Source: Streptomyces sp. NBC_01255 (GTDB lineage Bacteria > Actinomycetota > Actinomycetes > Streptomycetales > Streptomycetaceae). From it: a DNA stretch of 64,000 bases. Of the stretch, positions 1 through 64,000 are shown piece by piece. The stretch is taken from NCBI RefSeq assembly GCF_036226445.1, contig NZ_CP108474.1, positions 5,022,001 to 5,086,000 on the forward strand, written 5' to 3'. Positions within the stretch are counted from its first letter, which is position 1, and every line of letters starts with the position of its first letter. A program made the translations under genes and the position numbers. The notes under the pieces are model-generated. The model was not told the origin of the DNA, did no database searches, and worked only from the letters and a program-made list of their open reading frames with translations.

Positions 1-2
1 CC

Positions 3-533
3 GGTCTCTCGGTCCAGAAGCTGGTGCCGCGCTTCGGCCGCAAGGTGCTCCAGGCGGGTGCGCTCACGATGATCGCGGGCGTTCTTCTCTACTTCTTCGT
101 GGCGGGCCGGTACGGGACCGGGATCGAGCCCTGGCAGATGATCCCGCCGCTGGTGGTCATGGGTCTGGGCATGGGCCTGATCGTGGCCCCGCTGACGGAC
201 GCGGTCCTCTCCGAGGTGCCGCGTGAGCACGCCGGCTCGGCGTCGGGCCTGATCAACACGACGGGCCAGATGGGCAACGCGCTCGGGCTCGGCCTGGTGT
301 CCGTGGTCTTCTTCGGCGTGGTCGACGACTGGGACCTCGCGAAGGCTCCGGCCGAGGTGGGCGCGGCGTTCACGGACGCCTTCCAGAACTCGCTCGGCTG
401 GGCGGCGGTCGTCCTCGCCGGGATCTTCCTGGTGATGTTCGCGCTGCCGGCGAAGCCGAAGCAGCACCTTGAGGGCGGCGACGACGAGGACGCCGCGGAG
501 ATCGTGGAGAAGGAGCCGGTGCTGACGCACTGA
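3..533 (+). CDS. MFS drug exporter, C-terminal part (cut by window edge)
   Basis: This is the last 176 codons of a membrane transporter whose beginning lies left of the window. The reading frame is open from base 3 and reads a cytoplasmic loop (KLVPRFGRK), then several hydrophobic segments separated by short loops, then an acidic cytoplasmic tail rich in Asp and Glu. The pattern 'PREHAGSASGLINTTGQMG' in the middle is typical of late helices of 14-helix DHA2 (EmrB/QacA) drug:proton antiporters, where similar glycine-rich stretches follow loop 12-13. The substrate cannot be read from this fragment. A strong inverted repeat follows the stop codon. Confidence 0.85.
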   Translation, partial: GLSVQKLVPRFGRKVLQAGALTMIAGVLLYFFVAGRYGTGIEPWQMIPPLVVMGLGMGLIVAPLTDAVLSEVPREHAGSASGLINTTGQMGNALGLGLVSVVFFGVVDDWDLAKAPAEVGAAFTDAFQNSLGWAAVVLAGIFLVMFALPAKPKQHLEGGDDEDAAEIVEKEPVLTH

Positions 534-544
534 GCCCCTCAGGC

Positions 545-590
545 GGAAGGGCCCTGGCCCCGGGAATCGTCCCGGGGCCAGGGCCCTTCC
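545..590. terminator. Strong bidirectional hairpin
   Basis: A perfect 21-bp inverted repeat (545-565 and 570-590) with a 4-base loop sits 11 bases after the exporter stop codon and just beyond the end of the convergent collagen-like reading frame. It can terminate both transcripts. No long T run follows, as is usual in high-GC actinobacteria. Confidence 0.85.
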
Positions 591-615
591 TCGTGTCCGT
601 GTGTCCGTGTATCCG

Positions 616-1098
616 TCAGCTGCGGTTGACCACGCCGCCGTGCTTCAGGTCACCCTTGAACGGGACGGCTCGCAGGGAGCCCGGTGTCGGGGTCGTCTGC
701 TGCACCCAGGGCTGGTTCCAGAGGAAGACGCCGCCCATGATGTTGCCCCTGGTCTGGAAGACCCGGCCGTCTGTGGTGACCACCTTGACGAACGCGTCGT
801 TGCCCTGGGCCTCGATGGCGATGCCACAGGCGTTGGCCGGGTAGTTGACGCGGACGTTCTGGTTCGGCGGGAGGAGGGCGTCGGTGAGGTCGTGCCAGAC
901 GATCGTCCCGCCCGGGACGTCCGCCTGGCCGGCGTAGGCGACACCGTCCGTGAGGACGGCCTGGAAGCCCTCGGTGGCGGACGGGCTGTACGTGTCGATG
1001 TCGGAGCAGGGCCCGGTGGGCCCGGTGGCACCTGTCGCACCCGTGGCGCCCGTCGCGCCCGTGTCCCCCTTCGGGCCGGGCGGTCCGTGCGGGCGGGC
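616..1098 (-). pseudogene. Collagen-like G-X-Y protein, 5' end disrupted
   Basis: On the minus strand an open frame ends with TGA at 616-618 and encodes about eight collagen-type triplets (GPPGPKGDTGATG...) followed by an approximately 130-residue globular C-terminal region beginning CSDIDTYSPSA and containing NQPWVQQTT. The frame carries no usable start: it is closed by TAG at 1099-1101, and the only in-frame ATG lies just five codons upstream of that TAG (ATG GCG TTG GGA AGG TAG). No signal peptide is encoded, although secreted collagen-like proteins usually have one. The gene therefore looks broken by a nonsense change or frameshift, unless it starts at an unrecognised codon. It is convergent with the MFS gene and divergent from the glycosyltransferase. 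Confidence 0.6.
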
Positions 1099-1263
1099 CT
1101 ACCTTCCCAACGCCATGGCGTATCGCTGCTAGCCGAATGGATGCGTACGCGAAGGCGAATCTCGAACCGCCCGTCGGCGTGCCGACACCGCGCCCTCGGC
1201 GGGCGCCCGTAGGGTCGCCCACCCCCCGACAGCTCCCCCGCCCCCACCGGAAGTGGTGTTGCC

Positions 1264-2400
1264 GTGCAGCCGTCCATCTGCCTGTGCATGATCGTCAAGA
1301 ACGAGGCCAAGGTCATCGAGCGGTGCCTCGCCTCCGTCCGCGGTCTCGTGGACACCTGGGTCATCTCCGACACCGGTTCCACCGACGGGACCCAGGAGCT
1401 GATCCGTACCGCCCTCGCGGGCATCCCGGGCGAGCTGCGGGAGGAGCCGTGGGTGAACTTCGGACACAACCGCAGCCTGAACATCGCGCACGCCCGCGGC
1501 CGGGCCGACTACCTGCTGCTCCTCGACGCCGACCACGTCCTGCGGCAGGACGGCCCGCTGCCGGAGCTGACCGCGGACGCGTACATGATCCGCCACGAGG
1601 GATCCCTGGAGTACCGCATCAAGCGCCTGGTCAGGGGCGGTCTGCCGTGGCGGTACGAGGGCGTCACCCACGAGTACCTGACCGCCGACCGAGACCACGC
1701 GCAGCGGAATCTGGACGCCCTGGTCATCCAGGACTACGCCGACGGCGGGTCACGCCACGACAAGTTCGAGCGGGACGCCCGTCTCCTGGGCGCCGAGTTC
1801 GAACGGGACCCTGCCAACCCCCGTACGGTCTTCTACCTGGCCCAGACCCTGCGGGACATGGGCCGCGCCGACGAGGCCGTCCCCCTCTACGAGCGGCGGG
1901 CGGCCATGGGCGGCTGGGGCGAGGAGGTCTACTACTCCCTCCTCCAGTCCGGCGTCCTCCGGGCCGAAGCCGGCGACTGGCCGTCCGCGATGGACGCCCT
2001 CTCGCGAGCCTGGGAGTCGCGCCCGGAGCGGCTGGAGGCCTGTTACGAGCTGGCGGCGCGGCTGCGGAAGCTGCGCCGGTACCGGGCCGCCCACGCCGTC
2101 GTCTCCGCCGTCCGGGACGGGAGGCAGCCGGACGACCTGCTGTTCATGCAGCCGTGGGTGTACCGGTGGGGGCTGCTCTTCGAGTACTCGATCACCGCGT
2201 ACTGGACGGGCGATCACGCCGCCTCGCTCGCCGCCTGCGACCGGCTGCTCGCCCTGCCGGACCTGCCCGCGGCGTACCGCGAACAGACCCACGCCAACCG
2301 GGCGTTCGCCGTGGGCAAGCTGGCGGAAGCCGGCGTCGACGTCCCCGAGCCCGCCGACCCGAATTCCGCCGACTCCGACCCCGCCCCCGCGCTCGTCTGA
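1264..2400 (+). CDS. Family 2 glycosyltransferase with TPR-like tail
   Basis: The protein (378 aa) begins with a GT-A nucleotide-sugar transferase domain: ICLCMIVKNEAKVIERCL at residues 5-22, the STDGTQE segment near 40, and the LLLDADH acidic metal-binding motif near 87-93. After about residue 170 it becomes helical with repeated patterns (YLAQTLRDMGRADEAVPLYERR; ALSRAWESRPERLEACYELA) that look like TPR repeats. This GT2-TPR layout is known in bacterial proteins that transfer sugars to proteins or cell-surface glycans; the acceptor here is unknown. The start is GTG at 1264 with a weak GGAAG upstream. The protein appears cytoplasmic, as no membrane segment is seen. Confidence 0.85.
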   Translation: MQPSICLCMIVKNEAKVIERCLASVRGLVDTWVISDTGSTDGTQELIRTALAGIPGELREEPWVNFGHNRSLNIAHARGRADYLLLLDADHVLRQDGPLPELTADAYMIRHEGSLEYRIKRLVRGGLPWRYEGVTHEYLTADRDHAQRNLDALVIQDYADGGSRHDKFERDARLLGAEFERDPANPRTVFYLAQTLRDMGRADEAVPLYERRAAMGGWGEEVYYSLLQSGVLRAEAGDWPSAMDALSRAWESRPERLEACYELAARLRKLRRYRAAHAVVSAVRDGRQPDDLLFMQPWVYRWGLLFEYSITAYWTGDHAASLAACDRLLALPDLPAAYREQTHANRAFAVGKLAEAGVDVPEPADPNSADSDPAPALV

Positions 2401-2437
2401 GGAAGGGCGCGGGGCCGGGGACGGGGCGGGGCGGGCG

Positions 2438-3286
2438 TCAGCGGACGCGCGCGCGGGTCTCCATCGCCGCGCGGGCCGAGCGCTCGTCCTCGTACACCTC
2501 GCACATGTGCCGGCCGTCGGGGGTCGCCGTGTGCTCGATCTCCCAGAGGCTGATCTCGCTGCCGTCGAGCAGCAGGAACTGGTGCTCGTAGAGGGTGAAG
2601 CCGGCGTCCCGGCCCCCCTCCACCGCGCACTGCCGCCCGAAGGCCTGCGTGATGTGGTGGGCGAAGGCCAGGCGGAGCCGGCGGGCCGTCCGCTCGCCCG
2701 GCCGGTCCACGTTCTCCGCGCGCCGCAGGACGCGGCGCGCGTGGTCGGCGGAGTTGTCCGGTACGTACATCCGGGGCTGGGCCGGTATGGGGCGGGCGAG
2801 CAGGGCGCTCAGGAGCGCCATGTCATCGTCGTCGTCGCTGTCCAGGGCACTGCCGTCGGCGCGCTCCGCGGTCCAGCCCGGCAGCGGCCCGGCGGGCAGG
2901 CGCGAGGCCGCGAGCCGGGCCTCCGACTCCTCCGCGTACAGCTCGTGCTGGTCGGTGCCGTCCCGTCCGGTGTTGTGGGTGAGCTCCCACAGGCTGAGCG
3001 CGCTGCCGTCGGCGAGCAGATAGGTGTGGCGGTAGGTGGTCCGGTGCAGCGACGCGCTGTGGTGCGAGGAGTGCAGCGCGCTGGAGTGGGCGAGCGCCGT
3101 GCCGAGGCGCTCGACGGTGGAGTCGGGCAGGTCGAAGGAGTTGAGTGCCCTGCCGAGGAGTCGTTCAAGGTGCGTCTCGGTCGTCTCGTACGGATCGTGA
3201 GGATCCCGCGGATCGTTCAAGAGGGTCTCCAGGCCGTCGCCGCATGTCACTTGGTGCTTGCTAAACGTAGTCCCTGGGTCTGACAT
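2438..3286 (-). CDS. DUF6227 family protein
   Basis: This 282-aa soluble protein contains two related halves: each has a run like 'YRHTYLLADGSALSLWELTHNT' (about residues 86-107) and 'LYEHQFLLLDGSEISLWEIEHT' (about 231-252), each followed by an acidic 'ELYAEESEAR' or 'EVYEDERSAR' segment. The family is recognised as the DUF6227 group common in Streptomyces; no biochemical function is known. The internal duplication suggests a two-domain fold. An acidic linker (DSDDDDDM) separates the halves. The ATG at 3286 is taken as start; the first 30 residues look weakly conserved, so an internal start near the EThLERLLGRALNSF block is possible. Confidence 0.7.
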   Translation of the reverse strand: MSDPGTTFSKHQVTCGDGLETLLNDPRDPHDPYETTETHLERLLGRALNSFDLPDSTVERLGTALAHSSALHSSHHSASLHRTTYRHTYLLADGSALSLWELTHNTGRDGTDQHELYAEESEARLAASRLPAGPLPGWTAERADGSALDSDDDDDMALLSALLARPIPAQPRMYVPDNSADHARRVLRRAENVDRPGERTARRLRLAFAHHITQAFGRQCAVEGGRDAGFTLYEHQFLLLDGSEISLWEIEHTATPDGRHMCEVYEDERSARAAMETRARVR

Positions 3287-3360
3287 CGTGTCCTGGGTTC
3301 AGCAAAACGAAGGGCGTCCACGGGAAGTTCCCGCATGGTTCTTCGTCAACTCCCTTGTGG

Positions 3361-4467
3361 TTACCGGGAGTACGGCGCCGATTCGGGAGATTCGCCGGGC
3401 AGCTCGCCGTACAGCTCGCCGTACGACGGGAAGTCGCCGCCCGGGCCGCGCAGCCCGCCCGGGGCCGCGCGCAGGGCCCGGACGATCGCCCGGGTCACCA
3501 GGTCCGCGCCGGCCGCCAGGATCTCGTTCAGGGCGAGCGGGCCGGGCTCCTCCGGCAGCTCCCGCCGCCCGGTGGCGAGCGTGAAGACCGTGTCCCCGTC
3601 GTTCATCAGGTGGACCGGACGCACGGCGCGCGCGATGCCGTCGTGCGCCGTGCCCGCGACCTTCTGCGCCTGCGCGCGCGTGAGCACCGCGTCCGTGGCG
3701 ACGACGGCGAGCGTCGTGTTCAGCGGGGGAGGGGCGCTCGCCGTCCGGGCCTCCGCGAGCCTCCGCAGCGCCGCCTCGTGCACCGCCTCCGCCGGGAGGC
3801 GGGGCCTGCCGCCCTCGAACCAGCTCCCGTACGGGACGCCCGTCGCCGGGTCGACGGCCGAACCGACCGCGTTCACCACGACCAGCGCGCCGACCGTGAT
3901 CCCCGACTCCAGGACCGTGCTCGCCGTCCCCACCCCGCCCCGCAGCCCGCCGACGACGGCCCCGGTGCCCGCGCCGACCGCCCCGGTCTCCACGCGCGCG
4001 TGGTCCCCGCTCGCGTCGGCCGCCTCTACCGCTGCCCGGCCCGTCGCCGCGTCCGGCCTGGCCGAGAAGTCGCCGCCGCGTCCCAGGTCGAAGACGCAGG
4101 CGGCGGGCACGACCGGCACCACGTGGGACGGGTCGGGGCCCACCCGCACGCCCCGGTGCCGCTCCTCCAGCCAGGCCATGACCCCGCCGGCCGCGTCCAG
4201 GCCGTACGCGCTGCCGCCGGTCAGGACGACCGCGTCGATCCGCTGGACGACGTTCCGCGGGTCGAGGGCGTCCGTCTCCCGCGTGCCCGGCCCGCCGCCC
4301 CGTACGTCCACGGCCGCGACGGCCCCGCCCGCCGGGGCCAGGACGACCGTGGTGCCGCTCAGCGCCCCGGGACCGGCCACGCGCGCGTGGCCCACGCGCA
4401 CCCCGCTCACGTCGGTGATCGCGTCCTTCTCACGGCCGGGCCTGCTCGTCTCCTCGCGCGGTGTCAT
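3361..4467 (-). CDS. P1 family (S58/DmpA-type) peptidase
   Basis: The 368-aa protein matches the P1/S58 N-terminal-nucleophile peptidase family, including ITDVSGVRVGHA at residues 17-28, the VVLTGGSAYGLDAAGGV block near 94-110, and the PPLNTTLAVVATDAVLTR segment around 247-264. In this family the chain self-cleaves before the Thr/Ser after Asn to give alpha and beta chains, the new N-terminal residue being the nucleophile; here that residue would be the Thr of the NTT motif. Members are aminopeptidases or amidases; the natural substrate is unknown. No signal peptide is seen. A proline-poor, Glu/Ser-rich tail ends the protein. Confidence 0.85.
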   Translation of the reverse strand: MTPREETSRPGREKDAITDVSGVRVGHARVAGPGALSGTTVVLAPAGGAVAAVDVRGGGPGTRETDALDPRNVVQRIDAVVLTGGSAYGLDAAGGVMAWLEERHRGVRVGPDPSHVVPVVPAACVFDLGRGGDFSARPDAATGRAAVEAADASGDHARVETGAVGAGTGAVVGGLRGGVGTASTVLESGITVGALVVVNAVGSAVDPATGVPYGSWFEGGRPRLPAEAVHEAALRRLAEARTASAPPPLNTTLAVVATDAVLTRAQAQKVAGTAHDGIARAVRPVHLMNDGDTVFTLATGRRELPEEPGPLALNEILAAGADLVTRAIVRALRAAPGGLRGPGGDFPSYGELYGELPGESPESAPYSR

Positions 4468-4576
4468 GTCTCCTGCCTACCACGCGCTTTGGCCTCTGGC
4501 AGGGCCTGTGCTCATGTCACCAAGGCCAAGGGGGGCATGGGACGGATCGTCGCGCAGGGGGGAGGCGGTCCGGGGC

Positions 4577-5752
4577 TCAGGCGGCCGTCGTCCGGGTCGC
4601 CGGGTTCCGGGCCGTCAGGGTCACCCCGGTCGCGACCGTCGCCGCCGCGACGAGCCCCGCGGCGAAGACCGCCCAGCGGCCCGCGAACGTACACATGAGG
4701 ATGGCCAGTGACGCCACGGGCAGCACCAGTTGCTGGGCGATGCCGATCTTGAAGTAGCGGGCGTGCAGCAGCCAGACGGAGAGCAGGAAGATCGCCGACG
4801 GGATCGTCACGGCGGCGGACGCGGCGAGCGTGGAGATGTGGGCCTCGCCCACGGCCTGTTCGACGGCGATCTCCAGGCCCGCGCCGACGGCGGCGGCCGA
4901 GGCGAAGATGACGTAGTGGCCGTAGCCCCACAGGAAGCCCTGGCGGCTGGAGACCAGCCGGTCGTGGGCGGGCACGACGAAGTAGATCCACCAGGCGGCG
5001 AAGACGAGGAGCAGGCCGCCGACGGCGATCGGCAGGAGCTCGCCGAGGGCGTCGTTCTCGACGACTCCGGACTTCACGGCGACGGTCGCGGCGGCGACGG
5101 TCTCGCCGAGCACGATGATGGTGAACAGGCCGTACCGCTCGGCGATGTGGTGCGGGTGCCAGGTGCTGGGGGCGTCCTTCTCCGCGTACACGGGCACGGC
5201 CATCTCCGCCAGCGCCATGACGAGGAAGATCCAGCCGCGGGCGGGCTCGGGGGCGAGGACGAGCGCGAGCCAGCCGATCTGGACGGCGACGACCCCGCCC
5301 GCGTACCGCCGGCACATCGTCCGCTCGGCGGGGTCCGTGGCGTGGTGGGCGGCGCGCAGCCACTGGAAGGCGAGCGCGAGCCGCATGACGAGATAGCCGA
5401 GGTAGACGACGAGGAAGTCGTGCTCCTGGAACGCGCGCGTGACGCCGGCGGCGAGGACGAGCACGCCGGCGATCTGGACGAGCGTGACGACGCGGTAGAG
5501 GACGTCGTCGTTGTCGTAGGCCGAGGCGAACCAGGTGAAGTTCATCCACGCCCACCAGATGGCGAAGAAGACCATCGCGTAGTTGAGGATCCCCTCGCCG
5601 GTGTGGTTCTCGGCGACCGCGTGCACGAGCTCGGCGCCGGCCTGGGCGACGGCGACGACGAAGCACAGGTCGAAGAAGAGTTCCAGGGGGGTGGCGGCCC
5701 GGTGCGACTCCTCGCGGGAGCGGGCGGTGAGGGGGAGGAACGGTTGCGTCAT
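4577..5752 (-). CDS. Low temperature requirement protein A (LtrA) family
   Basis: An integral membrane protein (391 aa) with roughly ten hydrophobic helices. Diagnostic LtrA features are TPLELFFDLCFVVAVAQ close to the N terminus, 'WWAWMNFTWFASAYDNDD' near residue 68 and HIAERYGLFTIIVLGE near 205-220, an HxxERYGLF-type segment conserved in the family. The name comes from Listeria, where the gene was linked to growth in the cold; the transport activity is not established. ATG at 5752 is preferred to the GTG four codons upstream because the family block begins shortly after it. It stands alone between divergent or tandem neighbours. Confidence 0.85.
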   Translation of the reverse strand: MTQPFLPLTARSREESHRAATPLELFFDLCFVVAVAQAGAELVHAVAENHTGEGILNYAMVFFAIWWAWMNFTWFASAYDNDDVLYRVVTLVQIAGVLVLAAGVTRAFQEHDFLVVYLGYLVMRLALAFQWLRAAHHATDPAERTMCRRYAGGVVAVQIGWLALVLAPEPARGWIFLVMALAEMAVPVYAEKDAPSTWHPHHIAERYGLFTIIVLGETVAAATVAVKSGVVENDALGELLPIAVGGLLLVFAAWWIYFVVPAHDRLVSSRQGFLWGYGHYVIFASAAAVGAGLEIAVEQAVGEAHISTLAASAAVTIPSAIFLLSVWLLHARYFKIGIAQQLVLPVASLAILMCTFAGRWAVFAAGLVAAATVATGVTLTARNPATRTTAA

Positions 5753-5843
5753 GCGTCCCAGCACAGCAGAGCGCCCGGCGCGTCCCGCCGTATGCCACGC
5801 GGTACGGGGAGGGTGCCGCCGTACGGGTGGGAGCGGCGCTTCG

Positions 5844-6593
5844 TCAGGCGGCCCGTGCGGCCGGTGCCGTCCCCGTGGTCTTCCCGGCCGGCACCGTCCC
5901 CACGGTCTTCCCGGCCGGCGCCCCCGCGGAGGCCTGCGCGTACCGCGCCGTCACCAGCTCGGCAAGGCGCGGATGGTCGGCGAGCGGCTCCCCGACCGCC
6001 CAGGTGTCCGGGACCGACCACAGGGCGCGGGTGAAGCGGCCCGGGGCCAGCAGGTGGGCGGCGAGCGCGACACGGCGGAAGCCGCAGGCACGCAGGCGGG
6101 CGACGGCCTCGGCCGGGGCCGGGTCGCTCGCGGAGCAGTACGCGGCGGTCACCGGCACCGGCAGGAGCCGGCCCAGCTGCCGTACCGCCGTGAGCGTGCC
6201 GTCGTTCCCGCCGGGCCGGGAGGAGCCCGCCCCGGCGACGACGACCGCGTCGGCCGGGCCGCCGGCGGCCCGTTCGGCGGCGCGCAGCCGGTCGTACAGG
6301 GCGAGGGCCACCGCGTACTCGCCGCTCAGTCCGCGCGTGACCGCGCAGTCGAAGTGCCGGGCGACGGACGGGATGTCGACGGTCCGGTGGTAGCCGTCGC
6401 CGAGGAGCAGCGGGACGACGACCGCGCCGGTCCGGTCCGCGAGGACGTACGGGAGGGAGGGCCGCTGGTGGTCGAGGTGGCCGACGGCGACGGGCGCCCC
6501 GGTCAGCCGGCGCACGGCGTCGGCGAGCCGCTCGACCGTCGCGCCCGCCTCGGGGACGGCGCTGCCGTGCACGGCCAGGACCAGGTTCCGCAT
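5844..6593 (-). CDS. Sirohydrochlorin chelatase (CbiX/SirB family)
   Basis: This 249-aa protein begins MRNLVLAVHGS, the chelatase strand with the catalytic His of the CbiX/SirB fold, and repeats the motif type later in 'AVVVPLLLGDGYHRTVDIP' (about 58-76) and 'RVALAAHLLAPGRFT' (about 188-202). Such enzymes insert Fe2+ or Co2+ into sirohydrochlorin to make siroheme or cobalamin precursors. Its position divergent to the siroheme-dependent nitrite reductase argues for siroheme supply. GGAGG five bases before ATG 6593 fixes the start. The C-terminal tail has a short repeated sequence (PAGKTVGTV / PAGKTTGTA), which looks disordered. Confidence 0.85.
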   Translation of the reverse strand: MRNLVLAVHGSAVPEAGATVERLADAVRRLTGAPVAVGHLDHQRPSLPYVLADRTGAVVVPLLLGDGYHRTVDIPSVARHFDCAVTRGLSGEYAVALALYDRLRAAERAAGGPADAVVVAGAGSSRPGGNDGTLTAVRQLGRLLPVPVTAAYCSASDPAPAEAVARLRACGFRRVALAAHLLAPGRFTRALWSVPDTWAVGEPLADHPRLAELVTARYAQASAGAPAGKTVGTVPAGKTTGTAPAARAA

Positions 6594-6841
6594 GCGTACC
6601 TCCACAGACGTTCCCCCGGAGGGCCGCCGGCAGCGGTGTCGTACGCCGCCGGTGGCCCCGCTCCGTTCACGCTAGGCCCCGCGCCGCCCCCGTACCGCCG
6701 CCGTAAGGCCTCGTCGGCAGGGCCACAAGTCCCCGATCCTCGGGTCCTTCACGGGCCCGACACGCCCATGCCGCGCCCCTACGGTCGGAAGGAACCACCG
6801 AAGCACCCTGGAACTCGTACGCGACCCCCACGGAGACCGCC

Positions 6842-9622
6842 ATGGCAGCCCAGCGGACCCAGGCCCTCGTCCTCATCGGCCACGGCATGGTCGGCCACCG
6901 GCTCCTGGAGGCGCTGGCCGAGCGCGGGGCGCTCGCGGACCCGGCCGACCCGGACGGGCCCGGCTGGCGGGTGACCGTGCTCGCGGAGGAGGACGTGCCC
7001 GCCTACGACCGGGTTCATCTCTCCTCCGTCTTCACCGGTACCGACCCAAACCAACTGGGCCTCTCCACGCCCGAGTTCCTCTCCGGGCACGGCATCGACC
7101 TGCGGCTCGGCGACCCGGCCGAGCTCGTCGACACGGCCGCCCGCACGGTCACCACCACCTCCGGCGCCGTCGTCGCCTACGACGCGCTGGTCCTGGCCAC
7201 CGGCTCGTACCCCTTCGTGCCGCCGATCCCCGGCGCCGACGCGCCCGGCTGCTTCACCTACCGCACGCTCTACGATGTCGACGCGCTCACGACGTACACC
7301 GAGGCCGACGGGGCCGCCGCGGCGGAGGAGTTCCGTACCGGCGTCGTCATCGGCGGCGGGCTTCTCGGCCTGGAGGCCGCCGGGGCACTCCGTACGCTCG
7401 GACTCGCCACGCACGTCGTCGAGTTCGCGCCCCGCCTCATGCCGCTCCAGGTCGACGACGGCGGCGCGGCGGCCCTGCGCGCCACCATCGAGTCGATGGG
7501 CGTGGCCGTGCACACGGGCGTCGGAGCCGCCGAGGTCGAGACGGACGCGGACGGGAAGGTGTGCGGCCTCAGGCTGTCGAGCGGCGAGGAGCTCCCCGCC
7601 GACGTCGTCGTCTTCTCCGCCGGGGTGCGGCCGCGCGACCGGCTCGCCCGCGAGGCGGGGCTCGCGGTCGGGGACCGCGGGGGAGTGGCGGTGGACGAAC
7701 GCTGCCGGACTACCGATCCGTACGTGTACGCGATCGGGGAGTGCGCGCAGACCTCCGACGGGCGGGTGTACGGGCTCGTGGCGCCCGGCTACCAGATGGC
7801 GGAGGCGGTCGCCGACCAGCTCGCGGGCGACGGGACGACCGTGTTCACGGGCGCCGACACCTCCACCAGGCTGAAGCTGCTCGGCGCGGACGTGGCCTCC
7901 TTCGGCGATCCTTTCGCGGAGGGGGCGCAGGCCGCCGAGGTGGTCTTCTCGGACGGGCGCGAGGGCGTCTACAAGAAGCTGCTCTTCGGCCCTGAGGGGC
8001 AGCTCCTCGGCGGCATCCTGGTCGGCGACGCCGACGCGTACGGCTCGCTCAAGCCGCACGCCGGACGGCAACTGCCGGCCCCGCCCGCCGCGTTCCTCCT
8101 CCCCGCCTCCGCCGCCGGTGCCGAGCCGCCCGGCGCAGACGCGCTCCCCGACGACGCCGTCGTCTGCTCCTGCCACAACGTGACGAAGGGCGCGGTGGCC
8201 GGGGCGATCGCCGAGCACGGACTGACCGACATCGGCGGGATCAAGCGCTGCACCAAGGCCGGCACCGGCTGCGGAGGGTGCGTGAACACCCTCCAGGCCG
8301 TCCTCGACGCGGCGGGCGTGGAGAAGCCGAAGGGCCTGTGCGAGCACTTCCCCGAGCTCTCCCGCCCGGAGCTGTACGCGCTCGTCCGCGACGAACACAT
8401 CCGCTCGTACAGCGAGCTGGTGGAGAGGCACGGCTCCGGCGGCGCGGGCTGCACGGTCTGCAAGCCGGTCGTGGCCAACGTCCTCGGCACCCTCGCACCC
8501 GAACTGGGCCTGCGGCACGTCCTGGAGGGCGAGCAGGCCGCGCTCCAGGACTCCAACGACCTCTTCCTCGCCAACCTCCAGAAGGACGGCACGTACTCGG
8601 TGGTGCCGCGCGTCCCCGGCGGCGAGATCACCGCCGAACAGCTCATCGTCATCGGCGAGGTGGCCCGCGACCACGGCCTCTACAGCAAGATCACCGGCGG
8701 TCAGCGGATCGACCTCTTCGGCGCGAGGAAGGAGGAACTGCCCGCCATCTGGCGGCGGTTGATCGCCGCCGGATTCGAGTCGGGGCAGGCGTACGGAAAG
8801 TCCCTTCGGACGGTCAAGTCCTGCGTAGGGTCCCGGTTCTGCCGCTTCGGGCAGGGCGACTCGGTGCAGCTCGCGATCGACCTGGAGCTCCGCTACCGGG
8901 GCCTGCGCGCCCCGCACAAGATCAAGGGCGGGGTCTCGGGCTGTCTGCGCGAGTGCGCGGAGGCCCGCGGCAAGGACATCGGCGTCATCGCCACCGCCGG
9001 CGGCTGGAACCTCTACGTCTGCGGCAACGGCGGCACGAATCCCCGCCACGCCGACCTGCTCGCCTCCGACCTGTCGGCCGCCGGGCTGTTCGCGCTGATC
9101 GACCGCTTCCTCATGTACTACGTACGGACGGGGGAGCGCCTGGAGCGCACCTCGGCGTGGCTGGAGCGGCTCGGTGGGGGGACGGATCACCTCCGGGAGG
9201 TCCTGATCGAGGACTCGCTGGGGATCGGCGCCGAGCTCGAAGCGCAGATGGACCGGCACGTCGCCGCGTACCGCGACGAGTGGCGGGCCGTCCTCGACGA
9301 CCCGGCGGCTCTGGCCCGCTTCGAGCCGCACGTGGCCGGGGTGGAGTTCCTGGAGCCGGGGCGCGGGCGGGCCGCCGTCCTCGCGGACGGCACGGAGGCG
9401 GCGCTCTTCCGGGACGGGGACGGCGAGGTGTACGCGGTGGGGAACCGGGACCCGTTCTCGGGCGCCGACGTCATCGCGAACGGGATCATGGGCAGCCGCG
9501 ACGGGGTGCCGGTCGTGGCCTCTCCGATGCACAAGCAGGAGTTCGACCTGCGGACCGGGGCGTGCCTCGACGACCCGGAGGTGTCCCTCCCGGTGCTGCC
9601 GGTTCCTCCGGCCCCTCGCTGA
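6842..9622 (+). CDS. nirBD: NADH/NADPH nitrite reductase, NirB fused to NirD
   Basis: A 926-aa cytoplasmic enzyme that reduces nitrite to ammonium with NAD(P)H. Domains in order: FAD/NAD(P)-binding oxidoreductase (first nucleotide motif at about residues 10-20, second VVIGGGLLGLEAAG near 167-180, FAD motif VYAIGECAQ near 299); BFD-like [2Fe-2S] domain with CSC at 441-443 and CTKAGTGCGGC at about 471-481; ferredoxin-like repeat; and the [4Fe-4S]-siroheme domain with Cys 661, 667, 701 and 705 (CVGSRFC and GCLREC). From about residue 820 it continues into a Rieske-like NirD domain (EFLEPGRGRAAVLADG ... PVVASPMHKQEFDLRTG), normally a separate small subunit. GGAGA six bases before ATG supports the start. 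The neighbouring chelatase and NarK fit nitrate/nitrite assimilation. Confidence 0.92.
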   Translation: MAAQRTQALVLIGHGMVGHRLLEALAERGALADPADPDGPGWRVTVLAEEDVPAYDRVHLSSVFTGTDPNQLGLSTPEFLSGHGIDLRLGDPAELVDTAARTVTTTSGAVVAYDALVLATGSYPFVPPIPGADAPGCFTYRTLYDVDALTTYTEADGAAAAEEFRTGVVIGGGLLGLEAAGALRTLGLATHVVEFAPRLMPLQVDDGGAAALRATIESMGVAVHTGVGAAEVETDADGKVCGLRLSSGEELPADVVVFSAGVRPRDRLAREAGLAVGDRGGVAVDERCRTTDPYVYAIGECAQTSDGRVYGLVAPGYQMAEAVADQLAGDGTTVFTGADTSTRLKLLGADVASFGDPFAEGAQAAEVVFSDGREGVYKKLLFGPEGQLLGGILVGDADAYGSLKPHAGRQLPAPPAAFLLPASAAGAEPPGADALPDDAVVCSCHNVTKGAVAGAIAEHGLTDIGGIKRCTKAGTGCGGCVNTLQAVLDAAGVEKPKGLCEHFPELSRPELYALVRDEHIRSYSELVERHGSGGAGCTVCKPVVANVLGTLAPELGLRHVLEGEQAALQDSNDLFLANLQKDGTYSVVPRVPGGEITAEQLIVIGEVARDHGLYSKITGGQRIDLFGARKEELPAIWRRLIAAGFESGQAYGKSLRTVKSCVGSRFCRFGQGDSVQLAIDLELRYRGLRAPHKIKGGVSGCLRECAEARGKDIGVIATAGGWNLYVCGNGGTNPRHADLLASDLSAAGLFALIDRFLMYYVRTGERLERTSAWLERLGGGTDHLREVLIEDSLGIGAELEAQMDRHVAAYRDEWRAVLDDPAALARFEPHVAGVEFLEPGRGRAAVLADGTEAALFRDGDGEVYAVGNRDPFSGADVIANGIMGSRDGVPVVASPMHKQEFDLRTGACLDDPEVSLPVLPVPPAPR

Positions 9623-9744
9623 CGGGACCTCCGCCCGCCGGACCGGCGACCATCGGCACTCACGCCCCCCTTACCCCGAAGCGCAGCCTGGAAGAGCAAG
9701 GAAAGTCTGCGAAAGCCGAGAAGGCGAAAAGGCAGGGAAGCGCC

Positions 9745-11178
9745 ATGAGTTCCGTAGTCCAGTCCCAGGACCAGGGCAGTAGAAGGACGGGCGGGCCCGC
9801 CCCGTCGTACGACACGGAGCAGTACCGTCCCGGGAAGCCGATCACCGACTGGGAGCCCGAGAACGAGCTCTTCTGGAAGTCCATCGGCAAGAAGGTCGCC
9901 ACCCGTAATCTCTGGATCGCGGTTCCGGCGCTGCTCGTGGCCTTCGTCGTCTGGCAGGTCTGGTCGGTCACCGCGACCAATCTCAAGGACGTCGGCTTCG
10001 GCTTCTCCACCTCGCAGCTGTTCTGGCTGACGGCCATCCCCGGTCTGACCGGCGGCACGGCCCGGATCTTCTACACCTTCCTCGGCCCGATGGTCGGCCA
10101 GCGCCGCTTCACCGCGCTGTCGACGGTCGTCCTGATCGTGCCGCTGATCTGGCTCGGCATCGCCATCCAGGATCCGACGACCCCGTACGGCGTGATGGTC
10201 GCCATCGCCGCGCTCTGCGGCATCGGCGGCGCGAACTTCGCCTCGTCCCTCGCCAACATCGGCTTCTTCTTCCCGAAGGCCAGGAAGGGCAGCGCGACCG
10301 GCATCAACGGCGGTCTCGGCAACCTCGGCGTCTCCGTCGTCCAGCTCCTCACCCCGATTGTCATCACCTGGTCGACGATCGCGATCGGCTCCGCGCAGCA
10401 CAAGGCCGACGGCACTCCCGTCTACCTGCAGAACGCCGCGTTCCTCTGGGTGCCGATCCTGCTGATCCTCGCGGCCGTCGCCTGGTTCGGGCAGAACGAC
10501 CTCAAGGTGGCCTCGACCCCCTTCAGCCAGCAGAAGATCATCTTCAAGCGGAAGCACAACTGGCTGATGACCTGGCTGTACGTCGGCACCTTCGGCTCCT
10601 TCATCGGCTTCGCCGCCGCCCTGCCGATGCTCATCAAGACCACGTTCCCGGACTACTCCGTCGCCACCTACGCCTGGATGGGCCCGGCCGTCGGCGCCCT
10701 CGCCCGCTGGGGCGGCGGCTGGATCGCCGACAAGTGGGGCGGCGCCCGGGTCACGATCCTGTCCTTCGTGGGCATGGCCGTCTCCATCGTCGGCGTGATC
10801 ACCTTCCTGCCCTCGGGCAGTGACAGCGGCTCCTTCTACGGTTTCTTCTTCTGCTTCCTCGCCGCGTTCTTCTTCTCCGGAATCGGGAACGGTTCGACGT
10901 TCCGGCAGATCCCGGTCATCTTCCGCGGCACCCACCTGAAGGGCCTTGAGGAAGGCGCCCCGGAATACGCCAGGGCGCTCAAGCAGGCGGAAATGGAGTC
11001 GGGTGCCGTCACCGGATTCACCTCGGCCATCGCCGCCTACGGTTTCTTCTTCATCCCGGCCCTCTTCGCCTCGGTGGCCGTGACCAGCGCGATGTGGGGA
11101 TTCGTCGCCTTCTACGTCAGCTGCATGGTCGTGACCTGGTGGTTCTACGCCCGCAAGAGCGCCGAGGCACCCAGCTGA
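9745..11178 (+). CDS. narK: Nitrate/nitrite transporter, NarK/NasA type MFS
   Basis: This is a 477-aa MFS carrier with about 12 helices. A 60-residue cytoplasmic N-terminus leads into ATRNLWIAVPALLVAFVVW. Two nitrate-signature-like glycine-rich stretches are visible, GIGGANFASSLANIGFFFP (about 165-183) plus SATGINGGLGNLGV, and GIGNGSTFRQIPVIF (about 382-396). The LARWGGGWIADKWGG loop is also typical of NarK proteins. The function is nitrate uptake and/or nitrite exchange across the cytoplasmic membrane. It follows nirBD by 122 bases, so co-transcription is plausible. ATG 9745 follows a GGGAAG ribosome site; the upstream open frame is non-coding shadow. Confidence 0.9.
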   Translation: MSSVVQSQDQGSRRTGGPAPSYDTEQYRPGKPITDWEPENELFWKSIGKKVATRNLWIAVPALLVAFVVWQVWSVTATNLKDVGFGFSTSQLFWLTAIPGLTGGTARIFYTFLGPMVGQRRFTALSTVVLIVPLIWLGIAIQDPTTPYGVMVAIAALCGIGGANFASSLANIGFFFPKARKGSATGINGGLGNLGVSVVQLLTPIVITWSTIAIGSAQHKADGTPVYLQNAAFLWVPILLILAAVAWFGQNDLKVASTPFSQQKIIFKRKHNWLMTWLYVGTFGSFIGFAAALPMLIKTTFPDYSVATYAWMGPAVGALARWGGGWIADKWGGARVTILSFVGMAVSIVGVITFLPSGSDSGSFYGFFFCFLAAFFFSGIGNGSTFRQIPVIFRGTHLKGLEEGAPEYARALKQAEMESGAVTGFTSAIAAYGFFFIPALFASVAVTSAMWGFVAFYVSCMVVTWWFYARKSAEAPS

Positions 11179-11198
11179 GCCCCTGTTTTCCTCGTCAT

Positions 11199-11228
11199 CG
11201 GAAGGTCCCGCCACGGCGGGGCCTTCCG
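11199..11228 (+). terminator. Hairpin after narK
   Basis: A 13-bp stem (11199-11211 with 11216-11228, one T-G wobble) closes a CACG loop 20 bases after the narK stop. It separates the nirBD-narK unit from the pfl unit. Confidence 0.75.
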
Positions 11229-11282
11229 GCGTTCCCGGAACAGGACCAAAGCCCGTCGACCGGTGACCAATGCCGACCGAAA

Positions 11283-11292
11283 TGATCGATCA
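11283..11292. promoter_or_regulatory. Palindrome TGATCGATCA upstream of pflB
   Basis: A perfect 10-bp palindrome in a locally AT-rich stretch lies just upstream of the leader peptide and pflB. It could be half or all of an operator for a redox or oxygen regulator, but it does not match the FNR consensus spacing (TTGAT-N4-ATCAA) or the actinobacterial Rex site. A chance palindrome is possible. Confidence 0.3.
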
Positions 11293-11303
11293 AAAGGAGT
11301 GGA

Positions 11304-11333
11304 ATGGAGGTAAGCGAAGACGCGATCGAATGA
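11304..11333 (+). CDS. Possible 9-residue leader peptide before pflB
   Basis: ATG at 11304 is preceded by AAAGGAG at 11293-11299, the best ribosome-binding site in this stretch, and opens the short frame MEVSEDAIE followed by TGA. The stop lies 13 bases before the pflB start, whose own ribosome site is weak. This arrangement resembles an upstream peptide that delivers ribosomes to pflB by reinitiation or controls it. No run of a regulatory amino acid is seen. It could instead be a remnant of a former start. Confidence 0.4.
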
Positions 11334-11346
11334 ATCGAAGAAGGCG

Positions 11347-13626
11347 GTGCGGGCAGTGACTGCAACTCCTGCTGAGGCAACGACGACCGAGCGGGCCTGG
11401 AAGGGCTTCAAGGGCGGGCTCTGGCGCGACGCCGTCGACGTCCGCGACTTCATCCAGCAGAACTACACGCCGTACGAGGGCGACGACTCCTTCCTCGCAG
11501 GCCCCACCGAGCGGACCACCGCCGTGTGGAAGGCCATCACGGACAAGTTCCCGGAGGAGCGCGCCAAGGGCGTCCACGACGTCTCGTACGACATCCCCTC
11601 CACCATCACCGCCCACGCCCCCGGTTACATCGACCGCGACAAGGACCTGATCGTCGGCCTCCAGACCGACGCCCCGCTGAAGCGCGCGATCATGCCGTAC
11701 GGCGGCTGGCGCATGGTCGCCGGCGCCCTGGAGACCTACGGCTACCCGGTCTCCTCGGACCTGGAGAAGGTCTTCACCGAGTACCGCAAGACCCACAACG
11801 CCGGTGTCTTCGACGCGTACACCCCCGAGATCCGCGCCGCCCGCAAGGCCGGCATCGTCACCGGCCTCCCCGACGCCTACGGCCGCGGCCGCATCATCGG
11901 CGACTACCGCCGTGTCGCGCTCTACGGCGTCGACCGCCTGATCGCGGTGAAGAAGGAGGAGAAGGAGGAGCTCAACGCCCTCCCCGCAGGGAACCGCTCC
12001 CTGGAGGAGACCATCCGTCTCCGCGAGGAGCTCTCCGAGCAGATCCGCGCCCTCGGCGAACTCAAGGCGATGGCCGCCTCCTACGGCCACGACATCTCCG
12101 CCCCCGCCGGCACGGGCCGCGAGGCGATCCAGTGGCTGTACTTCGCCTACCTCGCCGCCGTGAAGGAGCAGAACGGCGCCGCGATGTCCCTCGGCCGGAC
12201 GTCCACCTTCCTCGACGTCTACCTCCAGCGCGACATCGAGGCCGGTCTCCTCACCGAGGAGCAGGCCCAGGAGCTCGTCGACGACTTCATCATCAAGCTC
12301 CGCATCGTCCGCTTCCTGCGCACCCCCGAGTACGACGAACTGTTCTCCGGCGACCCCACCTGGGTCACCGAGTCCATCGCCGGCATGGGGGAGGACGGCC
12401 GCCCGCTCGTCACGAAGACCTCCTTCCGCTACCTCCAGACGCTCTACAACCTCGGCCCGGCCCCCGAGCCGAACATGACGGTCTTCTGGTCGCCGCAGCT
12501 CCCGCAGGGCTTCAAGGAGTTCTGCGCGAGGGTCTCCATCGACACCTCCTCCGTCCAGTACGAGTCGGACGAGCTGATGCGGCCGCGCTTCGGCGACGAC
12601 ACCGCCATCGCCTGCTGCGTCTCCGCGATGCCCGTCGGCAAGCAGATGCAGTTCTTCGGCGCCCGTGTGAACCTCGCCAAGACCCTCCTCTACGCGATCA
12701 ACGGCGGCCGCGACGAGAAGTCCGGCGCCCAGGTCGGCCCGGAGAGCGGCCCCATCACTGCGGACGTCCTCGACTACGACGAGGTCATGGCCAAGTTCGA
12801 CGAGCAGATGGAGTGGCTCGCGAGCGTCTACGTCCACGCCCTGAACGTCATCCACTACATGCACGACCGGTACGCCTACGAGCGCATCGAGATGGCGCTC
12901 CACGACCGCGACGTGCGCCGCACCATGGCCTGCGGCATCGCCGGCCTCTCCGTCGCCGCCGACTCCCTCGCCGCCGTCAAGTACGCCAAGGTCACCCCGG
13001 TCCGGGACGAGACCGGCCTCGCGACCGACTACGTCATCGACGGCGAGTACCCGGCGTACGGCAACAACGACGAGCGCGTCGACCAGATCGCCGTCGGGCT
13101 GGTCGAGGAGTTCATGCGGAAGGTGCGCAAGCACCCGACGTACCGCGACGCCGAACACACCCAGTCCGTCCTGACCATCACCTCCAACGTCGTCTACGGC
13201 AAGAAGACCGGCAACACCCCCGACGGGCGCCGCGCGGGCGAGCCCTTCTCCCCGGGCGCCAACCCGATGAACGGCCGCGACACCCACGGCTACGTGGCCT
13301 CGGCCCTCTCGGTCGCCAAGCTCCCGTACGAGGACGCGGAGGACGGCATCTCGCTCACCAACACCGTCACCCCCGACGGCCTGGGCCGCACCCCCGAGGA
13401 GCGGATCAAGAACCTCGCCGGCGTCCTCGACGGCTACATGGCGAGCGACGGTTTCCACATGAACGTCAACGTCCTCAACCGCGACGTGCTGACGGACGCC
13501 ATGGAGCACCCGGAGAACCACCCGCAGCTGACCATCCGGGTCTCCGGATACGCGGTCAACTTCGTCCGGCTCACCCGCGAGCAGCAGCTCGACGTCCTGA
13601 ACCGCACCTTCCACGGCTCCCTGTAG
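11347..13626 (+). CDS. pflB: Pyruvate formate-lyase (formate C-acetyltransferase)
   Basis: This 759-aa glycyl-radical enzyme converts pyruvate and CoA to acetyl-CoA and formate without oxygen. The catalytic Cys pair is at 423-424 in IACCVSAMP and the radical-bearing Gly at 734 in the C-terminal RVSGYAVNF motif, both as in the E. coli enzyme, whose length (760) is also matched. Substrate-loop features such as [17 protein letters not shown] are present. GTG 11347 is used as start (GAAG six bases upstream); a second GTG three codons later is equally possible. The activase gene follows 84 bases downstream. A complete PFL in an aerobic actinomycete suggests survival metabolism under hypoxia. Confidence 0.95.
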
Positions 13627-13710
13627 CCCCTGCGACGCACCCGGGGCCGACGGCGGCCCTCACCCCCCGGCCCCGGGGTCGCGCCCGACACCTTCCACGG
13701 AGGTCCTGCC

Positions 13711-14496
13711 ATGACCAGCCTCACCATCGGACCCGCCACCCCGGCCGCCGCGGCGACCCACCGGCCCTCCGAGGGCTCGGTCCACTCCTGGGACCTGTCG
13801 ACCGGTGTCGACGGACCCGGCACCCGCTTCGTCACCTTCCTCTCCGGCTGCCCCCTCACCTGTCTCTACTGCCACAACCCCGACACCTGGAGGATGCGCA
13901 ACGGCACGCGCACCTCCGCCGACGACGTGATCGCCGAGGCGGCCAAGTACGTCCGCTTCATCGCCGCCTCCGGCGGCGGGGCCACCCTCTCCGGCGGGGA
14001 GCCCCTCCTCCAGCCCGTCTTCACCGGCGAGCTCCTGCACCGGATGAAGCACGAGCTCGGCCTCCACACGGCCCTCGACACCTCGGGCTTCCTCGGTGTC
14101 CGCGCCACCGACGCCCTGCTGCGCGACACCGACCTGGTCCTGCTCGACATCAAGTCCTGGGACCCGGACACGTACAAGAAGGTCACCGGGCGGCCGCTGC
14201 GGCCGACCCTGGACTTCGCCCGGCGCCTCGCCGACCTCGGCCAGGAGGTCCACGTCCGCTTCGTGCTCGTCCCGGGGCTCACCGACGCCCCCGCCAACGT
14301 CGAGGGAGTCGCCGCCTTCGCCGCCGGCCTCGGCAACGTCTCCCGCGTGGACATCCTCCCCTTCCACAAGCTCGGCGAAGCCAAGTGGCAAGCACTCGCC
14401 AAGCCGTTCACCCTCCACGACACCCCGTCCCCGACGCCCGAGCAGGTCGCCGAGGCCCGCGAGGTCTTCCTCTCCCACGGCCTGCACGCCGTCTGA
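13711..14496 (+). CDS. pflA: Pyruvate formate-lyase activating enzyme (radical SAM)
   Basis: A 261-aa radical-SAM protein that installs the glycyl radical on PflB. The cluster-binding motif is C47-x3-C51-x2-C54 (SGCPLTCLYCHNP), followed by the SAM-binding TLSGGEPLLQ near 93-102 and the TALDTSGF and VLLDIKSWDP strands. The length fits the PflA group without an extra ferredoxin insert. GGAGG upstream supports ATG 13711. It is placed directly behind its substrate gene pflB, as in most genomes. An N-terminal extension of about 25 residues (Ala/Thr/Pro-rich) precedes the conserved SVHSWDLSTGVDGPG start of the family. Confidence 0.93.
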   Translation: MTSLTIGPATPAAAATHRPSEGSVHSWDLSTGVDGPGTRFVTFLSGCPLTCLYCHNPDTWRMRNGTRTSADDVIAEAAKYVRFIAASGGGATLSGGEPLLQPVFTGELLHRMKHELGLHTALDTSGFLGVRATDALLRDTDLVLLDIKSWDPDTYKKVTGRPLRPTLDFARRLADLGQEVHVRFVLVPGLTDAPANVEGVAAFAAGLGNVSRVDILPFHKLGEAKWQALAKPFTLHDTPSPTPEQVAEAREVFLSHGLHAV

Positions 14497-14563
14497 GCGA
14501 CGCACTCACCCTGCCACCCCGCAAAACAGGACGAACCGGTACGTACGCCCTTACCGTGGCCGC

Positions 14564-15727
14564 GTGACCGAGCCACCGCAGACAGCCGAGCCGAGCCCCG
14601 CCCCCGGAGACCCGGCCGCGGCCCCAGGAGATCCCGCCCCCGGCGCCGTGCCCGGGGACCCCGCAGCCGCCGGACCCGCGCCGCAGACCCCCGCCGACGT
14701 GCGCCGCCGTGCGGTCCTCGCGGGCACCCTCGTCTCCCTGCTCCTGATCCTCGCGATCGTCTTCGGCAGCCGCCTGCTCCGCGACTTCGACTCGGCCCTC
14801 CTGCCGTACGCCGTCGCCACGGTCTTCCTCGCCTTCGGCGTCGCCTACCGGTACACCGTCTGGATCTCCGCCCCCGGCGCCCGCCGCCTCTTCAAGCAGG
14901 GCTGGCGGTCCTTCTTCTCCGCCGCGAACTTCCGCAAGGCGCCCACCGCCCTGCCCCGGATGATCGCCACCTACCTCGGCTTCCAGAAGTTCCTCGGCGC
15001 CCGCTCCCACGCCCGCTGGGCCGCCCACCAGCTCGTCTTCTGGGGCTGTCTGCTGGCCGCCGCGATCACCTTCCCCCTCACCTGGGGCTGGTTCACCTTC
15101 ACCTCCTCCACCGGCTCGGGGCCCGGCTACGAGATGCGGATCTGGGGCCTCAAGGTCGTCGGCTTCGACGCGCTCAGCATCCTCGGCTGGCTCATGTTCC
15201 ACGGCCTCGACATCGCCGCCGTCCTCGTCATCGCCGGCGCCTCCTACTTCCTCTGGCGCCGCATGAAGGACCGCGCGGCCATCACCGGCCAGCGGTTCGC
15301 CTACGACCTGGTGCCCCTCCTCGCCCTCATCGTCATCTCCGTGACGGGGCTCCTGCTCACCTTCTCGTCGATCTTCCTGCACGGCGGCGGCTACGAGTTC
15401 CTCGCCATCCTCCACATGGTGTCCGTGGTCTTCACCCTCATCTACATCCCCTTCGGGAAGTTCTTCCACATCGTCCAGCGGCCCGCGGCCGTCGGCATGC
15501 AGCTCTTCAAATACACCTCCCGCGGCAAGGGCGGGTCCGCCGACACCGTCCTCGCCTGCCGCCGCTGCCAGGAGCCCATCGACACCGCCCCCTACGTCGA
15601 GAACCTCCAGGGCACCATGCGCGACCTCGACCTGGGCTTCGACGAATGGGCCGAGTACTGCCCCCGCTGCAAGCGCGTCCTCCGCGGCAACGCCTACCTC
15701 GACCACGTGAAGAAGGGCTTCAAATGA
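14564..15727 (+). CDS. Membrane b-type/quinone-interacting subunit (NarI/HdrE-like)
   Basis: A 387-aa membrane protein: a proline/alanine-rich N-terminal tail (about 45 residues), then roughly six hydrophobic helices with histidines positioned near helix ends (HQLVFWGCLLAAA, MFHGLDIAAVL, LHMVSVVFTLIYIPFGKFFHI), as in NarI-type haem b subunits. The C-terminal cytoplasmic part has a zinc-ribbon-like pair CRRC ... CPRC. Its stop codon overlaps the next start (ATGA), so it is translated together with the molybdopterin subunit and probably anchors it and exchanges electrons with quinones. The start is GTG 14564; no good ribosome site is seen, so a leaderless message is possible. It is not a typical MFS carrier despite its helices. 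Confidence 0.65.
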   Translation: MTEPPQTAEPSPAPGDPAAAPGDPAPGAVPGDPAAAGPAPQTPADVRRRAVLAGTLVSLLLILAIVFGSRLLRDFDSALLPYAVATVFLAFGVAYRYTVWISAPGARRLFKQGWRSFFSAANFRKAPTALPRMIATYLGFQKFLGARSHARWAAHQLVFWGCLLAAAITFPLTWGWFTFTSSTGSGPGYEMRIWGLKVVGFDALSILGWLMFHGLDIAAVLVIAGASYFLWRRMKDRAAITGQRFAYDLVPLLALIVISVTGLLLTFSSIFLHGGGYEFLAILHMVSVVFTLIYIPFGKFFHIVQRPAAVGMQLFKYTSRGKGGSADTVLACRRCQEPIDTAPYVENLQGTMRDLDLGFDEWAEYCPRCKRVLRGNAYLDHVKKGFK

Positions 15728-18048
15728 CGGCGGCCGACCCCGCGACCACCCCCGGGCAGCCGCTGCCGCTCGACCCCTCCCTCGCCCCGCCCGGCACCCG
15801 CGCCTTCCGCGACGCCGGGGGCATCCCCGCCGACCGCTGGCACGCCGACCAGAACGGCGAGACCCTCGTCCCCACCCACTGCTGCTTCTGCGGAGTCCAG
15901 TGCGGCATGTACCTCCGCGTCGACCGCGGAGGCAAGGTCTTCGGCGTCGAGCCCCGCAACCACGACATCAACCGCATGCGGCTCTGCCCCAAGGGCATCA
16001 ACGCCTACCAGCAGGTCAACCACCCCGACCGGCTCACCGCGCCCCTCATGCGCGCCAACCGCGACGAGGAGTTCCGCGAGGTCAGTTGGGAAGAGGCCCT
16101 CGACCGCACCGTCGCCGAGATCCGCCGCATCCAGGGCGAGTACGGCAACGACGCCTTCGGCCTCCTCGGCGGCGCCAGCCTCTTCTCCGAGAAGACCTAC
16201 CTCGTCGGCAAGTTCGCCCGCGTCGCCCTCAAGTCCCGGCACGTCGACTACAACGGCCGCCTCTGCATGGTCTCCGCCGCCGGCGCCAACAAGCTCGCCT
16301 TCGGCATCGACCGCGCCGGCAACCCCTTCTCCGACATCCTCCTCACCGACTGCCTCCTCATCGCCGGCTCCAACGTCGGCGAGTGCTTCCCGGTCATGAC
16401 CCAGTACCTGTGGGGAGCCCGCGACCGCGGCGCCACCCTCATCGTCGTCGACCCCCGCGAGACGGCCATCGCCCGCACCGCCGACGTCCACGTCGCGATC
16501 AAGCCCGGCACGGACTCCGCCTTCTTCAACGCCGTCCTCCACGTCGTCGTCGCCGAGGGCCTCACCGACGAGGCCTACCTCGCCGCCCACACCACCGGCT
16601 GGGCGGAGGTCAGGAAGACCGTCGCCGACTATCCGCCCTCCCGCTCCGCCACGATCTGCGGCGTACCCGAGGAGCAGATCGTCCAGGTCGCCCGCATGTT
16701 CGCCGGCGCGGGCAAGGCCATGGCCTGGCACGCCCGCGGCGTCGAGCACCACTCCCAGGGCGTCGAGAACTGCCTCTCGATCATCAATCTCTGCGTCGCC
16801 ACCGGGCACATCGGCAAGCCCGGCGCCGGCTACGGCACGATCACCGGCCAGGGCAACGGTCAGGGCGGCCGCGAACACGGCCAGAAGTCCGACCTCCTGC
16901 CCGGCGGCCGCTCCATCACCAACCCCGAGCACCGCCGCCAGATCTGCGAGATCTGGGGCGTCGACGAGGCCGAACTCCCACTCGCCGGCACCTCCATGAT
17001 GGAGATGGTCTGGCAGATGCAGCGCAAGGAGATCCGCGGCCTCGTCGGCATCTGCAACAACCCCTTCGTCTCGCTCCCGAACTACGCCACCGTCAAGGAC
17101 GGCTACGACACCCTCGAATTCCACGCCCAGTTCGACTTCTTCCTCTCCGAGACCGCCGCCAACGCCCACGTCGTCTTCCCGGTCACCGTCTGGGCCGAGG
17201 ACGAGGGCGTCATGGCCAACGCCGAGGCCCGGGTCGTCAAGCACAACAAGGCCCAGGAACCCCCCGCCGGAGTCCGCACCGACACCTGGGTCATGTGCGA
17301 ACTCGCAAAACGGCTCGGCGCGGGCGACAAGTTCGACTTCCCGGACTCCCGCTCCGTCTTCGAGGAGCTCCGCGTCGCCTCCGCCGGCACGGTCAACGAC
17401 TACTACGGCATCACCTACGAACGCCTGGAGGAGACCGGCGGCATCGCCTGGCCCTGCCCCACCACGGAGCACCCCGGCACCCCGCGCCTCTTCGAGGACG
17501 GGACGACCTACCACCCCGACGGCAGGATCCATCTGCAGGTCGTCGAGTGGCACCCGCCCATGGACCCGTACAGCGAGGAGTACCCCCTCTCGCTCACCAC
17601 CGGCCGGACCGTCGCCCACTTCCTCTCCGGCAACCAGACCCGCCGGCTCGGCGCCCTCGTCGAACAGACCCCCCGCCCCTGGGTCGAGGTCCACCCCTCC
17701 CACGGCTTCCGCAACGGCGATCCCGTCCGTGTCGTCACCCGCCGCGGCAGCGAGGTCTTCCCCGCCCTCGTCACCGAGGCCATCCGCCCCGACACCGTCT
17801 TCATCCCCTACCACTGGCCCGTCCCCACCTCGGCGAACGCCCTCACCATCGACGCCCTCGACCCGCGCTCCAAGATCCCGGAGTACAAGGTCTGCGCCGC
17901 CCGCATCGAGGCCGCCGAACACGTCGACGACGTCCCCGCGCCGCCCACCGCCCCCGGACAGCAGGCCTACCCCGAGACCCAGGTCTCGCGCCTCGACCCG
18001 CTGCCCCCCACCTCCCCCCAGGGCCGCGGCACCGCGGAGAGGAGCTGA
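15724..18048 (+). CDS. Molybdopterin oxidoreductase, nitrate reductase-like (Nas/Nap clade)
   Basis: A 774-aa bis-MGD molybdoenzyme of the DMSO-reductase superfamily. The N-terminal [4Fe-4S] site is C53-x2-C56-x3-C60 and C88 (CCFCGVQCG ... RLCPKG). The molybdenum-ligand loop reads DYNGRLCMVSAAG with Cys 181; in NasA and NapA nitrate reductases this is RLCM/RHCM-SAV, whereas formate dehydrogenases have R-V-(C/U)-H. The C-terminal molybdopterin-binding domain (TTGRTVAHFLSGNQTRR) begins near residue 620. It lacks the C-terminal [2Fe-2S] domain of NasC-type enzymes. Translation is coupled to the membrane subunit (ATGA) and is followed by ferredoxin and Rieske subunits, giving a likely quinol-linked complex. 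Nitrate is the favoured substrate; formate is not excluded. Confidence 0.8.
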   Translation: MTAADPATTPGQPLPLDPSLAPPGTRAFRDAGGIPADRWHADQNGETLVPTHCCFCGVQCGMYLRVDRGGKVFGVEPRNHDINRMRLCPKGINAYQQVNHPDRLTAPLMRANRDEEFREVSWEEALDRTVAEIRRIQGEYGNDAFGLLGGASLFSEKTYLVGKFARVALKSRHVDYNGRLCMVSAAGANKLAFGIDRAGNPFSDILLTDCLLIAGSNVGECFPVMTQYLWGARDRGATLIVVDPRETAIARTADVHVAIKPGTDSAFFNAVLHVVVAEGLTDEAYLAAHTTGWAEVRKTVADYPPSRSATICGVPEEQIVQVARMFAGAGKAMAWHARGVEHHSQGVENCLSIINLCVATGHIGKPGAGYGTITGQGNGQGGREHGQKSDLLPGGRSITNPEHRRQICEIWGVDEAELPLAGTSMMEMVWQMQRKEIRGLVGICNNPFVSLPNYATVKDGYDTLEFHAQFDFFLSETAANAHVVFPVTVWAEDEGVMANAEARVVKHNKAQEPPAGVRTDTWVMCELAKRLGAGDKFDFPDSRSVFEELRVASAGTVNDYYGITYERLEETGGIAWPCPTTEHPGTPRLFEDGTTYHPDGRIHLQVVEWHPPMDPYSEEYPLSLTTGRTVAHFLSGNQTRRLGALVEQTPRPWVEVHPSHGFRNGDPVRVVTRRGSEVFPALVTEAIRPDTVFIPYHWPVPTSANALTIDALDPRSKIPEYKVCAARIEAAEHVDDVPAPPTAPGQQAYPETQVSRLDPLPPTSPQGRGTAERS

Positions 18049-18055
18049 CCCGCAC

Positions 18056-18655
18056 ATGATGGGCCGAACGATCTTCATCGACCCGGGCCGCTGCATCGGC
18101 TGCCAGGCCTGCGTCTCCGCCTGCCGCGAATGCGACTCCCACCGCGGCAAGTCGATGATCCACCTCGACTACCCCGACGAAGGCCACTCCGTCGCCTCCC
18201 TCCCCACCGTCTGCATGCACTGCGAGGACCCGGTCGCCCCCTGCGCCGAGGTCTGCCCCGCCGACGCGATCCTCGTCACCGCCGACGGCGTCGTGCAGCA
18301 GGCCGACACCACCCGCTGCATCGGCTGCGCCAACTGCGTCAACGCCTGCCCCTTCGGCGTCCCCAAGATCGACCTCCAGGCGAAGCTCCAGATGAAGTGC
18401 AACCTCTGCTACGACCGCACCGCCTACGGCCTCGCCCCCATGTGCGCCACCGTCTGCCCCACCGGCGCCCTCTTCTACGGAACCCTCGAAGAGCTCCAGG
18501 CGGAACGCCCCGGCGTCCAGGTCGCCGACTCCTTCACCTTCGGCACGACCACCGTCACCACCGGCGTCGCGATGGTCGTCCCCGCCGACAAGGTCCAGTG
18601 GCCGGTCCCGGGAGGTCTGCCCGTCGTCGAGATCAACGGAAGGGACGTCCGATGA
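18056..18655 (+). CDS. 4Fe-4S ferredoxin subunit (four-cluster, HybA/NrfC type)
   Basis: This 199-aa protein carries four cysteine motifs: CIGCQACVSACREC (from residue 14), CMHCEDPVAPCAEVCP, CIGCANCVNACPFG and CNLCYDR...CATVCPTGA. This is the electron-wire subunit of molybdoenzyme complexes, carrying electrons between the membrane haem subunit and the molybdopterin subunit. A GAGGAG site precedes ATG 18056 (a second ATG follows at once at 18059). The next gene overlaps by four bases. No signal sequence is present, so the complex faces the cytoplasm. Confidence 0.88.
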   Translation: MMGRTIFIDPGRCIGCQACVSACRECDSHRGKSMIHLDYPDEGHSVASLPTVCMHCEDPVAPCAEVCPADAILVTADGVVQQADTTRCIGCANCVNACPFGVPKIDLQAKLQMKCNLCYDRTAYGLAPMCATVCPTGALFYGTLEELQAERPGVQVADSFTFGTTTVTTGVAMVVPADKVQWPVPGGLPVVEINGRDVR

Positions 18656-19320
18656 GCGTCACCGACCCCCAGCCGCCCGCGCCGGACCCCCGCGCCGACG
18701 CGGCCCAGGAGGCGCTCCGCGACCGGATCGCCGCCGACTCCCTCACCACCCGCCGCGACTACCTGCGGATCGTCGCGACCGTCTCCGGCGGCCTGGCCGT
18801 CGGCGGCGTCGCCGTCGCCTCCGGCATCCTGCACCGCCACGGCGACAGCGAAGGGGCCCCCGAGATCAAGAAGGTCGCCGACCGGATCGAGCCGGGGGAG
18901 TCGCTCGCCTTCCGCTACCCGGGCGACGAGGACCGGGCCATCGCCGTCCGCATGGACGACGGCACCCTCGCCGGCTACTCCGCCGTCTGCACCCACCTCG
19001 CCTGCGCCGTGCTGTGGCGCAGGGAGCGGGGGAGCGAGGGAGAGCTGTACTGCCCCTGCCACGAGGGGATCTTCGACGCCCGTACGGGAGAGGTCACCGC
19101 CGGCCCGCCCCCGAGGGGCCTGCCGAAGGTGATCCTCGTCGAGCAGGTCGACGGCAGCGTCTGGGCGATCGGCACGGCCCGCTCGGGCGAGAGCGCCGTC
19201 GAGGGCTTCTGCCGCCAGAACGGCGAGGACCGTCCGGGCTGCCCCGGCTTCGGCGCGGAAGGCCCGGCCGCCCCGGCCGCCCCGGGCCGCAAGGCAGCCG
19301 AGAGGAGTGAGCGGACATGA
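18652..19320 (+). CDS. Rieske 2Fe-2S protein with twin-arginine-type anchor
   Basis: A 222-aa protein with an N-terminal cytoplasmic tail, a TTRRDYLRIVAT twin-arginine-like motif before one hydrophobic segment (about residues 33-55), and a Rieske domain with the ligand boxes CTHLAC (near 103-108) and CPCHEGIF (near 126-133). Such proteins pass electrons from quinol to partner enzymes. Coupling to the ferredoxin gene (ATGA at 18652) makes it part of the same complex. The tail ends in an Ala/Pro/Gly-rich stretch after two further cysteines (FCRQNGEDRPGCPG). Export by Tat would place the Rieske centre outside, unlike the soluble subunits; the topology is an inference. Confidence 0.85.
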   Translation: MSVTDPQPPAPDPRADAAQEALRDRIAADSLTTRRDYLRIVATVSGGLAVGGVAVASGILHRHGDSEGAPEIKKVADRIEPGESLAFRYPGDEDRAIAVRMDDGTLAGYSAVCTHLACAVLWRRERGSEGELYCPCHEGIFDARTGEVTAGPPPRGLPKVILVEQVDGSVWAIGTARSGESAVEGFCRQNGEDRPGCPGFGAEGPAAPAAPGRKAAERSERT

Positions 19321-19721
19321 GCGAGACCCCGTTCCCGAGGGACCCCGGAGCACCGGAGGCACCGGGTGCCCCGCCGCCGCCCGCGTACACCCCCGGCAGT
19401 GCCCAGCCGCGCCTGAACCGGCCGGTGCACGAGCGCTATCCGCAGATCCGGCCCACCAGCGGCTACGGCGACCCCCGGATCCGGCACACCGGGCCGGGCC
19501 CGGGAGCCGGCACGGAGCAGGAGCCGGAGCGCTCCTCGAAGCTGTCCGCGCGTCTCGCGCTGGCGCTCACGGTCGTCATCGGCCAGCTCTGGGGGCTGAC
19601 GATCGTGGTGGACGAGTGGATGACGGGCGACACCGGCACCGCGTGGTGGGGAGCCGGCTTCCTCGTCCTGTCGTTCCTGGTCGTGCTCGGGATCTGGCTC
19701 ATCGACCCGAAGGACCGCTGA
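19317..19721 (+). CDS. Small two-helix membrane protein of the molybdoenzyme operon
   Basis: A 134-aa protein: a long proline-rich N-terminal half (APEAPGAPPPPAYTPGSAQ) followed by two hydrophobic helices (about residues 79-98 and 108-130) ending in LIDPKDR. The ATGA overlap with the Rieske gene shows it is the last member of the coupled set. It may help anchor or assemble the complex. I recognise no family. Confidence 0.7.
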   Translation: MSETPFPRDPGAPEAPGAPPPPAYTPGSAQPRLNRPVHERYPQIRPTSGYGDPRIRHTGPGPGAGTEQEPERSSKLSARLALALTVVIGQLWGLTIVVDEWMTGDTGTAWWGAGFLVLSFLVVLGIWLIDPKDR

Positions 19722-19790
19722 CCGAAGGACCGTTGATCAGAGGGGCATGAGGCGGGGTACGGGGCGGGGGGAGCGGCGTACCCTGAAGGT

Positions 19791-20012
19791 ATGAGCACCG
19801 CCCCCGCCCACGGACCGCGAGACGCGAAGCGAACCGGCTCCCGACCCACCCCCGAGAACACACCGAAGCCGGTACTCGTCTTCGACGATCCGCTGGACCA
19901 GCAGTCCGCGGACGACACGGACCGCGGGTGGGGCGAGCGGCCTCCGGCCGGCAGCGACAGCGCCGCCGACCTCGCGCGCTTCCTCGACGAGAAGCCGCCG
20001 CACCACCTCTGA
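19791..20012 (+). CDS. Small acidic hypothetical protein
   Basis: A 73-aa hydrophilic protein with the segment KPVLVFDDPLDQQSADD and a C-terminal helix DSAADLARFLDEKPPHHL. No ribosome site is obvious; a TACCCT box about ten bases before the ATG could be a -10 element for a leaderless transcript. It is convergent with mscL. It looks real by codon bias, but the function is unknown. Confidence 0.55.
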   Translation: MSTAPAHGPRDAKRTGSRPTPENTPKPVLVFDDPLDQQSADDTDRGWGERPPAGSDSAADLARFLDEKPPHHL

Positions 20013-20031
20013 TTCCGGCCTGCTCCGCCGG

Positions 20032-20562
20032 TCAGGAGGTGGGGTGCGTCCCCGCGCCGCCACCGGAGCCCGAACCGGAGCCCGAACCGGAACCCGTGCC
20101 CGTGCCCGCGGAGGGGCCGCGCTGGGCGACGAGGTGGTCGCGGATCTCCTTGAGGACCTCCAGCTCGCTGATCTCCATGGTCTCCGCCACGCCCTCCTTC
20201 GCCTTGTCGTGCGCCGCACGCTTGGCGAGGATCTTGGCCATCGGCAGGACCATCAGGAAGTAGACGACACCCGCGGTGATGATGAAGCTCAGGACCGCGC
20301 TGAGGACCAGGCCCCACTGGAGCTGGACGCCCTGCACCTCGCCGTTGACCACCGCGCAGGTGCCCTTGATGCAGGACGAGTAGCTCTCCAGGTCCTTCGT
20401 GCCGAAGGCACCGACGACCGGATTGATGATGCCCTTGACGACCGAGTTCACGATGTTGGTGAACGCGGCGCCGATCACGACCGCGACCGCCAGGTCGATC
20501 ACGTTGCCGCGCATCAAGAAGGCCTTGAAGCCTCCGAGCAAGCTTTCCTTCTTCTCGGCCAC
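20032..20562 (-). CDS. mscL: Large-conductance mechanosensitive channel
   Basis: This 176-aa MscL protein has the N-terminal GGFKAFLMRGNVIDLAVAVVIGAAF pore-lining helix beginning near residue 9, a periplasmic loop containing two cysteines (SSCIKGTCAVVNGE), the second helix SAVLSFIITAGVVYFLMV and a C-terminal charged helix (EISELEVLKEIRDHL). It releases solutes under hypo-osmotic shock. It is longer than the usual 130-150 aa because of a Gly/Ser/Thr-rich tail made of GTGSGS-type repeats. GTG 20562 with GAAAGG seven bases upstream is a better start than the ATGs further up. Confidence 0.92.
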   Translation of the reverse strand: MAEKKESLLGGFKAFLMRGNVIDLAVAVVIGAAFTNIVNSVVKGIINPVVGAFGTKDLESYSSCIKGTCAVVNGEVQGVQLQWGLVLSAVLSFIITAGVVYFLMVLPMAKILAKRAAHDKAKEGVAETMEISELEVLKEIRDHLVAQRGPSAGTGTGSGSGSGSGSGGGAGTHPTS

Positions 20563-20679
20563 CAAGGTGCCTTTCGTTCTCGTCATGTGTGCTGCGTGCG
20601 GAGCCATTACGCCGTGAACGGCGCAGAGGCGTCCAATCCGTACACACGGACCGGCGACTTGACAGTGAGTCAGTGCGAA

Positions 20680-21264
20680 TCAGCACAGCGTCACCGCCAG
20701 TTGGGACGTGACACCGGCACCTGCCAGCGCCGCGGCGGTCGACCGTGGCACGGACAGGACGACGAGTGCCCCTCCGTCCGAACGAGTCTCGCCCGAGCGC
20801 GGAACTTCGGCCACTCGGGCGCCCGTCGCCACCACGCGGGCCTCACCGCCGCCGCCCATCGGGGAGTTGGGCGCGGCGATCACGTCGACCCGGTCGCCGG
20901 CGCGCAGCAGCCGTACGGTCTCGGCGTCGGCGATCCGCACCGGCGCGGACACCAGCCGGACGGCGACCGGGGCGGGCGGCCGCGCCCGAGGCGTCACGGC
21001 GGCCCCGGCGGGCGAGGCCCCCGGGCCCGAGCCTGAACCCCAGCTCGCCGCCACCAGGGCGGCGACCGTCAAGACGAGCAGCACCAGAGGAGCGCGCCAC
21101 CCCCGCCGCAGGGCCCTGAACGGCCCGCGCCGCGCGCCCCGACCCCGTACCGGCTCGAAGGCCGGCACGGCGCACGGCGCGGGCACGGAGGAAGCGGAAG
21201 GAAGAGTGGAGGAAGCAGAAGGAAGAGTGGAGGAAGCGGAAGGAAGAGTGGAGGTGGGGATCAT
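20680..21264 (-). CDS. SAF-domain protein (CpaB/RcpC-like)
   Basis: A 194-aa protein: a low-complexity N-terminus with three TLPSASS repeats, a basic stretch, one transmembrane helix (APLVLLVLTVAALVAASWG, about residues 58-76), then a SAF-like domain (VAVRLVSAPVRIADAETVRLLRAGDRVDVIA, about 100-130) of the type found in the Flp pilus protein CpaB/RcpC. In Streptomyces such stand-alone proteins are widespread, but no pilus genes are visible here. ATG 21264 is taken as start; its ribosome site is weak. Confidence 0.7.
   Translation of the reverse strand: MIPTSTLPSASSTLPSASSTLPSASSVPAPCAVPAFEPVRGRGARRGPFRALRRGWRAPLVLLVLTVAALVAASWGSGSGPGASPAGAAVTPRARPPAPVAVRLVSAPVRIADAETVRLLRAGDRVDVIAAPNSPMGGGGEARVVATGARVAEVPRSGETRSDGGALVVLSVPRSTAAALAGAGVTSQLAVTLC
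21187..21249 (-). repeat. Three tandem 21-bp repeats inside the SAF-domain gene
   Basis: Three adjacent 21-bp units (21187-21207, 21208-21228, 21229-21249) differ by one base in the middle copy and encode TLPSASS three times, in frame, near the N-terminus. Copy number can change without a frameshift. Confidence 0.9.
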
Positions 21265-21410
21265 GGCGAGTACCGCCTGTCCTGGTCGGGAGTAGGGCCA
21301 CGCCCCACTCTCCCGGCCCCGCCGCATCCCCGCTCCGGCCTGGGGATCACCCACCGCCTGTGGACAACTCCCTCACCCCCAAGGGTGGTTCGGCCGACAC
21401 CGCGGGGCGG

Positions 21411-22256
21411 CTACGGCAGCTCGATCCCCAGGTCCCAGCCGTCGTGCGCCTTCGTGCACAGGCAGTCCCGGTCGACTGTCGCCGGGAGCGCGCCGACCGC
21501 GTCGAAGAGCACGTCCCGCAGCCGTCCCACGTTCTCGCCGAACACCCGCAGCACCTCGGTGTGCGAGACGCCCTCGCCGGTCTCGGCGCCCGCGTCCAGG
21601 TCCGTGACCAGCGCGAGCGAGGTGTAGCAGAGGCCCAGCTCGCGGGCGAGGACCGCCTCGGGATGGCCGGTCATGCCGACGACCGACCAGCCGGCGGCGG
21701 CGTGCCACCGCGACTCGGCGCGGGTGGAGAAGCGGGGCCCCTCGACCACGACCATCGTGCCGCCGTCCACGGGCTCCCAGCCCCGCCCCCGGGCGGCCTT
21801 GACGGCGACCCGCCGCCCGTCGGGGCAGTACGGGTCGGCGAAGGTCACGTGGACGACGTTCGGAACGGCTCCGTCGGCCCGCCGCTCCCCGTCGAAGTAC
21901 GTCTGCGCCCGGGTCTTCGTCCGGTCGACGAGCTGGTCCGGTACGACGAGGGTGCCCGGCCCGTACTCCTCGCGGAGCCCGCCGACGGCGCAGGGCCCGA
22001 GGACCTGCCGTACGCCCACTGAGCGCAGCGCCCAGAGATTGGCGCGGTAGTTGATCCCGTGCGGCGGGACGGAGTGGCTCCGGCCGTGACGGGGGAGGAA
22101 CGCGACCTGCCGGCCGGCGATCTCGCCGAGGAAGAGGGAGTCGCTGGGGCTGCCGTACGGGGTGTCCACGGACACCTCCGTGACGTCCTCCAGGAAGGAG
22201 TAGAAGCCCGAGCCGCCGATCACGCCGATGTCCGCGTACGCACCATGGGTCGCCAT
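21411..22256 (-). CDS. mtnP: S-methyl-5'-thioadenosine phosphorylase-type enzyme
   Basis: A 281-aa purine-nucleoside phosphorylase-fold enzyme: ADIGVIGGSGFYSFL near the N-terminus (phosphate-binding loop), LPRHGRSHSVPPHGINYRANLWAL (about 53-76), and GMTGHPEAVLARELGLCYTSLALVTDLDAG (about 192-221). It would split 5'-methylthioadenosine into adenine and methylthioribose-1-phosphate for methionine salvage. The purine-pocket segment reads TDLDAG rather than the TDYDxW of canonical enzymes, so preference for methylthioinosine or another nucleoside is possible. ATG 22256 fits the family start. Confidence 0.82.
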   Translation of the reverse strand: MATHGAYADIGVIGGSGFYSFLEDVTEVSVDTPYGSPSDSLFLGEIAGRQVAFLPRHGRSHSVPPHGINYRANLWALRSVGVRQVLGPCAVGGLREEYGPGTLVVPDQLVDRTKTRAQTYFDGERRADGAVPNVVHVTFADPYCPDGRRVAVKAARGRGWEPVDGGTMVVVEGPRFSTRAESRWHAAAGWSVVGMTGHPEAVLARELGLCYTSLALVTDLDAGAETGEGVSHTEVLRVFGENVGRLRDVLFDAVGALPATVDRDCLCTKAHDGWDLGIELP

Positions 22257-22288
22257 GACGATCACCCTAAGCGTGGTGCCGGGAAACA

Positions 22289-22327
22289 CCGAGGGCCCCG
22301 TCGCGGTACAAGCGACGGGGCCCTCGG
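22289..22327 (-). terminator. Hairpin after the FmdB gene
   Basis: A perfect 16-bp stem (22289-22304 with 22312-22327) with a 7-base loop lies between the end of the fmdB-type gene and the start of the phosphorylase gene on the same strand. Confidence 0.8.
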
Positions 22328-22340
22328 TGAAGAGAACGGA

Positions 22341-22697
22341 TCAGGCAGCCGAGGACGAGCTTCCGGCGCTCGACGACGACGAAGAAGACGACGACGAAGA
22401 CGACGCGGAAGCGGTCGAGGACGACGACGCGGCCGGCTTCGAGTCCGACGTCGAGGACGACGAGGACGAAGACGACGGGGTCGCGGACTTCGACGCGGCC
22501 GGCGAGCTGCTGGACGACGAGCCGCGGCTGTCGTTCCGGTAGAAGCCGGAGCCCTTGAAGACGATGCCCACGGCCGAGAACACCTTCTTCAGGCGTCCTG
22601 CGCAGCTGGGGCACTCGGTCAGCGCGTCATCGGTGAACTTCTGGACCGCCTCAAGGCCCTCGCCACACTCGGTGCACTGGTACTGGTAGGTCGGCAC
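22341..22697 (-). CDS. FmdB-family zinc ribbon protein with polyserine tail
   Basis: This 118-aa protein starts with a zinc ribbon: PTYQYQCTECG with C9 and C12, and CPSCAG with the second pair, followed by VFSAVGIVFKGSGFYRND, the FmdB family block. From about residue 60 on, the chain is a low-complexity tail dominated by serine (runs up to about twelve) with Ala, Lys and Thr. The family is named for a regulator in a formamidase operon; its role in actinobacteria is unknown. GTG 22697 follows AGGAGGAAG at the correct distance. Confidence 0.85.
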   Translation of the reverse strand: MPTYQYQCTECGEGLEAVQKFTDDALTECPSCAGRLKKVFSAVGIVFKGSGFYRNDSRGSSSSSSPAASKSATPSSSSSSSSTSDSKPAASSSSTASASSSSSSSSSSSSAGSSSSAA

Positions 22698-22765
22698 GTG
22701 ACTTCCTCCTGGCACTCACACTCATCGAGTGCTAACGACGATCCATCTTGACGTATTCCGTGGGA

Positions 22766-24037
22766 TCAGTCCACCGCCACCGGCACGCGGTGACCGATAC
22801 CACGTGCCGCGACCCGGCTGGTCTCGCGCGGCTTCAGCCGCGACCGGAGGGCGAGGAGCGTGCCCAGGGCGAGGACGGTGCCCACGGCCGGCACCAGGAA
22901 CCCGGCGCTGGATCCCTGCGAGTCGGCGAGGCGGCCGGCGATCGTGACGGCCGCGGCCTGGCCGAGCGCGACGGCGCCGGTGAGCCAGGTGAAGGCCTCG
23001 GTGCGGGCCGTCGCCGGGATCAGGGTCTCGACGATGGTGTAGCCGGTGATCAGGGCGGGGGCGATGCACAGACCCACGACCAGGCCCAGGGCGCCGAGGA
23101 GGAGCACCGAGTGCGCGGTCCACAGCAGGGAGGCCGCGACCGTGAGGCCGGCGTAGCCGAGGATCAGACGGCGACGGGGGCCGGTCTTCCAGGCGACGGC
23201 GCCCATCGCGATGCCCGCGAGCATGTTGCCGGCGGCGAAGATCCCGTACAGCAGGCCGTTGGCGCCGGGGTTGCCGATCTCCTCGGTGAAGGCGGTCAGG
23301 GAGACCTGCATGCCGCCGAAGACGGCGCCGATGCCGAGGAAGGCGATGATCAGGACGCGGACGCCGGGGATGGAGAGGGCCGAGCGGCGCGGACCGGCGG
23401 TGGCGGACGCGGCGATCCCGTACGCGGGCTGGGTGGCGCGCTGCGCGGCGAAGAACAGGCCGCCGACGAGGGTGAGGGCGGCCTCGGCGATCAGGCCCGC
23501 GGCCGGGTGGACGCCGGTGCACAGGGCGGTCGCGAGGACGGGGCCGACGACGAAGGTGAACTCGTCGGTCACGGACTCGAAGGCCGCGGCCGTCGGCATC
23601 AGCGGCGTGCCGTCGAGCTTGGCCGCCCAGCGGGCCCGGACCATCGGTCCGACCTGGGGCACGGAGGCACCGGCGGGCACGGCGGCCAGGAACAGCGCCC
23701 ACAGCGGGGCGCCGGACAGGGCGAGCACCACGAGCAGGACGACGGACGCGGTGTGGACGAGGACGCCGGGGATGAGGACGGCGCGCTGGCCGAAGCGGTC
23801 GGCGAGCTTGCCGCTCTGCGGGGCGAAGATCGCCATGGAGACGCCGGTGACGGCGGCGACCGCGCCCGCGCTGCCGAAGGAGCCGGTGGTGTGCTGGACG
23901 AGCAGGACGATGCCGATGGTCAGCATCGCGAAGGGCTGCCGTGCGGCGAAGCCGGGGAGCAGGAAGGACAGCGCACCGGGAGTGCGCAGAAGCTGCCCGT
24001 AGCCGGGTCGCTTGTCCGAGATGACCGTGGACGCCAC
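22766..24037 (-). CDS. MFS transporter
   Basis: A 423-aa protein with 12 predicted helices; the first loop after helix 2-3 reads GKLADRFGQR, the classic MFS A-motif (GxLaDrxGrr). The family resembles actinobacterial drug or metabolite exporters of the DHA1 type. It starts MASTVISDKRPGYGQLLRTPGALSFL, with the first helix beginning near residue 22. No regulator is adjacent, so the substrate is unknown. Confidence 0.85.
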   Translation of the reverse strand: MASTVISDKRPGYGQLLRTPGALSFLLPGFAARQPFAMLTIGIVLLVQHTTGSFGSAGAVAAVTGVSMAIFAPQSGKLADRFGQRAVLIPGVLVHTASVVLLVVLALSGAPLWALFLAAVPAGASVPQVGPMVRARWAAKLDGTPLMPTAAAFESVTDEFTFVVGPVLATALCTGVHPAAGLIAEAALTLVGGLFFAAQRATQPAYGIAASATAGPRRSALSIPGVRVLIIAFLGIGAVFGGMQVSLTAFTEEIGNPGANGLLYGIFAAGNMLAGIAMGAVAWKTGPRRRLILGYAGLTVAASLLWTAHSVLLLGALGLVVGLCIAPALITGYTIVETLIPATARTEAFTWLTGAVALGQAAAVTIAGRLADSQGSSAGFLVPAVGTVLALGTLLALRSRLKPRETSRVAARGIGHRVPVAVD

Positions 24038-24235
24038 GGTCCTGGCCTTTCTGCCGCCTGGTAGCGCGCCCCGGCACGGTGGTGCGGGTGTCGCCGAGAG
24101 CTGTCCTCATGCGCGTTACTGCGGTAGATACCGGGCCGGCCCCACTACGGAGGGGCGCCTCGGCCGCCATACGGTCGCGCCAGCTCTGCGTCAGGCAGAG
24201 TTGGTTCGATCAGGTGTGCCTTCAGGGTACAGGGA

Positions 24236-24265
24236 AGAGCGTCTTCCCGCCTGGGAAAACGCTCT
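24236..24265 (-). terminator. Hairpin after the antiporter gene
   Basis: A two-part stem (7 bp AGAGCGT/ACGCTCT, then 5 bp after single-base bulges) with a GCCT loop lies 23 bases beyond the antiporter stop codon on the minus strand. The surrounding 250 bases before the MFS gene contain no other gene I can support. Confidence 0.65.
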
Positions 24266-24288
24266 CGCACCTGAATTAATGCCTGGGA

Positions 24289-25923
24289 TTAACCGGATGT
24301 TTTCTTCTCGGAGCCGCGGGCGGGGTCGCGGGAGGAGTCGCGGGAGGAGCCGCGCGAACGCTGCTCGTGGCTCCCGCCATGCCCGCCCGGCAGGTGGAAG
24401 CGCGTCGCCGTCGCCGAGTGCGCCGTGACCTCCACGCCCCCCGTGCCGAGCCAGCCGGCGAGCTTGCCGCCCTGTCCGACCGCCCGCAGGCGGCGCTCCG
24501 TGGCGTCCCGCACCGGGTCGGTCGCGACGACGAGGAGCTCGTCGCCGCGGCGCAGGACGGTCGCGGGACCGGGCACGAAGCTCTTCTCTTCGCGTACGAC
24601 GAGGGTGACCGCCGCTCCGGCCGGGAGCCGCAGCTCCCCGACCTCGACGCCGTGCATGCGCGAGGCCCCGGGGATGGCGACGGAGAGCAGATGGCCGCGC
24701 AGCCGCTCCAGGGGCGCGGACTCGACGCCGAGGTCGGCGGCCTCGGCGTCGTCGCCCAGCTTCAGCGCCTTGGCCAGCCAGGGCAGGGTCGGCCCCTGGA
24801 CCAGGGTGTAGACGACGACGAGGACGAAGACGATGTTGAAGATCCGCTCGCTGCCCTCGATCTGCGCCACCATCGGGATGGTGGCGAGGATGATGGGGAC
24901 GGCTCCGCGCAGGCCGGCCCAGGACATGAGGGCCTGCTCCTGCCACGGGATCCGGAACGGCGCCAGGCTGACCAGGACCTCCATCGGTCGCGCGACCACC
25001 GTCAGGACGAGGCCGATGACGACGGCGGGCCAGAAGTCGTGGACGAGTTCGTGCGGGGTGACGAGCAGGCCGAGCAGGACGAACATGCCGATCTGGGCGA
25101 TCCAGCCGAGCCCCTCGGCGAAGCCGCGGTTGGCCGGCGCGTGCGGCAGCTTGGCGTTGCCGAGGACCATCGCGGCCAGGTAGACGGCGAGGAATCCGGA
25201 GCCGTGGGCCAGGGCGCCGGCCGCGTACGCCACGACCGCGATGGCCATGACGGCGATCGGGTAGAGGCCGGAGGCGGGCAGGGCGACGTGCCGGAGGCCG
25301 TACGCGCCGAGGAAGCCGACGGCGAGACCGACGGCGACGCCGATGGCGAGCTCCAGGGCGATCGTGCCGACGAGGACGTACCAGGCGTCGACGGGTCCCG
25401 CGGTGGAGAAGGCGACGACGAGGATGACGACGGGGGCGTCGTTGAAGCCGGACTCGGCCTCCAGGACACCGGTGACCCGGGAGGGCAGCGGCACCTTGCG
25501 CAGGACGGAGAAGACCGCGGCGGCGTCGGTGGAGGAGACGACGGCGCCGATGATCAGCGCCTGCCGCCAGTCGAGGCCGACGAGGTAGTGGGCGGCCGTG
25601 GCCGTGATGCCGACGCTGACGGCGACCCCGACGGTGGAGAGGACGACGGCGGCGGGCAGGGCCGGCTTGATCTCCTTCCACTTCGTGCCGAGGCCACCCT
25701 CGGCGAGGATCACGACGAGGGCGGCGTAGCCGATGACCTGGGTCAGTTCGGCGTTGTCGAAGGCGACGTTGCCGATGCCGTCCTGCCCTATCGCGACGCC
25801 GATCCCGAGGTAGAGCAGCAGGCTGGGGAGCCCGCTCCGGGACGAGATCCGCACGGCCGCGACGGCGATCAGCAACACGAGGGAGCAGATGAGCAGGAGT
25901 TCGTTGAGCTGGTGGACAGTCAG
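24289..25923 (-). CDS. Potassium/proton antiporter (CPA1 family, CvrA-like)
   Basis: A 544-aa cation/proton antiporter: about 12-13 helices including GAVVSSTDAAAVFSVLR with the transport Asp, FNDAPVVILVV, and SWAGLRGAVPIILA; then a TrkA-C-like cytoplasmic domain (about residues 410-490: RMHGVEVGELRLPAGAAVTLVVREEKSFVPGP split into two strands) and an Arg/Ser-rich tail. The usual family N-terminus, TVHQLNELLLICSLVLLIAV, is in frame only if translation begins at CTG 25923, which is preceded by GGAAGGA eight bases upstream; no ATG, GTG or TTG is available before GTG 25878, which would remove half of helix 1. I therefore place the start at the CTG. Confidence 0.8.
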   Translation of the reverse strand: MTVHQLNELLLICSLVLLIAVAAVRISSRSGLPSLLLYLGIGVAIGQDGIGNVAFDNAELTQVIGYAALVVILAEGGLGTKWKEIKPALPAAVVLSTVGVAVSVGITATAAHYLVGLDWRQALIIGAVVSSTDAAAVFSVLRKVPLPSRVTGVLEAESGFNDAPVVILVVAFSTAGPVDAWYVLVGTIALELAIGVAVGLAVGFLGAYGLRHVALPASGLYPIAVMAIAVVAYAAGALAHGSGFLAVYLAAMVLGNAKLPHAPANRGFAEGLGWIAQIGMFVLLGLLVTPHELVHDFWPAVVIGLVLTVVARPMEVLVSLAPFRIPWQEQALMSWAGLRGAVPIILATIPMVAQIEGSERIFNIVFVLVVVYTLVQGPTLPWLAKALKLGDDAEAADLGVESAPLERLRGHLLSVAIPGASRMHGVEVGELRLPAGAAVTLVVREEKSFVPGPATVLRRGDELLVVATDPVRDATERRLRAVGQGGKLAGWLGTGGVEVTAHSATATRFHLPGGHGGSHEQRSRGSSRDSSRDPARGSEKKTSG

Positions 25924-26137
25924 TGGCCGATCCTTCCCCTCGCATGCAGCTGGATCGTTCCTCCAGCGGCCGACACTTCGTTACCTTACCTAATCTTTAA
26001 CGTTTTCTTGACGCCTCCTTTGCATCGGGCCGCTCATCAGTACGGTTCTCTTCCTGACACCGAGTCCGGGCCGTCCGGACGCTGCACCTAAGGTTGCTCC
26101 CGTACTCCAGGACCACCCTGCCCCTCGAAGGACAGCG

Positions 26138-28915
26138 ATGCCCTCCAACACGACCGCGCCCCCCGCCAAGAAGAAAGGGCGGCGCGCCCGCCTGCTCCTC
26201 CTCGTCCTGGTCCTTGCGCTGGTCGCGGGCATCGGATTCGGCGGGTACTGGGGTGTCACCACCGTCCGGGCCTCGTTCCCGCAGACCACCGGCGAGATCC
26301 GGCTCGACAGCCTCTCCGCCGATGTCGCGGTCAAGCGGGACGCGAACGGCGTTCCGCAGATCTACGCGGACAACGAGACGGACCTCTTCCGCGCCCAGGG
26401 CTACGTCCAGGCGCAGGACCGCTTCTACGAGATGGACGTCCGCCGGCACGTGACGGCGGGTCGGCTCTCCGAGATGTTCGGCGAGAGCCAGGTCGAGACC
26501 GACTCCTTCCTGCGCACGCTCGGCTGGCGCCGGGTCGCGCAGCAGGAGTACGACACGGTTCTCTCGGCCGAGACGAAGAAGTACCTCCAGGCGTACGCGG
26601 AAGGCGTCAACGCCTATCTGAAGGACCGGGACCCCGCCGACATCTCCGTCGAGTACGCGGCCCTGGGCTTCACCAACGACTACGCGATCGAGCCGTGGAC
26701 CCCGGTCGACTCGGTGGCCTGGCTCAAGGCGATGGCCTGGGACCTGCGCGGCAACATGCAGGACGAGATCGACCGGTCGCTGATGACGAGCCGGCTGAGC
26801 GCGAGCCAGATCAAGCAGCTCTACCCGGAGTACCCGTACGCGCTCCACCAGCCGATCGTCGACAAGGGCGCGGTCGACGGGACGACCGGCTCCTTCGACC
26901 CGTCGGCCGAGGCCGGCGAGGGCGACGGCAGCGGCGAGGGCGACGGATCGACGACGGGCGACACCCCGGGCACCAACCCCACCGGCCCGGGCAGCTCCAC
27001 CGGATCCTCCCAGGACGGCGTGGACGCCCAGCTCGGCGCGCTCTCCGAGGTCCTGGACGGCATCCCGGCCCTCCTCGGCCCCAACGGCAACGGCATCGGC
27101 TCGAACTCGTGGGTCGTCGCCGGCAAGTACACGACCTCGGGCAAGCCGCTTCTCGCCAACGACCCGCACCTCGCGCCGCAGCTGCCGTCGCTCTGGTACC
27201 AGATGGGTCTGCACTGCCGCTCGGTCTCGGCCACCTGCCGCTACGACGTCGCCGGCTACACCTTCTCCGGCATGCCCGGTGTGATCATCGGTCACAACGA
27301 CAAGATCGCCTGGGGTCTCACCAACCTCGGCGCCGACGTCACCGACCTCTACCTGGAGAAGATCGGCCCGGACGGCTACCTCGTCGACGGCAAGGTCAAG
27401 CCGTTCACGGTCCGCGACGAGGTCATCAAGGTGGCCGGCGGGGACGACCGGAAGATCACCGTCCGCTCCACCGACCGCGGCCCGCTCGTCTCCGACCGCT
27501 CTTCCGAGCTGGAGAAGGTCGGCCAGAAGGCCCCCGTCGGCAACGCCGCCCCCGACCGCGGCACCGGCTACGGCGTCTCCCTCCAGTGGACGGCGCTCCA
27601 GCCCGGCAAGTCGATGGACGCGATCTTCGCGCTCGACCGCGCCAAGGACTTCACCACCTTCCGGGCGGCGGCCAAGAACTTCGAGGTCCCGTCCCAGAAC
27701 CTCGTCTACGCCGACACCGCGGGCAACATCGGCTACCAGTCCCCGGGCAAGATCCCGCAGCGCACCAAGGGCGACGGCACCCTCCCGGCGCCGGGCTGGG
27801 ACTCCACGTACAAGTGGAAGGGCTACATCCCCTTCGCGCAGCTGCCGTACGAGTTCAACCCGGACCGCGGCTACATCGTCACCGCCAACCAGGCCGTGAT
27901 CGACGAGAAGAGCTACCCGGACCTGCTCACCAAGGACTGGGGCTACGGCTCGCGCAGCCAGCGGATCAACGACCTCATCGAGTCGAAGACCAAGGACGGC
28001 GGAAAGATCTCGCCGGACGACATGCGGACCATGCAGACGGACAACCGCAGCGAGATCGCGACGCTGCTCAACCCGCTCCTGCTGAAGGTCGACATCTCCG
28101 ACCCGTACGTCCGCGAGGCGCAGAAGCTCCTGGAGGGCTGGGACTACACCCAGGAGCCCGACTCGGCGGCCGCCGCCTACTTCAACGCGGTCTGGCGCAA
28201 CGTCCTCAAGCTCGCCTTCGGCGACAAGCTGCCCAAGGAACTGCGGGCCGAGGGCGACTGCATCACCGTCCGCCCGGCCGACGCCACCGGCCCGGTCGAC
28301 GAGCAGAACAAGCTCGTCCGGGAGTGCGGCCAGCGCGACCCCGACTCGGCGCAGCCGGACGGCGGCGACCGCTGGTACGAGGTGGTCCGCCCGCTCCTCA
28401 AGCAGGAGGAGAGCGAGTGGTGGACGACCCCGGGCAACCGCATGGACGCGGCCACCGAGACCCGTGACCAGCTGCTCGCCCGGGCCATGAAGGACGCCCG
28501 CTGGGAGCTGACCGCCAAGCTCGGCAAGGACATCTCCACCTGGAGCTGGGGCCGCCTGCACCAGCTGACCCTGGAGAACCAGACCCTCGGCACCGCCGGT
28601 CCTGGCTTCGTGCAGCGGCTTCTCAACCGCGGCCCGTGGAACCTGGGCGGCGGCGAGGCGGCGGTCGACGCGACCGGCTGGAACGCGGCCGGCGGGTACG
28701 AGGTCATCTGGGTGCCGTCGATGCGGATGGTGGTCAACGTCGGCGACTGGGACAAGTCCCGGTGGGTCAACCTGACCGGGGCCTCGGGCCACGCCTTCAA
28801 CGACCACTACACCGACCAGACGGACATGTGGGCGAAGGGCGAGCTCTACGACTGGGCCTACGGCAAGGCGGCCGTGGACGCGTCGACGAAGGACACGCTG
28901 GTCCTCAAGCCGTAG
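26138..28915 (+). CDS. Penicillin acylase family Ntn-hydrolase, membrane-anchored
   Basis: A 925-aa protein with one N-terminal transmembrane helix (about residues 18-38) after a Lys/Arg stretch, then alpha domain (VAVKRDANGVPQIYADNETDLFRAQGYVQAQDRFYEMD), a Gly/Ser/Thr/Asp linker of about 50 residues (about 250-300), and the beta chain beginning at Ser in GIGSNSWVVAG (about residue 324), the self-cleaving nucleophile. Family members hydrolyse acyl side chains of amides such as beta-lactams or acyl-homoserine lactones; the substrate here is unknown. AAGGA five bases before ATG 26138 supports the start. It overlaps the convergent cyclo-ligase gene by 11 bases. Confidence 0.9.
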   Translation: MPSNTTAPPAKKKGRRARLLLLVLVLALVAGIGFGGYWGVTTVRASFPQTTGEIRLDSLSADVAVKRDANGVPQIYADNETDLFRAQGYVQAQDRFYEMDVRRHVTAGRLSEMFGESQVETDSFLRTLGWRRVAQQEYDTVLSAETKKYLQAYAEGVNAYLKDRDPADISVEYAALGFTNDYAIEPWTPVDSVAWLKAMAWDLRGNMQDEIDRSLMTSRLSASQIKQLYPEYPYALHQPIVDKGAVDGTTGSFDPSAEAGEGDGSGEGDGSTTGDTPGTNPTGPGSSTGSSQDGVDAQLGALSEVLDGIPALLGPNGNGIGSNSWVVAGKYTTSGKPLLANDPHLAPQLPSLWYQMGLHCRSVSATCRYDVAGYTFSGMPGVIIGHNDKIAWGLTNLGADVTDLYLEKIGPDGYLVDGKVKPFTVRDEVIKVAGGDDRKITVRSTDRGPLVSDRSSELEKVGQKAPVGNAAPDRGTGYGVSLQWTALQPGKSMDAIFALDRAKDFTTFRAAAKNFEVPSQNLVYADTAGNIGYQSPGKIPQRTKGDGTLPAPGWDSTYKWKGYIPFAQLPYEFNPDRGYIVTANQAVIDEKSYPDLLTKDWGYGSRSQRINDLIESKTKDGGKISPDDMRTMQTDNRSEIATLLNPLLLKVDISDPYVREAQKLLEGWDYTQEPDSAAAAYFNAVWRNVLKLAFGDKLPKELRAEGDCITVRPADATGPVDEQNKLVRECGQRDPDSAQPDGGDRWYEVVRPLLKQEESEWWTTPGNRMDAATETRDQLLARAMKDARWELTAKLGKDISTWSWGRLHQLTLENQTLGTAGPGFVQRLLNRGPWNLGGGEAAVDATGWNAAGGYEVIWVPSMRMVVNVGDWDKSRWVNLTGASGHAFNDHYTDQTDMWAKGELYDWAYGKAAVDASTKDTLVLKP

Positions 28916-29519
28916 GGGCCGTACGGAATCGGATGACCCCCTTCGGGGTCACCACCGCGTGCACGGGGTGGTCGTGCGGTTCCTCCGGGACCCGGGCGAC
29001 CACCTCGTCCGCGTACAGGAGCACGACCAGGGCCGGGTCGGTGCCCGCCCGCGCGAGCCGGGCGAGGACCCGGTCGTACGAGCCGCCGCCCCGCCCGAGC
29101 CGCATCCCGCGCGCGTCGACCGCGAGGCCCGGCAGCAGGACGGCGTCGGCGGCGCGGACGGCCTCGGGCCCGAGGCGGGGCCCGACCGGTTCGAGGAGTC
29201 CGCGGCCGGCCTTCGCGAGCCGCTCCGGACCTTCGTACGAGGCCCAGTCCAGGTCGTTGTCGGGGAGCAGGACGGGGAGCAGGACCCGCACCCCGCGCGC
29301 GTGCAGCGCGTCGAGCAGCGCGCGCGTGCCCGGCTCGCGGCCCACGGACACGTAGGCGGCGACGGTGGACGCCTCGGCGAGTTCGGCCAGTTCCACTCCC
29401 TGGCGGGCGAGGGATTCGGCCGCGTCCGCGAGGGATTCGGTGCTCAGCGCGGCTCGGGCGGCCAGAAGTCGCCTGCGCAGCAAGGTCTTTTCGGACAACT
29501 CGGGTGTCTCGGGTGTCAT
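28905..29519 (-). CDS. 5-formyltetrahydrofolate cyclo-ligase
   Basis: A 204-aa enzyme that converts 5-formyl-THF to 5,10-methenyl-THF with ATP. It shows the family N-terminus (KTLLRRRLLAARAALS), the phosphate-binding GMRLGRGGGSYDRVLARL (about 139-156) and the metal/substrate strand ADAVLLPGLAVDARG. GAGGAGG five bases before ATG 29519 is a near-perfect ribosome site. It is divergent from galU with a 104-base shared upstream region. Confidence 0.92.
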   Translation of the reverse strand: MTPETPELSEKTLLRRRLLAARAALSTESLADAAESLARQGVELAELAEASTVAAYVSVGREPGTRALLDALHARGVRVLLPVLLPDNDLDWASYEGPERLAKAGRGLLEPVGPRLGPEAVRAADAVLLPGLAVDARGMRLGRGGGSYDRVLARLARAGTDPALVVLLYADEVVARVPEEPHDHPVHAVVTPKGVIRFRTAPTA

Positions 29520-29623
29520 GACGGCCTCCTCTGAATTCACGAAACTCTCGTAACTGTCTTTATGTGGATGAAGTTAATCGAAGCCACATCTTTCTCTCAT
29601 TCCGAACGACTAAGGTGCAGTTC

Positions 29624-30535
29624 ATGAATCAGTCGCTCCCCAGGCTCGGCCGGATCAGCAAGGCTGTCATCCCGGCCGCGGGCCTCGGTACCCGCTTCCT
29701 CCCGGCGACCAAGGCGACGCCGAAGGAGATGCTGCCGGTCGTCGACAAACCGGCGATCCAGTACGTCGTCGAGGAGGCCGCCGCGGCCGGTCTTTCGGAC
29801 GTTCTGATGATCACCGGTCGCAACAAGCGTCCCCTTGAGGACCACTTCGACCGGAACTACGAGCTGGAGGAAGCTCTGATCCGGAAGGGCGACGAAGAGC
29901 GCCTCTCCAAGGTCCAGGAGTCCAGCGACCTCGCCACCATGCACTACGTGCGCCAGGGCGCCCCGCGCGGTCTCGGCCACGCGGTGCTGTGCGCGGCCCC
30001 GCACGTCGGCGACCAGCCTTTCGCGGTGCTCCTCGGCGACGACCTGATCGACCCGCGCGACCCGCTCCTCGCGCGGATGGTGGAGGTCCAGGAGCGCGAG
30101 GGCGGCAGCGTGATCGCGCTGATGGAGGTCGAGCCCTCGCAGATCCATCTGTACGGCTGCGCGGCCGTCGAGGCGACCGCCGCCCCGGATGTCGTGAAGG
30201 TGACGGATCTGGTCGAGAAGCCGGAGCCGGCGGAGGCGCCCAGCAACTACGCGATCATCGGCCGCTATGTGCTGGATCCGGCCGTCTTCGGGATGCTGCG
30301 GGAGACCGAGCCGGGCCGCGGCGGGGAGATCCAGCTGACCGACGCCCTGCAGAAACTCGCCACCGACGAGAAGATCGGCGGCCCGGTGCACGGTGTGGTC
30401 TTCAAGGGCCGCCGCTATGACACCGGTGACCGCGGGGACTATCTGCGTGCCATTGTCAGACTCGCGTGCGAACGTGAAGATCTGGGACCGGACTTCCGGG
30501 CCTGGCTCCGGAGATACGTCAGCGAGGAGATGTAG
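29624..30535 (+). CDS. galU: UTP-glucose-1-phosphate uridylyltransferase
   Basis: A 303-aa enzyme making UDP-glucose for trehalose, cell-wall and exopolysaccharide synthesis. Signature: KAVIPAAGLGTRFLPATK at about residues 13-30, KEMLPVVDKPAIQYVVEEA, the LLGDDLID metal site and VEKPEP. ATG 29624 has no ribosome site, but TAAGGT at 29611-29616 lies eight bases before it, suggesting a leaderless or nearly leaderless transcript. It is the first gene of the run galU-glp-moaC-mogA-rimJ-like. Confidence 0.94.
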   Translation: MNQSLPRLGRISKAVIPAAGLGTRFLPATKATPKEMLPVVDKPAIQYVVEEAAAAGLSDVLMITGRNKRPLEDHFDRNYELEEALIRKGDEERLSKVQESSDLATMHYVRQGAPRGLGHAVLCAAPHVGDQPFAVLLGDDLIDPRDPLLARMVEVQEREGGSVIALMEVEPSQIHLYGCAAVEATAAPDVVKVTDLVEKPEPAEAPSNYAIIGRYVLDPAVFGMLRETEPGRGGEIQLTDALQKLATDEKIGGPVHGVVFKGRRYDTGDRGDYLRAIVRLACEREDLGPDFRAWLRRYVSEEM

Positions 30536-30539
30536 GACC

Positions 30540-31922
30540 TTGAGCAGCAGCGCGGCACCGTCGCCGTCCGACGACGACCAGGGACAGGGCCACGAGACGG
30601 GCCACGAGCACGAGCACGGCCCGGCGGACCCCTGCGCGGGCGCGGCCCGCGGTCTGTGGTCGGTGGACGAGCACCTGGCCGACATCCTCGCGACGGTCGG
30701 CCCGCTCGAACCCATCGAGCTCCAACTCCTCGACGCGCAGGGCTGTGTCCTCGTCGAGGACGTGACGGTGCCGGTCGCGCTGCCGCCGTTCGACAACAGC
30801 TCCATGGACGGGTACGCGGTGCGGGTCGCCGATGTCGCCGGTGCCACCGAGGAGTTCCCCGCGGTCCTCACGGTCATCGGCGACGTCGCGGCCGGTGACG
30901 GCGGGCTGCCGACCGTCGGCCCCGGGCAGGCGGCCCGGATCATGACGGGCGCCCCGCTGCCGCCCGGCGCCGAGGCCGTCGTCCCCGTCGAGTGGACCGA
31001 CGGCGGTACGGGCGGGGGCGCGGCCACCGGCATGCGCGCCGCCAGCGCCGCCCCGGAGGGCGCGGGCGGCGAGGTGCGGGTGCACCGGTCCGCCGAGGCC
31101 CGCGCGCACGTCCGTGCGCGCGGCAGCGACGTACGGGCCGGGGAGCTGGCCCTCGCGGCGGGCACGGTCCTCGGCCCGCCGCAGATCGGCCTCCTCGCGG
31201 CGATCGGGAGGGGCACGGTCCGGGTCCGACCCCGACCGCGAGTCGTGGTCATCTCGACCGGCAGCGAGCTCGTCCAGCCCGGCGAGCCGCTGGGCGAGGG
31301 CCAGATCCACGACTCGAACAGCTTCGCGCTGGCGGCGGCCGCGCGGGACGCCGGCGCCCTCGCCTACCGGGTGGGCGCCGTCACCGACGAGGCCGAGACG
31401 CTGCGGGCCACGATCGAGGACCAGCTCATCAGGGCGGACCTGATCGTGACGACGGGCGGGGTGAGCGTCGGCGCGTACGACGTGGTGAAGGAGGCCCTGA
31501 GCGCCGACGGGCAGGTCGACTTCCGGAAGCTGGCCATGCAGCCGGGCAAGCCGCAGGGCTTCGGCGCGATCGGCGCCGAGCAGATCCCGCTGCTCGCGCT
31601 GCCGGGCAACCCGGTGTCCTCGTACGTCTCCTTCGAGCTGTTCGTCCGGCCCGCGATCCGGGCCCTGATGGGCGTCGAGGACCTGCACAGACCCACGGTC
31701 CGGGCGGTGCTCGCCGCCGACAAGGCGCTCTCGTCCCCGGCCGGCCGCCGTCAGTTCCTGCGGGGCACGTACGACCCGGAGGCGGGCACCGTCACTCCGG
31801 TGGGCGGTGCCGGCTCGCACCTCGTCGCGGCCCTCGCGCACGCGGACTGCCTGCTCGTGGTCCCGGAGGAGACGGACAGCGTCGAGCCGGGCAGCGAGCT
31901 GGAAGTGGTCCTCCTCGGCTGA
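30540..31922 (+). CDS. glp: Molybdopterin molybdotransferase (MoeA/gephyrin-like, Glp)
   Basis: A 460-aa MoeA-type enzyme that inserts molybdate into adenylated molybdopterin. Domains: MoeA N-terminal and linker ([40 protein letters not shown] near 89), MoCF-binding domain with [13 protein letters not shown] and [11 protein letters not shown] (about 239 and 306), and the C-terminal beta barrel. A His/Glu-rich N-terminal tail ([11 protein letters not shown]) may bind metal. The start is TTG 30540, four bases after the galU stop, so the two are coupled. In actinobacteria this Glp protein is also linked to the divisome through GlpR/SepX, whose gene lies three genes downstream. Confidence 0.88.
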
Positions 31923-31980
31923 GGGGGCGAGGGTGGGGGTACGGTGTCGTCCCCATACAGCGACCGGGAGTGTCACGGCC

Positions 31981-32466
31981 ATGAGCACGCAGCAAGGTCT
32001 CACCCACATCGACGAGGCGGGTGCGGCCCGCATGGTCGACGTCTCGGCGAAGGACGTCACGGCCCGCACCGCGCGGGCCAGCGGACGGGTCCTCGTCTCG
32101 CCGCGCGTGATCGAGCTGCTGCGCGGCGAGGGCGTCCCGAAGGGCGACGCGCTGGCGACGGCCCGCATCGCCGGGATCATGGGGGCGAAGAAGACCCCCG
32201 ACCTGATCCCGCTCTGCCACCCGCTCGCCGTCTCGGGCGTCACCCTGGACCTGGCGGTCACGGACGAGGCGGTCGAGATCCTGGCGACGGTGAAGACCAC
32301 GGACCGCACGGGCGTCGAGATGGAGGCCCTCACGGCGGTCTCGGTGGCGGCCCTGACAGTCGTCGACATGGTGAAGGCGGTCGACAAGGGCGCGGTCATC
32401 TCCGACGTACGGGTGGAGGAGAAGACGGGCGGAAAGTCGGGCCACTGGACGCGGAGCGGGTCGTGA
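31981..32466 (+). CDS. moaC: Cyclic pyranopterin monophosphate synthase
   Basis: A 161-aa MoaC enzyme, acting in the first stage of molybdenum-cofactor synthesis with MoaA. Conserved pieces: [18 protein letters not shown] at about 18-35, [18 protein letters not shown] (about 63-80; His of CHP is catalytic) and [30 protein letters not shown] (split across 107-136). The size is typical. It ends overlapping the next gene (GTGA), so mogA is coupled. Confidence 0.95.
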
Positions 32467-33035
32467 CGCGCGGGGGCCGGGTGAGCGGGGTGCACCCGCG
32501 CGAGGAGACCCCGGAGCCGCTCGGTGACGGGCTCGGCGGCGCACTTGTCGGGCCGTACGCGGCCCTCGTCGTCACCGCCTCGAACCGGGCGTCGGCCGGG
32601 GTGTACGAGGACAAGGGCGGTCCGCTGATCGCCGAGGGCCTGGCCCGGATGGGCTTCGCCGTGGACGGTCCGCAGATCGTCCCGGACGGGGCGCCGGTCG
32701 AGGCCGCGCTGCGGGCCGGCGTCGCGGCGGGGTACGACGCGATCGTCACCACCGGCGGTACGGGCATCTCGCCCACCGACGAGACCCCCGAGGCCACCCG
32801 CCGGGTCCTGGACCGCGAGATCCCCGGCATCCCGGAGGCCATTCGCGCGTACGGCCGGGAGAAGGTGCCGACGGCGGCGCTCTCGCGCGGGCTCGCGGGC
32901 GTCGCGGGCGGCACGCTGATCGTGAACCTGCCGGGGTCTCCCGGCGGGGTACGGGACGGGCTCGCGGTCCTGGAACCGATCCTCCGGCACGCCGTCGACC
33001 AGATCCGCGGTGGCGACCACCCGAGACCGTCATGA
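32463..33035 (+). CDS. mog: MogA/MoaB-type molybdopterin adenylyltransferase
   Basis: A 190-aa protein with one MoCF domain: [32 protein letters not shown] (about 99-117), and [18 protein letters not shown] (about 152-169). It adenylates molybdopterin before Mo insertion by Glp. GTG 32463 overlaps the moaC stop codon; an internal GTG (VSGVHPREE) seven codons later is a possible alternative. The cofactor it helps make is required by the molybdoenzyme encoded at 15.7-18.0 kb. Confidence 0.9.
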
Positions 33036-33643
33036 TCCCGCCCTGGCCCGTGGTCCTGGTGGACGGGGACGTCGTCCTCCGGCCGATAAAGATGGGCGAC
33101 CAGCGGGCCTGGCGCGAGGTGAACCGGCGCAACCGCGAGTGGCTGCGGCCCTGGGAGGCGACGGTTCCGCCCCCGGCGCCGGGCGGCCCGGTCGCGCAGC
33201 GGCCGACGTACCGTCAGATGGTCCGCCATCTGCGGTCGGAGGCGAAGGCGGGCCGGATGCTGCCGTTCGTCATCGAGTACCAGGGGCGGCTCGTCGGGCA
33301 GTTGACGGTGGCCGGGATCACCTGGGGCTCCATGTGCTCGGGGCACGTGGGCTACTGGGTGGACAGCGAGGTGGCCGGGCGCGGAGTGATGCCGACGGCG
33401 GTCGCCCTCGCCGTCGACCACTGCTTCCGCGCGGTCGGACTGCACCGGATGGAGGTGTGCATCCGCCCGGAGAACGGCCCTTCGCGCCGGGTCGTGGAGA
33501 AACTCGGCTTCCGCGAGGAGGGGGTGCGGCCCCGCTATCTCCACATCGACGGCGCGTGGCGGGACCATCTGGTCTTCGCGCTGACGGTGGAGGAGGTGCC
33601 GGAGGGATTGCTGCGGCGCTGGCGCCAGACAAGAATGGCATAA
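33032..33643 (+). CDS. GNAT N-acetyltransferase, RimJ/RimL type
   Basis: A 203-aa acetyltransferase. It begins VVLVDGDVVLRPIKMGDQRAWREVNRRN as RimJ-like proteins do, has the strand-4/5 region GHVGYWVDSEVAGRGVMPTAVALAVDHCF with the acetyl-CoA turn (about 109-137), and ENGPSRRVVEKLGFREEGV typical of the C-terminal part. It probably acetylates a protein N-terminus or small amine. It overlaps mog by four bases (ATGA). This gene is regularly found between the Mo-cofactor genes and sepX in Streptomyces. Confidence 0.88.
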   Translation: MIPPWPVVLVDGDVVLRPIKMGDQRAWREVNRRNREWLRPWEATVPPPAPGGPVAQRPTYRQMVRHLRSEAKAGRMLPFVIEYQGRLVGQLTVAGITWGSMCSGHVGYWVDSEVAGRGVMPTAVALAVDHCFRAVGLHRMEVCIRPENGPSRRVVEKLGFREEGVRPRYLHIDGAWRDHLVFALTVEEVPEGLLRRWRQTRMA

Positions 33644-33780
33644 ACGTTCGAATTTAATCGGTAGTTGGCACGCAAACGATCTGAACAATCACAAAAAAGT
33701 TCAGTGATATCAGCCAGATCGTGCGACACACCGGGCCAATTGGCCGATGCCCTCCCGCGAACCCCTCTACCGTGTGAGGC

Positions 33781-34830
33781 GTGAGCAGCAGCGGCCTCAT
33801 CTACGCAGTCATCGTCGGGGCCTGGGCCGCCTACTTGGTGCCGATGTGGCTCCGCAGGCAGGACGAGCTGAACGAAGCCCGTCCGACGGAACGCTTCAGC
33901 ACCGCCATCCGGCTGCTGTCCGGACGGGCGGGAATGGAGCGCCGGTACGCCAGGGAGCTCAAGGAGCGGGACCGTACGGCGGAGGGTCCGACGCCCGACG
34001 TGGACCCGGACGCGGCGACCGAGCATCTGAGCTCGGTCGACGTCCGGGCCTTTTCCGCGCCCGCGGCCAGGACCGAGGCGCGCCTCGAACTCCCGGAACC
34101 CGACCCGGAACCCACGCCGGAACCCGCCCCCGCCCCCGCGCGCCCCTCCACGGGCGGCGCGGCGGCCGAGCGGGCCCGCCGGGGCAAGGTCCTCGCGCGG
34201 CGCCGGCGCACCACGACGCTCCTCTTCGCCGGGTTCACCCTCGGCGCGGTCGTCGCGGCCGTCGGCGGCGTCGCGTTCCTGTGGGCGCCCGCCGTCCCGG
34301 CGCTGCTCCTCAGCGCGTACATCGTGCACCTGCGGGTCCAGGAGCGCCGCCGCTTCGTGTACGTGATGGACCGGCGCCGCGCGGAAGCGGCGGCGGCCCG
34401 GCTGCGGGAGAGCAGGCGGCCCACCCCGACCCCCGAGCCGGAGGCCGAACAGGCCCCGGTCTCGACGTCGCCCGTGTCCCCGCAGGAGGCGGGGCGCCGC
34501 GCCCTGGTCGAGCAGACGGACCACGCGGAGTGGGTGGACCAGCAGCGCGAGCGCGGCCCGGCCCGCGGTGACAGCTGGGAGCCGGTCCCGGTCCCGCTCC
34601 CCACGTACGTCACGGCGCCGGTCGCCCCGCGCGCGTCGAGCGGCGTCGACATCACGGACCCGGAGACATGGAGCGCGGCCCGCTCCTCCACGGTGGCGGA
34701 CCCGGCCCCGGCCCCGTCCCCGGCGCCCCGCCGCCGCACGACCCCGCCCCGCCGCGGCCGCGACAGCGGCCGCACCCCTCTCTTCGACCAGTACGCGGAG
34801 GACGACCGCCCCCGGGCGGCCAACGAATGA
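33781..34830 (+). CDS. sepX: Septal/divisome membrane protein SepX (GlpR-like)
   Basis: A 349-aa protein with an N-terminal membrane helix right at the start (SSSGLIYAVIVGAWAAYLVPMWL), a charged cytoplasmic stretch, two central helices (about residues 146-188), and a long Pro/Arg-rich C-terminal tail. This matches actinobacterial SepX/GlpR: in Streptomyces it supports FtsZ-ring formation and spore maturation, and in Corynebacterium GlpR partners the Glp protein. The gene order with glp supports the call. GTG 33781 follows TACCGT (33768-33773) by eight bases and no ribosome site is seen, so the message may be leaderless. Confidence 0.85.
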   Translation: MSSSGLIYAVIVGAWAAYLVPMWLRRQDELNEARPTERFSTAIRLLSGRAGMERRYARELKERDRTAEGPTPDVDPDAATEHLSSVDVRAFSAPAARTEARLELPEPDPEPTPEPAPAPARPSTGGAAAERARRGKVLARRRRTTTLLFAGFTLGAVVAAVGGVAFLWAPAVPALLLSAYIVHLRVQERRRFVYVMDRRRAEAAAARLRESRRPTPTPEPEAEQAPVSTSPVSPQEAGRRALVEQTDHAEWVDQQRERGPARGDSWEPVPVPLPTYVTAPVAPRASSGVDITDPETWSAARSSTVADPAPAPSPAPRRRTTPPRRGRDSGRTPLFDQYAEDDRPRAANE

Positions 34831-34836
34831 CCCCCG

Positions 34837-34860
34837 CCGGGGGCCCGCGGCGGCCCCCGG
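34837..34860 (+). terminator. Hairpin after sepX
   Basis: A 9-bp all-GC stem (34837-34845 with 34852-34860) and a 6-base loop lie just behind the sepX stop codon and ahead of the tRNA promoter. Confidence 0.7.
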
Positions 34861-34882
34861 TGACCTGCGGCGGAACGGATTT

Positions 34883-34910
34883 TTGCGTGAGCCGGTAGGG
34901 ATGCTAATGT
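34883..34910 (+). promoter_or_regulatory. Likely tRNA promoter
   Basis: TTGCGT at 34883-34888 and TAATGT at 34905-34910 are separated by 16 bases, in the only AT-rich stretch of this intergenic region, and end 14 bases before the mature tRNA. This fits a housekeeping sigma promoter for the tRNA gene. Confidence 0.65.
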
Positions 34911-34924
34911 TTCACACGTCGCAA

Positions 34925-34998
34925 GGGCCTGTGGCGCAGTCTGGTAGCGCACCTCGTTCGCATCGAGGGGGTCTGGGGTTCAAATCCCCACAGGTCCA
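34925..34998 (+). tRNA. tRNA-Ala(CGC)
   Basis: A complete cloverleaf: acceptor GGGCCTG (34925-34931) pairs with CAGGTCC (34991-34997) plus discriminator A; D stem GCGC/GCGC; anticodon stem CCTCG/CGAGG with loop TTCGCAT and anticodon CGC (reads GCG, alanine); T arm TGGGG-TTCAAAT-CCCCA. The 3' CCA is not encoded. Such genes are common phage integration targets, but no copy of its 3' end was found elsewhere in the window. Confidence 0.95.
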
Positions 34999-35034
34999 CA
35001 AACGACAGTTCGCGAGTAGCTCTCGGGAACAGTG

Positions 35035-35074
35035 ACGAAATCCCGGCCGATCGAAAGATCGGGCGGGATTTCGT
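35035..35074 (+). terminator. Hairpin after tRNA-Ala
   Basis: An 18-bp stem with one G-G mismatch (35035-35052 with 35057-35074) and a GAAA tetraloop lies 37 bases after the tRNA, ahead of the convergent protease gene. Confidence 0.8.
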
Positions 35075-35141
35075 CGTTTCAGGGGGCGGCGATGTTGCCG
35101 GTCGATCGTGCCGCGTGTGATCAGTACCGCGGGTGGGTGGG

Positions 35142-36074
35142 TCAGGCGCCTGCGGCCACGGTCGTCAGCCAGGCGTTCCAGTCGCTCTCGTAGTCCAGCG
35201 AGGTGAGGAAGGAACGCGCGGCGGTCCAGTTTCCGGTGCGGTAGTGGCCGAGCACGGTGGCGACGTCGGCCGGGTGCTTCTCGACCATGTAGCGGGCGGC
35301 GAGGTAGCCCCAGTTGTAGGTGCGGTTGACGTCGCTGTTGGCGTAGGTGGTGTCGAACAGCGTGCGCAGGGAGTACGTGTGCTTGCCGGCCTCGGCGACC
35401 GCGTTGGCGTAGGTGATGCCGCGGTAGGAGTAGGAGACGTACTCCGCGATGCCCTCGCCCCACCACACCGTGGGGGTGGTCTGGCCGGCGCCGAAGTCGC
35501 CGTAGAGGTTGTAGCGGCCGTCGAGGTAGTGCGTGTACTCGTGGTTGAGGTTCCAGATCTGCCAGCCGGGGCTCACGTCGGTGCGCTCGTAACAGATGAA
35601 CCGGGGCTGGTTGCCCGCCGCGGAGGGGTCGCCCTCCAGGTACATGCCGCCGTTGTTGGTGTCGATGCCGTAGATCTTCCTCGCGTAGGCCTTGTAGTCG
35701 GCGCTCGAGTTGAAGACATCGACCTCGAGGGTGGTGTTGTGGTCGTTCGCGACCGGTCCCGAGTCCTTGGCGATGCTGTGGAAGTAGGCGTCCTGGTTGG
35801 CCAGGCTCGCGCAGGTCGCCGTCAGCTGGGCGGCGGTCATCTCCTGGGCCCGGATCCGCAGCGACGGGCTGCAGTTGTGGACGATCGGCAGGATGCGCGA
35901 TTCCAGCCCGCCGCCGGCGGTCGCGCCGGGGGCGCCGTCGACCTTGCCGTGGGCCGGACGCCGGCCCGGGTCCGCGAAGACGTGGTCCGGCTTGGGCTCG
36001 GCCTGGGTGGCCTGGGCGGGGGCGGCCGCGAAGGCCGATATGAGCAGGGCGGTGGCGATGGCCATGGCGCGCAA
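35142..36074 (-). CDS. Secreted collagenase-like metalloprotease (M9-type, HEYTH)
   Basis: A 310-aa protein with a signal peptide (RAMAIATALLISAFAAAPAQA) and a zinc-protease centre NLNHEYTHYLDGRYN (HExxH), followed by WWGEGIAEYVSY, where the Glu is the usual third zinc ligand of the M9 collagenase family. It is much shorter than Vibrio or Clostridium collagenases and lacks PKD or collagen-binding domains, being essentially the peptidase core. The TTG at 36074, with AGGAG six bases upstream, gives a normal signal peptide start; the ATG three codons later has no ribosome site. The substrate is unproven. Confidence 0.85.
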   Translation of the reverse strand: MRAMAIATALLISAFAAAPAQATQAEPKPDHVFADPGRRPAHGKVDGAPGATAGGGLESRILPIVHNCSPSLRIRAQEMTAAQLTATCASLANQDAYFHSIAKDSGPVANDHNTTLEVDVFNSSADYKAYARKIYGIDTNNGGMYLEGDPSAAGNQPRFICYERTDVSPGWQIWNLNHEYTHYLDGRYNLYGDFGAGQTTPTVWWGEGIAEYVSYSYRGITYANAVAEAGKHTYSLRTLFDTTYANSDVNRTYNWGYLAARYMVEKHPADVATVLGHYRTGNWTAARSFLTSLDYESDWNAWLTTVAAGA

Positions 36075-36171
36075 GATTCGCTCCTGGGGACGGGAGGAGG
36101 GGGCCCGTCCGCGACGGGCTGCGCTGTAAAATGGCACATGTCACATAGCTTTTCAATGCTGTTCACAGGAT

Positions 36172-36711
36172 TCAGAGGAGGGCGGCGCCTGTCGGGGGTA
36201 TCGGGTGGAAGTCCGGGCGCGGGATCAGGCGGGCGATGGAGAAGGGGGCGAATTCCGGGTCCGTCAGGACGCGGTGGACGAACTCCGTGGTGGGCATGGT
36301 CAGTTCGTGCCAGTCGTACGGGTCGCCCCGTGTGACGATCGGCCAGGTCGTCGGGGACTCGTCCGCGGACGCCAGCCAGAAGTACTCGCACTCCATCTCC
36401 CCGTAGGCCCACGGGATGAGGCCGGGGCGATCGGGTCGGTAGAGCGGGTACGGCGTGACGACGGGGTCGGGTCCGGACTCGGGGGTGTCGGCGAGGTACG
36501 TGCGCCAGATGTGGGCCAGGTCGAACTGGCCCGTGGCCTCGACGCCCAGGACGCACATGAACTGCGAGAACTCTCCCGTGCCGAACGTCGCGGCGAGGTG
36601 CTTGTAGTCCTCGGGCAGTGGGGTGCCGAGGTCTTCCTCGACGGTGTCCCAGGGGAGTTCCAGCCGAAGCGGCTCCCAGTTCGTGGCCTCGGCGATGCGG
36701 TCGACCCACAT
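36172..36711 (-). CDS. SMI1/KNR4 (SUKH) family protein
   Basis: A 179-aa protein with the SUKH pattern: WEPLRLELPWDTVEEDLGTPLPEDYKHLAATFGTGEF at the N-terminus (split over residues 12-48), then WAYGEMECEYFWLASADESP (about 112-131). SUKH proteins often act as immunity proteins to nuclease toxins, but many are housekeeping. It lies five bases downstream of the next gene, so the two are one operon. No toxin gene is adjacent in the window. Confidence 0.75.
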   Translation of the reverse strand: MWVDRIAEATNWEPLRLELPWDTVEEDLGTPLPEDYKHLAATFGTGEFSQFMCVLGVEATGQFDLAHIWRTYLADTPESGPDPVVTPYPLYRPDRPGLIPWAYGEMECEYFWLASADESPTTWPIVTRGDPYDWHELTMPTTEFVHRVLTDPEFAPFSIARLIPRPDFHPIPPTGAALL

Positions 36712-36716
36712 GCCTC

Positions 36717-37658
36717 TCACGCTCCGGTCGTGTCGGCGGCGGACCAGGCGGCGATCAGTTCGCCCTGCTTCAGTCCTGCCAGGGTCTCGACGGCCCAGGC
36801 CGCCTCCATCGGTGAGGCCGGCCGGGAGAGGGCGCGGAGCAGGGCGGTGTGGGCGAAGCCCGCTCGGGAGAGCGCGGTGGCCAGGGGCGTGAGGTGGCTG
36901 CGGCCGTCCGGTTCCGTGCAGCGGGCCAGGCAGGTTTGTACCTCGGGGGCGTCGAGGGCGGGGTCCGTCCGGGCCGCGTCCAGGAGTTCCGTCGCGCGGG
37001 CGAGCAGGCGGGACCAGATGGCGAACGGGAAGTCGTCCGCATCCGGCGCCCTCAGGGAGTACAGCGGCATGGCGTCGTCCGCGCGCTGGGTCACGGCCCG
37101 GCAGCCCTCGGGCCGGGTCGTCCACTCGATTCCCGCGTCGCGCAGATCCCGCAGGTCGAGCCAGTCGCTCGTCTCCGTCCGCACGCCCGTCGCCCCGGGG
37201 ATCGGCCGCACCGCGGTGAAGGCCGCGTCCACCAGCGGCGTGATCGCGTCCGGGTCTTCGTCCTCGCTCAGGAACGCGAAGCGCAGCAGCAGCGCCAGCA
37301 TCGGGCCCGGATGCCGCAGCGCGGGCTCGTGCAGGGCCGCCGCGCGGCACAGCAGGTCGAGCTCGGACCAGGTCATGGCGTGGGGGTGGAAGTGGGCCAT
37401 GTCGTCCCAGCCCACGGTCTGCGGCTCCGCCGCCTCCGGCGACAGGACAGCCAGGTTGACGTAGTTGGCGCCGGGGTCGAATTCGAGCTCCAGAGCGAGG
37501 CCGTGAGGCAGCCGGAACTCCGACCGGAGCACCTCTCCCTCCCCCTCCTCGTCCTCCCTGGCCTCGTCGTAGGCGTCCACCGCCTCGTCGTCGAAGAGGT
37601 ACAGGGGCCAGAAGTCCGGGTCCGCCGTGCGGGCCGTCAGATCGTCGTCGCGAAGCAT
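36717..37658 (-). CDS. Hypothetical protein co-transcribed with SUKH gene
   Basis: A 313-aa acidic soluble protein with no family I recognise. The N-terminal part holds FWPLYLFDDEAVDAYDEARE and EFRLPHGLALELEFDPGANYVNLAVL, a strand-rich stretch reminiscent of immunity-type small domains; the rest is helical and looks repeat-like (LLARATELLDAARTDPALDAPEV; ALSRAGFAHTALLRALSR). ATG 37658 is used; a TTG ten codons upstream lacks a ribosome site. The tight link to the SUKH gene suggests a joint role, perhaps as an orphan immunity pair. Confidence 0.6.
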   Translation of the reverse strand: MLRDDDLTARTADPDFWPLYLFDDEAVDAYDEAREDEEGEGEVLRSEFRLPHGLALELEFDPGANYVNLAVLSPEAAEPQTVGWDDMAHFHPHAMTWSELDLLCRAAALHEPALRHPGPMLALLLRFAFLSEDEDPDAITPLVDAAFTAVRPIPGATGVRTETSDWLDLRDLRDAGIEWTTRPEGCRAVTQRADDAMPLYSLRAPDADDFPFAIWSRLLARATELLDAARTDPALDAPEVQTCLARCTEPDGRSHLTPLATALSRAGFAHTALLRALSRPASPMEAAWAVETLAGLKQGELIAAWSAADTTGA

Positions 37659-37709
37659 GCGCGGCACGCTATCGGCGCGGTCCGACAATCGGAGGACCCC
37701 GGGGTGGTC

Positions 37710-38189
37710 TCAGGTCAGCGGCTTCGCGAAGCAGCGGCTGGTGGAGTAGGTGCGGTAGTGGCCGAACTTGGTGCAGGGTTCGTAGCCGCTGGACGTGTAG
37801 AGGGCTATGGCCTCCGGCTGGGCCGTGCCCGTTTCCAGGACCATGCGGGTGCGGCCGGCCGCGCGGGCGTCGGCTTCGAGGGCGGCGAGGACGCGGCGGG
37901 CCAGGCCCAGGCCGCGGGCCTCGGGGACCACGTACATGCGCTTCAGTTCGGCGTCGCCGTCCGCGTAGCCCTCGTCGTTCGTGTCCTGGGTGCGCCAGCC
38001 GCCGGTGGCCACGGGGCGGCCCTCGTCGTCGTAGGCGAGGAGGTAGAGGCCGTGCGGGGGCGCGAACATCGCGGGGTCGAGCGGTGTGGCGTCGCCCTCA
38101 CTGTCGTAGCGGGCGGCGTATTCCAGCTGGACCGCGTCGTTGAGTTTCACGGCGTCGGGGTGGTCGAAAGAGGTAGGGTGAATGTTCAT
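37710..38189 (-). CDS. GNAT family N-acetyltransferase
   Basis: A 159-aa single-domain acetyltransferase: GLYLLAYDDEGRPVATGGWRT (strand 2-3), AELKRMYVVPEARGLGLARRVLAALEADA with the R/Q-x-x-G-x-A acetyl-CoA loop (RGLGLA, about residues 91-96), and ALYTSSGYEPC near the end. The substrate is unknown. ATG 38189 is eight bases from TACAAT (38197-38202) and has no ribosome site, so a leaderless transcript is likely. Nothing downstream on the same strand is coupled. Confidence 0.82.
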   Translation of the reverse strand: MNIHPTSFDHPDAVKLNDAVQLEYAARYDSEGDATPLDPAMFAPPHGLYLLAYDDEGRPVATGGWRTQDTNDEGYADGDAELKRMYVVPEARGLGLARRVLAALEADARAAGRTRMVLETGTAQPEAIALYTSSGYEPCTKFGHYRTYSTSRCFAKPLT

Positions 38190-38217
38190 GCGGAAGATTG
38201 TATATGCATGCGGAAGT
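38187..38217 (-). promoter_or_regulatory. Promoter with flanking direct repeats
   Basis: CATGCGGAAG occurs twice in the same direction (38187-38196 and 38207-38216), and the short gap between the copies contains the minus-strand -10 box TACAAT (38197-38202). One copy covers the GNAT start codon. The spacing of 20 bases, two helical turns, suits a dimeric regulator or could be chance. Confidence 0.45.
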
Positions 38218-38298
38218 GAGTGTCGGTATTCTCCCGGGATGCTCACTGTCACCACCGTCAATGTGTGCAAAGCGTCCCGCCCCTGAACTGCGGAGACG

Positions 38299-38337
38299 CG
38301 ACGGCCCCGCCTCGACTTGGAGAGAGCGGGGCCGTCG
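38299..38337 (-). terminator. Hairpin after the XRE regulator
   Basis: A 12-bp stem (38299-38310 with 38326-38337) with a 15-base loop lies directly behind the regulator stop codon on the minus strand. Confidence 0.75.
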
Positions 38338-38342
38338 AGCGT

Positions 38343-39098
38343 CTACAGCCGTACCGGCGCCGCCCGTTCCCACAGTTCCTCGGCGTGCTCCGCGAAACGG
38401 TCGAACATGCCGCCGTCACCGTGCCGGCGGAGGTGCAGGAGCGGTGAGTCGTGGCCGACGAGTCGAGCCAGATGCGGCGTCACAAGCGCCTGCTCGTCAA
38501 ACCGGAACACGCTCAAGCTCACGTGGTTCACGGCGTCCTCGGCAGCGCTAAGGCGTGCCTCAACGCCCTCGACCACCCCCAGGCGCGCCAGCTCATCGAG
38601 CGTGATCCGGATGCGCGTGGACACCGACAAAGGCACGTCCTCGATCACCTCGCGCTGCCGGGTCACCTCCCCATCCGGATCCCCCAGGAGCACCCGCACC
38701 CGGCACCCGGCTTCCGCCTTCCGCCGGATGAGCGCGGAGAAGGCCGGAATCTGCGTCCAGAAGAAGTAGTTCGTGTACCCCGCGAGCAGCAGCTCGCGCT
38801 CGACGCCGGCCGCAAGGTCGGCCCACACCGTGGACGGGCACGCCGACCGGTACGGGTACGTCCGAAGGATCTCCCGGTCGCCCCCAAGCTTGACTCGGTC
38901 CTGCACGGCCTTCGGCCAAATCATGTCCTCATCCACTCCCAGGGCCCGCGCGGCATCCGTCCGGTTCCGGCGGTGCGGCGTGAGCGTCGCGTCCGAGAGC
39001 CATCGTTCCACCTGCTTCGGCGATACCCCCACCCGGTGTGCCAGCTCGCGGCAGGACACTCCGGCATCATCCATCGCCGACCGTAACCCTGTGTTCAC
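38343..39098 (-). CDS. XRE-family HTH transcriptional regulator
   Basis: A 251-aa DNA-binding protein. The N-terminal helix-turn-helix spans about residues 1-55 (GLRSAMDDAGVSCRELAHRVGVSPKQVERWLSD), and the remainder (YPYRSACPSTVWADLAAG..., LLLAGYTNYFFW, VRVLLGDPDGEVTRQRE) is a domain often attached to such regulators in Streptomyces accessory DNA, with strands resembling phospholipase-D-like folds; no catalytic HKD motif is seen. GTG 39098 has GGAGGGG six bases upstream. It is divergent from the two small genes that follow. Confidence 0.78.
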   Translation of the reverse strand: MNTGLRSAMDDAGVSCRELAHRVGVSPKQVERWLSDATLTPHRRNRTDAARALGVDEDMIWPKAVQDRVKLGGDREILRTYPYRSACPSTVWADLAAGVERELLLAGYTNYFFWTQIPAFSALIRRKAEAGCRVRVLLGDPDGEVTRQREVIEDVPLSVSTRIRITLDELARLGVVEGVEARLSAAEDAVNHVSLSVFRFDEQALVTPHLARLVGHDSPLLHLRRHGDGGMFDRFAEHAEELWERAAPVRL

Positions 39099-39247
39099 TG
39101 TCAACCCCCTCCGACCGGACTTTTGGGCCGTCTTCGACCCTAGCGGGGGACGTCTCAACTGTCCTCGTTTCGGGGGCAGATACCCCCCTCACGAGGTGCC
39201 AAAGTGGAGACATCCCGGAGGAGTACCCGTCAGGAAGGGAGCAAGCC

Positions 39248-39490
39248 ATGACCGCGCCGACGACCGAACCGCCGCCGATCCGCCGACCCGTAACCGAGAC
39301 CGAGGCCGCCGAGACCTTCGTCGCCCTCAAGAACGCCATGGAAGAGGCCGGCTTCCCCGCACAGGGCCTCTACCGCGACACGCTGCCGAGCCACACCGGC
39401 CCCGTGCCGGTGTACGGACTCGGCACGCTCACCATGAGCGGCGCGAAGCGGCTCACGGCCATCCTCACGGCCGCCCGGCGGACGCCATGA
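39248..39490 (+). CDS. Small hypothetical protein, divergent to XRE regulator
   Basis: An 80-aa protein: Pro/Thr-rich start, then a helix (EAAETFVALKNAMEEAGFPAQG) and PVPVYGLGTLTMSGAKRLTAIL. GGAAGGGAG at the right distance before ATG 39248 is a strong ribosome site. It overlaps the next start by four bases. Pairs of this kind accompany XRE regulators in Streptomyces accessory regions. Function unknown. Confidence 0.65.
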   Translation: MTAPTTEPPPIRRPVTETEAAETFVALKNAMEEAGFPAQGLYRDTLPSHTGPVPVYGLGTLTMSGAKRLTAILTAARRTP

Positions 39491-39723
39491 CGTACCGGTA
39501 CCGGCCGGGCGACTACGTAGTGGACGGTACGAGAGCCCTCGCGGGCCAGGTGCGCGACGTCCACGGCAGCCTGCTGACCCTCGCGCGCCCGAACGGATAC
39601 TCGTGGGACGCGAAGAGCACCGACTGTTGGACCGCGAGCCCGCAGGAGCGCGCGAGCATGACCCCGCAGGGGGCCGTGCGGATCATCAGCACCGCGCCGC
39701 CGCCCGCGCCACCCTCTTCCTAA
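39487..39723 (+). CDS. Small hypothetical protein, coupled to the previous gene
   Basis: A 78-aa protein beginning MTYRYRPGDYVVDGTRALAGQVRDVHGSLLTLARPNG, which looks like a small SH3-type beta barrel (strands with a GxVxDVxGSLLTLARP pattern), followed by a proline-rich end. Translation is coupled to the upstream gene by an ATGA overlap. Function unknown. Confidence 0.65.
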   Translation: MTYRYRPGDYVVDGTRALAGQVRDVHGSLLTLARPNGYSWDAKSTDCWTASPQERASMTPQGAVRIISTAPPPAPPSS

Positions 39724-39800
39724 TCGCCGTCGCTGTCGGCGCGTATGGCGCAGCTTTGTGGCTGCGCACCCCGTAGACAGCCGCCCCGTCGATGTCGATC

Positions 39801-39819
39801 CCCCGCCTCCTCGGCGGGG
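39801..39819 (+). terminator. Hairpin before the tRNA-like element
   Basis: CCCCGCC and GGCGGGG (39801-39807 and 39813-39819) form a 7-bp GC stem with a TCCTC loop, 12 bases before the tRNA-like acceptor strand. A further GCGCAGC/GCTGCGC hairpin lies about 50 bases upstream. Confidence 0.5.
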
Positions 39820-39831
39820 CGGCGATCCATC

Positions 39832-39920
39832 TCCCTCGTAGCTCAGTCAGGAAGAGCCCGTGCGGGCCGTTTCGTCTACACACCCGCTCGGAGACCCCGG
39901 TTCGAGTCCGGGCGAGGGAG
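39832..39920 (+). tRNA. tRNA-like element with abnormal anticodon arm
   Basis: The outer parts form a good tRNA: acceptor TCCCTCG (39832-39838) pairs with CGAGGGA (39913-39919); TA; D stem GCTC/GAGC with loop AGTCAGGAA; T arm CCCGG-TTCGAGT-CCGGG. Where the 5-bp anticodon stem and 7-base loop should be, there is instead a 9-position stem (39858-39866 with 39883-39891, one T-T mismatch) with a 16-base loop CCGTTTCGTCTACACA, then only AGAC before the T stem. No normal anticodon can be assigned; CTA and TCG triplets preceded by T occur in the loop. It may be a degenerate phage tRNA, a tRNA mimic, or a tRNA altered by integration. Confidence 0.6.
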
Positions 39921-39922
39921 CT

Positions 39923-39968
39923 GCCCCGCTCCTGTGGATCTCTTGGTCGAGTGCCAGGGGAGCGGGGC
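39923..39968 (+). terminator. Long-range hairpin after the tRNA-like element
   Basis: GCCCCGCTCC (39923-39932) is complementary to GGAGCGGGGC (39959-39968). The loop of 26 bases could allow an alternative fold with the tRNA-like element. It could act as terminator or processing signal before the peptide gene. Confidence 0.55.
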
Positions 39969-40012
39969 TCAGCAAGTGCAGCACTTCCACCACCGAGTGA
40001 AGGAGTACGCAC

Positions 40013-40129
40013 ATGATCAACATGGACCGCTGGACGACTCTCCAGGGCGACGAGGACCAGGGAAACAAGGACATCGAGAGCGGCGACGGCGGCGGCAGCA
40101 ACCCGACCCAGGGCTGCGGCGACAACTGA
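40013..40129 (+). CDS. 38-residue peptide, possible precursor peptide
   Basis: ATG 40013 has AAGGAG eight bases upstream and encodes a 38-aa polar peptide beginning MINMDRWTTLQGDEDQ and ending GGGSNPTQGCGDN. It is rich in Asp, Gly and Asn with one Cys close to the C-terminus. It is enclosed between two strong hairpins, so it has its own transcript end. The leader-like acidic first half and Gly-rich core-like end resemble ribosomally made peptide precursors, but no modification enzyme is visible nearby. It could be a toxin, pheromone or structural peptide. Confidence 0.5.
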   Translation: MINMDRWTTLQGDEDQGNKDIESGDGGGSNPTQGCGDN

Positions 40130-40153
40130 CCCTGTAGCACGGTGAGTCGCGGG

Positions 40154-40180
40154 CCCCGCTCTGGCAGGATCAGAGCGGGG
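40154..40180 (+). terminator. Hairpin after the peptide gene
   Basis: A perfect 10-bp stem CCCCGCTCTG/CAGAGCGGGG (40154-40163 and 40171-40180) with a 7-base loop lies 24 bases behind the peptide stop codon. Its 5' half resembles that of the hairpin upstream of the peptide. Confidence 0.8.
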
Positions 40181-40203
40181 TTCCGCACGCGAGGAGAGGT
40201 GCC

Positions 40204-40647
40204 ATGGCACGCGAGATCAGCGGTACGGGCAGGGTGACGGTGTTTCCCCTGTTGCACATGTGGCCGGACGTGTGGGGGATCGCCGCGTACGCGACCACCG
40301 GGCCGTTCGGCGTGACGGCGGCCGTCGGGTACATCCCGATCCCCGAGGTCCCCGATATGAGCCTCCTCGACGTCGGCGCGCGGCACAGCAGCATCAACGC
40401 AGACCGAGCAGCCCACGCGGAATGGGTCCTGTGCGCGGCCTGGAGTGCTCGCACCGTCTTCAAGCCGGGGTCCTGGGACATCCCGTCGGCCGAGTGGTCC
40501 CTCGAATGGGACTCGCGCGCGGAGCCAAAGGGCAACTCGGGCAACATGTACGGCCACAACGAGCTGTACGTCGGCCGCTTCGCCCTCACAGATGAGGTGC
40601 TGATGAAGCAGGCGAAGGAACTACTTCCCCAGCTCGCGCGACGGTAG
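40204..40647 (+). CDS. Hypothetical protein
   Basis: A 147-aa soluble protein starting MAREISGTGRVTVFPLLHMWPDVWGIAAYATTG, with a central tryptophan-rich stretch (AEWVLCAAWSARTVFKPGSWDIPSAEWSLEWDSR) and the end LYVGRFALTDEVLMKQAKELLPQLARR. No family is recognised. GAGAGGTGCC precedes ATG 40204. It is convergent with the phage late operon and shares its terminator, so it is either host accessory DNA or a lysogenic-conversion gene. Confidence 0.65.
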   Translation: MAREISGTGRVTVFPLLHMWPDVWGIAAYATTGPFGVTAAVGYIPIPEVPDMSLLDVGARHSSINADRAAHAEWVLCAAWSARTVFKPGSWDIPSAEWSLEWDSRAEPKGNSGNMYGHNELYVGRFALTDEVLMKQAKELLPQLARR

Positions 40648-40666
40648 CCACGCCAGACGACGAAAC

Positions 40667-40705
40667 CGCCCCCTCCGCGTGCCCATGTGGGCGCGGGAGG
40701 GGGCG
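40667..40705. terminator. Bidirectional terminator at end of phage late operon
   Basis: A long imperfect stem (40667-40685 with 40688-40705) lies between the convergent 147-aa gene and the last minus-strand prophage gene. It probably ends the whole late transcript. Confidence 0.8.
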
Positions 40706-40712
40706 TTGGTGT

Positions 40713-41024
40713 TCAGCGTGAGGTGTAAGTCCACAGGGCGAGGCAGAGGCTCACAACGCCGGTGAGGGCGCCGACGCTGGCGACGGGCCAACGGCTCCGT
40801 TCGAGGGCGTCGATTCGGGCATCGTTCCGCTTCTGGCGCTCAGTCTCGCCGCGCTCGACGGCGTCGATCCGGGTGTCGTGGGCGGCGAGGGTCTCGTCGG
40901 TCCTGTTGCTGCGGTGGACAAGCAGGGACAGGGTTCCGGCCTGCTCGGCAAAACCCGTGCGGATCTCGCCGCGCATCTCGGCGATGGCGACGGCGACCGA
41001 TTCGGATGTCGTCGAGTCGGTCAC
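40713..41024 (-). CDS. Membrane-anchored coiled-coil protein of the lysis cassette
   Basis: A 103-aa protein with a helical N-terminal part (VAVAIAEMRGEIRTGFAEQAGTLSLLVHRSN), a charged coiled-coil-like region (ERGETERQKRNDARIDALERSR) and one C-terminal membrane helix (VASVGALTGVVSLCLALWTYTSR). This arrangement, next to endolysin and holin, is typical of auxiliary lysis or superinfection-exclusion proteins. GTG 41024 overlaps the holin stop (GTGA). Confidence 0.7.
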   Translation of the reverse strand: MTDSTTSESVAVAIAEMRGEIRTGFAEQAGTLSLLVHRSNRTDETLAAHDTRIDAVERGETERQKRNDARIDALERSRWPVASVGALTGVVSLCLALWTYTSR

Positions 41025-41254
41025 TGGGGGGTCTCGCTGTCGTCGACGAGGCCGAGGCCGACGCGGTCGAGGAGGGCCTCGACCGCGGGCAGGGCCATGA
41101 CGCGGGCGAGGCCGCCCGCGATGGCGAGGGCGCCGGCCACCCACGGCAGGGCGGCGGGGACGCCGGACGCGGCGACGATCGCGGGGAGCGTGACGGCGAC
41201 GCCGGCGGTGCCCTGGAGGATGGTGCGGATGGTGCGCTTCGTGGCGGGGGACAT
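41021..41254 (-). CDS. Phage holin
   Basis: A 77-aa protein with a basic start (SPATKRTIRT) and two hydrophobic helices (LQGTAGVAVTLPAIVAASGV and LPWVAGALAIAGGLARVMAL). Size and topology fit actinophage holins that release the endolysin. ATG 41254 has GGAGG seven bases upstream; the longer open frame upstream is ignored. Overlap with the next gene couples translation. Confidence 0.75.
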   Translation of the reverse strand: MSPATKRTIRTILQGTAGVAVTLPAIVAASGVPAALPWVAGALAIAGGLARVMALPAVEALLDRVGLGLVDDSETPQ

Positions 41255-41320
41255 GCGGGTACCTCCGGTGGGGGGATGCTCGAGCATTGATTCAAAGTTC
41301 AACGAAACCTCGAGGTCTCG

Positions 41321-42160
41321 TCAGGCCGTGACGGTGAAACCGCGCTTCGCGGCCAGCTTCCGCAGCGACTCGGCGCCCGGGATACCGTCCGCCGCCGGGC
41401 CCTTGTAGCCACACCGGCGCTGCCACGCGGCGTACGCCCGAACCGTGGCCGTGCCGTAGTGGCCGTCAGCAACCTCACGCGCGAGCAGACCCTCGGCCAC
41501 GAGCGCGGACTCGACCGTCTTCACGCCGTAGTACGACACCGGCGTGCCCCGCTTCGGCGGGTCGGCCTTCGCCGCCGCGACGAGCCGGGACAGGTCCACG
41601 CTCGGCTTCGCCGGCGGCTTCGGGCTCGGCGCAGGCTTCGGCTCCGGGGGCTCCTGGGCGGCCGGTCGCGGCGCGCCACGCTGCACCCAGTCGTACAGCG
41701 GGTCCCCCGGGCAGGTTGTGGCGTGGCCGTCACGGTGCCCGCCGACCCACGTGCCCGCGCGGCCGTGCTCGCGGAGCTCCTCGATTGCGTCGCGCAGGCC
41801 GTGGAGCATGGCGTCGCTCGGCTTGGTCAGGCCCGACGAGCCGAGCAGCGCGCAGACCGCGTAGTCCTGCGAGTTGAGGGCGGCCGTGCCATTGGCGCCG
41901 GTCCGCTTGTGGACCCCGCGGCCCTCGAACGCGGAGCCGTGCTCGCAGACGAGGTAGTTGTACGCGACGTCGACGTAGCCCTCCTTGACGTCCGCGAGGT
42001 GCGAGGCCCGGATCTGGCGGACGTACGCCGCGCACTGGTCGTGCGGGCGGCTCGCGTACGCGGTGCCGAGGTAGTGCACCTTCGTCCCGCGCGTCGAACC
42101 GATGTAGGTGGCCGGGCTGGTCGCGGGAGCGCCCCACTGGGAGCGCCGGATGATCGCCAT
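41321..42160 (-). CDS. Endolysin: N-acetylmuramoyl-L-alanine amidase
   Basis: A 279-aa lysin with an N-terminal amidase-2/PGRP domain (MAIIRRSQWGAPATSP ... VHYLGTAY with zinc His 29, DVAYNYLVCEHGSAFEGRG, GGHRDGHATTCPGDPLYDWV carrying the second His and Cys ligands), a Pro/Lys linker (about 165-185), and a C-terminal peptidoglycan-binding-type helical domain (VSYYGVKTVESALVAEGLL ... YGTATVRAYAAWQRRCGY). It cleaves the peptide stem from glycan. GGAGG before ATG 42160 fixes the start. No signal peptide is present, in keeping with holin-dependent release. Confidence 0.9.
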   Translation of the reverse strand: MAIIRRSQWGAPATSPATYIGSTRGTKVHYLGTAYASRPHDQCAAYVRQIRASHLADVKEGYVDVAYNYLVCEHGSAFEGRGVHKRTGANGTAALNSQDYAVCALLGSSGLTKPSDAMLHGLRDAIEELREHGRAGTWVGGHRDGHATTCPGDPLYDWVQRGAPRPAAQEPPEPKPAPSPKPPAKPSVDLSRLVAAAKADPPKRGTPVSYYGVKTVESALVAEGLLAREVADGHYGTATVRAYAAWQRRCGYKGPAADGIPGAESLRKLAAKRGFTVTA

Positions 42161-42227
42161 GGCGACCTCCAGACATGAGAAAGGCCCCGGCCATAGGCGC
42201 AGGGCGTACGGAAGTAGGGCGGGCCGG

Positions 42228-42662
42228 TCAGATGGGGTTGTCGATGTACAGGCCGTCGAGCAAGATCGCGTTCGTACCGGACCCGGCTGCCGTAGGCACG
42301 CCGACCTGGAGCAGACCGGCCGTGGAGAGAGTCGCGCGCACGCCGTAGAAGAGAGTGGTCGCGCCGCCGAGCTGCCACCCCCGCTCGAAAGCGGGTCTGT
42401 ATCCGAGGTTGAACGTGAAGCAGGTCGTGTTGGCGTTGGAGGCGAGCGCGGCAACAGTGATGCGGCCCTCGTACTCCCACCGTTCCACGCCCGCAATCTT
42501 GACCTTGCGCATCTGCGGCGGGTTGCTGGCGTTCGCTGAGAAGTTGGTGGCGTAGGTGCCGATGGTGGAGAGGAGCGTCCACTCCATGACCTCTTCGACG
42601 AGGGCCGTGTTGAGTCGTCCCGCGGTGAGAATCTCGCCCGCGAGGAAGGGCGTGTAGACCAT
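42228..42662 (-). CDS. Minor tail/fibre-like protein
   Basis: A 144-aa protein starting VYTPFLAGEILTAGRLNTALVEEV, a pattern (TAGxLN) seen at the N-terminus of many siphophage tail-fibre and baseplate proteins, followed by a strand-rich region (TTCFTFNLGYRPAFERGWQLGG, TLFYGVRATLSTAGLLQVG). It probably sits at the tail tip. It lies between the tail-tip protein and endolysin genes. Confidence 0.65.
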   Translation of the reverse strand: MVYTPFLAGEILTAGRLNTALVEEVMEWTLLSTIGTYATNFSANASNPPQMRKVKIAGVERWEYEGRITVAALASNANTTCFTFNLGYRPAFERGWQLGGATTLFYGVRATLSTAGLLQVGVPTAAGSGTNAILLDGLYIDNPI

Positions 42663-42674
42663 GGATGGGCCCTC

Positions 42675-45386
42675 CTAAAGGGCGAGGATGAGAGGCTGGG
42701 CCAGCCGGATGTCGGTGCCGACCGGATGCGCCTTGACGATGCCGTTCTGGGACCGGAGGACGGTCGCGGCCTGGGTGAGGCCGGTGCCCGTGATCCCGGT
42801 GACGCGGACGATCTCGCCACCCATGACGACGTCGAACGGGAACTGCGCGCCGTGTGTCGCGGTGGCAATCCAGCGGGGTCCGGGGGAGGACACGAACGAC
42901 ATGCTCGTGTCGTCAGCGTCGACCGCCACACCGAGCGTGGTGCCGTCAGTGTCCAGCCGGCCCTGAGAGGCGCTGTCGAGGACACCGACGTTCCACAGGG
43001 CGCCGGGCGAGCACGTCAGGACAACGGTCCACGTGAACGTGCGGATGTCCTCGTCGATGCGCTGAACAATCAGATCCACCGGTCCCGGCGGCTGCCAGGG
43101 CGGAGTGCCGGTGATCTGTACACGGTCGCCGACCTGGAGGGCGGAGACCGCAGGGATCAGCTCAGGATGCCGGTGCAGCATGATCCGCACCTGCGGGTAG
43201 CGAGCCTCGTCCCACGTGCCCGCGTGCAGGCGCCAGGCCGCCAACTGGACCGTCTGCGCGTCCTGGTGGAGCGACAGAGGTACGGCCTCGTCGTAGACGC
43301 CTACCGCCGCGACAGACAGCGGTCCGTCCTCCTCCACGAACCGGGTCGAGCTGCCGCCGACACGCTCGACGGTGACGTCGTTGCGGAGCCGGAGATCGCT
43401 CTCGTCCGGCTCGAACGGCGTCGTCAGCGCGCCGTACGGGATGACGACGGGCTGCTGATTCTGGAGACTCGTACGGTCGCGGTACACCAGCGCAAGGCGC
43501 CGTGTGTCCTCGGCCAGGACCCCGCCGTCAGAGTCCGCGCACTGCTGGAGCACGTCCTGTAGCGCCCCCGGCCGCTGGGCCCCCATCTGCTCCGACGTGC
43601 GAGCCGGGTCGCCCTGCCACGTGCGTAGCGTGAGGGTCTGGGCCTCCTCGGCAGCGAGTCGACGGAGCCGGTCCGCCGCCGCTTCCCCAGACCATCCCGT
43701 GTCGGCGCCGAGGAAGGGCTGCACAGCGGCAACACCGTCCCCTGTTCCCAGGACGGCGATGTGCCCGACACGGAGCCCGGTGATCGCGCCGAAGTTCGTG
43801 GAGACTTGAGTGACCGCGCCAGCGCTGTTCGTCGAGACCCCGGTAAACCCACCGATCTCGCCGCCGATGTTGGTCCAGGAGATACGCCACGTGATCGTGG
43901 AGCCGGATTGCTGCACACGGATCATGAGCCGCTGCCAGCCCGTGAATACGTCGGCGCCGACGCTGATTTCCGTGTCGATGTGCAGGATGTTCTCGAAGTC
44001 GAACGCCTGGAGGGTGGCGACTCCCGACCTCATGAGAACGCGCCACCGCTTCAAGCTCCCGTTGGTCCGCCACCCGAAGAATTCCGTGTTCGCCACGGGG
44101 GTGCTGTCGACCGCGTAGTGGAGGTGCACCGACCACTCCGTCGACTCCCCCGCCGGAACCGGGACGGCCCCGGCCATCGTGCCGCCCGCCTCGACCGCCG
44201 GCAGCGCCGAAGACCCCGCCAGGGAATCGTCCGTCGCGAAGGCCGCCCGGGTGAACGCGAGCGGCCTTACACCCTCGATGGGGGATGCGGCCTCGGTGGC
44301 GGTGGCGCCGTCTTCACACGGCCAGTACGCCAGGGGCGAGTACGAGGGGATCCGCCGGCGGAGCGTGCTTGCCAGTGCCTTGCGGCCCTGGCCGAGGCGC
44401 CGCAGGATTCCCGCTGTCTCGATCGGGGCGCGCACGTCATGGCCCGAGCGGTGCCATGTCGCCGGCCACTTGGGCACCGCGTGCACGACGCGGGTACGGC
44501 GGTCGCTGAGGGTGGCTCCGTCCTGGACGGTCCAGGTACGGCCAGTTGAGTCGACGAAGCTGGTGGCTCCGACGGCCTGCTGGTCGAAGCGCGGGCTGGC
44601 CACGACCGTGCCGCCGATGCCGTTGCGGACCTCGGCGGCGTAGATCTCCCCGACGGGAGCAAGGACGGCAAAACCGCTGATGTCTCCGACCTGAAGGTCG
44701 GTGCTGTTGGTGGCGATGCTGGTGGTACCGGCGGCGGTCTGGGCGGGGCCAAGCTGTGTCCAGGGCCCGGCGATGGTGGGCGCGGTGTAGAAGGTGGTGG
44801 TGTGCCCTCCGGCGCCGTTGTTGACGTCCAGCGTTACGCGCAGTGCGAGGCGCCGTCCGGGGCCAGCGGGGAGACGCTGGGAGGTTCGGACGTTGAAGTC
44901 AGAGCCGGAGGATGACCAGGCCAGACTGACGTCCCCGCCGTGGCCGAGGAACAGGTACCAGGCGCCGTTCGGCGCTGATGCCCACTTCCCCATGAGGAAG
45001 TTCGAGGCGGAGGGTGCCCAGTCATCGAGACGAGCGTCGAACCGCAGATCGATGTCACCGGTGATATCGAGGGAGGCATGGTCCGGGGTGGACGCCCGGT
45101 CCTGGACGGTGTCGCCGATGCGCAGGAACGTCTCCCCGGCCGTCGCGCTGATACGGATGGGGGTGTTGCGGGGCAGCTTCCCGAAGTACTCGCTGCTGGG
45201 GTTGCGGTTGGAGTACAGGCCGTTCGGTGACAGCAGGGTGAGGGCGCCGGAGCCCGGGTCCACCGGCCGGCCCTCGTCGGACCGGCCGTACGAGAGCTGG
45301 ATACCGGTGGACTCGACGACGTGCTCGGTCACGTCCGTCCAGGCGCCGTCGATCTGAAGCTCTACGCGGGCGTCAGGGACCGGCAT
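42675..45386 (-). CDS. Large tail-tip protein with lectin-like domains
   Basis: A 903-aa protein directly downstream of the tape measure. The N-terminal 110 residues (VELQIDGAWTDVTEHVV, GALTLLSPNGLYSNRNP) resemble a distal-tail-type domain. Two strand-rich jelly-roll regions follow: about 115-300 (FDARLDDWAPSASNFLMGKW ... GPWTQLGP) and about 365-550 (LAYWPCEDGATATEAAS ... SVHLHYAVDS), both with the look of concanavalin/LamG folds. The C-terminal part (about 560-903) contains repeated baseplate-like strands. It likely binds the host surface and starts infection. Confidence 0.7.
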   Translation of the reverse strand: MPVPDARVELQIDGAWTDVTEHVVESTGIQLSYGRSDEGRPVDPGSGALTLLSPNGLYSNRNPSSEYFGKLPRNTPIRISATAGETFLRIGDTVQDRASTPDHASLDITGDIDLRFDARLDDWAPSASNFLMGKWASAPNGAWYLFLGHGGDVSLAWSSSGSDFNVRTSQRLPAGPGRRLALRVTLDVNNGAGGHTTTFYTAPTIAGPWTQLGPAQTAAGTTSIATNSTDLQVGDISGFAVLAPVGEIYAAEVRNGIGGTVVASPRFDQQAVGATSFVDSTGRTWTVQDGATLSDRRTRVVHAVPKWPATWHRSGHDVRAPIETAGILRRLGQGRKALASTLRRRIPSYSPLAYWPCEDGATATEAASPIEGVRPLAFTRAAFATDDSLAGSSALPAVEAGGTMAGAVPVPAGESTEWSVHLHYAVDSTPVANTEFFGWRTNGSLKRWRVLMRSGVATLQAFDFENILHIDTEISVGADVFTGWQRLMIRVQQSGSTITWRISWTNIGGEIGGFTGVSTNSAGAVTQVSTNFGAITGLRVGHIAVLGTGDGVAAVQPFLGADTGWSGEAAADRLRRLAAEEAQTLTLRTWQGDPARTSEQMGAQRPGALQDVLQQCADSDGGVLAEDTRRLALVYRDRTSLQNQQPVVIPYGALTTPFEPDESDLRLRNDVTVERVGGSSTRFVEEDGPLSVAAVGVYDEAVPLSLHQDAQTVQLAAWRLHAGTWDEARYPQVRIMLHRHPELIPAVSALQVGDRVQITGTPPWQPPGPVDLIVQRIDEDIRTFTWTVVLTCSPGALWNVGVLDSASQGRLDTDGTTLGVAVDADDTSMSFVSSPGPRWIATATHGAQFPFDVVMGGEIVRVTGITGTGLTQAATVLRSQNGIVKAHPVGTDIRLAQPLILAL

Positions 45387-45401
45387 GAGGGGTCCTCCTT
45401 C

Positions 45402-48095
45402 CTACGGCTGGCCGAAGGCGATCTGTACGTCGCCGCGGCCCTTCGTCTGCACGATGTCGGTGATGACGTCCTTGAGGCCTGGGCCCCGCAGCTCGATGAC
45501 GATCGGCTGCCGTGAGGCGCCGGCGGTCGGGTAGATGCTGTTCGGCCCCATGCCGGGCAGGGACGCGCCGGGGAGCGTGCCGGGAAGGAGGCTGCCGTCG
45601 AAGGTGCCCAGGGTTCCCTGTGCGCCCTTGACCATGGCGGCGATGGACGACTGGACCAGGCCGCTGCGGGCGGTGATGCCCTCTGCGAACCCGGAGGCGA
45701 GCGACTGGCCGGAGTACAGGGTCCAGCCCTTCCCCGAGAACGGGCCTTCCTTGGCGGGGCTGAAGGGGAAGTAGTCTCTCGCCGCGGCGGCGACGCGGCT
45801 GGCAGCCAGCGAGACTTCGTACAACTTGCTCATGATTCCGTTGATGAAGCCCTGTACGAGCGATTCTCCCGAGCTGTACAGCGTGCTACCGAGGTTGCGG
45901 AGCTTGTCCGCGGCCTTGCCCGGCAATTCCCCGAGCTTCTGGAGGAAAGCGGTCCGCTTTTCCACGATTGCGTTGTTCATCTCTTGGCCCGCGCGTTCAA
46001 CCTTCCAGCGCAGCTCGATAGCCAGCCAGATAAGCGCCGTGGCGGCCTTCTTTGGCAGCTCGGTGAAGCGCCGGATCGCGTTGTCGATGAAGCCCTGCAC
46101 GGCCTGCTTGGCGTAGGTCTGCGCTGAGGAGAAGTCGCCGCGCAGCAGTGCGGTGATGGCCTTGACGGCGGGTACGACGACTCCGGTGATCGTGCGGGCG
46201 AGGTCGTCGGCGAGGTACTTGGTGAGCTTCCCGATCAGGTTGATCAGCGGCTGAAGGAGCGGCAGCAGGGCGGTGAGCAGCTCGGTGGACAGGTCGGCCC
46301 AGGCTTCGATCAGCGGTCCGAGAGCGACCATCAGTTCGCCCAGGGCCTCGCCGAGGGAGACCAGCGACGGAGCCAGGGCGACGACGATGTCGCCCACGAC
46401 GCCGAGCCACAGGGCGAGCTGGTCGCCCAGCATTTTGGCCAGCGGGGCGATGATCGGTGCCAGCCCGGCCAGGATCGGCTTCAGGGTTGCGCCGAGGGCG
46501 TCGGCGAGATCCTTGACGACCGGGGCCAGGGCGGCGAAGACGACGGCCAGAGCGTCGAAGAGAGGGGTGAGCGCGGGCAGGAGCGACGCCACGAGGTCGC
46601 CGATGACGGGCAGGAGCGGGGCCGCGGCCTCGATCAGCGCGCCGAACGCTCTCGCCGCGGCCTCCAGTACGGGCCCGAGGGCCTTGATCACGGGCTGAAG
46701 TGCCTTGCCGAGGGCCTTGATCAGGGTCTGGATCGGCGGCCCGAGCGCCGTGAAGATCGGGGCGATGGCCTGGAGCGCCTGTCCGAGGAGCGGGCCGACC
46801 GTCTTGGCTAGCGTACTCATCGTCTCGAAGATCGACCTGAGGCCAGCCTGTACCGGCTTCGACGCGAACGCGTCCGCGAGCGCGCCCGTGATCTCCTTCA
46901 GCACGCCGATCATGCCGCCGCCGGACACCTGCGCGGCTTTGAAGACGCTGGTGAAGACGCTGGCGAGGTTGCCGAGGACCTCGAAGAGGTCGCCGACGAG
47001 CGCGATAGCATTCTCGATCGCCTTCTGCATGGCGCCGGACTCGAACGCCTTCGTCATCCGGGCAGAGAGCTTGTCGAGCGCGCCGCCGGCCGCTGCCGTC
47101 AGCTTCCCGAACGAGGGCGCCGCGGCAGCCCCGATCTGGGTCAGGCCGACGACGACCTGTGACGGAATGCGGGCGAGGTTCCACAGGCCGGTGTTCGCGC
47201 CGGAGATCGCCTGCCCGAGCGTCCCGCTCTTCGCGAGCCCAATGGCCGCGTTGCCGACACCCTTGGCCATCAAGTTCAGCGCGCCGGCCGAGTTCGTCAG
47301 GCCGTTCTTCAGGACGGGCAGGGTGCTCTTGCCCATCTCCTTCAGGATGCCGTCAAGGCCCTTGAAAAGCCTCTCCTGCACGCCCTGTTGCAACGCCCGC
47401 AGTTCGGGCGCCATCGCCTTGACCTGCAACGCGAACGCGCGGGCGGACGGCGACAGCTTCTCCAGCGCCTTGTTGAACTCCCCGGCCTTCTCCGGGTCAA
47501 GCGCTGCTGACACCGCGTCGGAGACACCGACCATGCCCAACTTCAGTGCGACGGACGCGAGCCGCATCGCGATCATGCCGGACACGGCCACGGCTGCCGC
47601 GGGGGCGAGGCTGCCGATGGTCGCGGCCAGGCCTGCGGCAGCGGGCCCGGCCGCGCCGAGCATGGCGCCGAGCTTGCCGACCGACGCGGCCACCGACAGG
47701 AAGCCGGACGCGGCAGGCTGGAGGCGGTCGAAGTTGATCCGGCCCCAGGCCTCGCGAACCTGGCTGAAGGAGCCGGAGAGCGACGACGCCACGCGGCGGC
47801 CGGCGGCCTGCATCCGCTCCATCCGGGCCTGGAAGGTCAGGGCCTGGGCGTCGGCCACGGAGGAGTAGACGGTGGTGATCCGCGTACCGGCCTGCTCGGC
47901 CTCGCTGAAGCTGTCCGAGAGCGCGCGCCCCATGACGGCCGTGTCGCGGACGAAACGGCCCCGAAGGTCCCGCAACTGTCCGTTGACGTCGAGGCGGAAC
48001 CCCTGCATCTGAAGCTGGCCCCGGGCAAGGTTCCGCTCGAAGTCGCTGCCGTCGGCGCGGATGTAGCCGACAAGGTCGCCGATGGTCAGGGACAT
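45402..48095 (-). CDS. Tail tape measure protein
   Basis: An 897-aa helical protein that sets tail length and passes through the tail tube. It begins LTIGDLVGYIRADGSDFERNLARGQLQMQGF, a standard start of actinophage tape measures, and has several hydrophobic, Ala/Leu/Pro-rich segments (about 130-190 and a long run at 440-640 with repeated LAPIIAPLAKML-like motifs). The C-terminal part (WTLYSGQSLASGFAEGI...) is also characteristic. By the usual ratio of about 1.5 Å per residue the tail would be roughly 135 nm long. Confidence 0.9.
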   Translation of the reverse strand: MSLTIGDLVGYIRADGSDFERNLARGQLQMQGFRLDVNGQLRDLRGRFVRDTAVMGRALSDSFSEAEQAGTRITTVYSSVADAQALTFQARMERMQAAGRRVASSLSGSFSQVREAWGRINFDRLQPAASGFLSVAASVGKLGAMLGAAGPAAAGLAATIGSLAPAAAVAVSGMIAMRLASVALKLGMVGVSDAVSAALDPEKAGEFNKALEKLSPSARAFALQVKAMAPELRALQQGVQERLFKGLDGILKEMGKSTLPVLKNGLTNSAGALNLMAKGVGNAAIGLAKSGTLGQAISGANTGLWNLARIPSQVVVGLTQIGAAAAPSFGKLTAAAGGALDKLSARMTKAFESGAMQKAIENAIALVGDLFEVLGNLASVFTSVFKAAQVSGGGMIGVLKEITGALADAFASKPVQAGLRSIFETMSTLAKTVGPLLGQALQAIAPIFTALGPPIQTLIKALGKALQPVIKALGPVLEAAARAFGALIEAAAPLLPVIGDLVASLLPALTPLFDALAVVFAALAPVVKDLADALGATLKPILAGLAPIIAPLAKMLGDQLALWLGVVGDIVVALAPSLVSLGEALGELMVALGPLIEAWADLSTELLTALLPLLQPLINLIGKLTKYLADDLARTITGVVVPAVKAITALLRGDFSSAQTYAKQAVQGFIDNAIRRFTELPKKAATALIWLAIELRWKVERAGQEMNNAIVEKRTAFLQKLGELPGKAADKLRNLGSTLYSSGESLVQGFINGIMSKLYEVSLAASRVAAAARDYFPFSPAKEGPFSGKGWTLYSGQSLASGFAEGITARSGLVQSSIAAMVKGAQGTLGTFDGSLLPGTLPGASLPGMGPNSIYPTAGASRQPIVIELRGPGLKDVITDIVQTKGRGDVQIAFGQP

Positions 48096-48113
48096 CTCAG
48101 ACCCCCTTCAGTG

Positions 48114-48700
48114 TCAGGTGGATCGGAGAGCGGCCCGGATCTCGTCCGGGTCGTCGACGATGGCGATCTCCTCGCCTGCAAGGCGCCAGAAGATCGCCTC
48201 GGGTGAGAGGCCGCGGAGGAGGGTCTCGAAGCGGCGCTGGGTCAGTCGCGCGATGCCGCGGGGGTCGAGCCCGTACTCGCGGGCGTAGTCCGCCTCGACC
48301 GCCCACCAGTGGTTCTCGACCGCGCGCGCCGTTCGGCTCGGTTCTGGGGCGGGGCCAGCGCTTTTCCCGGGTCTTCGCTCGTGAGCGCGGCGTAGGCGTC
48401 CTGGAACGTGAAGTCGGTCTGGCCGGAGCCCTGCGCCATGCCCCAGGTGAGGATGGTCATCAGGCCCATGCTGCCGATGCCGGCCTCGATCCACTGGTCG
48501 AGCACTTCGGGGCCGAAGAGGGCGTCGACCAGGTCCTCCACGTCCTGGCGGTCCGAGGATGTGGAGAGGTCGGCGAGCCGGTCGCCGAAGCCGAACGGGA
48601 GGTCGCTCGGCACGCGAACGGTGACGCCTTCGATGTCCTCGGTGCGATTGCCGAACGCCTCGCGCTTGAAGTCGTCCCACGACGACCCAGCCGCGGTCAC
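48114..48700 (-). CDS. Tail assembly chaperones (short form and -1 frameshift form)
   Basis: The short form starts at GTG 48700 (overlapping the tail-tube stop) and ends at 48242: 152 aa, TAAGSSWDDFKREAFGNRTEDIEG ... TSEDPGKALAPPQNRAERRAR. A -1 frameshift on GGGAAAA (48362-48368) continues instead as SAGPAPEPSRTARAVENHWWAVEADYAREYGLDP and ends at 48114, giving about 195 residues. This is the G/GT arrangement of lambda-like phages, in which both forms coat the tape measure during tail assembly. The extension contains LTQRRFETLLRGLSPEAIFW, as in other actinophage chaperones. Coordinates cover the longer product. Confidence 0.85.
48362..48368 (-). other. Programmed -1 ribosomal frameshift site
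   Basis: Read on the minus strand, the heptamer is G GGA AAA in the zero frame (CCG-GGA-AAA-GCG, encoding P-G-K-A). This matches the X XXY YYZ slippery type; after slipping, both codons re-pair (GGG, AAA). It occurs exactly where the zero frame stays open for 40 codons of atypical Arg/Thr-rich sequence while the -1 frame carries the chaperone extension. Confidence 0.85.
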
Positions 48701-49173
48701 GCCTTCACCGCCGTGGTGGCGGCGCCGGAGCGGGTGACGGTGGCGGACCAGGAGACCTTGTCGTTGTTGCCGCCGCCCTGGTCGCCGAGCTGCCACGTGG
48801 CCTGCCAGACCTCCCACGTGGTGTCGCCGGGGGCCGCGAAGCGGAACCCGCACAGGCTGTCGTTGCCGAGGCGGCCGGCCTGGAGTTCGGCGAGCGCCAT
48901 GGCGGGGTCGAGGGCGCCGGTCGTGGGGTCCTTCAGGCGGAAACCCTCCAGGCTCATCGACATGCCCTCCTGCATGTTCTGGGTCTCGGCCCGGCCGTTC
49001 GATCCGAAGGTCGTGGTGTCGGTGGCCTCGTACTCGAAGCTGCGGGAGAAGGTGTTGATGCCGCCCTCGCCCGAGCCCGCGTCCGCGGTACGGAACGCGA
49101 CCCAGGTACCGGGGTTGAGGAAGTCCTCGATCTCGAACTCGCAGTCGCGAGCGTTGTACTTGCGGGGTGCCAT
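48697..49173 (-). CDS. Major tail (tube) protein
   Basis: A 158-aa protein starting APRKYNARDCEFEIEDFLNPGTWVAFRT with FSRSFEYEATDTTTFGSNG and EVWQATWQLGDQGGGNNDKVSWSATVTRSG near the end; the alternating strand pattern fits tail-tube proteins of siphophages. Its position immediately before the frameshifted chaperones and tape measure is diagnostic. It forms the hollow tail around the tape measure. Confidence 0.85.
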   Translation of the reverse strand: MAPRKYNARDCEFEIEDFLNPGTWVAFRTADAGSGEGGINTFSRSFEYEATDTTTFGSNGRAETQNMQEGMSMSLEGFRLKDPTTGALDPAMALAELQAGRLGNDSLCGFRFAAPGDTTWEVWQATWQLGDQGGGNNDKVSWSATVTRSGAATTAVKA

Positions 49174-49196
49174 GGGCTCCTCCTGGGCATGACGAA

Positions 49197-49224
49197 GAGC
49201 CCGCGGCCGGAGGGGCGCGGGCTC
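49197..49224 (-). terminator. Hairpin between tail terminator and tail-tube genes
   Basis: A 9-bp stem GAGCCCGCG/CGCGGGCTC (49197-49205 and 49216-49224) with a 10-base loop lies upstream of the tail-tube gene. It could attenuate read-through or stabilise the abundant tail-tube message. Confidence 0.5.
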
Positions 49225-49239
49225 GGGAAGTGGGTGGGG

Positions 49240-49674
49240 TCAGGCGCGGTGCGCCGTGGGGCGGTGGATCTCCATACGGAAGTTCGCAACGTGCTCGTGC
49301 CGCTGGGTTTCGTCGACGCCCATGGACGCGGCGTCGCCCTGGGTGCAGACGGAGAGGATCAGGTCGGTCCCGTCCGGGAGTGTGACCGGGCCGAGGCCGT
49401 GGAGCGCCGACCGGATCGCGCGGCACCGGCGGCGGGACACTCGCGGGTCGGTCGTACCGCGCACCCGTACCTGAACGCGAGGTTCGTCGTACGGGAGCAG
49501 GGAGTCGGGCTCGGGCCCGTCGTACACGGTGAGGGCGACTGCCTCGTCCGGTTCGGGCGGCAGGAACTCCAGAAAGCAGGTGTCCGTGGGGTCGCCGCCG
49601 CTGGTGTAGGTGACGAGACCGCGCTCGGCCAGGTAGCGGGCGAGGCCGTCGAGGAGGTCAGGGCCGTCATCCAC
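49240..49674 (-). CDS. Tail terminator / minor capsid-type protein
   Basis: A 144-aa protein: DDGPDLLDGLARYLAERGLVTY at the start, CFLEFLPPEPDEAVALTVYDG, RVQVRVRGTTDPRVSRRRCRAIRSALHGLG. This is the pattern of the tail-terminator (gpU-like) proteins that cap the tail end before it joins the head. The GTG 49674 start overlaps the previous gene by eight bases. The position before the tail-tube gene agrees. Confidence 0.75.
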   Translation of the reverse strand: MDDGPDLLDGLARYLAERGLVTYTSGGDPTDTCFLEFLPPEPDEAVALTVYDGPEPDSLLPYDEPRVQVRVRGTTDPRVSRRRCRAIRSALHGLGPVTLPDGTDLILSVCTQGDAASMGVDETQRHEHVANFRMEIHRPTAHRA

Positions 49675-50023
49675 GGAGCCACCGCCGCATGTCCACGGCC
49701 ATGAGCTGTAGGACGACGTCCCGCTCCGAGTTCATGGGCTTTTCCAGGTACTTCGCGGTCCGGCCGGGAAGGTGCTTCCAGGTCAGTTCCTCGTGCTGCC
49801 TGACTGCGTAGATGGTGTCGAAGACCACCGCGCCGTTCAGGCCGTCCCGGACGACGCGGCCGGACCGTTCGAGGGTGCCCTCGTCGAGCGGCACAATCTT
49901 GCGGGCCTCGGCGAGGACGTGTTCGAGGCCTCGTTGCAGCCCTTCGCCCGCGAGGCGCCGGCCGCGCACGGTCCACTGGGATCGCGCGTTCCCCGGGCGA
50001 AAGCGGGTGTACTGCGGGCTCAT
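49667..50023 (-). CDS. HK97 gp10-like neck protein
   Basis: A 118-aa protein with the sequence GEGLQRGLEHVLAEARKIVPLDEGTLERSGRVVRD, the usual 'helix then IVPxDxGxLxxS' block of HK97 gp10-family head-tail joining proteins, followed by AVVFDTIYAVRQHEELTWKHLPGRTAKYLEKPM. ATG 50023 overlaps the preceding gene by four bases (ATGA). Confidence 0.8.
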   Translation of the reverse strand: MSPQYTRFRPGNARSQWTVRGRRLAGEGLQRGLEHVLAEARKIVPLDEGTLERSGRVVRDGLNGAVVFDTIYAVRQHEELTWKHLPGRTAKYLEKPMNSERDVVLQLMAVDMRRWLRG

Positions 50024-50340
50024 GAAAGCTGCACCTCCACGTGATCCGGGGTCGGCATGCCGCCGCCGGATCGTTCGAGGCGGACAATCACGGACGTCTT
50101 CCGGCCGGACGGCAGGGTGACGCGGGAGTCCGGCGGGCAGTCGAGACCGGGCCGGGCGTAGAACGTCGACGAGGACACGACCTCGCGGCCGTTCGGGTCC
50201 CGGACCGTGCGGGTCTGCTCGTCGACGAAGCACTGCACGGTCACGGCCGGGCCGTACCGGGGGCCCACGGAGGTACGCCCGAGGTACGGCTCGACGGTCA
50301 CGGAGTGCCCAAGCAGGAACGAGGGGAGCGGCGTCAGCAT
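50020..50340 (-). CDS. Head-tail stopper protein
   Basis: A 106-aa protein (LTPLPSFLLGHSVTVEPYLGRTSVGPRYGPAVTVQCFVDEQTRTVRD... in outline: HSVTVEPY, VQCFVDEQTRTVRDPNG, SSTFYARPGLDCPPDSRVTLPSG) with the small beta-barrel pattern of phage head-closure proteins that plug the portal channel. Start ATG 50340 lies inside the end of the adaptor gene. Confidence 0.7.
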   Translation of the reverse strand: MLTPLPSFLLGHSVTVEPYLGRTSVGPRYGPAVTVQCFVDEQTRTVRDPNGREVVSSSTFYARPGLDCPPDSRVTLPSGRKTSVIVRLERSGGGMPTPDHVEVQLS

Positions 50341-50756
50341 GTGCCCACTGCCCCGATCACCAGGAGGTCTGGTGTCAGGTCGGGCGAGCGCAGTGCGTCC
50401 CACACGGCCGGGGCGATCTGTCGGCCGGGTGCTTCGTCGCCGCTGGTCGCGGTGACCGACCGGCTGAGTGTGGCTGAGCCGATGGTTACCGTTCCCCATC
50501 CGACTCCGGCGGCGCCGGTAGTGTCGCCGACGTCGATGCCCCACTCGACCTGTGCGCAGCACGCGTCAGCGAACGCGTCGAGCACCAGCTCGTTGGAGGG
50601 CATCCCGGTGTCGTCGACGTCGTACGCGCACAGCCGGAACACTTGGCTGTCGAGGAACGTAGAGGCGCGCCGGAGCCGGGCCGTAATGTCGGCCGGCGCC
50701 GGGGACGTCCCGGTGTACGCCTCGAACTGGGAGCTGGTCGCGTAGATGCGGGTCAT
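50334..50756 (-). CDS. Head-tail adaptor (gp6-like connector)
   Basis: A 140-aa mostly helical protein: TRIYATSSQFEAYTGTSPAPADITARLRRASTFLDSQV (split helices), ELVLDAFADACCAQVEWGIDVGD, then GTVTIGSATLSRSV. The family of connector adaptors sits under the portal ring. ATG 50756 is preferred since the conserved part starts there. Confidence 0.75.
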   Translation of the reverse strand: MTRIYATSSQFEAYTGTSPAPADITARLRRASTFLDSQVFRLCAYDVDDTGMPSNELVLDAFADACCAQVEWGIDVGDTTGAAGVGWGTVTIGSATLSRSVTATSGDEAPGRQIAPAVWDALRSPDLTPDLLVIGAVGTC

Positions 50757-50772
50757 GGCGACCACCCCCTCT

Positions 50773-51282
50773 CTACGCGGACGCGCCGATGACGACCAGG
50801 TCGTACGACACGGACGTCCCGGCACCGGAGTTGGCGATCTTGAGGAGGTCGGCCGTGCCCGGAGTGACCGCGTAGCCGGTCGCGTCGGCCGCGCCGGTCA
50901 GGAGCGCCACGGACGCCCCGGGGCGGAGCGTGAGCGTGCCTGCCGCGCCAAGCAGCGAGGCCCACGCGTTCGCCGCAGCCCCGCCAACGATGACGTTGTT
51001 CGTGTTCGCGGCCGACGCGGCGATGACCAGGCCCTTGATCCGGGCGAAGGTGAGCGTCGCCCCGAAGGAGTCGGTAAGGACGCCCGCGAGGTCGAGATCC
51101 TCCGTCGCCGACGCGACGAGCGTCCGCGTGTCGGTGAACCTGATGTCGGCCTTCCCGGCGCCCGTACCGGACTCCAGGTGAAGGCCCCGCCGCCACGCCA
51201 GCTTGTCCGCCGGCGTGGAGAGGTCGCCAGCCTTCGTCAGCGTGCCGGACACGCTGACGCCGAGGTCACTCGTCAGAGCCAC
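50773..51282 (-). CDS. Phage structural protein of unknown role
   Basis: A 169-aa protein rich in Ala, Gly, Thr and Val, with alternating strands (LTSDLGVSVSGTLTKAGDL, ARIKGLVIAASAANTNNVIVGG, ASVALLTGAADATGYAVTPG) that resemble small capsid-decoration or tail-spike-like beta folds. It lies between the capsid and connector genes, a usual place for decoration proteins. GTG 51282 has GGAGG eight bases upstream and is preferred to the GTG three codons earlier, which overlaps the ribosome site. Confidence 0.55.
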   Translation of the reverse strand: MALTSDLGVSVSGTLTKAGDLSTPADKLAWRRGLHLESGTGAGKADIRFTDTRTLVASATEDLDLAGVLTDSFGATLTFARIKGLVIAASAANTNNVIVGGAAANAWASLLGAAGTLTLRPGASVALLTGAADATGYAVTPGTADLLKIANSGAGTSVSYDLVVIGASA

Positions 51283-51559
51283 CGCCGTCACCTCCGTATG
51301 TCGTAATCAGGTCGTCCTTCGTGGCGGCCTCGGCCTCGGCCTGCTCGGCACCCTGGGCGACCGCGTAGGCGACCCACTCGGCCTTGACCGCGGTCTTGGC
51401 CGGCGGCCCGACAGGCGCGGGCGACTTCTCGGCCACCGCGCGCCAGCCGGACTCGGGGTCGGCCGCGAGCTTCTCCAGCTCGACGGCCTCGGAGCTACCC
51501 TCGATGGGGCGCAGGGACTCGGCGACGTGGCCGCCGTTCGAACGCTGGTAGATGGTCAC
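51266..51559 (-). CDS. Small phage protein after the capsid gene
   Basis: A 97-aa hydrophilic protein: TIYQRSNGGHVAESLRPIEGS at the start and a C-terminal helical motif KAEWVAYAVAQGAEQAEAEAATKDDLITTYGG that resembles the SAP/Rho-N-like 'AxxxTKxELI' element found in head-associated actinophage proteins. It overlaps the next gene by about 17 bases. Function unknown. Confidence 0.6.
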   Translation of the reverse strand: MTIYQRSNGGHVAESLRPIEGSSEAVELEKLAADPESGWRAVAEKSPAPVGPPAKTAVKAEWVAYAVAQGAEQAEAEAATKDDLITTYGGDGGGSDE

Positions 51560-51565
51560 GGGCGA

Positions 51566-52765
51566 TCAGACCTTCAGGCCGGTCATGGCCGCGTGGGCCT
51601 TCTCGTTGCCGTACTCCAGGCCGATTTCGCCGTAGAGCTGCACCTCGTCCGAGGCGCCCGTCTTGGCGAGCGGCTCCTCGAACATGACGCCCTTGCCCGG
51701 GACGTTCAGGAACACCGGCCGGCACTGCTCCAGGGAGGCGACGGTGATGGTGTCCTGCGGGGCGTGGCGGTCCATCATCACGTTGAGGGTGCCGAAGTCC
51801 GTGATGATCGTGTCGACCGCGACACCGCCGACAGTCCGGGACGTCTCGGTGAACTGGCCATACGCGGAGGCGAAGGCCTTCGTGACCGCGCGGCGCTGCG
51901 CCGAGTTGACGATCAGCGTCGCGGTCTCCTGCTCGCTGATGCCGCCGTTGTCGTAGGCGAGCTGGAGCAGGTCGGACACGTGGTCCGTCGTGAGAGCGGT
52001 CTCCCACGGGTTGGTGTACGCGATGCCCGTGGCGGTGCCGAGGGTGATCGCGGTGCCGCCGCTGGAGGTGGCCACCTTGAAGGTGTTCGCGTCGATGGCG
52101 TCGACGTAGTAGATCCGGCCGGCCACGATGCCGGTCGCGGTCGACGTCGCAGTGAACACGATCTTGTCGCCGTCGACCAGGCCGTGAGCGGTCGCCGTGA
52201 TGGTGTCGGTGGCCGACGTCGCGCCGGTCGTGGTGACGCCCTTCGCGATCCGGTTGGACACGATCGCAGCGAGCAGACCGCGGGTCTTGCGGGCGGTCGC
52301 GTTCGTCGTCGGGTTGGCGTACGTCCCGTTGATGAACGACCAGTTGACGTCGAGAGCGATGCTCTTGAGCGCCTGGGCGACCTGCCAGTCGAGTTCGTTG
52401 CTCACCGGGTTGGAGCCGTCGGCACCCCGGAACGGCGCGGCGCCCGGGGTCGCAAGCATGCCCATGGCGGCCTGCTTGGTGTAGGAGACGGACACCTTCT
52501 CCTGGTGGATCTGAGCCACGTTCCGTACACCCGCCCTGATACGCCCCTCGGCGGTCGGCGCGGTCGCGCCCTCGACGCGGGTGCGCTGCGACGGGTCGCG
52601 CAGGTCGTAGGTCTGCCACTCGAACTCGACGCCGCCGGTCATGCCGCCGCCGGTGAGACCGCCGATCGCGGACAGGAACGGGGTGTCGGCGGGAGTGAGG
52701 GCGAACAGCTCGTTCGCATAGTTGGGGAGATCGAAGGTGGTGCCCATTCCGGTGATGCCGGCCAT
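51566..52765 (-). CDS. Major capsid protein, SU10 type (DUF5309)
   Basis: A 399-aa capsid protein. The start AGITGMGTTFDLPNYANELFALTPADTPFLSAIGG, then FEWQTYDLRDPSQRTRVEGATAPTAE and VAQIHQEKVSVSYTKQAAMG are hallmarks of the SU10-like capsid family. Residues about 176-252 form an inserted strand-rich domain (ATAHGLVDGDKIVFTATSTA, GRIYYVDAIDANTFKVATSS) like a small Ig/barrel module, likely exposed on the shell. The HK97-like core resumes at NPWETALTTDHVSDLLQLAYDNGG. It forms the icosahedral head. Confidence 0.88.
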   Translation of the reverse strand: MAGITGMGTTFDLPNYANELFALTPADTPFLSAIGGLTGGGMTGGVEFEWQTYDLRDPSQRTRVEGATAPTAEGRIRAGVRNVAQIHQEKVSVSYTKQAAMGMLATPGAAPFRGADGSNPVSNELDWQVAQALKSIALDVNWSFINGTYANPTTNATARKTRGLLAAIVSNRIAKGVTTTGATSATDTITATAHGLVDGDKIVFTATSTATGIVAGRIYYVDAIDANTFKVATSSGGTAITLGTATGIAYTNPWETALTTDHVSDLLQLAYDNGGISEQETATLIVNSAQRRAVTKAFASAYGQFTETSRTVGGVAVDTIITDFGTLNVMMDRHAPQDTITVASLEQCRPVFLNVPGKGVMFEEPLAKTGASDEVQLYGEIGLEYGNEKAHAAMTGLKV

Positions 52766-52779
52766 GAGGTTCTCCTAGG

Positions 52780-53574
52780 TCAGGTCGCGGCCTTCTGCCG
52801 CTTGAGTCGGATGACGGTTGCGAAGTCCCGTCGGGCGGTGGCTTCGGCGATCTGCTTGTCGATGGAGGGCTGATCTCCGGATCCCCCGGAGCCGCCCAGG
52901 TCGCCGCCGGAGCGGCCGGCGCCGCGGGCGCGAAGGCCCGGGTTGCGGTGCAGCGCGGCTTCGATGGCCTGCTGCACTGCCGCGTTGAACTGCTCGGGGG
53001 GCTGGGTCGGGTCAAGGGCGTCGACCGTGTCGCAGAACGTCCGGGAGTCGAGCAGTGCATCCGCGTCCGCACCCAGTCGGGACGCGGTCTTATAGACGTG
53101 CAGCTCGATACGGGCCGAGGCCGCGTCCTCCTGAGCTACGGTCCGTTCGGTGTGGGATTGGGTGAGCTGCTGTGTCAACTGCTCCGGCGTCGGCGGCGTG
53201 TCGCCGGCGTCGATCCCTACGGCCTTGCTGATCGTGGCGAGGAGCTCTCGACGGGCCTCCTCGGCCGCGTTCTGCTTGGCCACGGTGCGGGACTTGCCGG
53301 CCTCCTCGCGGGCGTCCCGGATGACCTTGGCGACCGGGTCGGGCAAGGAGTCGACCTTGCCGTCCCACTGGAAGCCGTCCCACGGGGAGCCGGATTGTCC
53401 GGACGGCTGCCCGCCCTGGTCACCGGCGGACTGTCCGCCGCTGCCCTGCTCGGCTCCGGAGCCGCCGCCGTCCCCTCCGTCGGCGTAGAACACCGGGGAG
53501 AACGGGGCACGGCCGTAGGGGTGTGCCCATCCGGCGCCGTCGAGACGCGTGCGGGCGAGGGTGGTGCGGTGCAT
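52780..53574 (-). CDS. Capsid scaffolding protein
   Basis: A 264-aa protein located just before the capsid gene. It shows an acidic/Gly-Ser-Gln-rich N-terminal half (SGAEQGSGGQSAGDQGGQ), a helical middle (VAKVIRDAREEAGKSRTVAKQNAAEEARRELL; QLTQQLTQSHTERTVAQEDAASARIELHVYK) typical of scaffold coiled coils, and a basic C-terminus (RRDFATVIRLKRQKAAT) of the kind that binds capsid subunits. ATG 53574 is used; the longer upstream frame is not typical coding sequence. Confidence 0.8.
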   Translation of the reverse strand: MHRTTLARTRLDGAGWAHPYGRAPFSPVFYADGGDGGGSGAEQGSGGQSAGDQGGQPSGQSGSPWDGFQWDGKVDSLPDPVAKVIRDAREEAGKSRTVAKQNAAEEARRELLATISKAVGIDAGDTPPTPEQLTQQLTQSHTERTVAQEDAASARIELHVYKTASRLGADADALLDSRTFCDTVDALDPTQPPEQFNAAVQQAIEAALHRNPGLRARGAGRSGGDLGGSGGSGDQPSIDKQIAEATARRDFATVIRLKRQKAAT

Positions 53575-53680
53575 GGCTGCCCTCCTGGGGCATAGGGGGT
53601 TGGGGCCCGCGCCAGGCGGGACCGTCGAACATGCGGAAGGCCCGCACAAGGCAGGCCTAGAGATCGGGAGCCGACAGCGA

Positions 53681-53839
53681 CTACTCGCCCGGTAGGGGTC
53701 TGTTCTTGGCGAAGGCACGCAGCCAGGCAGAGCGCCGAAGGTCGCCACGCGGGTACGGGCAGGTCGTAGGCCGGTCACCGCGACGCCCGGCCGCAGCACC
53801 CTCGTTGAGCGCCTTCACAAGTTGCTCTCGTGGCCCCAT
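53681..53839 (-). CDS. Rmf/CrpP-fold small protein
   Basis: A 52-aa protein: GPREQLVKALNEGAAAGRRGDRP, then TTCPYPRGDLRRSAWLRAF and AKNRPLPGE. The pattern 'G-x2-AG-x-G ... CPYP/Q ... R-S-x-W-x2-(G/A)(W/F)' is that of ribosome modulation factor (Rmf) and CrpP-like proteins. Rmf dimerises ribosomes in stationary phase; CrpP-like proteins modify ciprofloxacin or bind RNA. Here it lies in the head gene block between the scaffold and a repeat protein. Function in the phage is unknown; host-ribosome control during lysogeny or late infection is an inference. Confidence 0.7.
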   Translation of the reverse strand: MGPREQLVKALNEGAAAGRRGDRPTTCPYPRGDLRRSAWLRAFAKNRPLPGE

Positions 53840-53849
53840 GCCAGCCTCC

Positions 53850-54917
53850 TCAGAGTCGGTTCTGCTGGTCGTCGCGGCTCTTACGTGCCGTGTTGCCGGC
53901 CGCGGACCGCTGCCCGGTGACTTGCTCCTCATACTCGGCCAGGGTCGTACGCGGGTTGACCTGCCACCAGCGCTTGAGTTCCTCGGAAGCGCGGGCGTAC
54001 GCGACATGTGAAGGGCCGGTGAACAGCGAAATGGGGTCGATGCCGTGGCGGTCGGCGTCTCGGCTCAGGAGCACGCCGCGGAGTTCATCCTCGGCAGTCA
54101 GGAACTGGGCGTAGACGTGCTCGCGGTACATCTCGCGAACCTGGCCGCGGGTGTAGGCACCCCGGGCGGACTCGGCTTCAGCTTCCCGTTCGGCAAGCCA
54201 TCGCTCCGTGCCCGACATCCCCGCAAAGCGGTCGGGAACATCGTCGGCCAGGTGCGCCCACCCGTCTGGATCGGACCCAAGAAGCTGGTCCATCGCAGAC
54301 CGGTCTGCGAACTGACCGGCAACGGTGCTTGCCCCGGCCGCAGGCGTCTGTGGCGTAGGGGGGTGTCGGCGGTCCATCTCGACAGCGATGCGGGACGCCT
54401 CGTCGGGCTGGGCGTAGCGCAGGGCCCAACCGAGGGTGTCCTCGTCCATTCCAGAAAGGTCGTCGGCAAGGGAGCCGTCGGGGAAGACCTCTCCGAGTTT
54501 TTGCCGCCGATCGGACTCCTCAGCGATAGCCGCGAGCTCCGAGCCGGACGCGCTGCCCGCCCTTTGACCCAGTTCCTCATCGGAGAGACCGATCAGGTCC
54601 GCGCGGGCGCCGGGAAGGCGCGCTGCGGTGTCACGGCGGTCCATCTCGACGGCGACGCGTGCTGAGTCCTGCGCGGATAGCTCCCGCAAGGCGCGGCCCA
54701 AGTCTCTATCGGAGAGGCCCGTGAGATCCCTGGACAGGCGCCCGAAGGGACGCACCCGGGTCATGATGCCGCGCTGCTCCTTGGCGTCGTCCCGGCCGGC
54801 TTGCGCCAGGCGTTGGAATGCTGCCTTGCCGTGCTTGTGCCGGCCGATCCAGGCGGCCAGCGCTTCCGGGTTACGGGCCCCCTGCCTCGCCAGCTTGGCG
54901 ACGAACGCTTTCCCCAT
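53850..54917 (-). CDS. Phage protein with three internal repeats
   Basis: A 355-aa soluble protein. The start (GKAFVAKLARQGARNPEALAAWIGRHKHGKAAF) is basic. Three related helical repeats of about 32 residues occur at 64-96, 107-138 and 153-184, each with the pattern (D)L(T/I/S)G(L/M)(S/D)(D/E)xxLGxA ... A(V/I)xxExDRR. The C-terminal part (about 235-340: REAEAESARGAYTRGQVREMYREHVYAQFLTAEDE) is helical and charged. It follows the MuF-like gene and may be a head-associated or ejected protein. I recognise no family. Confidence 0.6.
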   Translation of the reverse strand: MGKAFVAKLARQGARNPEALAAWIGRHKHGKAAFQRLAQAGRDDAKEQRGIMTRVRPFGRLSRDLTGLSDRDLGRALRELSAQDSARVAVEMDRRDTAARLPGARADLIGLSDEELGQRAGSASGSELAAIAEESDRRQKLGEVFPDGSLADDLSGMDEDTLGWALRYAQPDEASRIAVEMDRRHPPTPQTPAAGASTVAGQFADRSAMDQLLGSDPDGWAHLADDVPDRFAGMSGTERWLAEREAEAESARGAYTRGQVREMYREHVYAQFLTAEDELRGVLLSRDADRHGIDPISLFTGPSHVAYARASEELKRWWQVNPRTTLAEYEEQVTGQRSAAGNTARKSRDDQQNRL

Positions 54918-54938
54918 GGCTGCCTCCCTCCTCGCTGG

Positions 54939-56087
54939 TCAGCGGGCGCCGCCAATCTGCTCGCGCGCGGGCTTCCGTCGCAGGACGTCGTGAGCAGCCA
55001 CGTGGGCGCGCTGGGCGGCCTGCCACTTCCGTACGAAGGCCCCGGCGCGGTGCCGTGCGGTGTCGTCCATCGCAGCGGCTTGGACGCGCTTCCACCTGCG
55101 GATGTTCCGCTCGATGGCGCGTTGCCGCTGCGTGTCCTCATACGTCGTGTTCGGGGTGGGGTGGTGCGGCGGCCGGGTGGTGACGCCCGGCAGGTACGCG
55201 GCCAGGGAGTGCCTGCAATTCGGGTGGAACAAGCCGCTCGCGCGAGCTTCGACGAGCGACCCGGCGACGTGCACCGCGACAGTCTCGGGCGGCCGGAGCT
55301 GCGCACGGAGCCCGGTCGGCTGTATGGCCTTCTCCGCCCGGATCGTGTGCGGCCCGGACTCCGGGCCGAGGGTGAGGATCTCGCCTTCCCACGGGCGGCA
55401 GAGCGGGCATTCGAGGGGGGCGTCGGACACGATGACCAGGCCGACGCGGATCTCGGCGAGGGCGTCGATGTGGCCCTCGACCGCCGCGCGCGCGGTCACG
55501 GACCGTACGGCCATCTCGGCGTACGAGGCCATCTCCCAGCGGCGGCCGGCGGAGTCGATGAACCCGGTGACGCCCTGCTGCGCGAACTGGTCGAGGGCGC
55601 GCTGCGAGGCCTGCCTGCGGGTCATGCCGGTGAGCAGCTGCGTGCCGGAGGCGCGGCCGATGATCCGCCGGTAGGTGTCGACGACGGCCCGGGTGATCCG
55701 CTGGTAGACGGGTCGGGTGTCCTCGGCCATGCTCGCGGCGAGCCGGTCGACGGCCGGCGCGTTCGGGACGGTGTCGCGGGCGACCAGCTCGCGGCCGATA
55801 TCGAGGGCGCCGAGTTCGGCGACGGCGGCCTGACGCCCGCGGTTGTACGCGGTCACCAGGGCGCGCCGTACGGCACCGGTCGTGTCGGTCTGGAGCGCTG
55901 CCGCGACCTGCTCGACGGCCGTTCGCAGGTTGCCGATGCTGGCGAGCTTGAGTTCGGCCCAGCGGGGCGACTCGATGTCGGCCTCCAGGGCGCGCGCGAG
56001 CAGCTCCAGGAGCGCGCTCTCGGCGTCCCGGTACAGGGCGCCTACCTCATGGGCGAGGTCCTCCGCCATCGCTGGGGAAACCGGCAT
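54939..56087 (-). CDS. Minor capsid protein (MuF/minor capsid 2 type)
   Basis: A 382-aa protein typical of the gene after the portal: helical N-terminal (LAHEVGALYRDAESALLELLARAL), QLLTGMTRRQASQRALDQFAQQGVTGFIDSAGRRWEMASYAEM (about 150-192), then SDAPLECPLCRPWEGEIL with a CPLC zinc-like pair and GLFHPNCRHSLAAYLPG (about 286-302), the 'HPNCRH' ending of phage minor head proteins. It attaches near the portal and is thought to enter with DNA. Start ATG 56087 is five bases before the portal stop. Confidence 0.85.
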   Translation of the reverse strand: MPVSPAMAEDLAHEVGALYRDAESALLELLARALEADIESPRWAELKLASIGNLRTAVEQVAAALQTDTTGAVRRALVTAYNRGRQAAVAELGALDIGRELVARDTVPNAPAVDRLAASMAEDTRPVYQRITRAVVDTYRRIIGRASGTQLLTGMTRRQASQRALDQFAQQGVTGFIDSAGRRWEMASYAEMAVRSVTARAAVEGHIDALAEIRVGLVIVSDAPLECPLCRPWEGEILTLGPESGPHTIRAEKAIQPTGLRAQLRPPETVAVHVAGSLVEARASGLFHPNCRHSLAAYLPGVTTRPPHHPTPNTTYEDTQRQRAIERNIRRWKRVQAAAMDDTARHRAGAFVRKWQAAQRAHVAAHDVLRRKPAREQIGGAR

Positions 56088-56091
56088 CGGG

Positions 56092-57636
56092 TCACTCCGC
56101 TCCGGTCTGGTCCGGGTCGGCGAGCGGGCCGATGCCGAACTCCTCGCGGATCTGCTTGGCTTCGGCGCCGACCTGCTTGTCGTCCCAGTCGGGATGCATC
56201 AGGCGTACGCGCGTGTCGACCGAGGCGGCAGCAGCACGGTTGATCACTTCGACGGTGGTCGCCAGTTCGCCGGCCGACTCGCTGATCGAGTCCTCGAACT
56301 CGACCCGCGGCGGTTCAGAGAGGTCGAGCCCCTGCGCTCGGAAGCGGAATCCGGCCTCGACCGCCAGGAGCGCGGCCGTGATGTCCGCCAGTGCCGGGCC
56401 CGCGTACAACGCCTTACGGGAGCGGGTGATGAGGGTGCGGCGCTGTCGGGCCCGGATCTCCGTCGCGGTCACGGCTGTGCCCTCGGAGGCCTCGCCGAAC
56501 GTCGATGCGGAGTATCCGGCCTGTCGGGCGGCCTCGTTGACGAGGGCGGCGCACGTGTCGGCGTGCTCCTTGACGCGGATCGCGAACTGCACGACGTCGA
56601 GAGGGGCACGGGTGCCGCTCATATCGGGCGGCAGGTTCAACCCGGTGAAGACGCGCTTTTCCTCCTCCCACGTGGCGCCCTTGCCGGGGCCGGCGGACTG
56701 GAGCAGGGAGTCGGCGACGATCACGCGACCCTTGCCGTTCTGAATGTCGCGCATCCAGGAGGACCAGGACTCGTCGAGGGAGTCGAGGATGCCCTCGATG
56801 CCCTGGAAGTCGGACTGTCCCCAGTACGCCGCGCTCGGGACGTGGCGCCAGCCGCGCGAGGGGCGCACGTTGGGCATGTATGAGGCGGTCAGGTGGTCGG
56901 GCGCGCCGGTGTTGAGGCCGCCGGACGCGTCGACCTCGCCCGCAAGGGGCGCAGTGGCCGGGTGGTCGGCGAGCGGGCGCACGGCGCCGAGCGTGGTGCC
57001 AGTGCCCTCGTACAGGCCGTGGTAGATCCGGCCCTTCTCGTGCTTCTCCAGGTGCCGGAAAACCCGACGGTCGTCGATGCCGTCCGGGCCCGGCAGCACG
57101 GTCCAGAACGTGACCGCGAACAGCTTCCCGTATCGGAACTCAGGGACCGCGCGGTCGGCGGCGACGGTGTCGATCCAGGGCAGGTTGGATACCTCCTCGT
57201 CCCAGACGACGCGGAAGTAGGAGCCGCCGAGCGCGGCGCACAGTTCGCCGGCCTCAAGCAGGGTGGGGTGCAGGCCGCCGACGACGAGCTTGTCGAGGCG
57301 CTCCTGCGTCCCCTGGTGGTCGCTGATCAGCTTCGGCGGCTCGGAGAACAGCAGGCCCGAGCTGGTGCGCGCAATGTCGCCCGCGAGGGGAATGTGAAGC
57401 TTGTCCCGCTTCTCTCCGGCCGGGGTCGGCGCGCCCCAGAACCAGCGGGCGACGCGTCCGCGGACACCGCCGGCGTACTGCGACGGCCGGTTGGTCGCGC
57501 CAGCGGCACCGCGGTCGGCGTAGCGCTGCTCCAGGCGGTCAGGCTCGGCGGAGTACCAGGCGTCCCAGTCGGCGAGGTCGGACTGCACGACCGGGTCGAT
57601 GGGCGGCCACGTGGTACCGGAGTCGGGGAGCGGCAT
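56092..57636 (-). CDS. Portal protein
   Basis: A 514-aa portal of the SPP1 gp6-like class. Recognisable segments: VARWFWGAPTPAGEKRDKLHIPLAGDIARTSSGLLFSEPP in outline at about residues 60-100, AGELCAALGGSYFRVVWDEE, IEGILDSLDESWSSWMRDIQNGKGRVIVADSLL (about 274-305), and TGLNLPPDMSG ... CAALVNEAARQAGYSASTFGEASEG near 350-400. It forms the dodecameric channel for DNA packaging. The start ATG 57636 overlaps the stop codon of the 63-aa gene (TGATG). Confidence 0.85.
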   Translation of the reverse strand: MPLPDSGTTWPPIDPVVQSDLADWDAWYSAEPDRLEQRYADRGAAGATNRPSQYAGGVRGRVARWFWGAPTPAGEKRDKLHIPLAGDIARTSSGLLFSEPPKLISDHQGTQERLDKLVVGGLHPTLLEAGELCAALGGSYFRVVWDEEVSNLPWIDTVAADRAVPEFRYGKLFAVTFWTVLPGPDGIDDRRVFRHLEKHEKGRIYHGLYEGTGTTLGAVRPLADHPATAPLAGEVDASGGLNTGAPDHLTASYMPNVRPSRGWRHVPSAAYWGQSDFQGIEGILDSLDESWSSWMRDIQNGKGRVIVADSLLQSAGPGKGATWEEEKRVFTGLNLPPDMSGTRAPLDVVQFAIRVKEHADTCAALVNEAARQAGYSASTFGEASEGTAVTATEIRARQRRTLITRSRKALYAGPALADITAALLAVEAGFRFRAQGLDLSEPPRVEFEDSISESAGELATTVEVINRAAAASVDTRVRLMHPDWDDKQVGAEAKQIREEFGIGPLADPDQTGAE

Positions 57637-57827
57637 CAGCTGCTCACCTCCCCTCGGGTCAGGGCGCGCCACATGGCCCACAGGCGGGCGCGGTAGGTGA
57701 CGCGGGCGGCGACGATGACGTGCAGCTCGCGGCGGCTGGCGCCGAGGTCGGTGGGCAGCGGGCGGCGGGTGCTGATGACGACGTGGGCGCCGGTCCAGTG
57801 GGGGAACGGCGGCAGGGGTGCGCGCAT
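57636..57827 (-). CDS. Small basic protein between terminase and portal
   Basis: A 63-aa protein with several Arg residues (RAPLPPFPHWTGAHVVISTRR, VIVAARVTYRARLWAMWRAL). It lies between the terminase and portal genes with translational coupling to the portal (TGATG). Coding bias and placement suggest a real gene; function unknown. Confidence 0.5.
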   Translation of the reverse strand: MRAPLPPFPHWTGAHVVISTRRPLPTDLGASRRELHVIVAARVTYRARLWAMWRALTRGEVSS

Positions 57828-57842
57828 GGCGGCGGGGCCTCC

Positions 57843-59081
57843 TTACGCGGCGAGGGTGAGTAGGTGGCGCCACTCGTGGGCGGTGGAGTGCACGGCGTAC
57901 CGGAGCGCGTCGACGGAGTGGTCGGCGATCTTGACGGGCTTGTCCTCGCCCTTCTCGGAAGCCTTCTCGTCCCACACGTAGCCGGGCATCTCCTCGATGA
58001 GACCGGTGCAGGAGCGGTGGACGCGGAGCAGGCCGGCGGCGAGGAGGGAGGCCACGCTGCGGATGCCGTCGACGACCTCGTTATGGGCGCGCGCGATGTT
58101 CGGGAGCGACCGGTCGTCGAAGGCCTGGGCGATGAACGACGCGGCGGAGGGGTCGACGAATGACCACTCGGGTCTGACGCCCTGGTCGACGATCCAGGCG
58201 CCGATGGCTTCGGAGTACTGGGAGTCGGTCATCTGCCGCATGGCCTTGCGGGAGTCGTAGCGCCACTCTGCGCAGGCGTACAGCTTGTTGTCGTCGCCGA
58301 GGCCGAGGAGGATCACGGAGGTCGGGTTGACCGTGCCGTAGTCCATGCCGAGCCAGTAGCGGCGCATAGGCGGCAGCTCGTCGACGACGTGTTCGGCTTC
58401 GTCCCACGCTTCGTAGATCGCGCCCTCGGCCATGACCCACAGGCCCAAGATGTTTCTCTTGTAGAAGAGCCCGCGATACGAGGCCTTGGTGCGGGCCTTG
58501 TATGCGTCGGACAGGCCCGGGTTGTCGTCCATCTGGAAGTGCCACGACTTGAGCCGGGTCTCGCGGGGGCGCAACAGGTACTCCTGGCGCGCCCAGTGCT
58601 GCGGGTTGTCGGGGTTCGTGGTCGCGTAGATCTTCGATCCGGTGACGCTGCATCGTGCGTTGAGCTGGTCGTAAAAGGTGCGGGGGAGGGTGGTCAGCTC
58701 GTCGACGTAGGCGCCGGCGCAGGTGAGGCCGCGGACCTTCGGTTCGGCCTGGGCGTCGTTGGCGCCGAGGCAGTGGACGACGCGGCCGAGGACGTTCGCG
58801 GTGGGCGCGCCGTTGGTGTAGTGGATGTCGCGGGTGAGCGTGCCGAAGATCGTTGGGTCGGTGAGCGGCCCGAAGACGTTCCGGGCGAGGCTGTCGCGGG
58901 TGCGGCCGACCATGACCAGTTCGCCGCCGTCCGGGCGATCGGACACGAACCCGAGCCACGCGAGCAGGGACGCGATCGTCTTCCCGCTACGGACGCTGCC
59001 CTCCCAGATGTTCTGGAAGGCGCGGGCCTCGACGATCGAGTCAATCTGCTTCGGGGACAGTGCCTGCTTCGGCCGCATCAT
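57843..59081 (-). CDS. Terminase large subunit
   Basis: A 412-aa packaging ATPase/nuclease. The ATPase domain has the Walker A region EGSVRSGKTIASLLAW (residues about 28-43) and the Walker B CAGAYVDELTT (about 121-131) plus the coupling motif KIYATTNPDNP. The nuclease domain has acidic residues at GMDYGTVNPTS, WSFVDPSAASF and KIADHSVDALRYAV. It cuts concatemeric DNA and drives packaging. ATG 59081 (or the next ATG) is used; the gene overlaps the small terminase by 41 bases. Confidence 0.9.
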   Translation of the reverse strand: MMRPKQALSPKQIDSIVEARAFQNIWEGSVRSGKTIASLLAWLGFVSDRPDGGELVMVGRTRDSLARNVFGPLTDPTIFGTLTRDIHYTNGAPTANVLGRVVHCLGANDAQAEPKVRGLTCAGAYVDELTTLPRTFYDQLNARCSVTGSKIYATTNPDNPQHWARQEYLLRPRETRLKSWHFQMDDNPGLSDAYKARTKASYRGLFYKRNILGLWVMAEGAIYEAWDEAEHVVDELPPMRRYWLGMDYGTVNPTSVILLGLGDDNKLYACAEWRYDSRKAMRQMTDSQYSEAIGAWIVDQGVRPEWSFVDPSAASFIAQAFDDRSLPNIARAHNEVVDGIRSVASLLAAGLLRVHRSCTGLIEEMPGYVWDEKASEKGEDKPVKIADHSVDALRYAVHSTAHEWRHLLTLAA

Positions 59082-59616
59082 CGGTGTCCCCCTCTGGCTC
59101 GATGGGGTCGGTTGGTGGTGCGCCGTGGCGGGCGGTGTAGTCACCGACGAGGCCGGCGAGGAGGTCGCCGATGACCGAGCGGGACTCGGCGGCGCCGTCG
59201 TCCTTCGGAGGGACGAGCTTGAGGGAGCGGTCGAGGGCGGCGGATGCGGTCGCCATCATGGTGCGTCGGTCGGCCGGGGTCGGCTCGGGCTGCCACCGCT
59301 CGTCGTAGTCGTGCTCCTTGCCGCCCCACTCGAAGTAGAGCTGCGGTTGTGTCATCCGGGCGATCTCGCGCTCGGCGACGTCCTGGAGCGTCTCGGCCAT
59401 GGTGGCGCGGCGGGCGGAGAGGTCGGCCTTGCGGGCGGTGGTGGCCGCGGCGACTTGGGCGGCACGGTCGAAGGACAGGCCCATGTCGGCGGCGAGCTTG
59501 GACACGGTCGAGGGGGAGCGGCTGATCTTGCGGGCGATGTCGTTGCGGGACATGCCCTCGGCGTGGAGTGCGCGGACCTGCTTCCGGTCCTTTTCGGTGA
59601 TGGGTCGGGCGGCCAC
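59041..59616 (-). CDS. Terminase small subunit-like HTH protein
   Basis: A 191-aa protein with an N-terminal helix-turn-helix (ITEKDRKQVRALHAEGMSRNDIARKISRSPSTVSKLAAD; about residues 6-44), a helical region (RRATMAETLQDVAEREIARM), and an acidic C-terminus (EPEGDTDDAAEAGTVPEAD). Its place in front of the large terminase supports recognition of the packaging site. GTG 59616 has GGAGG six bases upstream. Confidence 0.82.
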   Translation of the reverse strand: MAARPITEKDRKQVRALHAEGMSRNDIARKISRSPSTVSKLAADMGLSFDRAAQVAAATTARKADLSARRATMAETLQDVAEREIARMTQPQLYFEWGGKEHDYDERWQPEPTPADRRTMMATASAALDRSLKLVPPKDDGAAESRSVIGDLLAGLVGDYTARHGAPPTDPIEPEGDTDDAAEAGTVPEAD

Positions 59617-59663
59617 GACTCACCTCCTCGCCGAGGGCGGTCTCTGGGCGCCCCGGGGGAGCG

Positions 59664-59900
59664 TCAGGTGCGCTCGGGCCAGTGCCAGGAGCCGCCGAGC
59701 GTCGCGGTCTCGTCGTACTCCGAGCTGTTGAAGAACATGCCCGTGGGGTTGAGGACGGCGAGATTCGCGGTCGTGTCGGTCCAGACCTCGGTGACGAGCG
59801 CGGCGCGGCACTGGCTCTCGTGAACCTGGGTGCCGTCCGGCTGGACGGGGCTGCCGTGGCTGACGTAGTGGACGATCCGGCCAACGGTGGGCGGCTGCAT
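59664..59900 (-). CDS. Small phage protein with beta-barrel-like pattern
   Basis: A 78-aa protein: TVGRIVHYVSHGSPVQPDGTQVHESQCRAALVTEVW, then ANLAVLNPTGMFFNSS and GGSWHWPERT. This 'VGRIVHYVSxGxP...CRAAIVTEV...LxVLNPTGxFF...WHWPE' protein is common in actinobacteria and their phages, with no known function. It has ribosome site AAGGAGCC before ATG 59900. Confidence 0.75.
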   Translation of the reverse strand: MQPPTVGRIVHYVSHGSPVQPDGTQVHESQCRAALVTEVWTDTTANLAVLNPTGMFFNSSEYDETATLGGSWHWPERT

Positions 59901-59922
59901 GGCGGGCTCCTTCGGGCATGCG

Positions 59923-59958
59923 AACACCCCGCCACAGGGGGGTGTGTGGCGGGGTGTT
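59923..59958 (-). terminator. Hairpin before the terminase unit
   Basis: A perfect 14-bp stem (59923-59936 with 59945-59958) with an 8-base G-rich loop separates the membrane-protein gene from the late structural operon. The gene-free interval 59901-60131 contains nothing else I can support. Confidence 0.75.
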
Positions 59959-60131
59959 GGGACGCGCGCAGCGTCCGGATCGTCAGCCGACTTGAGCCGC
60001 GCGAGGCGGGTGTCGAGGTTCCCCACGACAGGCGACCGTCCGATTCCGGGCACGCCGGGGTCGCCCCCGATTAGATCACGGAACGATAACGGCGTCCACC
60101 GGGCTTGAGCAGGGCTCCGACCGGGCGCCGG

Positions 60132-60788
60132 TCACTTCACCGCGACGCGATGGGAGTCGCCGATCAGGCCCTCGGTGAACGTCACGTACGCGGGCGTCCA
60201 GCTGCCCTCGCCGGTGATGGTGCCGGTGATTTTCTCGCCGGGTGCGAGGTCGGTGGTGCCGATCTGGCCTTCGTCCATGCCGAGGGTGGCGACGTGCTTC
60301 TCCCCGCTGCTGTCCGTGAGGCTGAAGTACAGCGGGTTGACGCTGAGCTTCTCGCTGCCGGTGTTGGTGATGGTGACCTTCACGCTGGTGTAGGCCCCGC
60401 TGCTGTGCAGGACGCTGGGCGTGAACGTGGCCTTCGACGCGACGACCTTGACCGCGCCGTCGACCGCGGGCTCCTGCTCCTCCTCCTTGGCCGGCGCCTT
60501 GCTCGGCGGTGCAGCCGTGGCGGGCGCGCTGGTCTTCTGTCCGGCGCGCGGCTTGTCCGTGGTCGTGCTGTCGCCGCCGGAGAGGAGTGCGACAAGGACG
60601 ATCAGCAGCACCAGGCCAAGGACGATGACGCCGAAGATGATGCCGAGGATGGCGCCAACGCCGAGGCCCTTCTTGGGCGGCGGGGGGCCGTACGGGCCGC
60701 CGGGGCCGCCGGGGTACGGCTGGCCGGGCGGGGGTCCCCAGCCGGGCGGCGGGGTCTGCGGGGGGCCGTACTGGGGCGGCTGGGACAT
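60132..60788 (-). CDS. DUF4352 membrane protein (moron-like)
   Basis: A 218-aa protein: a Pro/Gly/Tyr-rich N-terminal cytoplasmic tail (SQPPQYGPPQTPPPGWGPPPG), one transmembrane helix (VGAILGIIFGVIVLGLVLLIVLVALL, about residues 43-68), a Thr/Ala/Glu linker, and an Ig-like extracellular DUF4352 domain (KATFTPSVLHSSGAYTSVKVTITNTGSEKL; EKITGTITGEGS). This is a chromosomal Streptomyces architecture rather than a phage one. It lies between two hairpins inside the prophage, so it is probably cargo expressed in the lysogen. GGAG seven bases before ATG 60788. Confidence 0.8.
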   Translation of the reverse strand: MSQPPQYGPPQTPPPGWGPPPGQPYPGGPGGPYGPPPPKKGLGVGAILGIIFGVIVLGLVLLIVLVALLSGGDSTTTDKPRAGQKTSAPATAAPPSKAPAKEEEQEPAVDGAVKVVASKATFTPSVLHSSGAYTSVKVTITNTGSEKLSVNPLYFSLTDSSGEKHVATLGMDEGQIGTTDLAPGEKITGTITGEGSWTPAYVTFTEGLIGDSHRVAVK

Positions 60789-60862
60789 GGTGATCTCCGG
60801 TGGTTCGTGTGATGACCACGTGAACCTATCGGGCGGGGGCGGGTGCTGGGAGGGGTATGGGA

Positions 60863-60892
60863 AAGCCCGGCCGTGAGGGTGCGGCCGGGCTT
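60863..60892 (-). terminator. Hairpin after the HTH gene
   Basis: A perfect 11-bp stem (60863-60873 with 60882-60892) and an 8-base loop lie behind the HTH gene stop codon and isolate the DUF4352 gene downstream. A minus-strand TAGGTT box follows near 60830 and could be part of that gene's promoter. Confidence 0.75.
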
Positions 60893-60912
60893 CGGGGCGG
60901 GGTGTTGCGGGG

Positions 60913-61275
60913 TTAGGTCTGTTCGGCGGCGAGCTGGCGGAGTTGGTGTATCCAGGCGGCGCGGTGGCGGTCGGCAGCGGCATGAATGGCGCGCACCAGT
61001 GGCGCCGGGAGGTCGCCACTCTGCTTGTCGGCGATCACGTTCAGGTCCTGAACCAGCGTCGGGGGCAGGTTGAAAAGGATCCGTGGCGCTGAGGGGTCGC
61101 CGCTGGTCGGAACGGGTGGCGCAGCGGGCGGCGCGGGGGTGAGTTCCAGGTCGCGCGCCACGGTGCGGTGGTGGATACCGAGCTGGCGCGCAATGGCGCG
61201 GTTGGAGTGGCCATCGTCGGCGAGCTGGCGCGCGCGGGTGCGCCGTTCGGCGACGGATAGGGTGGGCGTAGCCAT
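60913..61275 (-). CDS. Helix-turn-helix protein
   Basis: A 120-aa DNA-binding protein: SVAERRTRARQLADDGHSNRAIARQLGIHHRTVARDLEL (residues about 7-45) is a resolvase/terminase-type helix-turn-helix; a proline-rich linker and a helical C-terminus follow (LPAPLVRAIHAAADRHRAAWIHQLRQLAAEQ). It could be a phage regulator or a packaging accessory protein. It carries the GGGGGTTGCTCC element in its leader that it shares with two neighbours. Confidence 0.65.
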   Translation of the reverse strand: MATPTLSVAERRTRARQLADDGHSNRAIARQLGIHHRTVARDLELTPAPPAAPPVPTSGDPSAPRILFNLPPTLVQDLNVIADKQSGDLPAPLVRAIHAAADRHRAAWIHQLRQLAAEQT

Positions 61276-61353
61276 GACGGGGGTTGCTCCTGTCGCGGTG
61301 AGGGCCCGCTCGGCCGTCAGGAAGCCGGGCGGGCCCGTTCTGCGTTTCCGGGG

Positions 61354-61932
61354 TCAGACCGGCGAGGTGCCGGCGGTGGGCTGGTCGCCGATCCACTCGC
61401 CCCGCCAGGTGCCGTCGGTGGCCTCGGCCTCGGTGACCAACTCGGCGGCGTAGCGGGCCTCGATGTCGACGATGTCCTCCACGGCGGCGTTCTCGTCGCA
61501 GGTGGTGTAGCGCTGCAAGGCGCTGTCCACGTCGGCGGCGAGGAGGTCTCGCTCCCACTCGGTGAGCGCGGCCTCGGGGGCGACGGTCTCGGCGGGGCGG
61601 TGGGCGTGCAGGCAGAGGGACGTGCGGAGCATCGGTTCGACGGTCCAGCCCTCGCGGGTGAGGTGGTCGGCGAGGCGGTCGAGGGTGTTGCCGCGCCAGG
61701 TGTCGCGGCGGACGGCGCGGCCCTTCTCCAGCCAGTACACGGCGACGAGGTCGCCCGCTCGCGGCTCGACGATGTAGCCGCGTACGGCCTTCTCGTCGGG
61801 GGCGGGGTCGGTGATGTCATGGCGGTCGGTGATCTCGGCGGCGAGCTTGCCGCAGAGGGCGTGTCGTGCGGCGATGACGCTGGGGTGTGCCGAGTGGGCG
61901 GGGGTGCTGCCCGGGGTGGTGCGCTCGTTCAT
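61354..61932 (-). CDS. Hypothetical phage protein
   Basis: A 192-aa soluble acidic protein with segments YIVEPRAGDLVAVYWLEKGRAVRRDTWRGNTLDRLADHL (split about 50-88) and EWERDLLAADVDSALQRYTT. No family recognised. It shares its 5' leader motif with the genes on both sides, so it is co-regulated with them. Confidence 0.6.
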   Translation of the reverse strand: MNERTTPGSTPAHSAHPSVIAARHALCGKLAAEITDRHDITDPAPDEKAVRGYIVEPRAGDLVAVYWLEKGRAVRRDTWRGNTLDRLADHLTREGWTVEPMLRTSLCLHAHRPAETVAPEAALTEWERDLLAADVDSALQRYTTCDENAAVEDIVDIEARYAAELVTEAEATDGTWRGEWIGDQPTAGTSPV

Positions 61933-62029
61933 CGGGGGTTGCTCCCTTGGTGGGGCCGGGTCAGGAACCGGCGAAGGGTGTTCAGGTGGGGCGAAGGGGC
62001 CCGCCCCCGGGCGGGGGTGGGCGACGGGG

Positions 62030-62185
62030 CTACTTGTCCTTCAGGGACTTGAGGCGGCGCTCCCACCACCCGAGCTCCTGGGCGGCCCAGACGCGCTGGT
62101 CCTCCATGCCGCACGCCTCGTAGCGGCTCTGGTCGTTGGCGAGTCCGGCGATCATGTCCTCGGCGAACTTGATCTCGTTCTTCAT
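62030..62185 (-). CDS. 51-residue phage protein
   Basis: An open frame of 51 codons: KNEIKFAEDMIAGLANDQSRY, then EACGMEDQRVWAAQELGWWE and RRLKSLKDK. It is highly helical and amphipathic. GGGAGC eight bases before ATG 62185 and the shared leader motif support expression. It is divergent from the ribbon-helix-helix gene at 62299, and the palindromic operator lies between them. Function unknown. Confidence 0.6.
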   Translation of the reverse strand: MKNEIKFAEDMIAGLANDQSRYEACGMEDQRVWAAQELGWWERRLKSLKDK

Positions 62186-62231
62186 GGGGGTTGCTCCCTT
62201 GGAGTGTGGTGACCGGGTCAGGACCGGTCAG

Positions 62232-62292
62232 GGGTGGCTTGCCACCCCAGAATGACACACCCTTTGACGGGTGGCAAGCCACCTGAGAGGAT
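62232..62292 (+). promoter_or_regulatory. Promoter and paired operator of the ribbon-helix-helix gene
   Basis: The plus-strand promoter has TTGACG at 62264-62269 and GAGGAT at 62287-62292 with a 17-base spacer. Two copies of a near-palindrome, GGGTGGCTTGCCACCC (62232-62247) and GGGTGGCAAGCCACC (62269-62283), form a large inverted repeat; the second fills the promoter spacer. Binding by the encoded repressor there would block transcription. Start of transcription is expected near 62299, the first base of the start codon. Confidence 0.75.
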
Positions 62293-62298
62293 CAACCC

Positions 62299-62484
62299 AT
62301 GGCGAACCAGCACAAGCACAAGCAGCGCGTAATCCGCGGCATCCCTGACGACCTCGTCGAGGCCTTCGACACAGCGGCGCGTACGGCCGGCAGCGACCGC
62401 TCGGCCGTCACCCGGCAGCTCTGGGCCTGGTACACCGGACAGCCGGACGCCGAGCTACCCCAGCGACCGGCCGACCAGGGCTGA
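62299..62484 (+). CDS. Ribbon-helix-helix (Arc/CopG-type) repressor
   Basis: A 61-aa protein: a basic start (ANQHKHKQRVIRGIPDDLVEAF) whose RVIRGIPDD resembles the DNA-binding strand, followed by helices (DTAARTAGSDRSAVTRQLWAWYTG) in the ribbon-helix-helix pattern. It is the only plus-strand gene in this part of the prophage. ATG 62299 coincides with the predicted transcription start, so the message should be leaderless. The paired palindromes upstream suggest autoregulation and perhaps control of the divergent minus-strand genes. Confidence 0.75.
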   Translation: MANQHKHKQRVIRGIPDDLVEAFDTAARTAGSDRSAVTRQLWAWYTGQPDAELPQRPADQG

Positions 62485-62485
62485 C

Positions 62486-63292
62486 CTACGCGGCTTTCGC
62501 CCGCGCGGAGTCGAGCGCGGCCCACAGGGCGGCGAGATCCGCACCCCGCCATACGCGCCGGCCCCGGTCGAGGGCGACGGGCGCGGTGCACGGCTCGCCG
62601 GTGTCGCACGTGACGGACGGTTCGCCGCCGGGCACGGTGCGGGCGAGAAGCAGGCCGCGGCACCAGGGGCACGGGTCGGCGAGGTCGGTGCGGCGGCCGG
62701 CGCGGGCGAGGGCCCGCTCAACGCGGCGCCGGGCCGTTCGGGCGACGTGGGCGATCTCGTGGAGCGCGCTGTCGTCGAGCGAGGAGAACAAGCCGTCGTG
62801 CTGCTCCCCCTTAGCGCGTCCCTCCAGCCACACAGCGGCCCAGTGCAGCCCGTACCGGCGGGATCCGGGGGCGAGCACGGCGCCCTGGGTCGTGACCGGG
62901 GTCCAGCGGTTCGGATCGTCGCGGTCGGCAGGGTCGGGCTGGTAGCGGTGGCGACCTCGCTGCGCGGTGGCGGTGAACCGCACGGGCCGCTGGTAGTAGG
63001 AGGCGATCGTGTCGCACGCGGTGAAGATCTCCCGCTCGGTCTCGACCGCGGCGTCGAGGGCGTCGAGGTTGGCCGGCGCGGGGTGCTGGCGGAGCACCAG
63101 GGGCAGGCGGCCGACGGACGGCTCGTCGTCGGTGACCGGGGCGGCGAGGACTTCGCGGATGTTGTCGACGGGCGGCCACTGGTCGGCGGGGCGCTGCTCG
63201 ATGGCGTCGAGGAGGTCGCCCCACTGTTCGCGAATGGCGCGGAGGTCGGCGGCGGCCGTGAGGGCAGTGTCGGGAAGCGTCGGGGTGGTCAC
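62486..63292 (-). CDS. Hypothetical phage protein with C-terminal zinc-ribbon-like motif
   Basis: A 268-aa protein. The N-terminal part (ADLRAIREQWGDLLDAIEQRPADQWPPVDN) is helical; the C-terminal third has CPWCRG and a second cysteine pair CDTGEPC (about residues 211-237), suggesting a zinc site. Similar proteins occur in Streptomyces prophages upstream of the packaging genes. GTG 63292 overlaps the previous stop codon by four bases (GTGA). Confidence 0.6.
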   Translation of the reverse strand: MTTPTLPDTALTAAADLRAIREQWGDLLDAIEQRPADQWPPVDNIREVLAAPVTDDEPSVGRLPLVLRQHPAPANLDALDAAVETEREIFTACDTIASYYQRPVRFTATAQRGRHRYQPDPADRDDPNRWTPVTTQGAVLAPGSRRYGLHWAAVWLEGRAKGEQHDGLFSSLDDSALHEIAHVARTARRRVERALARAGRRTDLADPCPWCRGLLLARTVPGGEPSVTCDTGEPCTAPVALDRGRRVWRGADLAALWAALDSARAKAA

Positions 63293-63999
63293 GGGGTCGG
63301 CTCCTGAGGCGGGATGGACAGGTCGCGGGTGCCCTTGGTGAGCCACGCGGACGGCTTCGTCTTGGCGGGCTGCTGGAGGTCGAGGAGGGCGGTCAGGTGC
63401 TCGGCGACCTCGTGGGCGGGACGGGTACCGAGGGCCGCGGTGGCACTGCGGACATCGACGAGCAGGGTGTCGAGACGGCGCCGGTGCTCCCACAGGCGCT
63501 GACTGGCCTTGATCGCGTACTTGCGCTCGCGGTTCCGCTCGGCCTCGACAGCGGTGAGGCGTTTCTCGGCCCGTTCGGCGCGCTCGCGGAGGGTCTTCGT
63601 GCGACGGTCCATGAGCCGTTTCGTCTCGGCGGTCACCGCGTCCGCCTTCTCGGCGCGGTCGTCGGCGATCCGCTCGTCGACGGTGCGGCGGGCACGGGCT
63701 TCCTGTCCGGCCTGCTCGGGGGTGAAGCCGTAGTACATGCCGAGGCGCGTCCACACGTCGACCCAGGTGCGGGCGTCGCGGACACTGCGCAGCACGGCCT
63801 CGACGCGGCCGGCACGCTGCTCGGCGCGGTTGGCGCGGTCGTCGGAGGTGCTGATGATCGTGTCGTAGACCTGCGCGCGGCGGCGGGCGCTGCGCCATGC
63901 GGCGTGGTGCCGGTCAGCGCGGGTGCGCACGTCAGCGACGTCTTCGACCACGCCCCGGGCGGGGCCCTCGCCGGTGCGGCCGGTGGCGGCAGCGTGCAT
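63289..63999 (-). CDS. Coiled-coil phage protein (start may lie outside window)
   Basis: At least 236 residues, open to the window edge on the minus strand, dominated by charged helices (RANRAEQRAGRVEAVLRSVRDA, RAEKADAVTAETKRLMDRRTKTLRERAERAEKRLTAVEAERNRER in pieces, LDTLLVDVRSATAALG) and ending WLTKGTRDLSIPPQEPTP. The M at 63999 may be internal. Its product looks like a long coiled coil; the role is unknown. The stop overlaps the start of the next gene. Confidence 0.55.
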   Translation of the reverse strand: MHAAATGRTGEGPARGVVEDVADVRTRADRHHAAWRSARRRAQVYDTIISTSDDRANRAEQRAGRVEAVLRSVRDARTWVDVWTRLGMYYGFTPEQAGQEARARRTVDERIADDRAEKADAVTAETKRLMDRRTKTLRERAERAEKRLTAVEAERNRERKYAIKASQRLWEHRRRLDTLLVDVRSATAALGTRPAHEVAEHLTALLDLQQPAKTKPSAWLTKGTRDLSIPPQEPTP

Positions 64000-64000
64000 C

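Follow-up and report, generated by a model that had tools for sequence, protein, structure and literature searches.

What enzyme is encoded by a conserved five-gene operon that follows genes for nitrite reduction and pyruvate formate-lyase (PFL) on a Streptomyces chromosome, and does it depend on PFL? In Streptomyces sp. NBC_01255, genes for a NirBD fusion, NarK, PflB, PflA and the operon, here called A-E after its subunits, lie head to tail on the + strand between positions 6842 and 19721 of a 64,000-nucleotide stretch (the window; Table 1). All of these genes were found where the original prediction had placed them. The assignment of the host to Streptomyces agrees with named proteins at 97% identity and named loci at up to 100% identity. 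A-E probably builds an uncharacterised membrane enzyme that would link the respiratory chain to nitrate as electron acceptor.

Gene content of the locus

NirBD matched TIGR02374 over residues 9-821 (957 bits; cut-off 578) and has a Rieske_2 domain at its C-terminus. PflB exceeded the TIGR01255 cut-off (1190.6 bits against 994.2) and possesses the RVSGY motif and CC pair, while PflA was above the TIGR02493 cut-off and contains CX3CX2C. NarK scored slightly below the TIGR00886 cut-off (309.2 bits against 311.7). Translational coupling of all five operon genes had been proposed; 4-base overlaps occur at A/B, C/D and D/E, but B and C are separated by 7 bases. Upstream of A, a promoter-like element was kept across 72 aligned regions, whether PFL was present or not (9 loci lacking the anchor were left out), and on this conservation we regard it as a candidate promoter of A.

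Table 1. Features of the nitrite reductase, PFL and A-E region, in window coordinates.
Feature	Position	Strand	Basis
NirBD fusion, NADH-type sirohaem nitrite reductase (neighbour)	6842..9622	+	TIGR02374 and Rieske_2
NarK-type nitrate/nitrite transporter (neighbour)	9745..11178	+	TIGR00886
Degenerate OsdR-like palindrome 5' of pflB	11241..11256	+	Score 11/16
PflB, pyruvate formate-lyase (optional neighbour)	11347..13626	+	TIGR01255, glycyl-radical motif
PflA, PFL-activating radical SAM enzyme (optional neighbour)	13711..14496	+	TIGR02493
Promoter-like element 5' of A (AAAACAGG ... TACCGT), ending just before GTG	14523..14557	+	Conservation
A, predicted NarI-like cytochrome b	14564..15727	+	Four conserved His, C-terminal four-Cys domain
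B, Mo-bisMGD catalytic subunit, Nas clade	15724..18048	+	Lacks Tat-like N-terminus
C, four-cluster [4Fe-4S] ferredoxin subunit	18056..18655	+	Fer4_11 and others
D, Rieske [2Fe-2S] protein, twin-arginine N-terminus	18652..19320	+	PF00355
E, small DUF6755 membrane protein	19317..19721	+	PF20540 (27.2 bits; cut-off 27), alignment

For subunit A, the top matches in VIA-align were EtfD and NarI. A PDB profile search with A returned no real match, and Foldseek gave nothing under 0.001, with receptors (GPCRs) ranking first. The protein commonly carries the label "MFS transporter" in other annotations. A rubredoxin-like redox role for its four-Cys domain was considered; the hairpin-then-helix order in the model looks more like that of a structural zinc site. 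Subunit C has 17 Cys across four ferredoxin motifs. The twin-Arg RR, CTHLxC and CPCH of subunit D were invariant in 16 of 16 aligned proteins, all of which show the pattern predicted for a high-potential Rieske protein (CxH and CxxH ligands plus a disulfide pair). The combination of a cytoplasmic four-cluster ferredoxin with a twin-arginine Rieske protein, singled out earlier as unusual, is supported. No description of the A-E complex was found in open-licence PMC text, nor any mention of DUF6755 there.

The catalytic subunit is of the nitrate reductase type

The Mo loop of B reads NGRLCMVSAAG. We aligned every fourth of 78 Streptomyces B proteins with 19 of 21 from distant Actinomycetota (those of L162 and L169 were too short), and all 43 aligned proteins had Cys-Met at the Mo ligand and a TGQ loop, whereas formate dehydrogenases have Cys/Sec-His and RG[QH]. 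In a tree with every thirteenth Streptomyces B protein (midpoint root, long reference branches), B proteins formed their own clade, sister to soluble Nas (support 100/100), with formate dehydrogenases placed apart (99/95). Profile scores were below cut-off both for formate dehydrogenase alpha (TIGR01591, 564 bits against 666) and for the NasC equivalog (NF047855, 762 against 1100); the latter cut-off was passed by none of the 150 Streptomyces genomes sampled.

A formate dehydrogenase that oxidises PFL-made formate would fit the adjoining PFL genes of the source genome, and formate dehydrogenases were the best-scoring solved structures. Nevertheless, B is not such an enzyme, because its residues are CM and TGQ rather than CH and RG and its clade stands beside assimilatory Nas; in addition, the complex occurred without PFL in the fetched stretch at 21 of 21 distant loci. 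We consider this reading barely conceivable. The original prediction of a Nas/Nap-type loop, and its warning that the next enzyme need not oxidise the formate made by PFL, were both supported; clustering within formate dehydrogenases, named there as an outcome that would refute it, was not seen in the tree. A true formate dehydrogenase, L179, is also encoded in the genome and carries RLCH.

Conservation and spread of A-E

Our Streptomyces set comprised 80 loci, 72 or 68 of which were usable after limits on downstream or upstream length, respectively. The order A-B-C-D-E was intact in all 72 loci that extend downstream of A by 9 kb or more, so the arrangement is not due to chance. A was present in 36 of 150 sampled Streptomyces genomes, with partial or broken copies in four (G007, G037, G076, G079), and the term "uncommon" applied to the complex is therefore only partly apt. 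The block also occurred in distant Actinomycetota, including uncultured ones (E was found in 11 of 21 loci), and on four Deinococcus plasmids. In one follow-up count, three marginal matches (G173, G329, G391) of 26 were dropped. A protein search with alignment A1 gives little information on wider spread, since it covers the best 120 of 3600 matches, and the named ones were nearly all from Streptomyces.

Outside Streptomyces, a gene for NarK or an HPP-family nitrite transporter lay directly downstream of the block in 19 of 23 testable loci, a count made without L162, which lacks D, and L157, which has 228 bases of downstream sequence. Relatives in the superfamily use such oxyanions as chlorate, selenate or arsenate, and nitrate as substrate of A-E is a prediction from sequence. 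Still, the Nas-clade active site and the recurrence of two unrelated transporter families with the same substrates make another oxyanion very unlikely.

PFL is an optional neighbour

Of the Streptomyces loci, 68 extended 9 kb or more upstream, and in 33 of these complete PflB and PflA adjoined A-E (32 by filter, plus L038, which missed the positional filter only). PFL was absent nearby in 30, four retained remnants (L023, L028, L045, L094) and L042 had incomplete matches. None of the 21 distant actinobacterial loci had PFL within the fetched stretch. Genome-wide, the complex and PFL occurred together in 16 of 150 genomes (13.7 expected; p 0.43), although in 13 of these 16 PFL and A were 2.1-3.5 kb apart. 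A necessary link to PFL is not supported: obligate partnership is rejected on the evidence of the loci in which A-E is kept while PFL is decayed or missing, of the distant loci and of the co-occurrence counts. PFL is an optional neighbour, outside the A-E machine.

A role in hypoxia had also been suggested, and the evidence linking the region to it is indirect. Among relatives, OsdR-like sites scoring at least 13/16 were present 5' of pflB in 26 of 36 regions (Markov null 4.7%) and 5' of narK in 25 of 34 (null 6.5%); the loci are related, so these enrichments are not independent samples. In the window itself, the pflB site scores no higher than background, while the same position is enriched in relatives. 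The result 5' of nirBD (at least 13 in 9 of 13 regions; null 12.3%) was set aside because one region, L058, is an artefact caused by the end of its locus. Upstream of A, scores of at least 13 occurred in 6 of 80 regions (null 8.4%), which is no enrichment. A 14-base DosR-like pattern at 13 or more matched one unrelated place in the whole window. Non-consensus sites are described for OsdR in part of one report (PMC5069765), and OsdR control of A-E may thus still operate.

These data bear on the idea that the complex and PFL work as a single hypoxia module, in which PFL would make formate and acetyl-CoA, another enzyme would oxidise formate to reduce quinol, and A-E would place the electrons on nitrate. 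The PFL-A spacing, the sites 5' of pflB and narK, and L179 as a true formate dehydrogenase would agree with it, as would the excess of NarG with PFL (30 of 150 genomes; 19.4 expected; p 3e-4). PFL-NarG distances cover 13 of those 30 genomes, and in several of them a single narG copy. PFL, nar2 and osdR genes also stand close together in an expression table for S. lividans, as excerpted from PMC6302529. Against it are the genome-wide independence of complex and PFL, the loss of PFL where A-E persists, the background score of the window's pflB site and the unenriched region upstream of A. Taken as a whole, a single module appears doubtful.

Relation to NarG and soluble Nas

In the source genome, no TIGR01580 (NarG) match was obtained at 1e-200, and B was not picked up by the NarG search. 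The complex was depleted where NarG was present, both occurring in 4 of 150 genomes against 12.2 expected, a comparison uncorrected for ancestry. For 24 of 36 Streptomyces carriers the matches included a second Nas-like protein (627 bits or more), so the complex does not generally replace soluble Nas.

A-E might instead be an assimilatory nitrate reductase fed by quinol rather than NADH or ferredoxin, its nitrite being reduced to ammonium for biosynthesis by NirBD or a NirA-like enzyme. B falls in the Nas clade, NirBD lies upstream in the source genome, and a sirohaem NIR_SIR protein of ~560 aa is encoded about 4, 1 and 0.7 kb from D in L164, L167 and L168; moreover, 6 of the 36 carriers have a single Nas-like match, in five of them possibly the complex itself. 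The second Nas-like protein of most carriers argues the other way, as do NirB above cut-off in 2 of 20 distant carriers and the NarG depletion, which suggests exchange with a respiratory enzyme. We regard an assimilatory role as possible, if on the unlikely side.

Proposed function

Families, motifs, block conservation, transporter association and NarG depletion point to A-E as a likely membrane-bound quinol:nitrate oxidoreductase that faces the cytoplasm and draws its catalytic subunit from the assimilatory Nas clade. The earlier candidate role as a nitrate-reducing complex is supported by the same sequence evidence. The five products would assemble into a single complex, in which A, the NarI-like cytochrome b, would accept electrons from menaquinol. 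From A they would travel via [4Fe-4S] clusters, four in C and one in B, to Mo-bisMGD, where nitrate would be reduced to nitrite on the cytoplasmic side. On the outer face, the Tat-type Rieske protein D may serve A as redox partner, either by taking part in quinol oxidation or by exchanging electrons with the bcc complex. Nitrate and nitrite would be handled by the neighbouring NarK or HPP transporters, or by NirBD or NirA-like enzymes.

More speculatively, and in our estimate improbably, D and A could constitute a new type of quinol oxidase on a NarI scaffold. The two electrons of menaquinol would part at an outward-facing site: one would enter the Rieske cluster, from which it would return or continue to the bcc complex, and the other would reach nitrate on the inside by way of the b haems and five [4Fe-4S] clusters. 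Nitrate reduction would thereby be coupled to bc1-like proton release, possibly with bifurcation.

Should A-E prove to be a quinol-linked nitrate reductase, the Nas clade would gain a membrane-bound, respiratory-type branch, and Streptomyces without NarG would have a means of electron disposal on nitrate. It would also become possible to test, in a tractable and harmless genus, what a Rieske protein contributes when nitrate is reduced on the inner side.

Comparison with known systems

Assimilatory NasC, NasA and NarB are soluble and have NADH- or ferredoxin-linked partners. B shares their clade, active-site motifs, one [4Fe-4S] cluster with Mo-bisMGD and lack of a Tat-like signal, but its gene shares an operon with those for a cytochrome b, a Rieske protein and a four-cluster ferredoxin; a soluble Nas without membrane or quinol-linked partners does not describe B, which was accompanied by A, C, D and E in all 72 Streptomyces loci. 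Passages of a MopB survey (PMC10100899) assign the Nas clade exclusively to nitrate assimilation. With NarGHI, A-E would share the layout of an N-side Mo subunit, a four-cluster Fe-S subunit and a predicted NarI-like cytochrome b; B's clade, however, differs from that of NarG, C is far shorter than NarH, Rieske and DUF6755 genes are added, and NarJ was not found within the operon.

In haloarchaeal Nar, genes for a Rieske protein (NarB) and cytochrome b (NarC) also adjoin the nitrate reductase genes (parts of PMC2483277 and PMC4683180). That active site is outside the cell and the cytochrome b is bc1-type, whereas A-E would combine an N-side Nas-type subunit with a NarI-like cytochrome. In arsenite oxidase AioAB, too, the Mo protein has a Rieske partner of the Tat type, yet D scored 33 bits against TIGR02694 (cut-off 95.65), AioA lacks a protein ligand to Mo according to the same survey passages (PMC10100899) whereas B has Cys, and AioAB has no cytochrome b. 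Finally, S. coelicolor Nar1 depends on the Rieske-containing bcc-aa3 supercomplex (PMC7931247). Nar1 is a NarGHI enzyme and uses the bcc Rieske protein, whereas A-E has a Rieske gene of its own.

Gene content and layout

On the 8.57-Mb Streptomyces chromosome, genes for an NirB-NirD fusion, NarK, PflB and PflA (together PFL) are followed by five tightly spaced genes, A to E, with 4-base overlaps at the A/B, C/D and D/E junctions and a 7-base gap between B and C. The coordinates and molybdenum-loop sequence of the original prediction were reproduced exactly. Subunit A is a cytochrome b-like protein, although most of the named database entries listed, and also the Deinococcus records, call it an "MFS transporter". 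The tRNA-Ser called by ARAGORN within pflA is probably false because Rfam, applied window-wide, confirmed a single tRNA elsewhere and lent the antisense call no support.

Features of the gene block and tRNA calls in the window
Feature	Position	Strand	Assignment
Whole block	6842-19721	+	nirBD to E
nirBD	6842-9622	+	NirB-NirD fusion
narK	9745-11178	+	NarK
pflB	11347-13626	+	PflB
pflA	13711-14496	+	PflA
A	14564-15727	+	NarI-like cytochrome b
B	15724-18048	+	Mo-bisMGD catalytic subunit
C	18056-18655	+	four-cluster ferredoxin
D	18652-19320	+	Tat-type Rieske protein
E	19317-19721	+	DUF6755 membrane protein
tRNA-Ser call	13912-14000	-	antisense within pflA
tRNA	34925-34998		Rfam-confirmed

The catalytic subunit

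B (774 aa) contains all three expected molybdoenzyme domains. Its top NCBIfam model was NasC, at 762 bits against a cut-off of 1100; Fdh-alpha followed with 564 bits, likewise short of its cut-off of 666. B proteins were aligned with E. coli NapA, FdhF and FdnG, plasmid-borne NasA-like, Nas and archaeal FdhF-like proteins, and three paralogues from the same genome. All 43 B proteins carried CM and TGQ where four formate dehydrogenases had CH and RG[QH], so that the active site proved, as predicted, to be of the nitrate reductase rather than the formate dehydrogenase type. In a midpoint-rooted tree, whose long reference branches were flagged by the tool, 29 B sequences formed a single clade (support 100/99) whose neighbours were ten soluble Nas proteins (100/100 for the two groups together); three NapA/NasA rows and, with support of 99/95, four formate dehydrogenases branched separately. 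The best-scoring solved structures were formate dehydrogenases; overall similarity alone would therefore mislead.

A third Nas-type enzyme of this genome (G000:C1:706001-718000) occupies a 1410-residue open frame with the motifs SNSRLCM and TGQPNAM. The B entry of S. venezuelae ATCC 10712 (P0162) is full-length and 94% identical but aligned over just 66% of the query, which may reflect a local frame change.

Distribution and neighbours

A to E constitute a real, deeply conserved block for a probable nitrate reductase variant, not yet described within the open-access text searched. Gene order was A-B-C-D-E in 72/72 loci with enough sequence among 80 named Streptomyces loci. A occurred in 36/150 congeneric genomes, where four of the copies were incomplete or disrupted, in 26/396 genomes across the phylum (three marginal) and in 4/72,556 plasmid records, all Deinococcus, each with the complete block. 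Among 21 distant actinobacterial loci, A and B were present in all, C and D in 20 (the sequence of the other, L162, stops inside B) and a recognisable E in 11.

Adjoining genes hint at the substrate. Downstream neighbours were counted at 23 non-Streptomyces loci having D and at least 1 kb beyond it. NarK adjoined the block in ten (two on the opposite strand) and an HPP-family gene in nine, never both; the remaining four had MoeA and MobA upstream. Nitrite transport activity is reported for an HPP protein in PMC4137279, citing Maeda 2014. Among the 68 Streptomyces loci with enough upstream sequence, 30 had NarK upstream of the block and three had it downstream. GAF-type histidine kinases were found close to four distant loci. 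An uncultured actinobacterium (G251) has two divergent copies (L167 and L172), one of the MoeA/MobA type and the other with an HPP gene behind it. Three of the four Deinococcus plasmids (L189, L190 and L191) also carry an FmdE-family gene no more than ~5 kb from the complex.

Association with PFL and regulation

Complete PFL lay 5′ of A in 32/68 Streptomyces loci (33 counting L038) and was wholly missing in 30; remnants stood beside A to E in L023, L028, L045 and L094, and incomplete matches in L042. OsdR-like palindromes were scored against a consensus built by us from sites quoted in PMC5069765. In relatives, whose related loci are not independent samples, scores of at least 13/16 occurred upstream of pflB in 26/36 regions (Markov null 4.7%) and of narK in 25/34 (null 6.5%). 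In the window itself, the pflB site scored 11/16, which is background, and the narK region 13/16, a score reached by 12/400 random 250-base window stretches.

The original prediction of a link with PFL and hypoxia is only partly borne out, by these sites and by adjacency in 13 of the 16 genomes holding both. However, co-occurrence (16/150 genomes against 13.7 expected) was near chance (p 0.43), PFL was absent from the fetched stretch of all 21 distant loci, and OsdR-like sites of at least 13/16 upstream of A showed no enrichment (6/80 related regions against a null of 8.4%). A conserved promoter-like element ends directly 5′ of the GTG of A whether or not PFL is present. In some lineages, PFL is either a passenger or a helper.

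PFL and NarG co-occurred above expectation in Streptomyces genomes; PFL lay within 55 kb of a narG in eight of 13 measured (G047, G035, G012, G114, G101, G055, G107 and G144) and far from it in five.

Respiration or assimilation

NarG was present in 51/150 congeneric genomes and accompanied the complex in only four, against 12.2 expected (Fisher p 6e-4, kinship ignored); phylum-wide it occurred in 0/23 carriers against 2.7 expected (p 0.09, kinship likewise ignored). Among the matches listed, 24/36 Streptomyces carriers had another Nas-like protein scoring 627 bits or more and six a single match; in a further six the second fell outside those matches. NirB exceeded its cut-off in 2/20 distant carriers, and 18/20 had at least one NIR_SIR protein, perhaps a sulfite reductase or NirA; a gene of this kind lay ~4, ~1 and ~0.7 kb from D in L164, L167 and L168, respectively. 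From these distributions, respiration is therefore favoured over nitrate assimilation, which is kept as the alternative role.

Proposed electron route

Gene content, motifs, conservation and context are established from sequence; from them we infer that the five products would assemble into one complex in which electrons would pass from menaquinol to A, with D as its putative outer partner, and then via C to B, where nitrate would be reduced inside the cell. Because Nar1 of S. coelicolor requires the bcc-aa3 supercomplex (PMC7931247), it is plausible that a Rieske protein takes part in nitrate reduction by Streptomyces. Whereas Nar1, as described there, relies on that supercomplex, the A-E operon carries its own Rieske gene, D.
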